This document shows, piece by piece, positions 1 to 29,738 of a stretch of 29,738 nucleotides of DNA (position 1 is the first letter of the stretch; each line of letters begins with the position of its first letter). The stretch lies in IMG/VR virus record IMGVR_UViG_3300013094_002559, positions 1 to 29,738 of that record, one strand, 5' to 3'. The position numbers and the translations under genes were made by a program. This DNA is from a virus. The notes under the pieces were generated by a model. That model was not told the origin of the DNA. It saw only the letters and a program-made list of their open reading frames with translations, and did not search any database.

Positions 1-3000
1 TTACCGTTACCAATATAGGGAATATTAGTTTGTGTACCGCCAACATAAACTTCAAACTGACTTGAACTACTATAATAATGGTTCATAACCGCAATGCCAC
101 CATAAGTGGTGGTATTACCGGGAATCCCGGTTATGGCAGCATTAGATCCAAAGTAGATCCATTGTCCATCTGCACCGGTGCCTCCACTAGCACCAATACT
201 AGCAGTTATAACCATATCATAGTTATAATTGATTGTACTACTGTTCCAGTTAATGTAGCCAGACTGTGAAGTAGTTGTTGTGGTTAGTTTTAATCCGTAT
301 GCTTGTGTGCTATCCCAGGTAGCAATGCCACCAATGGTACCACTTGGTGTAAATGCCGACAATGCCACGTTACTATTAGCCTGCCAAGTATCCCACAAGA
401 AACGTGTTTGTGGTCCACTTGAACCGGATGCTATCACACTACTAGGTAAAATAACTGCACCATTGCTTAAGAAACTGCTTACATATGATCCGGCAGTAAT
501 TGTGGTATTACTAGTGGTACCAATAATGTTACCTATACCCGAAATGTTACCACCTGATGTTAGCGTAATATTGGCTGTGTTAGAAATGTATCCGCCAGCA
601 ATTACAGCATTAGCCGTATATAAGTTGCCGGTATTAACATATCCAGCAGTTAATGTGCCTACGCCAGAGCCAACTGCCACGTTGCCGGTTGGGGCACCTA
701 TTGTCAGTAAGGTTGCGGCACCACCAAAGTTAATAGTAGTTGCTGTGGTATTAACCAATGGTAATGTAGTTTGTGTAGTAACAATACCGCCTGTACCTTG
801 TACTGTTAAAGTACCAGCACTGGTAATACCTATACTGTTTATAGTAGATAAAGCAGTACTGGTTAAACTCATTCGCGAGCCCATACCAGCCACAGTATTA
901 GCAGTAGCACTACCTTGTGCATTCCAGTAGAAGTTGGCACCGTCTATGTAGAATTGTCCAGCACCATTGTTATAGGTGTTACGAGTATACATAGCACCGT
1001 TACTGCCAAAGTAAGCGTTGTTTAGTATTTGAGTTGCTGATAAGTTTGATGCATATCCTGAGGAAATAGTTGTATTGTTACCAACAAATAATTGTGCAAT
1101 ATTACTTTCTACTGGATATGGGTTAACATTACCAATTGCAACGATACTATTGGCACTCAACATTGCAACTACGTTGGCATTACTGTATGTTCCACTGCCA
1201 CCTGACACAGTTGACAATATGTTTACACCATTAGCAAATAGATAGTTTGGTGCTATTATATTGGCGGTTGTTGTAATGTTGGCAGTTGTACTAATGCTTG
1301 TTGCAAAGTTTTGAAGATTAGCCACAACGTTGGCGTTACTATATGTTCCACCAATGCCAGTCAAAATACTGACACCATTGGCATAGGCAAACACATTGCC
1401 ATAATGCACGTTGGCTGTGATATTACCAGTGGCATTGTTAATGGCTGTGGGTGATGCAACCAGAGTAAATGTTGGATATCCTCCCGACAAACTCATAGTG
1501 GTACTCAACGGAACTACCCAAGTAGGTTGTCCCGAGTAGGTACTAGCAGTTGGAGTTCCGGTAACGGTGGGGCTGTTGCCGCCAGTAGACACGGTCCACC
1601 CTGCACCCACCACTGTGGCAAAATTGGCAGGCACATTGCTTTGATACAGTACAACTGTATTGCTGGCATTGCTGACTGCATACTGTGTGGCCACAATTTG
1701 ATTTCCTCCACCGCCGGTCACAGTTAAACCTGCAATATTGACGCTGGTTGTACTAGACAAATAATTAGCCACGTTGGCATTGCTGTATGTTGTACCAGTT
1801 ACCAAAGGTTGGCCATTGGCATAGAAATAATTATTGGTAATAATATTGCCAGCAGTCAAATTACCACTGACACTGATTGGATTTGCAGCCAAGTAAGCGG
1901 ACACATTGGCATTACCGTATGCAACATTGCCAAATGCAGTAAGTGGTATAGATTTCCAAATTGCAGGAGGATTTGGATTAGTTAGTGTGGCTGTACCACC
2001 TGCGGCAGATCCAAAGCCGGTGCCAGTCCAGGTGATTTGCCATTGGTTAGAATCACCGCCATATGTTTGTATAGTAGCAATGGTAAATGTATAGGTGCTG
2101 AAAGTAACAGTCCAGCCTACTTGCGGAGTTGGGTAGGATCCTTTTTGCAAGAAAAGTGTGTTGCCGCTAGCGCCTAGCCAACCTACAGTATAAGAACTTG
2201 GCGTCCAAGTTGTTGTACAGTAATAAAGGTAATTATTATCTACTCGGACCATACCAGCTGTGTCGCCAGATGACCCAATTGATAAACTAGGCGCAGAACC
2301 GGAGATTATTAAGTTAGCTACAGTGGCTGTATTAGATGACAAATATGCGGCTACATTAGCATTGCTATAGCCATTATATTCAAATGCAGTAATTGGAATT
2401 GTTTTCCATATTGCTGGATAAGGTGTAGGATCAAAGAATACAACCGGTTGAGAAGTAACCACCCCGTTATTACCAATACCAGCCCCTGTGATGCCCCATG
2501 TGGAGCCTTCGTCAGTTACACCTGTGATTGTTGTTGTAAATCCACTTACCTGTGGATAACTTGTTCCAGTAATTGTCCACCCTACTTGTGGAGTTGGATA
2601 GCCACCTTTGTTAATGTGCCATACATCATCCTGAGTGTAAAGCGAATTAGAAGTTGCAGAGTAGTGTTGATCAACATACGTTGCAGAACAATAATAAACG
2701 TAATTGCTGTCTATTGCAATCTGTCCTACTGTATCTCCAGCCTTACCAGTTGAGACTGTTGGCGGAGTAACATAACCACTAGGTAGAACAGAGCCATCTG
2801 CAAACGTTATGCCACCAGTGTTAGCTAAAACAAGGTTACCGGCTTTTATAGTACCATAAGTGGTACCCATGAATACATTACCATTATCAGTACCTTGATT
2901 ATACCATTCTAAGAATCCTGTATCGTTGGCTAATCCTAAGAACGCAGTACTGTCACCGCCCAGTGATGTTTTGTAATAATGGAACTTGATACCAATGTCT

Positions 3001-5579
3001 TGGCCGTCATCATATGTCCATGCACTTAAATCTGGTTGTGTGTGTAAGTTCAATAAATTATCAGCAACTACTAATTCACTTGAGCTTGTAAACTGTGTAT
3101 TACCTAGTATATTCAGGTTTCCGGTGACAGTTAAATTACCGTAAGCAAACGCATCACGATTGAAATTAATACCATCGTTGGCAATTTGTAATTGTAGTGA
3201 TTGACTATCTCTGCCGCCATTGGTATAAAACTTGTGTCCACCACCATTAGCAATCGTATCGCCCCACTCGTGGTATTCCAATGAGTTGCCATTACGTCTA
3301 ATACTATGATTGGTGTCACTGAAATATACACCATTGCTGTTTTCCGGTAACTGTATTGGTCCCGGAACTGTTAATAAGCCAGCATTGTCAAATTTCCATT
3401 GATAGCTTCCGTCCAATGAGGAAACTGTAACATTATTGTGTGCACCAAGTGTAAGAGAGTTAACTGTAGTAACAGTAGCATCTCCTCCCGACGAACTCAA
3501 TAAGAAATTATTAGGTAAAGTTAGTGTGCCGTTGTCACTGAATCCATAATTTGCTTCGCCTTGACTAAAACTAGACAACAATGCAAGAACGTTAGCATCA
3601 GTATATGTACTGCCACCGGCAGTAATGCCACTTAGTATACTTGTACCATTGGCGTAAGTGATTGTGCCATTGGCTGGCAAAACAAGATTAGCATTAGAAT
3701 AGAATGTCCAGTCCGTTGTGTCTGCGGTAATTGTTACGTTAGCCCACTCACCAATTATGTCACTGTGAGAGAATGTAATATCGCCAGTATTTGCTCCGCC
3801 AGCAGTAATACCATTTAAAATGCTTTGTCCGTTCGCGTAGTTTATACTACCACCAGTGGGCAATATCAAGTTACCAGTTGAATCCATTTGCCACTGTGCC
3901 GCGCCGCTGTTGGCATTGAATGTAAAGCCAGTGCCAGCTGAGAATGTCGAGCTACTAGACGAATTCCAGTTTGCTACACCGCTGTAGGTGCTCACAGTCA
4001 GTGCGTTCGATGGCCAACTTATAGTAGAACAACCAGTGAAATGCCAGTTTGCGCCGCTGGATCCTATTATTACATCGCCTGATGAGTTGTAGACTTCGGT
4101 CGGTACTGCTGATATTTGGATTCCATTAACTGATAATGTGCCTGTGCCATTGACAGTTAAATTACCACTTGGGAATGTAATCACATTAGCTGTGATATCT
4201 AACTCACCTAGGTATGTATTTGGTGCTGGTATTACCACAGGGCTAGCATCTATCCATGTGTTTAATGCATGAATATAAGTACGGCCATCATTGGTATTAT
4301 ACCACAAGGATCCTGCGACAGTACTAGGAACAGTATTGCCAACTGTGATAATCGAGTGTAGTCCAGTCCATGCGGTTGATTGTACCGTACTATCTGGGAA
4401 TGTTATGTTACCAGTCTTGTCAAATTGCCAAACTGTATTTGTGGCTGGATAGTTTGTAGCAATATAAACATTGTTTTCATCAGTTTCTACATACTGAGCA
4501 CCACTGTGGCTATTAATAATAGCATAATCGCCTTCATTTGGCCCAGCTCCTAAACCAATACCGTGTCCATCACTATAGGTATCACCAATAACTCCACCTT
4601 GTGGTATTGTTATTTGTCCATTGGTGCCAAATGTCCATCCGTTGGTAACAGATCCAGCAGTTCCGGTTCCTATTTGTACAGGCCCATATGTATTGTTTAG
4701 TTGCAGAGAGCTACTAGATCCATTGGGCGGAATTAATAATGCCGATGTAGCACCGTGACTAAGGTCGGCATTTTCAATGATCATACCATTGAAATCATAA
4801 ATGGCATCACCTGTAAAACCGATGTTACCGGTGTTGGCTGCACCGCCACTGGTTATACCCGATAGTATGTTTACGCCATTGGCAAAATTAAACTGGGTAG
4901 CATTTATATTGCCCACTACAATATTACCCAATAGGTACGAAGCTACATTTGAATTATTATAAACTTGTCCTTGTAATGTGGTAATTGCTGTATTTTGTGC
5001 AGCAGCATTTGACCAAAGATTAGAAATTTGTAAATTAGCCGCGATAATATTAGCATTAGTTAAAGTAATACTATTTGTAATAGCACCAATTGCACTACTT
5101 TCATTTGCCAAATTGGCTGCAATTTCTCCTAGTGTGTCTAGTGTACCAGGAGCACTATTAATTAAATTGTTAATAGCTGTAGAGATGGCAGTAGTAACAT
5201 AGGCTGTAGTTGTTTTTGTAGCAACCTGGGCGTCAACATAGCCTTTCATAGCTGTGTTGGCTGTAGTTATTTGTCCTTGAGTCGCAGTAATACGGCTGTC
5301 AACATAGCCTTTCATTGTAGTATTAGCAGTAACAATTGCTAAATTTGCTGCAACAACATTTGCAGATAGTGCTGCAATATTAGCGTTAACATAAGTTAAA
5401 TCTACGCCGCCTCCACCGCCTGACCCTACTACCCAACCACCGGGCGTAGCACCGTCTTGTATACGTAGAGTTTGTAATCCAGTGTCTATTAATAGTTCGC
5501 CCAATGGGCCTACATAGGTACTGGCATGTGCTGTGTTGCCACGTTTTAATAAGATTTGACTAATATTTAGATTCGACAT
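1..5579 (-). CDS. Giant tail fibre / receptor-binding protein, 3' end beyond window
   Basis: A reading frame open from the ATG at 5579 to the left edge gives at least 1,859 residues and no stop seen. It is very rich in Asn, Thr, Gly, Ser and Ala. Near the N-terminus is the phage-fibre motif SAPGTLDTLGEIAANLA, preceded by two copies of MKGYVD. The middle repeats short units such as YSNANV and NGVNIL. Two larger tandem modules start near residues 943 and 1104; each has a GDT-G-------YYC motif, YPTPQVGWT and PAIWK-IP-TAF. From about residue 1725 (RFLWDTWQ) the sequence looks like a beta-sandwich, perhaps lectin-like, domain. The start overlaps the stop of the upstream gene (TAATG). It probably makes a trimeric fibre contacting the host surface. 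Fibre nature is confident; the domain names are inference. Confidence 0.85.
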   Translation of the reverse strand, partial: MSNLNISQILLKRGNTAHASTYVGPLGELLIDTGLQTLRIQDGATPGGWVVGSGGGGGVDLTYVNANIAALSANVVAANLAIVTANTTMKGYVDSRITATQGQITTANTAMKGYVDAQVATKTTTAYVTTAISTAINNLINSAPGTLDTLGEIAANLANESSAIGAITNSITLTNANIIAANLQISNLWSNAAAQNTAITTLQGQVYNNSNVASYLLGNIVVGNINATQFNFANGVNILSGITSGGAANTGNIGFTGDAIYDFNGMIIENADLSHGATSALLIPPNGSSSSLQLNNTYGPVQIGTGTAGSVTNGWTFGTNGQITIPQGGVIGDTYSDGHGIGLGAGPNEGDYAIINSHSGAQYVETDENNVYIATNYPATNTVWQFDKTGNITFPDSTVQSTAWTGLHSIITVGNTVPSTVAGSLWYNTNDGRTYIHALNTWIDASPVVIPAPNTYLGELDITANVITFPSGNLTVNGTGTLSVNGIQISAVPTEVYNSSGDVIIGSSGANWHFTGCSTISWPSNALTVSTYSGVANWNSSSSSTFSAGTGFTFNANSGAAQWQMDSTGNLILPTGGSINYANGQSILNGITAGGANTGDITFSHSDIIGEWANVTITADTTDWTFYSNANLVLPANGTITYANGTSILSGITAGGSTYTDANVLALLSSFSQGEANYGFSDNGTLTLPNNFLLSSSGGDATVTTVNSLTLGAHNNVTVSSLDGSYQWKFDNAGLLTVPGPIQLPENSNGVYFSDTNHSIRRNGNSLEYHEWGDTIANGGGHKFYTNGGRDSQSLQLQIANDGINFNRDAFAYGNLTVTGNLNILGNTQFTSSSELVVADNLLNLHTQPDLSAWTYDDGQDIGIKFHYYKTSLGGDSTAFLGLANDTGFLEWYNQGTDNGNVFMGTTYGTIKAGNLVLANTGGITFADGSVLPSGYVTPPTVSTGKAGDTVGQIAIDSNYVYYCSATYVDQHYSATSNSLYTQDDVWHINKGGYPTPQVGWTITGTSYPQVSGFTTTITGVTDEGSTWGITGAGIGNNGVVTSQPVVFFDPTPYPAIWKTIPITAFEYNGYSNANVAAYLSSNTATVANLIISGSAPSLSIGSSGDTAGMVRVDNNYLYYCTTTWTPSSYTVGWLGASGNTLFLQKGSYPTPQVGWTVTFSTYTFTIATIQTYGGDSNQWQITWTGTGFGSAAGGTATLTNPNPPAIWKSIPLTAFGNVAYGNANVSAYLAANPISVSGNLTAGNIITNNYFYANGQPLVTGTTYSNANVANYLSSTTSVNIAGLTVTGGGGNQIVATQYAVSNASNTVVLYQSNVPANFATVVGAGWTVSTGGNSPTVTGTPTASTYSGQPTWVVPLSTTMSLSGGYPTFTLVASPTAINNATGNITANVHYGNVFAYANGVSILTGIGGTYSNANVVANLQNFATSISTTANITTTANIIAPNYLFANGVNILSTVSGGSGTYSNANVVAMLSANSIVAIGNVNPYPVESNIAQLFVGNNTTISSGYASNLSATQILNNAYFGSNGAMYTRNTYNNGAGQFYIDGANFYWNAQGSATANTVAGMGSRMSLTSTALSTINSIGITSAGTLTVQGTGGIVTTQTTLPLVNTTATTINFGGAATLLTIGAPTGNVAVGSGVGTLTAGYVNTGNLYTANAVIAGGYISNTANITLTSGGNISGIGNIIGTTSNTTITAGSYVSSFLSNGAVILPSSVIASGSSGPQTRFLWDTWQANSNVALSAFTPSGTIGGIATWDSTQAYGLKLTTTTTSQSGYINWNSSTINYNYDMVITASIGASGGTGADGQWIYFGSNAAITGIPGNTTTYGGIAVMNHYYSSSSQFEVYVGGTQTNIPYIGNG

Positions 5580-6073
5580 TAGATACTTCCGCCATCAATT
5601 GAGAAGGTTTCAGTTATAGGCGGTGTTACAGTAGTACTGTAATATGCTGGAAGTACTTCTAAATCCAATGGAACGCCGTAGTTGTCATCGATATAAACTG
5701 GACTAGTTACATCCGTGTTGGTTACTGTAGTACTAAAAGCCAATTTATAAAAACGTTGATCTAGACTGTTTATAGTGTTTGCATCAAATGTAAAATTGCC
5801 CAAACCCAATTGTATATTTGCCCAAGTTACAGGATAACTTTTAATAGTAACTTGATTTGTAGGATCTTGTATACTGGCCGTTACACTACTACCAGTTAAA
5901 TCCACTGGCTTTTGATCTTGATTTTTGACTATAACTTGTATTGGATTGTCTACCCCTTGATAGACTTTAATTGGACGATTGTACACGACACGGTTCCTTG
6001 TAGTAAATATCGTAGGATCAAAAACTTGAACCTCGGCTGTATTCGGATATAAATATGTTTTGATAGTAATCAT
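5579..6073 (-). CDS. Probable virion/tail-associated protein, unknown
   Basis: This encodes 164 residues, with no signal peptide or membrane segment. The sequence is beta-rich: a segment around residues 45-75 reads as immunoglobulin-like (PIQVIVKNQDQKPVDLTGSS, then SIQDP), and the tail is Thr/Pro rich. It sits immediately upstream of the giant fibre gene with a one-base TAATG overlap, so the two are co-translated. A T4-late-type octamer on the same strand lies about 20 bases before its ATG. Context and composition suggest a fibre-attachment or baseplate-periphery protein, but I do not recognise the family. It could also be a fibre chaperone or assembly factor. Confidence 0.7.
   Translation of the reverse strand: MITIKTYLYPNTAEVQVFDPTIFTTRNRVVYNRPIKVYQGVDNPIQVIVKNQDQKPVDLTGSSVTASIQDPTNQVTIKSYPVTWANIQLGLGNFTFDANTINSLDQRFYKLAFSTTVTNTDVTSPVYIDDNYGVPLDLEVLPAYYSTTVTPPITETFSIDGGSI
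6048..6055 (+). promoter_or_regulatory. T4-late-type promoter octamer TATAAATA
   Basis: An exact TATAAATA lies on the plus strand, with transcription expected to begin about six bases downstream and run into the gene at 6108. It lies inside the first codons of the opposite-strand gene (5579-6073), so part of the match may be coding-driven. Confidence 0.5.
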
Positions 6074-6092
6074 TTTGGATTATCTTTTAACA

Positions 6093-6100
6093 TATTTATC
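6093..6100 (-). promoter_or_regulatory. Late-type promoter octamer GATAAATA for the fibre operon
   Basis: GATAAATA on the minus strand differs from the T4 late consensus TATAAATA at one base. It ends 19 bases before the ATG at 6073, which suits a late promoter for the virion genes. The same octamer recurs upstream of groES (16942-16949). Confidence 0.55.
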
Positions 6101-6107
6101 GGAAACC

Positions 6108-6482
6108 GTGGAAGAACATTACAAGCAGTTATTAAGTCAGTACCCGTACCTAAGTCATATTACTTACGGCGGAAACGACTACATAGGCATAATCCAAAAT
6201 TTTGATGAGGTCATTACAACCCTGTATGACATAGGGCTGATCAAAGATTCAGGATTAAAAACACAATTCCTTACCTTAGGCGAAACCTGGTGGTGGGAAA
6301 GCAATAGACTTATCCCAATTAATGTGTTTTTAAAAGCGGATTGGGCTGTTTTTAAAGTATGCCTACGTACTATGAACAGCAAGGACGTAGAAATTAAAAT
6401 GGGCCCTTATGTGAGCCTGAAAGAAATGGCTACTAAACGTAGCAAACGTAAATCAATTACTCTTGTCCGAAGAGTTAGTTAA
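6108..6482 (+). CDS. Conserved T4-like phage protein, unknown function
   Basis: About 124 residues from a GTG start at 6108 with GGAA five bases upstream; the frame also extends to a TTG at 6060. Readable landmarks are LGETWWWESNRLIPI (mid-protein), a CLRTMNSKDVEI segment, and a basic C-terminus TKRSKRKSI. I recall similar small proteins in T4-like cyanophages, with the same WWWESNR and MNSKD blocks, but no assigned function. The basic tail could contact nucleic acid. It is the only plus-strand gene between 1 and 22360. Its 3' end overlaps the convergent DnaE-like gene by 8 bases, and a TATAAATA late-type octamer lies about 50 bases upstream. Confidence 0.75.
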   Translation: MEEHYKQLLSQYPYLSHITYGGNDYIGIIQNFDEVITTLYDIGLIKDSGLKTQFLTLGETWWWESNRLIPINVFLKADWAVFKVCLRTMNSKDVEIKMGPYVSLKEMATKRSKRKSITLVRRVS

Positions 6483-7068
6483 ATCCATAACTGATTTGTT
6501 CACATATTAAATTCATATGAACTACTACTAGATGTGCGTAGCTTACTGCGTGTGCTTTTTTAAAAAAGTAACTGTCATCTACAGGCTTATCCCAAACAGT
6601 TTTGGCAACTTCTGCCCACTTTTGTCCAATTAGATGTCTTTTAGCCGGGCGAATTACACTTAAAAACATAGCCATGCGTGGAATACTATTCACGGGATCA
6701 GGCATCTGCATTAGTGTACTGTAATGATTTCCGATATGAATCAATTGATTACAAAATTCTTCTTGCAATAACAGATCCCATAATGGTTCAGCGTTCATTA
6801 ACTCTGTTAAATGTTGCTCATTTTTTATCTGTGTATATAAAGACACATTTAAAAAGTCCAGTTTAGCGTAACCTAGATCTTCGGCCTTCTCATAATCAAT
6901 ACTGGCAATGCCCAAGAATGGGTCTACAGGAATATCTGTGGCGTATACTCCAGTATTGTGCCGAACTAACCGACCGTCACGCATGATGCTTGCTGGTGTG
7001 CAGTCAAGTAACTCTAATGCACGAGTCCTATCTCCAAAGTCTATATCAATGTCTGACTTAAATTTCAT
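6475..7068 (-). CDS. Miniature DNA polymerase III alpha (DnaE)-like palm protein
   Basis: This has only 197 residues but carries, in order, the landmark motifs of C-family polymerases. SDIDIDFGDR (residues 5-14) matches the PD-D-DF motif holding two catalytic aspartates (here D8 and D10). RHNTGVYAT (36-44) matches the RHA-G-V motif. AKLDFLNV (68-75) matches the third catalytic aspartate motif VKFDFLGL (D71). YFFKKAHAVSYAHL (167-180) matches the FNKSH--AYAL block. The roughly 1,160-residue bacterial enzyme is thus reduced to palm-like pieces; PHP, most of the fingers, beta-binding and OB domains are absent. The ATG overlaps the upstream stop by four bases (ATGA), and it lies in a train with a clamp-loader-like gene. 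Whether it is catalytic is unknown; a structural or regulatory role is equally possible. Confidence 0.75.
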   Translation of the reverse strand: MKFKSDIDIDFGDRTRALELLDCTPASIMRDGRLVRHNTGVYATDIPVDPFLGIASIDYEKAEDLGYAKLDFLNVSLYTQIKNEQHLTELMNAEPLWDLLLQEEFCNQLIHIGNHYSTLMQMPDPVNSIPRMAMFLSVIRPAKRHLIGQKWAEVAKTVWDKPVDDSYFFKKAHAVSYAHLVVVHMNLICEQISYGFN

Positions 7069-7766
7069 AGTCCTGCTTCCTTAAGAATATACTTAACCCA
7101 TTCAGTATCAGCCATATAGTCTTTGAATTTTTGTTGCCAAAACTCAGGGTTTAAATAAGGCAACAGTATTGCTACCTGTTCTTCATTTAGATCATCAAGA
7201 AAAGCCACGCCGCTGTCACAATTAAACACAATCCATGGACTGATACGACTAGTAGAAATATGATGGATGATCCTATTAGTATTGCCGTACCTAAAATAAT
7301 CTGTAAAACCATTTTTAAGCTCTGGATGATCATCTGCATAGTTCTGCATTTCCTTTAGTGCACGTTCTAGTGCGTCTTGTACTGCTTCTTTCTTTATATA
7401 GTCCTGGAGCCATTCATCATATAAACTATCTTTGCACCAATAGTCTAATTTCTTGTTATTTTTTAACAACCAATCAGTGAAACTAACAGTATTGATAGCA
7501 CGTATAGCAACCAAATATCTGCCATATTTAACAAAAGCGTTATAATAAGGACTAGTTACAAAATCCTCATAGGATTTTAACTTTGCACTACCTTGGGTTG
7601 TTTCGTAAAATCGCAGGTACGCACGTAGACCTAATTGTACTCCTGTTTCTTTTTCTTGTTGCCAACGACGTTTGGGCTCACAAAGATGTACACTAAGTGT
7701 AGATTCTTTGCTAAACTTTTTGTCGCAATAACGACAATTATAAGTAGTCTTTGATTCTTTTGTCAT
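7065..7766 (-). CDS. Zinc-finger phage protein, unknown role
   Basis: About 233 residues from the ATG at 7766; an in-frame ATG at 7775 is an alternative. Near the N-terminus a finger reads C11, C14, H27 and C29 (YNCRYCDKKFSKESTLSVHLC), followed by the basic stretch EPKRRW. That is a C2H2-type spacing with the last ligand probably Cys. The rest is helical and rich in Trp, Tyr and charged residues, without other motifs I recognise. I recall similar single-finger proteins in T4-like marine phages. It overlaps the gp62-like gene by about 29 bases and the DnaE-like gene by 4, so it is probably co-translated with replication genes. DNA or RNA binding is likely from the finger; function unknown. Confidence 0.75.
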   Translation of the reverse strand: MTKESKTTYNCRYCDKKFSKESTLSVHLCEPKRRWQQEKETGVQLGLRAYLRFYETTQGSAKLKSYEDFVTSPYYNAFVKYGRYLVAIRAINTVSFTDWLLKNNKKLDYWCKDSLYDEWLQDYIKKEAVQDALERALKEMQNYADDHPELKNGFTDYFRYGNTNRIIHHISTSRISPWIVFNCDSGVAFLDDLNEEQVAILLPYLNPEFWQQKFKDYMADTEWVKYILKEAGL

Positions 7767-8208
7767 CCCAACCATGTTCTCTTGCCAAGCGTTTAAGATC
7801 GTCTTTATCATTTATTTTTGCCAGTAATTCAATCTCGTCGTCTTTAGCCAATGGATAAAATTCACGCAGGAATTTTTCTGCTTTGTTGTTACTTGAATCT
7901 TTTTTCTTTGCAGCAAGCCACGTATGTCTTTGTCTACCCATGCCCGGGCTAACCGTGGTAGCCATTAACCATTGAAATTTTTTATGTTGTGTTGTGTTAA
8001 TATCAAAGAAGTTTTTATTTAATTTTTCATTACAACTAATTAGATAATAGGCTTGTAAATCAAAATCACCTTCGACTGTAGATCCATAGCGTATCATTAG
8101 ATACGGACTAAACTTTTTCTTTTCCTCGTCAGTTAAACTGTCGTAGAATTTTGTATTCTTTTGATCGAACTGCAACATTTCGTTGCCAACACTTAGTTTA
8201 TCACTCAT
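7738..8208 (-). CDS. Probable sliding-clamp-loader small subunit (gp62-like)
   Basis: 156 residues from the second of two adjacent ATGs, chosen because AAGGA lies six bases upstream of it. The centre (FQWLMATTVSPGMGRQRHTWLA) resembles the conserved segment of T4 gp62, YLMAAVPRGKRYGKW: a helix, then a basic loop, then W. The preceding region (a YLMIR then YYLIS pattern) also fits gp62 layout. The C-terminus LKRLAREHGWDDKRIKDYL is a compact charged helix pair. In T4, gp62 joins gp44 to load the gp45 clamp. No gp44 or gp45 is in this window, so the call rests on short motif similarity. It overlaps both neighbours in a replication-flavoured train. Confidence 0.5.
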   Translation of the reverse strand: MSDKLSVGNEMLQFDQKNTKFYDSLTDEEKKKFSPYLMIRYGSTVEGDFDLQAYYLISCNEKLNKNFFDINTTQHKKFQWLMATTVSPGMGRQRHTWLAAKKKDSSNNKAEKFLREFYPLAKDDEIELLAKINDKDDLKRLAREHGWDDKRIKDYL

Positions 8209-8506
8209 CATTGTCCTTGACTGGTAACCCGTTACTGTGTCGATCTGTAGTTTTTTCTACATCTTGAAACAAGCGTTTTTCTTGTGTGGTTAATTTATCT
8301 TTGTGTGTTTTGCGAGGATTACCACATAAGTAACAGTCAGGATTACCACAGTCCATGACATGATGTTTTTCTAGACGATGCGGTTGTTCAATGTTCTTTT
8401 CATTAAATGAATTATGCGATTTTGCAATTTTAACCTGCTTGTTAACAGCATTTTCATTTTTAAGCAATCGTTTTGAATGTTTGAATTTGTCTTCGTCTTT
8501 ACTCAT
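8201..8506 (-). CDS. Small Cys/His phage protein with CGNP-type metal motif
   Basis: 101 residues, highly charged. The recognisable part is HHVMDCGNPDCYLCGNPRKTH (about residues 48-68), where C53, C58 and C61 with nearby His residues look like a zinc site. A short TTQEKRLFQ follows. Small proteins with a CGNP--C--CGNPR core are common in T4-like aquatic phages and have no assigned role. The N-terminus is Lys-rich and likely disordered. It overlaps the upstream gene by 8 bases and the gp62-like gene by about 8. Confidence 0.7.
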   Translation of the reverse strand: MSKDEDKFKHSKRLLKNENAVNKQVKIAKSHNSFNEKNIEQPHRLEKHHVMDCGNPDCYLCGNPRKTHKDKLTTQEKRLFQDVEKTTDRHSNGLPVKDNDE

Positions 8507-8771
8507 TTGTGCCTTCTTGTTTTCTTAAATGATAGTACACTATAGCACGTTCTAGTAGATCCTGCAAGCCTGAATCTGTCCGTGCCATTATACGGATTTC
8601 TCCCCACATTTGGTCTTCCTTCATGTGTTCGATCAAGGGTCTACCATCCCATGTCCTGTCGTCTTTTCTATCTGACTCTACTAAGTCTCGCGTAAGAGAT
8701 CCTATGTTTCTTGAGTAGACTGTTCTACCGCCATCTGGCGATTCATAAATTTTAGTGGTTCCGTTGTCCAT
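8499..8771 (-). CDS. Conserved small phage protein, unknown
   Basis: 90 residues from ATG 8771; the frame also reaches an upstream GTG at 8780. The N-terminus (TKIYESPDGGRTVYSRNIG) looks like a short beta-hairpin, followed by helical acidic/basic sequence ending LLERAIVYYHLRKQEG. No catalytic motif is visible. The start lies inside the end of the cupin gene (20-base overlap) and the end overlaps the CGNP gene. I recall similar short proteins in other phages but no function. Confidence 0.65.
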   Translation of the reverse strand: MDNGTTKIYESPDGGRTVYSRNIGSLTRDLVESDRKDDRTWDGRPLIEHMKEDQMWGEIRIMARTDSGLQDLLERAIVYYHLRKQEGTNE

Positions 8772-9087
8772 TAAACACACAATTAAAAATTAAATCAGAA
8801 TCACCATCATTGATAACTCTGTGAAACTCGCCATCGGGAATTAACACTACAGATCCAGGATTGACTCTAAATTTTTCTTCGCCCACAATCATCATTCCAG
8901 TACCCGATACAAAGAAATAAACTTCTTCTTGCCCTGCATGAAGGTGCCCACGGGTAGCATGCCCTGAATGCAAACAAGTACTACTAAGTACAAGATTTTT
9001 TAAAGTTTTATTGTCTTTGAGCAAGTATGTTTCGTTATCTTTAACAACTTCCCCGCCTATATCCATTGAATTATATAATAGTTTCAT
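8752..9087 (-). CDS. Single-domain cupin protein
   Basis: 111 residues from ATG 9087 (a GTG lies two codons upstream), with AAGGTG as ribosome site. Cupin motif 1 is GHLHAGQEEVYFFVSGTG and motif 2 is PDGEFHRVIN, giving the usual two His plus Glu and a later His as metal ligands. The fold is a small metal-binding beta-barrel, often a sugar isomerase, dioxygenase or sensor. The substrate cannot be read from sequence. The start overlaps the upstream stop as TAATG. Sugar-nucleotide-type cupins would fit with the glycan operon elsewhere in the window, but this gene sits in a different transcription unit. Confidence 0.85.
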   Translation of the reverse strand: MKLLYNSMDIGGEVVKDNETYLLKDNKTLKNLVLSSTCLHSGHATRGHLHAGQEEVYFFVSGTGMMIVGEEKFRVNPGSVVLIPDGEFHRVINDGDSDLIFNCVFNGQRNH

Positions 9088-9587
9088 TACCACACCTTAT
9101 TATAGTCTACTACTTCGCTTTGTCTACTTATGTCCTTAATAAAGTAAACACACAATGATTTGTCTTCTTGTGTCAGCGGAACTGCTAACATTTGTCCTGG
9201 TTTTAATTTTGGGAAGTACCATTTAACATCTTGATATATGTCCACAATCTCAACTGGTTTAAACTCTGGTCTAAAACTTGTTAATGGGTTAAAACAAAAT
9301 ACATTAAACCCACGATCATTAATACTAGTTAGTGGAACAACTTCTAAATCACCAAAGTCGGGTTCCCCAATTAACAGTTGCCAATCCACTGGCATTTTAA
9401 TAATGTGTTCGCCAATACGCAATACCAATGCAGGGCTGTTAAATGATTCTAAAAAGATTAAAGGAATATAAAAATAGTCTGGTTCTTTTGGGTCTGAATT
9501 GTCTAATACACAAAAACGAATTTCATCAATCTCGTTTGGGATTTCATTCATTTCGTATGTGGTATTGTCAAGGGTTAATATTCTCAT
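9087..9587 (-). CDS. Unknown phage protein, beta-rich
   Basis: 166 residues, acidic, beta-rich, no signal peptide. The most distinctive region is the middle: SPALVLRIGEHIIKMPVDW, then GEPDFGDLEVVPL and FCFNPLTSFRPEF. The C-terminal part (WYFPKLKPGQMLAVPL) suggests an additional barrel strand pair. I have an impression of similar proteins in aquatic T4-like phages, with no function. The start overlaps the upstream stop by 4 bases, and the stop overlaps the cupin ATG. Confidence 0.65.
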   Translation of the reverse strand: MRILTLDNTTYEMNEIPNEIDEIRFCVLDNSDPKEPDYFYIPLIFLESFNSPALVLRIGEHIIKMPVDWQLLIGEPDFGDLEVVPLTSINDRGFNVFCFNPLTSFRPEFKPVEIVDIYQDVKWYFPKLKPGQMLAVPLTQEDKSLCVYFIKDISRQSEVVDYNKVW

Positions 9588-10360
9588 AGTTTTAGTTCTT
9601 TGTTAAAATAATTATAGTATACTTCACGTGTACTTTGCAACCATAGTGAGTGTATGGTATTGATATATTCTTTCTTTATTGATAGAGATAAATTATCTGC
9701 TATATTGTAAATTATGTCCGGAGTTTTATATAGATCTATGCAGTCATACTTATAAACTGTTTGGTGTTGATCTATTAATTTTTGCGATAGTCCAATAAGT
9801 CTATTGGTCATTGTTGTGTTAATTATTTCAGCTTCCTTTTGTCTATATTCTAAATCGCCTTCATTTTCAAGTTGATTTATTGTAGGATTTTTGCTGTTAT
9901 AGATTTTAGTTATTTGAGGTATATCGCTGGGCAATAAAAATATGTGTGTGCACTCAACTAATGCCCAATTGCTTAACTGTTCTGATCTTAATCCGCGATC
10001 AATTCGATATCTGTCATAGCATTTCAGTGGACGACTATCTAGTATATTATCTATTTCTGTTCCGCCACCATGTACATCATATACCAATAACGAGTCAGGG
10101 TTCCAATATACGCAATTGCCACCTTCATAATATCTTGCATGGAACCTGGCACGTAAGCTCCACTCTCGTGGTAACCAAGTAGTAGGATCCATTGGCTTAC
10201 TATAATAGTCTAATAGAAAATTATATCTGCCGTCTTCAGTGGGATATTTTCCAATCGGGTCTTGATCGTCGAGAAATTCAAATCTAGTATCTATCGTTAT
10301 CAAATTCCGAACTAGATTTCCCCCTGCGCCCCAAGGGAAATATACTATGACGCCGTTCAT
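9584..10360 (-). CDS. Hypothetical protein with sulfotransferase-like N-terminus
   Basis: 258 residues from ATG 10360, overlapping the uvsW stop by 4 bases (ATGA); a TTG two codons upstream is less likely. The N-terminus VIVYFPWGAGGNLVRNLITID resembles the strand-loop-helix of P-loop sulfotransferases and kinases, but with GAGGN rather than a classical GKS/T Walker motif. A WLPREW-----HARYYEGG block follows. The C-terminal third is helical with many Tyr. Sulfotransferase-like is a guess from the glycine-rich loop; it may be an unrelated phage-specific fold. Confidence 0.6.
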   Translation of the reverse strand: MNGVIVYFPWGAGGNLVRNLITIDTRFEFLDDQDPIGKYPTEDGRYNFLLDYYSKPMDPTTWLPREWSLRARFHARYYEGGNCVYWNPDSLLVYDVHGGGTEIDNILDSRPLKCYDRYRIDRGLRSEQLSNWALVECTHIFLLPSDIPQITKIYNSKNPTINQLENEGDLEYRQKEAEIINTTMTNRLIGLSQKLIDQHQTVYKYDCIDLYKTPDIIYNIADNLSLSIKKEYINTIHSLWLQSTREVYYNYFNKELKL

Positions 10361-11814
10361 TGCCAATCTGCTTTTTCAACCGTGAACGGATAGTTGGCTT
10401 CTTTATAAAAGGCTTTTCGTTTAGTAAGGTGGCGTTTGGCGAACTTACACGTACTCGTGATGTCCCAGATTTGTACAAAGTCTTTGTCTTCTGCTTTTCT
10501 AATGCCTCGCCCAATAGATTGTATAACGCGGACAAAGCTCTTTCCGGGCTCCACAAGAACCAGATTAAAAATACGGGGGATATTAATACCCACAGCGGCC
10601 ACACCGTAAGTCGCCACAATAATCTTTCCATCGCTAACCGCAACCTCGTCGTACTCATCTTTTCTATCCTTTGCTTTAGTTGATCCACTTACAAATACTG
10701 CACGTTCGCCTAGTCTTTCTACTAACAACTTGCCAGTTGCAATACGATCAACTAAGACTAATGTATTACCTGTTTCATTAACACGTGTAACCAAGTTACT
10801 CATGTAATTTAATCTACCATTTGTTTCTAATAGATACTTTAATTCTGTTTGGTAATCTGAGTATTCAACGTGATCAACTAATTGCACTATATTAACATGA
10901 CAGTTAGCAAGATGTCCTGCTTCCTGTAGTTCACTTGCTGACAGTCTACCCACTACTGGACCGATACTACACAACAAACTGACCTTTGCATAATCTTCTT
11001 TGGGTATTGTTCCGGTTAGTCCCCAACGAATTGGTACGTGTGCAAATATTCCTGTTAGCAATGTTTTAAGAGCATCAGCATTGGCCATATGTGCCTCATC
11101 AACTATTACACAAACAACATCTTCAATGAAGTCGCCGATTTCAACTTCAGCTTCGCCATTCTTGGTATTCTTCAACATGTTGTTTAGACTTTGCCAAGTA
11201 CAAATAGTATGTGTCTTATTGTATTCTTTGCGATCGCCAAAATAAACACCTACATCCAGACCTAAATTAATATAGTCGGCTTCAGTTTGTGTAACCAAAC
11301 TCTTGTTAGGCACAATAATAATACTGCGACCATAAGGTTCAACACTTTTGCTTAAAGCCGCAGTCATAATTGTTTTACCTGCGCCTGTAGCAACTTCTTG
11401 TATGCTTTGTGGATTAGCTAAAAAGTTATTGATAATCGGAACTTGATAATCTCTAAACACAATAGGCTGTCCAGCCATTGGATGACCTTTGGGCCAAGTT
11501 GAGTCACTGAACGTATCTTCTTTAAATTCTGTAAACTCAAACTTGGTACTGTACTCACGGATATCTTCTACTTCAATATCATAACCTTCTTTGTCTAAGA
11601 AAGCAATAATTTCCGGAAGTAAATTAATATAACTACTGCCTCCAAGTTGGAAGAACGCAACTTTGCCGTCCCACCGTCCTAATCGCACACTTGGCTGAAA
11701 ACGTGCTCCAGGGATTTCGTACTTGAATTGGTCCACAAGTTTCTTACGTGTGCCCAGATCTAGTCCTTCAACTTTAACGTTAACTTCGTCCTTGATAATG
11801 AGTTTAGCCTGCAA
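10357..11814 (-). CDS. uvsW: UvsW recombination/annealing DNA helicase
   Basis: 485 residues, superfamily 2 helicase. Visible motifs are RDYQ (121-124), Walker A TGAGKT (143-148), DEAH (239-242), LTGT (266-269) and motif VI QSIGRGIRK (432-440). The N-terminal domain has the UvsW pattern with F-PSVRLGRWDGK (39-51). In T4, UvsW unwinds R-loops, reverses stalled forks and drives branch migration, switching replication from origin- to recombination-dependent. The start appears to be TTG at 11814: no ATG fits the N-terminus, and it overlaps the end of the HARP-like gene by 11 bases, so translation is probably coupled. Length is close to T4 UvsW. Confidence 0.95.
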   Translation of the reverse strand: MQAKLIIKDEVNVKVEGLDLGTRKKLVDQFKYEIPGARFQPSVRLGRWDGKVAFFQLGGSSYINLLPEIIAFLDKEGYDIEVEDIREYSTKFEFTEFKEDTFSDSTWPKGHPMAGQPIVFRDYQVPIINNFLANPQSIQEVATGAGKTIMTAALSKSVEPYGRSIIIVPNKSLVTQTEADYINLGLDVGVYFGDRKEYNKTHTICTWQSLNNMLKNTKNGEAEVEIGDFIEDVVCVIVDEAHMANADALKTLLTGIFAHVPIRWGLTGTIPKEDYAKVSLLCSIGPVVGRLSASELQEAGHLANCHVNIVQLVDHVEYSDYQTELKYLLETNGRLNYMSNLVTRVNETGNTLVLVDRIATGKLLVERLGERAVFVSGSTKAKDRKDEYDEVAVSDGKIIVATYGVAAVGINIPRIFNLVLVEPGKSFVRVIQSIGRGIRKAEDKDFVQIWDITSTCKFAKRHLTKRKAFYKEANYPFTVEKADWQ

Positions 11815-12982
11815 TGTCTTTTACTTTCGTGTTTGTTTTCTTTTTATTGTATACATCTGTTGCACAGTATACAACCTTTTCGGCTCGTTGTAGCATAATC
11901 TGCTTGTCAGATCCAAACACCATGCCTGCACTACTGATTACCAATGGAATTTTTTCCATGTTTTGTATTGCGGCATAGGTATGTATAAACTTAATATCGC
12001 TCAACTTGTCTAAATCAATCTTTTTAGAATTTCCATTTAAGTAAACGCCTTTGCCAATGACTTTTTCTAAAAACTTAGTGCTGAGATCTGGCTCAAACAA
12101 TACTACTGGGAATCTTCCAACTTGCTCAGCATACTGAATGATGGTATCAAAATCATCAGTGCTATCAAGCGCACTCGGTTTCATTTTAATATTTCTATTG
12201 GTAAGTAAATTACAAAATCTTTTACCATAGGTGTTTTCAATTGCAGTTGATAATTCTATATCAACTGTGTATCCTATAATTGACGAATAGTCAACTATTT
12301 TAATTAAATTTTCAACAGTCAAATCAGCAATGTTAGAAGTTACATACTCAATTAAAGTATCCGGAGCATTTCTTATATTTAACTGGTTATTATCTATAAA
12401 CAATTCAATTGCGTAGGGAGTCTTTTCACATTCTGTAATCAATGACATTAGTGTTTCAACTTCTGTAGCAATTTCAAATTTGTTTGCAGTGGCCCAAGTG
12501 TGCATCCAACTGAGATTAAACTCTGTTAATCCAATTTCCCATTGCTTGGTATCCTTATTCCACTTTGTATTGCCTTGGCTTTCTTTGGTAAACTGTCTAA
12601 TACCTTCAATTAAAGTATTGTCATAAGGAAATCGTAAAATCAGTTTATCATTTTCAATACACAGCCTACGGCTATAATCCATTTTACGCAATGGAATACG
12701 CCATTTAGGTTCTTGCACTGGTGCTACATCTACACCTTTAGCGGCCAATTGCCTTGCATATTTTAAAATAATCTTGCATGCCAACTCACCTTGGCGTTCA
12801 GTTAACGGCTTACCACCAATGGTGGTGTCGGTCATACTGTTTAAAACATCAACATCATATCTAGCTAAACTAATAATTGGAGTAAAACTAAATATCCAAG
12901 ATTGAATTCTTTTGCCTGTAACAATATCAACTTGTCCGGCAATTATTTCAAGATAGTCTTCAACGTAAGTAAACTGTTTCAT
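11804..12982 (-). CDS. HARP-like domain protein paired with UvsW
   Basis: 392 residues from ATG 12982; an in-frame GTG at 13021 lies inside the upstream terminator and is rejected. Residues about 113-171 (KLILRFPYDN-LIEGIRQF, then KWNKDTKQWEIGL) resemble the HARP domain of SMARCAL1/HepA-related annealing helicases, including the W-----W spacing (W141, W148). The remainder is helical without a Walker motif I can see. The gene directly precedes uvsW with an 11-base overlap. I infer a partner that helps UvsW recognise branched DNA. No ribosome site is visible, and a TATAAT lies only six bases upstream of the ATG. Confidence 0.7.
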   Translation of the reverse strand: MKQFTYVEDYLEIIAGQVDIVTGKRIQSWIFSFTPIISLARYDVDVLNSMTDTTIGGKPLTERQGELACKIILKYARQLAAKGVDVAPVQEPKWRIPLRKMDYSRRLCIENDKLILRFPYDNTLIEGIRQFTKESQGNTKWNKDTKQWEIGLTEFNLSWMHTWATANKFEIATEVETLMSLITECEKTPYAIELFIDNNQLNIRNAPDTLIEYVTSNIADLTVENLIKIVDYSSIIGYTVDIELSTAIENTYGKRFCNLLTNRNIKMKPSALDSTDDFDTIIQYAEQVGRFPVVLFEPDLSTKFLEKVIGKGVYLNGNSKKIDLDKLSDIKFIHTYAAIQNMEKIPLVISSAGMVFGSDKQIMLQRAEKVVYCATDVYNKKKTNTKVKDIAG

Positions 12983-12988
12983 AGATTT

Positions 12989-12994
12989 ATTATA
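12989..12994 (-). promoter_or_regulatory. TATAAT -10-like box, possibly giving a leaderless mRNA
   Basis: TATAAT on the minus strand ends six bases before the ATG at 12982. It follows directly on the terminator of the AAA+ gene. No good -35 is visible; transcription would start at or next to the ATG. The decamer TATAATAAAT recurs before the GT17 gene at 22292. Confidence 0.35.
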
Positions 12995-12998
12995 ACAT

Positions 12999-13028
12999 AA
13001 AAAAGCCCCAAGTGTTTCCACTTAGGGC
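12999..13028 (-). terminator. Rho-independent terminator after the AAA+ ATPase gene
   Basis: Read on the minus strand: GCCCTAAGTG, loop GAAA, CACTTGGGGC, then six T. The stem is 10 pairs with one G-U. It separates the AAA+ unit from the HARP/uvsW unit. Confidence 0.9.
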
Positions 13029-13090
13029 AAACTGCGATATAATCGCAGACTTATGATTCAGGAGCTAGAGAGAACCATAAGTTAAAACTG
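13029..13090 (-). ncRNA. Structured 3' UTR / candidate small RNA
   Basis: Between the AAA+ stop and the terminator the minus-strand RNA forms two further perfect hairpins. One pairs ACTTATG (13082-13076) with CATAAGT (13055-13049), leaving a 20-base pyrimidine-rich loop containing CTCTCTAGCTCCTG. The next is CTGCGAT-TAT-ATCGCAG (13048-13032). With the terminator that makes three stem-loops in about 85 bases, the layout of a processed 3'-UTR small RNA. The CTCCT in the loop is complementary to AGGAG ribosome-binding sites. There is no ORF of note here. Confidence 0.5.
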
Positions 13091-14119
13091 TTAAGCAGTC
13101 TTCATGCAAGTAACACGAGCCATTTCTTTCCACTTAAGTGGGAAGCTCTTACGCAAGTCTGCAACCTTAATTGCCATACGCAAACTCATTTCGCGCATTT
13201 TATTTTTGTTGTCAGTTAAGAAGTCAATAACCTCGTCTTGCACACACTTGTCAAAATCGTAGTCAGCAAACAATTCGCCATCATCTGCAATTTGCTTGAT
13301 ACGCAACACTTTGTCACGCATAGTGTCCAGTGTCAAGTCTAGGTAGTGACAACGTGATTGCAAAGCATCCAAGTGATCACGCAATTTTTGCGACTTCATG
13401 CCATCAAACTTAAGGTTGGTAATAAAGATTACAGAGCCTTGGAAGTTGAAACTGTCTGGAATGCCTTCACGGCGCAGAGCACTAGATTCCGACAACCATG
13501 AAATCTTACGCTTCTTACCTGAGTCCAATGCACCTTTGAGCAAGTTCAAACTTACATCATCTAGCAAAATGCTATCACAGTCATCAAACACAATAACGCA
13601 ATTAGGATCTGAGTACTTGTATAGAGTTTGATACAAGCCAATTGGCGTAGCCGAACCTTTAACGACCTCGGCACGTAATTTTTTACCTGCAATTTGATCA
13701 AACAAACAGGCTTTCTCAACAATCTTTTCTACACCAAACGATTTACCAACCCCAGGAGGGCCACTGACAATCATAGCACGAATGTCACCATTGGTAGCGG
13801 CAGTTGTCATTTCGTCCAAGATTGAAAAACGTTCACGGATACGAGCAATAATTTCAGCATCAGTTTCTACAGATGCAACGGCTGTTTCTTGTACTTCTGA
13901 CACTTGGGATTCTCCTTCTGATACAAATTCGTAGGCGGCAACACCGTCGACTTTAACACGGATGTCTTCTGGAAATCCAGGAAACTGTCCACCATTTTTA
14001 ACTGTCACATAACCACCTTTGGCAGTAGTCTTATATTGTTCTACTAACTGAAACACCTTACCAGACACATTTGTTGTACGATATGCACCTGATTTGATAC
14101 GAATAAACGCTGTACTCAT
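13091..14119 (-). CDS. Phage AAA+ ATPase
   Basis: 342 residues. Walker A is SGPPGVGKS (119-127), Walker B VIVFDDCD (175-182), sensor-1 FITN (232-235), and R256 in LQSRCHYLDL is a candidate arginine finger. The N-terminal 70 residues form a separate small beta-rich domain, then an acidic linker (about 66-88). The C-terminal part is a helical lid. Such single-AAA+ proteins occur in T4-like phages without settled function; remodelling, helicase-loading or MoxR-like roles are all possible. It stands alone: a sigma70-type promoter (14151-14179) and GGAGC ribosome site lie upstream, and hairpins plus a terminator downstream. Confidence 0.85.
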   Translation of the reverse strand: MSTAFIRIKSGAYRTTNVSGKVFQLVEQYKTTAKGGYVTVKNGGQFPGFPEDIRVKVDGVAAYEFVSEGESQVSEVQETAVASVETDAEIIARIRERFSILDEMTTAATNGDIRAMIVSGPPGVGKSFGVEKIVEKACLFDQIAGKKLRAEVVKGSATPIGLYQTLYKYSDPNCVIVFDDCDSILLDDVSLNLLKGALDSGKKRKISWLSESSALRREGIPDSFNFQGSVIFITNLKFDGMKSQKLRDHLDALQSRCHYLDLTLDTMRDKVLRIKQIADDGELFADYDFDKCVQDEVIDFLTDNKNKMREMSLRMAIKVADLRKSFPLKWKEMARVTCMKTA

Positions 14120-14150
14120 TTTTTGCTCCTTACAGTTTTAATATACACAT

Positions 14151-14179
14151 ATTATAGCAAGCCTGCTTTTTTCGGACAA
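14151..14179 (-). promoter_or_regulatory. Sigma70-type promoter for the AAA+ ATPase
   Basis: Minus strand: TTGTCC (14179-14174), 17-base spacer, TATAAT (14156-14151). The start site would lie about 25 bases before the ATG at 14119. Confidence 0.7.
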
Positions 14180-14194
14180 GCATTTTTGTTGTTT

Positions 14195-14416
14195 TTATGC
14201 TACAAAATCAAATGTAAATTCGCCTTGGATTGGGCCGTTTACTTGTACTTTGCCCAATCCAAATTCACGGCTAAGTGTGTGAAAAATGCTACGGGCAGTG
14301 GGCTCAGAACATGCCGCAAACAAAGTGCCAGTATCGCCAAAAAACCCAGCTTGTTCGTTGTCATTTAACAACGGACGAACTAAACTGCAAACTTGGCTTC
14401 CAAATGCGAGTTGCAT
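14195..14416 (-). CDS. Small hypothetical phage protein
   Basis: 73 residues with a good ribosome site (AAAAAGGAATAAACG before the ATG) and its own promoter upstream. The sequence has a GFFGDTGTLFAACSEPTAR core and ends GEFTFDFVA; no motif is recognised. Intact spacing, ribosome site and promoter make it a real gene, probably expressed early by host RNA polymerase. Confidence 0.7.
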   Translation of the reverse strand: MQLAFGSQVCSLVRPLLNDNEQAGFFGDTGTLFAACSEPTARSIFHTLSREFGLGKVQVNGPIQGEFTFDFVA

Positions 14417-14447
14417 CGTTTATTCCTTTTTAAGTTTCAATACAAGT

Positions 14448-14476
14448 ATTGTAGCACTAGCGCCATTTTGGGTCAA
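14448..14476 (-). promoter_or_regulatory. Sigma70-type promoter for the 73-residue protein
   Basis: Minus strand: TTGACC (14476-14471), 17-base spacer, TACAAT (14453-14448). Each hexamer matches five of six consensus bases. It begins just after the stop of the upstream gene. Confidence 0.75.
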
Positions 14477-14482
14477 CTAAAA

Positions 14483-14686
14483 TCAGCTATTTACTGTGGA
14501 AAAAGGGCTTAATTCTTCGTTGTTTTTATGTAACACAAAAGTAGTACTTTTGTTTACAGTAATTCCTGACAATTTTATGTCGGTTTCCTCTAAAAAATAG
14601 TCCCCATCTGGGAAAGCATCGTCCCACTCATCGGGGCTAATGTATTCGTAATCGGGGTCTTCATAAATTTGTGCAAAACGGCTCAT
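14483..14686 (-). CDS. Small acidic hypothetical protein
   Basis: 67 residues, strongly acidic in the first half (YEDPDYEYISPDEWDDAFPDGD), so possibly a nucleic-acid mimic or protein-interaction module. AAAAAGGACTAATGCG precedes the ATG, which overlaps the stop of the 48-residue gene by four bases (ATGA). No family is recognised. Acidic small early proteins in phages often inhibit host factors; here that is only a suggestion from charge. Confidence 0.65.
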   Translation of the reverse strand: MSRFAQIYEDPDYEYISPDEWDDAFPDGDYFLEETDIKLSGITVNKSTTFVLHKNNEELSPFSTVNS

Positions 14687-14829
14687 CGCATTAGTCCTTT
14701 TTCAATTGCATTTCTGGTGTTTTCAGCACTAACTAAAATATCTACTAGAAGTTTAACATTTCCTAGTTCAACGGCCCTAATAATAAGATCACTGGTTTGA
14801 TCGACAATTGATTGTACTGCTTTGCTCAT
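14683..14829 (-). CDS. 48-residue hypothetical protein
   Basis: A short ORF starting MSKAVQSIVDQTSDLIIRAV and ending IEKGLMR, with a strong ribosome site (CAAGGAG, nine bases before the ATG) and a near-consensus promoter upstream (14862-14891). It is helical and amphipathic throughout. Its stop overlaps the next ATG (ATGA), so the two small proteins are made together. Function unknown. Confidence 0.7.
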   Translation of the reverse strand: MSKAVQSIVDQTSDLIIRAVELGNVKLLVDILVSAENTRNAIEKGLMR

Positions 14830-14861
14830 TTAAGTCACTCCTTGTTAATTACTGTAACTCT

Positions 14862-14891
14862 AGTATAACAGGGTTTATCAATTTTAGTCAA
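14862..14891 (-). promoter_or_regulatory. Sigma70-type promoter fused to the groEL terminator
   Basis: Minus strand: TTGACT (14891-14886), 18-base spacer, TATACT (14867-14862). Both hexamers match five of six. The -35 overlaps the T-run of the preceding terminator. The same TTGACTAAAATT start occurs in the promoter at 24389-24417. Confidence 0.75.
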
Positions 14892-14915
14892 AAGAAAGCC
14901 CACCGAAGTGGGCTT
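14890..14915 (-). terminator. Rho-independent terminator after groEL
   Basis: Minus strand: AAGCCCAC, TTCG tetraloop, GTGGGCTT, then TCTTTT. It lies 20 bases after the groEL stop. Confidence 0.9.
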
Positions 14916-14935
14916 GTGTTGTAAAATTACAACTA

Positions 14936-16848
<1,913 letters not shown>

Positions 16849-16883
16849 TATAAACTCCTTTTTGTAAATTTAATTTAAATGAT

Positions 16884-16905
16884 TTGTACATATCACATTG
16901 TACAA
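16884..16905. repeat. Inverted repeat upstream of groES (possible operator)
   Basis: TTGTAC, ten bases, GTACAA: a perfect six-base dyad with AT-rich surroundings, 36-57 bases before the groES ATG. It could be an operator or an RNA hairpin in the leader. It does not match the CIRCE element consensus. Confidence 0.4.
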
Positions 16906-16941
16906 TTGAAAATGCCAGCATGTCAACATCACTGGCAAAAA

Positions 16942-16949
16942 TATTTATC
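16942..16949 (-). promoter_or_regulatory. Late-type promoter octamer GATAAATA before groES
   Basis: Minus-strand GATAAATA, identical to the one before the fibre operon, located in the intergenic region about 95 bases upstream of groES. It suggests the chaperonin is made with virion proteins. Confidence 0.5.
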
Positions 16950-16951
16950 TC

Positions 16952-17722
16952 TTAGAAATAAGCGCAATTCTTTCGAGGAAAGAAACACTCGTTGTTTTCC
17001 AATGGTTTAGTTTTTATTGTTTCCAACATGCTTTCTTTGCCCAAGCCCATTGCTAAACTATAAACAAAGTTTTGGTTGGCCATAACCATATCTGCTCCTG
17101 CAACAATGTTGGCTAATTCCAAAAAGTCTCCAACTGGGCGATACGGTATGTTTACTCTAGTTATTTGGACAAAATCTTTGTGCTCAGCACTAGTTCCTAG
17201 AAATATCCCGTTTGTTTCTAGTTCGCCTTGTTCGGCCATTGTTGCCCAATATCCATCTGCTGCCGGATCGCGGTACCTAAATGTACGGCTAACAACAATT
17301 GGTTTGGTTTTAACAGGATCTGCTTCTAACCAGGGTGTGTCGTAATCCGACATTCTAAAAGGCAGGTTAAATGCCATATGATATGCTTGCACATAATTGC
17401 CTTCGAAACCCCTGAATAGTGTCCCACGGAAACGATCCAGGTCTACATCAGGTTCAGGTGTACCCTGTGTCCAAGTACCTACATCAGCAATGTAGCTCTG
17501 ACGTCGAAGTAACGGACGTAGCCATTCATAATCTTGGTAAGTAAATCTTCCCCGGTGTGCAGGGTCAACTTCTTCAGGTCTATATCCATACTGTGCAACA
17601 CAATGTTCGATATTGTTTAGGGCTACGAGGAACATGGCATTGTTTTCCACTGCCATTTTCTTTACTACACTTAGACTATAAATCAAATCGCCTAGTGTTC
17701 CTGAATGTCTATATGTTATCAT
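16952..17722 (-). CDS. GT9-like (heptosyltransferase-type) glycan protein
   Basis: 256 residues. The N-terminus has the GT-B/GT9 nucleotide-sugar loop HSGTLGDLIYSL; the C-terminal part has ELANIVAGADMVMANQNFVYSLAMGLGK, which resembles the donor-binding helix of ADP-heptose-type transferases. It is shorter than LPS heptosyltransferases (about 320-350), so may be reduced. It starts with a four-base ATGA overlap with the methyltransferase gene and is the last gene of the glycan operon. Substrate unknown. Confidence 0.7.
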   Translation of the reverse strand: MITYRHSGTLGDLIYSLSVVKKMAVENNAMFLVALNNIEHCVAQYGYRPEEVDPAHRGRFTYQDYEWLRPLLRRQSYIADVGTWTQGTPEPDVDLDRFRGTLFRGFEGNYVQAYHMAFNLPFRMSDYDTPWLEADPVKTKPIVVSRTFRYRDPAADGYWATMAEQGELETNGIFLGTSAEHKDFVQITRVNIPYRPVGDFLELANIVAGADMVMANQNFVYSLAMGLGKESMLETIKTKPLENNECFFPRKNCAYF

Positions 17723-18273
17723 AGTGTTGATTTCTTATATATCCAATGTCCGTTTGCAAGTTCGGCAGACGGTAATAATTCGTTGACTGCACGCTTAACT
17801 CCTTCCCATTTGTAATCATCGCCGGCTAGTGTACCACCGGGTTTAACACGTTTGAGCCATTCTGTGATATCATCAACGACATCTTCGTATTCGTGACTGC
17901 AATCAATTAACACAAAATCTAAACTATTTTCTGCATAAGTTTTAACTGCATCCATGCTAGACAATCTGACAGGATTTATAATGTGTTGTATAGGTTTAAT
18001 GTTTTGTAAAAATTCATCGTACAAAGTATCGTTAATTACAGCAGGATCAGTTTGATGAACATCTTCTGCTAAACTGCCACGCCAGGTGTCAACTGCATCA
18101 ACTTTTATCTTTTTAAAACTATTAACAATAGATACACCCAGGTAACAAGTACTTTTGCCTCTCCAACTGCCAAGCTCAACAAAATGTGCATTGTGTTCTG
18201 CTCGTTGAATTGCAGTATCGTATATCCACTCGTAATCAAACCATCCTTGAATATTTCTGTAATAATGTTCCAT
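17719..18273 (-). CDS. Class I SAM-dependent methyltransferase
   Basis: 184 residues. SAM-binding motif I is FVELGSWRGKSTCYLG (31-46); the acidic motif is VDAVDTW; DFVLIDCSHEYEDV and PGGTLAGDDY follow in the usual places. This is the small Methyltransf_24-type family often found in glycan or antibiotic clusters. The likely acceptor is a sugar made or moved by its neighbours. The gene begins two bases after the upstream stop and overlaps the next by four. Confidence 0.85.
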   Translation of the reverse strand: MEHYYRNIQGWFDYEWIYDTAIQRAEHNAHFVELGSWRGKSTCYLGVSIVNSFKKIKVDAVDTWRGSLAEDVHQTDPAVINDTLYDEFLQNIKPIQHIINPVRLSSMDAVKTYAENSLDFVLIDCSHEYEDVVDDITEWLKRVKPGGTLAGDDYKWEGVKRAVNELLPSAELANGHWIYKKSTL

Positions 18274-18275
18274 GA

Positions 18276-19157
18276 CTATCCTAATTGTTTTAAAATTTCT
18301 TTTGCAATTTGATCTGTATTAAAATTATTAATGCAAGGATAGTTTGTCTTTGCACAAACAATTTGTCGAACAGGGCGTTGCTGACGATCATTACATCCAG
18401 CGCAGGCTTCTGATGTTTGAATAGCTATAGTAGGTGCTGTTCTAAACGGCAAAATAACTTCAGGTCTAAGATGTGTTAACAATGCAATCAACTTAGTTGA
18501 ACTTGCACTTGCACTCCAATAAGGCGCTGAATCTATACCAACAAATACTCGTGCACCATCACAAAGAACTTTCAACTGTTGCACATCAAACTTGTCTCTA
18601 GCATCAACAAACAATGGATGATCTACAACATGATCAGTTTGCCCACCAACACATACTATTTTAAAATCAGCAGTTTCTTCAAATAGTTTACCATAGATGT
18701 CTAACCAAACCGCCATGTCAATATTCTTAGCTTGCCAATGCCAGTTACGCATGTGAACAACAATATATGTGTCTAGTTCATTGTTAGTTTGAAAATCTTG
18801 TACTACGCTGAGGTCACTGTCGGTAGGAAATAACTCTACATGCTTGTCCATATCTGTAGTGCCAAATACACGATAAAAGTAATTGTCTACATAATTATCT
18901 ACAGGATTTACTTCATAAGCATCATCTAAATTGTAGTGTATATCCCATTGCCCTACGTTCGGCAATTGGTCAACGGGAATAATATTCCTAACATGTGGGT
19001 TGTTACGATACACTCCTAAACAATCTGTGCCAATGTCAATTTGTGCGTTATCACCATAACGTGCTTTTAATTCACGGACTACACCGGTGGTCATTACAAC
19101 ATCGCCAATGGCGCTACGACGTTGTACTAAAATATTAATAGGCTTATCTAATTTCAT
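18276..19157 (-). CDS. GT9 family (heptosyltransferase-like) glycosyltransferase
   Basis: 293 residues. The N-terminal loop is RRSAIGDVVMTTGVVRELKA (13-32), typical of GT9; FVGIDSAPYWSASASSTKLIAL in the C-terminal half is the donor-binding region. A Cys pair, CAGCNDR, follows near the end, and another Cys pair C---NYPC lies further on; these could bind zinc. It overlaps the FkbM gene by four bases. Probably transfers a sugar onto a phage-modified or host surface glycan. Confidence 0.8.
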   Translation of the reverse strand: MKLDKPINILVQRRSAIGDVVMTTGVVRELKARYGDNAQIDIGTDCLGVYRNNPHVRNIIPVDQLPNVGQWDIHYNLDDAYEVNPVDNYVDNYFYRVFGTTDMDKHVELFPTDSDLSVVQDFQTNNELDTYIVVHMRNWHWQAKNIDMAVWLDIYGKLFEETADFKIVCVGGQTDHVVDHPLFVDARDKFDVQQLKVLCDGARVFVGIDSAPYWSASASSTKLIALLTHLRPEVILPFRTAPTIAIQTSEACAGCNDRQQRPVRQIVCAKTNYPCINNFNTDQIAKEILKQLG

Positions 19158-19960
19158 TTGATGTATTGATCTATTTTTGATTTGTGTACAAGAACCAAGT
19201 CGTCACTGCGTCTGTGTGTACCAGCTGGTTCTAGTGTGTCGGGATAAAATGCCGAGTATCCTAAATCTTCTATAACTGCAAACATGTGATTGTTTTCAGT
19301 ATCACCAAATGCAAAAAACCACTCAATGAATAATACCGGACGTATTTTATTTAAAAAATCTTTACTGGATTCAATGATGCTAACATCATGCCCTTCTGTA
19401 TCAGTTTTAATAAAACTAATATTGTTGATTTCATCTTCAGTTAGATACTTCTTACACAAATTTTCTAGTGTTAGTCCCGGTACTGTTACTTTATTTTGAC
19501 TATTGTCAATCATACGTTTTTGTAGTTCCGGAGTCCAAGAAGGGTCAATCAATCCGCCATTACAGAGTGCATTACAATGATCTAAAATAGTAACTGATCC
19601 ATCTTGTGTAGTAACAGCTTCTCCAGCGAGTATAAATTTACCAAGATGGCTATTCATCCTACAGGTAAATTCAGCGTATGGTTTGATTGTGGGATTAGGT
19701 TCTACTGCAAGCACAACACCGTTTGCTAAAACCTGCATAGGCACAGCAGTATCTCCACTGTGTGCACCGATATCTATTACTGTAGAACCCGGGGTAATAT
19801 ATTTTTCCCATTGAAATTTATTAAAGCACATATCAAACGCATCAAGTAAAGTACGATGACCTTCACCTGGGTGCTCAGGTTCAAACCAACAGCAGGTTGT
19901 TCCATTGATGTTTACTTGATACCCTGCACGTATGTCTGGTAATTTAAATGTATCTTGCAT
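19154..19960 (-). CDS. FkbM family methyltransferase
   Basis: 268 residues. Motif I is VIDIGAHSGD (61-70) followed by AVEPNP (85-90), the FkbM signature; ISFIKTDTEGHD is the acidic motif, and RPVLFIEWF follows. FkbM enzymes O-methylate sugars or small molecules using SAM. It is the middle gene of the glycan operon and likely caps or decorates the glycan. The stop codon lies 2 bases or less from its neighbours, consistent with one transcript. Confidence 0.9.
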   Translation of the reverse strand: MQDTFKLPDIRAGYQVNINGTTCCWFEPEHPGEGHRTLLDAFDMCFNKFQWEKYITPGSTVIDIGAHSGDTAVPMQVLANGVVLAVEPNPTIKPYAEFTCRMNSHLGKFILAGEAVTTQDGSVTILDHCNALCNGGLIDPSWTPELQKRMIDNSQNKVTVPGLTLENLCKKYLTEDEINNISFIKTDTEGHDVSIIESSKDFLNKIRPVLFIEWFFAFGDTENNHMFAVIEDLGYSAFYPDTLEPAGTHRRSDDLVLVHKSKIDQYIK

Positions 19961-19961
19961 A

Positions 19962-20711
19962 TTATTTGCTGCGTTTCTTTATTAATTCTTGTATTTCAAC
20001 ATTGTCTTTTTGATCTTCACGTGGAACAAACAAAGCACGACCACGAGGATCTGCGTTAGGCGCAGGATCTGTAAGATAATAAATTGCCATACTACGTCTA
20101 TAAGTATTTTCAGGACAGGTTAAATCGTCGGGCAATCCATGCCAGGAATATTGAGTTGTGTCAAACAGTACAGCTCGATTAAAACGATTTTCAATTGTAA
20201 CTGCACAATCTTTTGGCTGATTGGTTTCGTGATTGTGGCTCCACAACTCAAGGCCTCCGCCCCATGCACTATCCCAATCGGGTGTCATATAAACAATTAA
20301 GTTAAAATGACGTTCTAATTTTAACTTAGGATGTATGCTATAGTCAAGATGTATATTGAGTTTTCCGCCGCGATGGTGTGCATGCCAACCGCCACCATGT
20401 AATCCTACATCTGTACGAATATCATGAGTGCAAGTAACTCGCTCCATGATGTTAACAAACTCAGGACTGTTTAAATAAGTAAATGCTCTATAGGTAGTAG
20501 CAGGAAATTTATCCCAATGATTGCAGGTTTTCTTATCTTCAATGGGATTATGATAATGTGCTGTCCACGTAGGACTGTCGTAATCAGGATACTCAGCAAC
20601 CAGTTGTTCTGCAACTTCGTCAGTCCAAAAGTTGTCAATGATCACATGGTTAAACGGCTTTGCCGTTAAAAACGTTGTGCCAAGTTTAGCCCATGATTGA
20701 TCGTTTATCAT
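19962..20711 (-). CDS. 2-oxoglutarate/Fe(II)-dependent oxygenase
   Basis: 249 residues. The iron-binding motif is HLD (H121, D123) in NIHLDYSIHP, with the distal His in SWHGLP (H191) and an Arg at 205-206 (YRRSMAIYYL) that would bind 2-oxoglutarate. The glycine-rich GGGLELW strand fits the double-stranded beta-helix core. Hydroxylation of a sugar, nucleobase or protein is possible; neighbouring glycan genes favour a sugar. Such oxygenases are frequent in aquatic T4-like phages. Confidence 0.88.
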   Translation of the reverse strand: MINDQSWAKLGTTFLTAKPFNHVIIDNFWTDEVAEQLVAEYPDYDSPTWTAHYHNPIEDKKTCNHWDKFPATTYRAFTYLNSPEFVNIMERVTCTHDIRTDVGLHGGGWHAHHRGGKLNIHLDYSIHPKLKLERHFNLIVYMTPDWDSAWGGGLELWSHNHETNQPKDCAVTIENRFNRAVLFDTTQYSWHGLPDDLTCPENTYRRSMAIYYLTDPAPNADPRGRALFVPREDQKDNVEIQELIKKRSK

Positions 20712-21421
20712 TCTTTAACAGCAATACCATTTGGACCTAAGTTGCCAGCTACACCAATGATGTCTCTTTCAATTACTGTGTCTTTTGGCAAATACTTGTA
20801 GAGCATGTGCTCTAAATCAAAATATCCACCTGCGGCCATGTGTTTGGCCATTTCTGTGAATCCAGTATTGTATGTGTCAACGATAATTTCAGTTTGATCA
20901 GCTGGCCAGGAAAACATACGACTCATGTATTGCACAGTAAGACCGCCAGTTACTTCAGGCGGAAACTGGCTCGCTCTTGGCTTAAGCAATACAATATTAT
21001 CAGGCACAGTTGAATAGTAATCGAGATTGAAATTCTCGTTTAACATATAGCGTGCTGTTAGTTTGAAAATTCTATCGTATTTGTCTATGGTACCGTCTTC
21101 TAATAATGATTCAAGTACTTCTGCAAAAATCATCACTTCAGTGGTATTCTTTACAATGTCCCAATTATCTGTACTGTTATAGATATCTGTAACTGCTTCA
21201 CTGGCATTGTATGTTATAACTCTAGCGTATTCTTCTAAACGTGTAATAGCACCTGCAGACAACGTAACTCCGCCCATTTCAACAAGAACAATGTCGGCAC
21301 CGGGTGCATATTGATTGATACTTTTAAATGTATCAAAGGTTTGTGCAAGACGTTGTTCAGGTGAGTAAATACCAAATCTGGTATTAATTGCTGATGTTAG
21401 GATAAAAAGATTTTTAGACAT
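20708..21421 (-). CDS. Probable glycosyltransferase-like protein
   Basis: 237 residues from ATG 21421, chosen because MSKNLFILTSAINTRFGIYS is a clean first beta strand; the longer frame to 21463 reads into the upstream gene. Repeated blocks resemble the beta-alpha pattern of GT-A folds: LVEMGGVTLS and YDRIFKLTARYMLN. I do not see a definite DxD. Similar proteins occur in phage glycan clusters. The ATG overlaps the GT17 stop by eight bases. Confidence 0.6.
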   Translation of the reverse strand: MSKNLFILTSAINTRFGIYSPEQRLAQTFDTFKSINQYAPGADIVLVEMGGVTLSAGAITRLEEYARVITYNASEAVTDIYNSTDNWDIVKNTTEVMIFAEVLESLLEDGTIDKYDRIFKLTARYMLNENFNLDYYSTVPDNIVLLKPRASQFPPEVTGGLTVQYMSRMFSWPADQTEIIVDTYNTGFTEMAKHMAAGGYFDLEHMLYKYLPKDTVIERDIIGVAGNLGPNGIAVKE

Positions 21422-22292
21422 ATTCTCTATTATATGGGTATTCAGGCAAAATATCAAGAGCATTTATTGTTGCGTTGTTCAAAATAAAAGTTTTGTATTT
21501 GTCTAAGTTGTTTACTAGTGTATCAGGGAAATAGCTGTCAATCTTAACTGGTTGCCATTCTTGCTGTTCAAATTTACGTCCTACCCCTAGCCCTTCAGCA
21601 ATGCTGGCATCGATATCAACTTGCTCAAGATATTCTGGATAGTTCACTTCTGCATGTGCAAAACTGCGAAGTTTGTTTTTCATAAATTCGTTGTCGCCTA
21701 AATTGCTGAATTGCCAGCCACCATGCTCAATTACTTCACAACCGTCATCTTGATATTGATAAGGTTTGTCCATAAATTGAAAACGTAAGAATCTAAATGC
21801 GTCTGGTTTAATATCTTCAAAGTAACTGCGACTTCCGGCCATACCCCATACATCATACGGACCTGGATTAATTCTCATGTAATTGAATTTAAAATTAAAC
21901 AATGGCATGCGTAACGCAAATAGAGTTTGTGTACTGTTACGCATATAGTCAACTGCTGCCGGGCGAATTATTTCGTCTAGATCACTTACAATAATTAAAT
22001 CATCGTCATCAGCGGTTAGAATGCCACGATAAATTTGATCGCGTTGATATCGATCATTTACCCAAGCGTCAGGGTCATTTGGCATATCCTCAACTTTTAC
22101 ATGTATGATTTTATCCATCCACTTAGCATATCTTTCTTTGTTGTTTTCAAAATAGAAAGGTTTTGGTATACTAGTGTAGGTTGTATTCGCTTCAACTAAA
22201 ACAAAATAATCAACATGATCATAAAGCTCTGTTAGTCGAAATTCAAGTAAGTCAAGTTCGTTATAGAAGGTAAAGCAATCGTAGATTTTCAT
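21414..22292 (-). CDS. GT17-type N-acetylglucosaminyltransferase
   Basis: 292 residues from ATG 22292; MKIYDCFTFYNELDLLEFRL is the typical start of GT17-like enzymes, and the frame extending to 22319 is not needed. VSDLDEIIRP contains the DxD-type metal motif, and DRYQRDQIYRG precedes it. GT17 members include beta-1,4-GlcNAc transferases. It heads the minus-strand glycan operon. No ribosome site is visible; AATAAATA and TATAAT boxes lie within 12 bases of the ATG, so the mRNA could be nearly leaderless. Confidence 0.85.
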   Translation of the reverse strand: MKIYDCFTFYNELDLLEFRLTELYDHVDYFVLVEANTTYTSIPKPFYFENNKERYAKWMDKIIHVKVEDMPNDPDAWVNDRYQRDQIYRGILTADDDDLIIVSDLDEIIRPAAVDYMRNSTQTLFALRMPLFNFKFNYMRINPGPYDVWGMAGSRSYFEDIKPDAFRFLRFQFMDKPYQYQDDGCEVIEHGGWQFSNLGDNEFMKNKLRSFAHAEVNYPEYLEQVDIDASIAEGLGVGRKFEQQEWQPVKIDSYFPDTLVNNLDKYKTFILNNATINALDILPEYPYNREYV

Positions 22293-22305
22293 ATGGGTAT
22301 TTATT

Positions 22306-22329
22306 ATAATAACATACATGGGTTATTAT
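22306..22329. repeat. Inverted repeat between divergent glycan genes
   Basis: ATAATAAC, eight bases, GTTATTAT: a perfect 8-bp dyad in the only divergent intergenic region of the glycan cluster (22293-22360). It overlaps the TATAAT upstream of the GT17 gene. Suitable as an operator acting on both directions, but AT-rich DNA gives such dyads by chance. Confidence 0.4.
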
Positions 22330-22360
22330 TTCAACCTCATAAAAACAAATTAAATACTGT

Positions 22361-23164
22361 ATGAAAATTTTAATCAACGAACCAACTGTAATTCAAGAAT
22401 TTGAATTTAGCGACACTTCATTTGATATATTCCATAGTATGTGTACTGTCGACGATGTTGACTACACATTCACTAGAAACGTAAGATACCAACAATGGGT
22501 AGATACCAAAGTAGCTGTTAATGGGCAATTACTCGGCGCCGGCGAGGATCCTCGTGCATTTGATTTATTAGGCACACCTGCGTGTTATAGCGTAAGATTT
22601 AACGAATGGGAAAGATTTGTTCCGCAATTGTTTTTAAAATACGATGATGATTGGATATGCTTAAAAATTAAAATGGGCGACAATACTTCTGCTGGCAAAA
22701 ATTGGAGTCCTTTTGTCTACAACAATGAAGTTTATTTTGTACACGAAATAAGTCCATTTAGAGTACTTAAATTAAATGGTGATACTGTTACTACAGAATT
22801 TGTAAAAGATATGTCTGCGCCAAATATGCCAATTGATAACTATCCTGTTCTGCGAGGTGGTTGTAACGGATTAGATATCGGTAACGGTATTGTACTAGGG
22901 TTTGGTCACGATAACCATGCAACTGGCGGCATTGATTCAATTAAGCATCGTCCATATGCATGGGCATTAGATATGAATTCGCAGTCTGTTGAACTAATTG
23001 AATCCTCAGCGGAGTGGGACAATAAATATAATATCATTGATCCAACAGCATTTATTGTTAAAAATAATGAATATTTTTTAATGACTTGCGAAACAGAATC
23101 ACAATGGAAAAGATCATCACAAACAGGTAGAAGCTGTTTGTATCCAATTTCAATCACAAGGTAA
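22361..23164 (+). CDS. Beta-propeller glycan-active protein (GH130/GH32-like fold)
   Basis: 267 residues. Two blocks recall five-bladed propeller glycosidases and phosphorylases: GEDPRAF (61-67) and KNWSPFVYNNEVYFVHEISP (113-132). Repeating short beta-strand units run to the C-terminus. A canonical catalytic pair cannot be confirmed by eye. It is the first plus-strand gene of a two-gene unit with the epimerase, opposite the glycosyltransferases, so it may trim or bind the same glycan. ATTAAATAC precedes the ATG; no ribosome site is obvious. Confidence 0.65.
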   Translation: MKILINEPTVIQEFEFSDTSFDIFHSMCTVDDVDYTFTRNVRYQQWVDTKVAVNGQLLGAGEDPRAFDLLGTPACYSVRFNEWERFVPQLFLKYDDDWICLKIKMGDNTSAGKNWSPFVYNNEVYFVHEISPFRVLKLNGDTVTTEFVKDMSAPNMPIDNYPVLRGGCNGLDIGNGIVLGFGHDNHATGGIDSIKHRPYAWALDMNSQSVELIESSAEWDNKYNIIDPTAFIVKNNEYFLMTCETESQWKRSSQTGRSCLYPISITR

Positions 23165-23168
23165 AGTT

Positions 23169-24200
23169 ATGTTCTTCAAAAATAAGAAAGTGTTAGTTAC
23201 AGGCGGGTGCTGTTTTATCGGCAGTTTCCTAGTAGAAAGTTTATTAGCCGACGGAGCTCAAGTTACTGTAGTAGACGATTTAAGCAGTGGCAAATTAGAA
23301 AATATCAATCACGTGCGTGACCAAATTGAATTTATCATGGGCGATTTGCGTGATGCCAGTGTTGCACAACGAGTAACACAAAATAAAGATATTGTATTCC
23401 ACTTGGCAAACATACATGGTGGACGTGGATTTATCGAAACACATCCTGGCGAAATTAGCCAAAACTTTTTAATTGATGGCAATGTGTTTTACTATAGCCA
23501 TTTAAATAAAGTCGATCGTATTGTGTATACGTCTAGTGCGTGTGCATACCCAACTAATCTGCAAGAAGATGGTCCAGATCAACAGCGGTACCTGAGTGAA
23601 GAAATGGCAGATCCATTTACTAAAGGTGCTGCACTCAGTGATGGTGAATACGGATGGGCTAAATTTATGGGCGAGATGGCACTTAAAGGATACCACAAGC
23701 AATTTGGCACTAAAGGTGTAAGTTGTAGATTGTTTACAGTATACGGACCACGTGAAAACGAAAGTCATGCTATCATTGCGTTTATTGCCAAAGCAATGAT
23801 TCAACAAAATCCCTACGAAGTATGGGGCAGTGGTCAGCAGGATCGCAATTTCACTTATGTCAGTGACATTGTCGAAGGATTAAAACTATCTTGTGAAAAG
23901 ATTACTGATTGTCGTAGCATTAATATTGGCACTAGTGAAATTACTAAGATTGCTGATGCTGTACAAACAGTCTGTGAAATTATGGGACACAAGCCCTCGG
24001 AAGGGTTCTTCTTTGATCGTAGCAAGCCCGAAGGTGTGCATGCTAGGGCTGCAGATACTCGTAATCAAGAAGCATGGTTAGGATGGAAGCCCACAGTGAG
24101 CTTTAAAGAAGGCATTGCAAAAACCATTGAATGGTATCAGGCTAATCGCAATGCCGATGATTTGAAACAAGACTTTGAACGTAAATTGTTTGAACGTTAA
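23169..24200 (+). CDS. NAD-dependent sugar epimerase/dehydratase (extended SDR)
   Basis: 343 residues. The Rossmann start KVLVTGGCCFIGSFLVESLL (7-26) deviates from the usual TGGAGFIG: the middle glycine of GxxGxxG is Cys15. Catalytic residues are present: S123 in YTSSACAYP and Y161--K165 (EYGWAK). YGPRENE, VWGSGQQDRNF and INIGTSE follow in SDR order. The SSAC-YP and GQQDR blocks recall GDP-mannose 3,5-epimerase relatives, but the substrate is not decided. AAGG lies seven bases upstream of the ATG, and it is four bases after the propeller gene. Its stop overlaps the convergent 53-residue gene. Confidence 0.9.
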   Translation: MFFKNKKVLVTGGCCFIGSFLVESLLADGAQVTVVDDLSSGKLENINHVRDQIEFIMGDLRDASVAQRVTQNKDIVFHLANIHGGRGFIETHPGEISQNFLIDGNVFYYSHLNKVDRIVYTSSACAYPTNLQEDGPDQQRYLSEEMADPFTKGAALSDGEYGWAKFMGEMALKGYHKQFGTKGVSCRLFTVYGPRENESHAIIAFIAKAMIQQNPYEVWGSGQQDRNFTYVSDIVEGLKLSCEKITDCRSINIGTSEITKIADAVQTVCEIMGHKPSEGFFFDRSKPEGVHARAADTRNQEAWLGWKPTVSFKEGIAKTIEWYQANRNADDLKQDFERKLFER

Positions 24201-24358
24201 TCTTGATCGTCGGCAGTAATCTTTTCGCCGAGATATTGTTTAACAGAGCGCATTAATTTGCGTTCTGTATCATATACAAATTCTTTTGTTTCATCTTCTA
24301 AGTTAACTACTAAAATAAAACCATTTGCCGCACGGCGAATTTCTAAACTTTCAAACAT
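24197..24358 (-). CDS. Conserved 53-residue phage protein
   Basis: A small ORF starting MFESLEIRRAANGFILVVNL and containing VYDTERKLMRSVKQYL. Similar short proteins (MFE--EIRKA-NGFIL, then VFDT-RK) are common in T4-like phages, with no function known. AGGA lies nine bases before the ATG, and a sigma70-type promoter lies upstream. Its stop codon overlaps that of the convergent epimerase gene. Confidence 0.8.
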   Translation of the reverse strand: MFESLEIRRAANGFILVVNLEDETKEFVYDTERKLMRSVKQYLGEKITADDQD

Positions 24359-24388
24359 AATTGATTCCTATAGGATTGTTGATAACGC

Positions 24389-24417
24389 ATAATAACATGC
24401 TAAGAAATTTTAGTCAA
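24389..24417 (-). promoter_or_regulatory. Sigma70-type promoter for the 53-residue protein
   Basis: Minus strand: TTGACT (24417-24412), 17-base spacer, TATTAT (24394-24389). It starts directly after the terminator below, repeating the layout at 14862-14915. Confidence 0.75.
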
Positions 24418-24420
24418 GAC

Positions 24421-24449
24421 AAAGCCCACCAAAGTGGGCTTTTATTTTG
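24421..24449. terminator. Bidirectional rho-independent terminator
   Basis: AAAGCCCAC, loop CAAA, GTGGGCTTT, with TTTATTTT on the plus side and a shorter T-rich TTTGTCTT on the minus side. It ends the outer-membrane gene (minus) and could stop read-through from the plus-strand epimerase. Confidence 0.85.
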
Positions 24450-24461
24450 CTCTAAATTAGA

Positions 24462-25010
24462 TTAGAAACTAAAACCAACGCCTAAACCATATGCGTTCTC
24501 AGTAATAGTTTGGTAACTCTTACTTGCGTTGATGTTGACTGCAACACCTTTAGCAACTGGAATGCTGTATGTAGCATAAGCAACTGATTGTTTTGGATTT
24601 GTGCTACCTGCATCATTTACACGAGTTTTAGCACCAACTAATGCAAAACCAGGACCTGCTTTTACACCAACTTGTGCGCCAAGCAAACCGTAGTTGTAAT
24701 GACTTGTTGGTTTTCCGCTAACACCATTGTCGTAGCCTAAGCCAACATATGGTTGAACAATACCAATGTTTTTACCAACTGTGGTTTCGATACTAGTGAA
24801 CGTACCGCCACCGCCTTGATAAACAGCAGTACGGTCTTGAATACCAAACTGTAAGCCGGCAATTTCTTTACCAGCACGTAAGTATTCGGCGGTGCTCAAC
24901 TGTTTAGTTGTTGTATCTCTAACGTGATCAATGTCAAAAGACAAATAGTCTGCTGCCATGCTAGTTACAGATGCTAGTGCAATCAAAGATGCAATTGCGA
25001 TTTTCTTCAT
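24462..25010 (-). CDS. Phage-encoded outer-membrane-type beta-barrel protein
   Basis: 182 residues. Signal peptide: Lys-Lys then a hydrophobic core and SMA-AD cleavage site near residue 19-20. The mature part alternates polar and hydrophobic residues in short strands, with many Gly and Tyr, and ends GVGFSF, the C-terminal Phe signature recognised by the BAM assembly machine. Strands are consistent with an eight-strand barrel. It is expressed alone from a sigma70-type promoter (25058-25086), with ribosome site AAAGGAAATT before the ATG. Probably acquired from a Gram-negative host; may alter the infected cell's surface. Confidence 0.8.
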   Translation of the reverse strand: MKKIAIASLIALASVTSMAADYLSFDIDHVRDTTTKQLSTAEYLRAGKEIAGLQFGIQDRTAVYQGGGGTFTSIETTVGKNIGIVQPYVGLGYDNGVSGKPTSHYNYGLLGAQVGVKAGPGFALVGAKTRVNDAGSTNPKQSVAYATYSIPVAKGVAVNINASKSYQTITENAYGLGVGFSF

Positions 25011-25057
25011 TTTTTAATTTCCTTTAAATTTAAGAGTGAATTTAACTCACTGCTACT

Positions 25058-25086
25058 ATTATATATGAATCTAGATTAAAAGTAAA
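25058..25086 (-). promoter_or_regulatory. Sigma70-type promoter for the outer-membrane protein
   Basis: Minus strand: TTTACT (25086-25081), 17-base spacer, TATAAT (25063-25058). About 45 bases of leader precede the ATG at 25010. Confidence 0.65.
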
Positions 25087-25092
25087 GTGTTA

Positions 25093-25530
25093 TTATTTCT
25101 TCAATTCAACCACTTTTACATTACTTTTGGTAAGAAAGTTTATTCCAGACTCGTCCCTATATGAATGACGATAATATACGCTGTTAATACCACTTTGGTA
25201 AATCAACTTAGCACAATCCAAACAAGGACTATGAGTGATAAACATAGTAGCGCCATCGCCTGATTCTGTGCTTTTTGCTAGTTTAGCAATAGCATTTGTT
25301 TCTGCGTGAAGTACTTCTGGTTTAGTTTCAAGAAATCTTATTTCGCCGTTGGGCCATTTAAGTTCGTCTTCGCAGTTGTTGTCCCATCCCGCAGGCATTC
25401 CGTTGTAGCCAATGCTGATAATACGATCATCTTTAACAATTATCGCACCAACGTGTAGTCTACGAGCATGGCTTAGTTCAGCAAACACCTCAGCGGTGGC
25501 CATATATGCTTCGGCTAGTTTTAATTTCAT
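25093..25530 (-). CDS. Deoxycytidylate (dCMP) deaminase
   Basis: 145 residues. Zinc and catalytic residues are the HAE motif (H75, E77) and PCLDC (C103, C106). A second N-terminal Cys/His region (GWDNNCEDE) resembles the dCMP deaminase insertion. The enzyme converts dCMP to dUMP, feeding thymidylate synthesis for phage DNA. Length (145) is shorter than T4 Cd (193) but typical of compact phage forms. The ATG overlaps the upstream GNAT-like stop. Confidence 0.92.
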   Translation of the reverse strand: MKLKLAEAYMATAEVFAELSHARRLHVGAIIVKDDRIISIGYNGMPAGWDNNCEDELKWPNGEIRFLETKPEVLHAETNAIAKLAKSTESGDGATMFITHSPCLDCAKLIYQSGINSVYYRHSYRDESGINFLTKSNVKVVELKK

Positions 25531-25964
25531 TAAATGTTTTTATACTCGTAGTTTACAGTATCTGCATTGTCTCTGTAAACTTCTGCGCCATTCTTTAGGT
25601 GGAATCTTCGTGCCATTTCAGTCTTTGGGCTAAGTGTTACAAAACGTTTGATATTCGGATGCTTAGACCGTATGTCTTCAACTGTGGCCCGCAATAATTT
25701 TACACCAGCTCCAGGAGCGTAGCTCCATATAGTATAAAAAACTGCTGTATCAGGTTCATCTGAATCGCCTAATTCTTCTACATTGCTGGGTATTCGATTT
25801 AGTAAGTTTACACATACCATTGCAGTAGGTGTTTCATCAACTAGTGCACTAACAAATCTGTTTTTAGCAACACGAAATTCTCGAGGAATCTCAGGGCGGA
25901 CTGGGTCATCCTTGACATAGTCCAGTAATGGGTCTTGAATATTTGTAATAATCGATAGTTTCAT
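25530..25964 (-). CDS. GNAT-like protein (malonyl-CoA-decarboxylase-type motif)
   Basis: 144 residues from ATG 25964; the frame runs eight codons further upstream without a better start. The block AVFYTIWSYAPGAGVKLL, then PNIKRFVTLSPKTEMARRFHL, is reminiscent of the acetyl-CoA fold in malonyl-CoA decarboxylase (TLSP motif) and GNAT enzymes. I recall similar phage proteins without function. It is linked to dCMP deaminase by a one-base overlap and to RpoZ by a 44-base gap. Substrate unknown. Confidence 0.55.
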   Translation of the reverse strand: MKLSIITNIQDPLLDYVKDDPVRPEIPREFRVAKNRFVSALVDETPTAMVCVNLLNRIPSNVEELGDSDEPDTAVFYTIWSYAPGAGVKLLRATVEDIRSKHPNIKRFVTLSPKTEMARRFHLKNGAEVYRDNADTVNYEYKNI

Positions 25965-26008
25965 AACTGTATTTAACCCGTATGTCAAAAATTGTTGATT
26001 ATCGATTG

Positions 26009-26239
26009 CTATTGTACTTTTCTTAAGTATTCCCTACCAATCTTCTTTTCTTGTATTTCCAATAATGCTGTCACAGGACTATGCCTATGCTCATGACGTT
26101 CACTGACATGATTATTTCTACTAATTTCACGTGCCCTTGCGCTGGCAATTAAAATTAAATCAAATCTGTTGCCACCTGATTTGTCAACACAGTCCTCAAG
26201 GTCAACTTGATTAGATCTGCTTTGTGTTTTTACTGACAT
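26009..26239 (-). CDS. rpoZ: RNA polymerase omega subunit homologue
   Basis: 76 residues. VDLEDCVDKSGGNRFDLILI (12-31) and ASARAREIS (32-40) correspond to the conserved ED-----NRF-L---A--RAR--S core of bacterial omega; SPVTALLEIQEKKIG and YLRKV at the end match the beta-prime-binding segment and the betaproteobacterial C-terminus. Omega helps fold and assemble beta-prime. The ATG has AAAGG upstream, and the gene begins 18 bases after the tRNA-Pro, in an operon with a perfect consensus promoter. It may replace or compete with host omega. Confidence 0.85.
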   Translation of the reverse strand: MSVKTQSRSNQVDLEDCVDKSGGNRFDLILIASARAREISRNNHVSERHEHRHSPVTALLEIQEKKIGREYLRKVQ

Positions 26240-26257
26240 AATTGCCTTTATTAAAAT

Positions 26258-26335
26258 TGGTCTCGGATGAGGGATTCGAACTCTCAGTCTCCTGGTCCCA
26301 AACCAGGCGCGATAACCAGATTACGCTAATCCGAG
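26258..26335 (-). tRNA. tRNA-Pro(TGG)
   Basis: The minus strand folds as a cloverleaf: acceptor CTCGGAT/ATCCGAG, anticodon stem CCTGG with loop TTTGGGA (anticodon TGG), T-arm with GTTCGAATC. CCA is encoded (26260-26258). Confidence 0.95.
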
Positions 26336-26342
26336 TTTATAT

Positions 26343-26431
26343 TGGTGCGAGTACCCGGGGTCGAACCGGGATGCCGTTTTTAAGGCGGCAGATTTTAAAT
26401 CTGCTGAGTATACCTGTTTCTCCATACTCGC
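26343..26431 (-). tRNA. tRNA-Leu(TAA)
   Basis: Acceptor GCGAGTA/TACTCGC, anticodon stem GCAGA with loop TTTAAAA (anticodon TAA), long variable arm typical of class II, T-loop GTTCGACCC. CCA is encoded. Confidence 0.95.
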
Positions 26432-26443
26432 TTATTTATTCTT

Positions 26444-26533
26444 TGGCGGAGAGTGTGGGAGTCGAACCCACTCGTCGGCTCATCACCAACGTCGGATTAG
26501 CAATCCGATGCCTTACCATCCGGCCCACTCTCC
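26444..26533 (-). tRNA. tRNA-Ser(GCT)
   Basis: Acceptor GGAGAGT/ACTCTCC, anticodon stem TCGGA with loop TTGCTAA (anticodon GCT), long variable arm, T-loop GTTCGACTC. CCA is encoded. First gene of the operon. Confidence 0.95.
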
Positions 26534-26535
26534 TC

Positions 26536-27183
26536 TTAAGTATCTATTATACTGCGTTTTTTAATTCGTGTCAAGTCTAGTGGCGGGTTACATACAGGAA
26601 TTTTATTATATTTTTCATAATATTTTCCCAATAACTCTAGTTCTATGCTTTTACACAAACTAGGATGCATAGGCAAGTATGCTTGATAACAATTATCAAT
26701 AGCAGGTATGCCAAATGTTTCTTTAAACGCTGTTCCGCATCCATACGGACTTAGTCTGTTGTTTCGTACTGTGCCTTTAAAGTCAGTTCTACGCCCTAAC
26801 ATACAATCACGTGTTACTGCTCTAGATTCACCGATGTAAAATACTTCAGGTGCCAAAAAGTCTGCAGGGCCAATTGGCTTAACTGGAAATAAACCATAAA
26901 CATAGCACCCCGGATCTTTTTTGTGAAAGCCCCACGATTCATTCCAACGTTCATCAATTTGATGCCACTCAGTGAAATCACTGAGTTCAGGTACTGACTG
27001 TGTGTTTTCCTGTGTTACAAAAAAATTTGTACCAGTGAGTTCTGCACATTTTTTTAAACTGTACGCAAACTTATCAACGTCTGGGCAATTCTTGATTATC
27101 TCGTATAACTGTTGTTCAGTTAACCCATGGTTACCGGAGCCCGTTCTAATATTACGTGCCAGTATGGCGGCTTTATCAGTCAT
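26536..27183 (-). CDS. GIY-YIG-like nuclease-superfamily protein
   Basis: 215 residues. The middle reads GCYVYGL (92-98) then VFYIGES (114-120), the Y-Y--- YIG spacing of GIY-YIG nucleases; R131/R132, a Glu pair (E181/E183 in SIELELLG) and N199 could be the other active-site residues. The N-terminus (about 1-85) is helical, possibly DNA-binding. The tRNA-operon promoter lies inside its last codons. It sits beside a tRNA array, as many phage homing endonucleases do, but no intron is visible. Fold call is by motif only. Confidence 0.6.
   Translation of the reverse strand: MTDKAAILARNIRTGSGNHGLTEQQLYEIIKNCPDVDKFAYSLKKCAELTGTNFFVTQENTQSVPELSDFTEWHQIDERWNESWGFHKKDPGCYVYGLFPVKPIGPADFLAPEVFYIGESRAVTRDCMLGRRTDFKGTVRNNRLSPYGCGTAFKETFGIPAIDNCYQAYLPMHPSLCKSIELELLGKYYEKYNKIPVCNPPLDLTRIKKRSIIDT
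26546..26574 (-). promoter_or_regulatory. Perfect-consensus sigma70 promoter of the tRNA/rpoZ operon
   Basis: Minus strand: TTGACA (26574-26569), exactly 17 bases, TATAAT (26551-26546). Both hexamers are perfect. The expected start lies about six bases before tRNA-Ser. It should fire strongly with host RNA polymerase early in infection. Confidence 0.9.
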
Positions 27184-28066
27184 AGAGTTTCTTTATTGTT
27201 TGCTCGTAGCTGGCGGGAATTAACATGTTCCTGGGCAAATTAATACTGTGATTTAAACTTGTAATCGCTAACTTTTGTGCACGAGCTCTGTGTATTGGAT
27301 CAGTGTTTAACAACACTTCTGTGCAAAAATCATGATGTATAACTGCATCAGGATGTGGATCTTCATGAATATAATTCATGAACTCTAGTGTAACTTGTTT
27401 CTTGATTTTGTATTCCCACATACCCGAATATGTTTTCGGATTGTATGGATCAGTTGGTCTAAGATAAAACTTATCCCAATTGATTGCATCAATTAAATTA
27501 TGCATGGGTTTTAACTGCATAATCGCTTCTGCTGTTTTTAAATCTTGTTTTGTTAACTTATTTTTTACAGACCAAACACTACGCCAGCTAGGTTCAAACT
27601 TAGGTCTTACATCGTACCAAGGATTTTGCCAAAACATCAAACGATACTGGCATTTAGTTGAATCTAATAGCTGTTGTATTTGATAGATTAAATTAAAATT
27701 GTCAACAATCATGTGCGTCAGACTAACATCATGATCTGGATGTAATCTATAAAGACCACACCATGGTGTAGAGGACCCATGTTCTAGTTGCTCATTGTTG
27801 TTAGGGAAGAATCCACGACAATCATATTTTTTGATCCATTCGTCATCGTACCAAACACTCACACGATTGTTGCCAGTGAGCATAATGTAAACAGTATCAT
27901 TGCTGGTAATACTGTTACGTCTGCTCATTAGTTCCCAGTATATAGTTTCATTTGAGATTCCAGGCCATCCTAGATTTGTAACAGGCTTGTTTGAATATTC
28001 AGCAAGCCAGTCAGCCCAAGTATGCCAGAACCACTTGGTAAAACTACAACCAAGGGTGTAAATCAC
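27176..28066 (-). CDS. SGNH-hydrolase-like protein
   Basis: 296 residues from a GTG that overlaps the rubredoxin stop (GTGA). Block I is YTLGCSFTKW (3-12) with the nucleophile candidate Ser8, block III is TGNNRVS (the GxN signature), and block V is EDPHPDAVIHH, with the D--H pair typical of SGNH esterases. The family contains acyl and sugar esterases, which fits a surface-glycan role, but substrate is not visible. Similar long SGNH-like proteins occur in aquatic phages. Confidence 0.75.
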   Translation of the reverse strand: MIYTLGCSFTKWFWHTWADWLAEYSNKPVTNLGWPGISNETIYWELMSRRNSITSNDTVYIMLTGNNRVSVWYDDEWIKKYDCRGFFPNNNEQLEHGSSTPWCGLYRLHPDHDVSLTHMIVDNFNLIYQIQQLLDSTKCQYRLMFWQNPWYDVRPKFEPSWRSVWSVKNKLTKQDLKTAEAIMQLKPMHNLIDAINWDKFYLRPTDPYNPKTYSGMWEYKIKKQVTLEFMNYIHEDPHPDAVIHHDFCTEVLLNTDPIHRARAQKLAITSLNHSINLPRNMLIPASYEQTIKKLYD

Positions 28067-28191
28067 AATACTTCGTATTCATCTTTACCGCAGCCACATT
28101 CAGGACACAAAAAGTCCTCGGCTAGATCTTCCCAAGCACCTTCTGTGTCTTCATCGTGGACATGTCCACAAACTACGCATACGTGTTCCAT
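28063..28191 (-). CDS. Stand-alone rubredoxin-like protein
   Basis: 42 residues, starting MEHVCVVCGH and ending EYEVL. Two CxxC pairs (C5, C8 and C29, C32) spaced as in rubredoxin would hold one iron; an extra Cys34 is present. The ATG overlaps the rubrerythrin stop (TAATG), so both are made from the same mRNA. It would supply the electron-carrying domain that the neighbouring rubrerythrin lacks. Confidence 0.85.
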   Translation of the reverse strand: MEHVCVVCGHVHDEDTEGAWEDLAEDFLCPECGCGKDEYEVL

Positions 28192-28640
28192 TATAGTGCC
28201 TCCAATTTTGCTTGATATGCTGCTGCATGTCGTTGTTCAATTTTAGTCAATGCCGCAAAACGCTTTTCTGCTTTGGCTAGAATAGCCGCAAATTGCTCTG
28301 CATGCTCTTTTGATTCTTCAATTTGAAGATTTGCTTCTACTGCGGCACTAACATCTCCTTCGAGTTCGGCTTGTGCTTTAAACTCGGGATACATTGTAGT
28401 GAACTCATAAGTTTCGCCTTCGATGGCCTTTTGCAAACATTCAGCAGTTGTTGGTTTACCAATTAGCAATTCTAGATGACCCCATGCATGTAGCAATTCT
28501 TGATCGGCAGTATGCTCAAAGTGTTTTGCAATGTCTTCGTGTCCCGCTTCCCTGGCAATCTTGGCAAAGTAACGATACTTTGTATGTGCTTGTGATTCTC
28601 CAGCAAAGGCGGCTTCTAAGTTTTTAATAGTTACGCTCAT
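28191..28640 (-). CDS. Rubrerythrin (diiron domain only)
   Basis: 149 residues from ATG 28640 with AAAGGAAAA upstream; the longer frame runs into the tRNA gene. A four-helix ferritin-like domain is evident: E14 in AGES, QELLHAWGH (E48, H51), EGETYE (E75), and a third cluster EESKEH (108-113), the diiron ligand pattern with slightly altered spacing at the last cluster. Rubrerythrin reduces hydrogen peroxide. The usual C-terminal rubredoxin domain is absent here and is encoded by the next gene instead. It lies 22 bases after tRNA-Leu(TAG). Confidence 0.92.
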   Translation of the reverse strand: MSVTIKNLEAAFAGESQAHTKYRYFAKIAREAGHEDIAKHFEHTADQELLHAWGHLELLIGKPTTAECLQKAIEGETYEFTTMYPEFKAQAELEGDVSAAVEANLQIEESKEHAEQFAAILAKAEKRFAALTKIEQRHAAAYQAKLEAL

Positions 28641-28661
28641 TTGTTTTCCTTTATTGAAATT

Positions 28662-28745
28662 TGGTGCCCAGGGGGAGACTCGAACTCCCACGCCTTTCGG
28701 CAGCGGCTTCTAAGACCGCCAAGTCTACCATTCCATCACCGGGGC
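28662..28745 (-). tRNA. tRNA-Leu(TAG)
   Basis: The anticodon stem GCGGT with loop CTTAGAA gives anticodon TAG; long variable arm and T-loop GTTCGAGTC. CCA is encoded. The acceptor GCCCCGG/CCTGGGC has one C-T mismatch at the fifth pair. A palindrome, AGTATTAATACT, abuts its 5' end. Confidence 0.92.
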
Positions 28746-28765
28746 AGTATTAATACTTATAATCT

Positions 28766-29037
28766 AAAAGGTTTGAACACTAAAATCTGCTTTACAACCG
28801 TAGACCTTTTCGACCTTAGGGGGCGACCCTCATGACTCGTAATCAAATAATAAATGTCCATGCAAGAGACATATTTGATATATTACAGGAATCCAGAAGT
28901 TCTACAACTTTAAAAATATTGGGTACGCTTCGGGAACACCCGATATTCACAGAATTTTCGAGCGTGACTTGCATTACGTTATATACTTTTCCTGCTACTG
29001 GTATCAGATAGTTGTCAAACTAGTGTTCAAACTTTTT
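28766..29037 (+). ncRNA. Candidate structured non-coding RNA (strand uncertain)
   Basis: This fills most of the 338-base gap 28746-29083. The ends pair: AAAAGGTTTGAACACTA (28766-28782) with the complementary 29021-29037, one G-U. Inside are hairpins 28842-28848/28873-28879 continuing to ATGTC/GACAT, 28898-28902/28907-28911 (AAGTT/AACTT), 28915-28924/28938-28947, UCUGC/GUAGA near the 5' end, and 7-base loop-distal matches that would make pseudoknots. Three imperfect pairs are G-U on the plus strand but mismatched on the minus, which favours plus. TATAAT (28758-28763) lies just before the 5' arm, and five T end the 3' arm. Against this, ORFs of 59 codons (plus, 28832-29011, AGGGGG before the ATG) and 43 codons (minus) exist, and a strong promoter points leftward. 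Confidence 0.45.
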
Positions 29038-29042
29038 AAATC

Positions 29043-29080
29043 ACAGTACGTAGTATAAAGAAAATACTACGTACTGTCAA
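29043..29080 (-). promoter_or_regulatory. Near-consensus sigma70 promoter inside a perfect palindrome
   Basis: Minus strand: TTGACA (29080-29075), 17 bases, TATACT (29057-29052). The region is a perfect 14-bp inverted repeat (29043-29056/29064-29077, seven-base loop), so a repressor dyad and promoter coincide. It could serve tRNA-Leu and rubrerythrin, reading through the 28766-29037 region, or end the metallophosphoesterase gene as a hairpin without a clear T-run. Confidence 0.65.
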
Positions 29081-29083
29081 CCT

Positions 29084-29692
29084 TTACATTGCCGGTCCGT
29101 TACCATTTGTGCGAAAGTCTACTTCGCCACCTTCTTCTCGGATACGTCGAATAACATCTTCAAACAAGATAGGTGCAAAGTCTGGAAGTTGCTCCACACA
29201 AACGCAGTGATAGCGAACATCAGGTTCATCACTGTACAACATTTCTCCGGTCTTAGCATTAAACCCACGAACTTTCATTACACGGTTAGCATGAGTATGT
29301 CCGTGAATGTTAGTACCAAATCGACCCAACGAATCTACATGCAACGGGATATGACTTAAGATCATACCCGACATCACGTGATAGGCTCGCAATTCACGAA
29401 AGTATTGTCTATACTCTGTGTCAGGGAAGATGTCGTGGTTGCCACGGATCAAGACCTTGTCACCGTTTAAACGACTCAATGTTTTCATGGCCCGTCGATT
29501 GATCACAACATCGCCCAAATGGTACACTTTGTCAGTAGGGCGTACACGTTCATTCCAAGCCTGAACCATAGCTTCATCCATTTCCTCGGCGTTATCCCAA
29601 GGACGCAATTTTGTAACACCATCGTTACGTGTGAATCTACATACTCCGGCATGACCAAAGTGCGTATCACTAACTAAAAATACTCCGGGCAT
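29084..29692 (-). CDS. Calcineurin-like metallophosphoesterase
   Basis: 202 residues. All the metal-binding motifs are present: DTHFGH (9-14), HLGD (58-61), GNHD (84-87), SH (113-114) and HGHTH (130-134). It should bind two metals and hydrolyse a phosphoester or nucleotide; phage members have been linked to nucleotide, RNA-end or cell-wall processing, but no substrate can be assigned. The ATG has AGGAG seven bases upstream. A TATAAT lies just before the ribosome site, without a good -35 in view. Confidence 0.93.
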   Translation of the reverse strand: MPGVFLVSDTHFGHAGVCRFTRNDGVTKLRPWDNAEEMDEAMVQAWNERVRPTDKVYHLGDVVINRRAMKTLSRLNGDKVLIRGNHDIFPDTEYRQYFRELRAYHVMSGMILSHIPLHVDSLGRFGTNIHGHTHANRVMKVRGFNAKTGEMLYSDEPDVRYHCVCVEQLPDFAPILFEDVIRRIREEGGEVDFRTNGNGPAM

Positions 29693-29738
29693 GATTGCTC
29701 CTAATTATAAAAATGTCACTTTGTATACTGTACTAGAA

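Follow-up and report, generated by a model that had tools for sequence, protein, structure and literature searches.

A stretch of about 270 nt in the genome of an uncultured virus is closed by a long inverted repeat and lies between a tRNA-Leu gene and a phosphoesterase gene, which raises the question of whether it is a structured RNA, a small gene or a mobile piece of DNA. The window analysed here is the whole 29,738-nt stretch of an IMG/VR virus contig (29.7 kb), and because it carries a UvsW-like helicase, GroES/GroEL-like ORFs (these from translations) and four tRNAs, it points to an uncultured T4-like aquatic phage. The GroEL- and GroES-like genes lie back to back (14936-16549 and 16552-16848), an arrangement that is unusual in phage. 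A reading made from the letters of the window alone (the sequence-only reading) had proposed a compact, undescribed and pseudoknot-rich RNA, with a mobile element or two small genes as alternatives.

The closing helix of this element is real and comprises 18 contiguous pairs including one G-U, where 17 had been counted. None of 2000 shuffles of the element ends reached an 18-bp closing helix; inverted repeats of 12 perfect pairs with their arms 200-320 nt apart, by contrast, turned up 0-3 times per mononucleotide shuffle of the window and are hence not rare at this composition. The plus-strand fold of positions 28766-29037 beats 200 of 200 dinucleotide shuffles (z -3.8), and the minus-strand fold is weaker (z -1.9). 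Given that single-sequence folding is weak proof and that chance 12-mer repeats are common, homologues were required.

Homologues of the element and covariation

Six homologues were recovered by three routes. Two of them, L162 and L163, came from loci fetched via a neighbouring 296-aa protein (hyp296); they share 72% identity and keep the gene order of tRNA-Leu, element and phosphoesterase, and rubrerythrin is an insertion seen in the window alone. Scanning for the P2 loop motif ATCTGCTTTNCAACCG gave 98 stretches, exactly two of which were new and combined a long closing inverted repeat with a full-length match to a profile built from the first three sequences only (L262, E 1.7e-25; L273, E 2.4e-16). 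A covariance model of five sequences (R1), run over the whole records behind 50 loci, then found L348 (354-kb record, 87.5 bits, E 1.8e-17) and L349 (260-kb record, 74.2 bits, E 1.2e-14) at full length, with E-values that are rough and come from a model built without them. The calibration of the covariance model is likewise rough and short chance matches occur, but both loci stand far above that level and have closing repeats of their own (18 and 12 bp, respectively). The sample thus holds seven members of about 262-297 nt, or six independent sequences. The selection of L262 and L273 by the P2 loop motif means that loop invariance is overstated for these two; L348 and L349 were not selected by it and still keep the loop with a few changes.

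Using blastn, the element gave chance-level matches only against phage and plasmid collections, and the window element, L262, L273, L348 and L349 gave nothing above chance against about 50,700 phage records. The exact pattern AGCGTGACTTGCATTACG did not occur, and among viral and genome contigs the pattern CTTCGGGAA..CC..CACAGAAT matched only by chance, except in L162 and L163. Neither blastn nor nhmmer found the element in 80 phosphoesterase loci or 80 rubrerythrin loci, but when the covariance model was run on whole records, those behind two of the rubrerythrin loci (L085 and L116) proved to contain members, well away from the rubrerythrin gene. Loci whose hyp296 relatives are more distant (L164, L207-L209) do not carry the element. 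The covariance model had no credible match in six cultured phages, and its lack of a match in 274 bacterial genomes of one class is uninformative taken alone. Several weak matches were rejected: a 23-bit match in Caulobacter phage Cr30 is short, lies inside the DNA polymerase gene and has no proper closing helix; a match at L365 is also short and without a proper closing helix; and those at L350-L353 failed with a second model, L351 overlying protein genes. The family carriers appear to be large uncultured T4-like aquatic phages.

Compensatory changes are plentiful in the proposed helices. Across the seven-sequence model alignment, which is fitted to the tested structure and so favours it somewhat, 89.5% of cells are paired compared to 79.4% when shuffled and 28-45% when slid, and the covariation score is 0.362 compared to 0.177 when shuffled (0 of 500 reach it) and at most 0.093 when slid. 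Double-sided changes occur in 16 pairs of this alignment. A strand-swap test, which is independent of the model alignment and used helices picked by eye, found own versus swapped strands paired at 100 versus 51% for P1, 100 versus 38% for P3, 97 versus 61% for P5a, and 100 versus 69% for P7. The departures from Watson-Crick pairing are also informative. On the plus strand they consist of 23 G-U and 2 A-C cells, with 8 wobble cells in P2 alone, and by this asymmetry the RNA strand is the plus strand, as the sequence-only reading had supposed. Folding energy does not decide the strand: the first five members have plus-strand z-scores between -3.5 and -5.4, L348 has -4.3 and L349 a weak -1.6, and the minus strand also folds better than chance in most members and more strongly than the plus strand in L348 and L349. 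Together, the sequence comparisons show a plus-strand RNA of about 265-275 nt with a fold under selection, and we regard it as highly probable that the element is a real conserved RNA.

Helices, loops and the pseudoknot

The coordinates of the element, its predicted helices and its neighbours are collected in Table 1.

Table 1. Features of the RNA element and its surroundings in the window
Feature	Position	Strand	Remarks
Whole structured RNA element	28765..29038	+	about 262-274 nt; six homologues; covariance model match 28755-29044, 276 bits
P1 5' arm of closing helix, TAAAAGGTTTGAACACTA	28765..28782	+	18 bp with 29021-29038
P1 3' arm of closing helix, TAGTGTTCAAACTTTTTA	29021..29038	+	T-run at end
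P2 hairpin TCTGC / GTAGA, near-invariant loop TTTNCAACC	28786..28804	+	varies via G-U, G-C, A-U
P2b small hairpin AGGG / CCCT	28818..28830	+	different letters, 5 of 6 lineages
P8 5' strand, CGTAA : TTACG 28974-28978	28838..28842	+	tentative; competing helix
P3 hairpin TCAAATA / TATTTGA plus TGTC / GACA, loop TGCAAG	28843..28878	+	unrelated letters across lineages
PK1 pseudoknot loop strand TGCAAG	28861..28866	+	pairs 28968-28973
PK1 pseudoknot 3' strand CTTGCA	28968..28973	+	pairs P3 loop
P4 small hairpin AAGTT / AACTT	28897..28910	+	weak in other lineages
P5a helix TACGCT 28924-28929 / AGCGTG 28961-28966	28924..28966	+	encloses P5b; formerly read as a second pseudoknot
P5b hairpin TCGGG-N4-CCCGA, then conserved TAYT	28930..28943	+	invariant save G-C to A-U in L349
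P6 region, conserved CCTNCNACNGGTATCAGAT	28983..29004	+	71% of cells paired; helix assignment uncertain
P7 hairpin TAGTT GTCA AACTA	29009..29022	+	abuts P1 inner end
tRNA-Leu (TAG)	28662..28745	-	divergent neighbour; kept in L162, L163, L262
Calcineurin-like phosphoesterase gene	29084..29692	-	convergent neighbour; near RNA in 5 of 6 lineages
Overlapping promoter-like motifs	28754..28763		kept in L162, L163, L262
Perfect palindrome ACAGTACGTAGTAT...ATACTACGTACTGT (14-bp)	29043..29077		between RNA and convergent phosphoesterase gene

The closing helix P1 takes the form of 12-22 bp helices with differing letters in the six independent sequences, and 9 of the 14 pairs in its main helix have changed on both sides across members. 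The stem of P2 pairs TCTGC with GTAGA, GCGGA, GCGGG, GCTGA or GTGGA, and TCTAC with GTGGA. P3 is found as TCAAATA/TATTTGA, CTATTCA/TGAATAG, TTAACAT/ATGTTAA, AAGTAAG/CTTACTT, ACTGAG/CTCAGT and ATAA/TTAT, with all 7 pairs formed in four lineages, 6 bp in L348 and 4 bp in L349. At the other end of the element, P7 has the stems TAGTT/AACTA, TGGTT/AACCA, GGTT/AACC, AGC/GCT and AGT/ACT, which with their loops read TGGTT GTCG AACCA in L162 and GGTT GCCA AACC in L349.

The description of the element as pseudoknot-rich had rested on two loop matches, ATGCAAG (28860-28866) with CTTGCAT (28968-28974) and ACGCT (28925-28929) with AGCGT (28961-28965), and all four segments lie where they had been placed. 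The first match remains a good pseudoknot. It is kept in three lineages (TGCAAG:CTTGCA, TGTAAG:CTTACA and CAAGTC:GGCTTG), is reduced to 3 bp (AAG:CTT) in L348 and L349, and is not found at the same place in L273. The second is better taken as a nested helix, P5a, because all of its versions (TACGCT/AGCGTG, GTCGCT/AGCGGC, TCGCT/AGCGA, GCCGCC/GGCTGC, ATACC/GGTAT in L348, and GCCC/GGGC in L349) enclose TCGGG:CCCGA, or TCGGA:TCCGA in L349. The competing CGTAA/TTACG pairing that had been pointed out does exist in the window (P8), and L262 has a similar pairing with 4 of 5 pairs (CGCAA : TTGCC); in L162 and L273 it is weaker. The window can also form a 10-bp helix, AATATTGGGT:ACCCGATATT, in competition with P5b. 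Only part of this helix is present in L262, L162 breaks it and L273 lacks it, so it was left out of the consensus.

Genomic setting and rival explanations

In every lineage, a minus-strand unit starts at a distance of only about 10-25 nt from the element, and the identity of that unit differs: tRNA-Leu in the window, L162 and L262, a radical-SAM ORF in L273, and a 248-aa ORF in L348 and L349. The distance to the nearest tRNA also varies, from adjoining (window, L162, L163 and L262) to 50 nt (tRNA-Ser in L348), about 1.2 kb (L273) and about 7 kb (L349). The phosphoesterase gene adjoins the element in the window and in L162/L163, and the distance between them is about 0.4 kb for L262, about 1.9 kb for L348 and about 2.5 kb for L349; for L273, the end of the contig comes first. 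On the plus strand there is no gene directly upstream and no constant gene downstream across lineages. The next gene after the element is convergent in the window, L162 and L262, a minus-strand tRNA follows in L348, and a plus-strand ORF begins 44 nt downstream in L349.

The phosphoesterase gene itself is present in hundreds of viral contigs, nearly all checked ones being without the RNA; further copies near the RNA lie at L367:11549-12217 and L368:12268-12873. In L348 and L349, the members from large phages, the gene for the 248-aa protein (L348:748-1494 and L349:746-1492) reads divergently from the RNA. The protein matches nothing in Pfam or PHROGs, and its start, M...IG.FGDSY, recalls SGNH-type esterases and the hyp296 protein of the window (MIYTLGCSF).

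The gap between the upstream unit and P1 leaves space only for a promoter without a -35 element. Within it, the conserved ACTTATAAT contains TATAAT (plus strand, 28758-28763) facing the RNA and TATAAGTA (minus strand, 28761-28754) facing tRNA-Leu. Late promoters of T4-like phages need just a -10 type box, which makes a shared divergent late promoter plausible. The inverted repeat is 20-22 bp long in L162, L262 and L273, where it passes the putative start site, and it covers the -10-like box in L162 and L262, so that transcription may begin at a more distant upstream site or its product may undergo trimming. In L162 and L163, a TATAATAT box is present in both terminal repeat ends (L163:9605 and 9895), such that promoter-like motifs point inward. 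At the 3' side, P1 runs into a T-run in the window, L162 and L273, with none in L262. The palindrome beyond it, which is kept in L162 and L163 with one mismatch each, is possibly a two-way terminator.

This setting bears on two readings in which the structure would act in cis. The constant closeness of the minus-strand unit, together with minus-strand folding above chance in most members, would fit a structure on the minus strand that serves as a 5' leader (a riboswitch, attenuator or processing element) of tRNA-Leu or whichever gene follows. We consider this improbable, as the 23 plus-strand G-U cells would turn into A-C mismatches, P2 with its 8 wobble cells would break, and the downstream unit changes kind between tRNA, radical SAM and 248-aa ORF, which is unusual for a leader. 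Somewhat more improbable still is a cis element on the plus strand, in the form of a 3' UTR, terminator or 5' leader. A closing helix followed by a T-run resembles a terminator in the window, L162 and L273, and L349 does have a closely following plus-strand ORF, but the internal conservation goes far beyond what a terminator needs, the element has no plus-strand gene directly upstream, and what comes next is a convergent gene or a minus-strand tRNA in the window, L162, L262 and L348.

The two alternatives of the sequence-only reading fare worse. Terminal inverted repeats of 12-22 bp and the AATC at both ends of the window element (28761-28764 and 29039-29042) would suit a non-autonomous mobile element or another DNA-level element with such repeats, such as a MITE, an origin or a recombination site. 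The homologues do not retain AATC on both sides, so these flanks do not have the appearance of a target-site duplication. The element has a single copy in its own contig, and the neighbourhood is constant across lineages, near the phosphoesterase gene. In addition, the internal helices covary as well as the arms, with departures that are G-U and not A-C, which indicates RNA and makes a DNA-level element very unlikely. The chance that the region encodes one or two small proteins is smaller again and close to negligible. The window does contain open frames of 55-63 codons, one of which aligns with L163, but the changes that separate the window from L163 fall evenly on the three codon positions (9, 6 and 8), single-base indels are frequent, and the frame is missing from L262, L273, L348 and L349. 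Codon positions are consequently free of bias and no open frame is conserved, and the proposal of a compact undescribed RNA holds up on the compensatory changes in six independent sequences, the wobble asymmetry, the lack of any coding signal and the lack of an Rfam match.

Relation to known RNAs and possible roles

The window element, L162, L262, L273, L348 and L349 were compared with the 4227 families of Rfam 15 at the gathering threshold, with tRNAs as the only matches. At relaxed thresholds, the window element, L262, L348 and L349 gave sub-threshold chance matches only; L162 and L273 were compared at the gathering threshold only. Within a partial collection of the literature, with few of the subscription journals, no description was found. 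The small, stable RNAs C and D of phage T4, which are of unknown function, lie in the tRNA region of T4-like phages; they are shorter and on the tRNA strand, and are set apart from the element by description only.

The closest parallels are GOLLD and ROOL, structured noncoding RNAs of phages (and, for ROOL, prophages) that are often found near tRNA islands and whose functions are unknown (PMC12286853). Many GOLLD RNAs exceed 800 nt, ROOL has a complex pseudoknotted fold with a solved example of 659 nt, and recent work showed that both assemble into cages made of RNA alone (PMC12286853). The element resembles them as a phage-borne structured RNA sited near tRNA genes. Unlike them, it is only about 270 nt long, and it matches neither the GOLLD nor the ROOL Rfam model. 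Because of this lack of a model match and a size well under half of theirs, the element is best placed in a separate family, which may work in a similar way.

Our preferred explanation is a new standalone family of trans-acting phage noncoding RNAs, in the manner of GOLLD and ROOL but smaller, and we consider this likely. Action in trans is favoured because no plus-strand partner gene is constant in cis. Transcription would begin at a compact late-type promoter overlapping the divergent promoter of the upstream tRNA or gene, and the RNA would end at or just past the closing helix, at the T-run and then the palindrome, or be trimmed there. In the conserved fold, P1 closes the RNA, the P3 loop pairs 100 nt downstream (PK1), P5a and P5b form a two-part helix, and P7 abuts P1. 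Modelled on what is thought for GOLLD and ROOL, the folded RNA made during infection would then act in trans by binding a protein or the ribosome, or by self-assembling. Any single mode of action is doubtful. The likely contact surfaces are the stretches with the strongest conservation, CTTTNCAACCG surrounding the P2 loop and CCTACCACNGGTATCAGAT ahead of P7, and loop sequences this conserved suggest that the binding partner is fixed.

We see even chances that the element represents an undescribed RNA class of large aquatic T4-like and jumbo phages, with a fold unlike that of any known RNA and a biochemical role of its own. Candidate roles for such a class include a self-assembling scaffold, a factor directed at translation or RNA polymerase, and a catalyst, in each case made during infection. 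Among large RNAs, the structured ones that phages encode beside tRNA arrays belong to the least understood. A family far smaller than GOLLD and ROOL, with conserved fold and loops, would lend itself better to synthesis, probing and structure determination, and it could help to find out if phages rich in tRNA genes have evolved RNAs of this kind time and again, and what these RNAs bind.

The element also shares with tmRNA, including the permuted form, a large structured RNA with closed ends. It differs in that ARAGORN calls no tRNA-like domain or tag frame at the element and no Rfam model matches it. A tmRNA does occur in the related L207 and L208 phages, which have a 52% identical hyp296 protein; it is permuted and lies at L207:1906-2277 and L208:1907-2278. 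These phages carry 34 tRNA genes, one of which is called as tRNA-Pyl (CTA).
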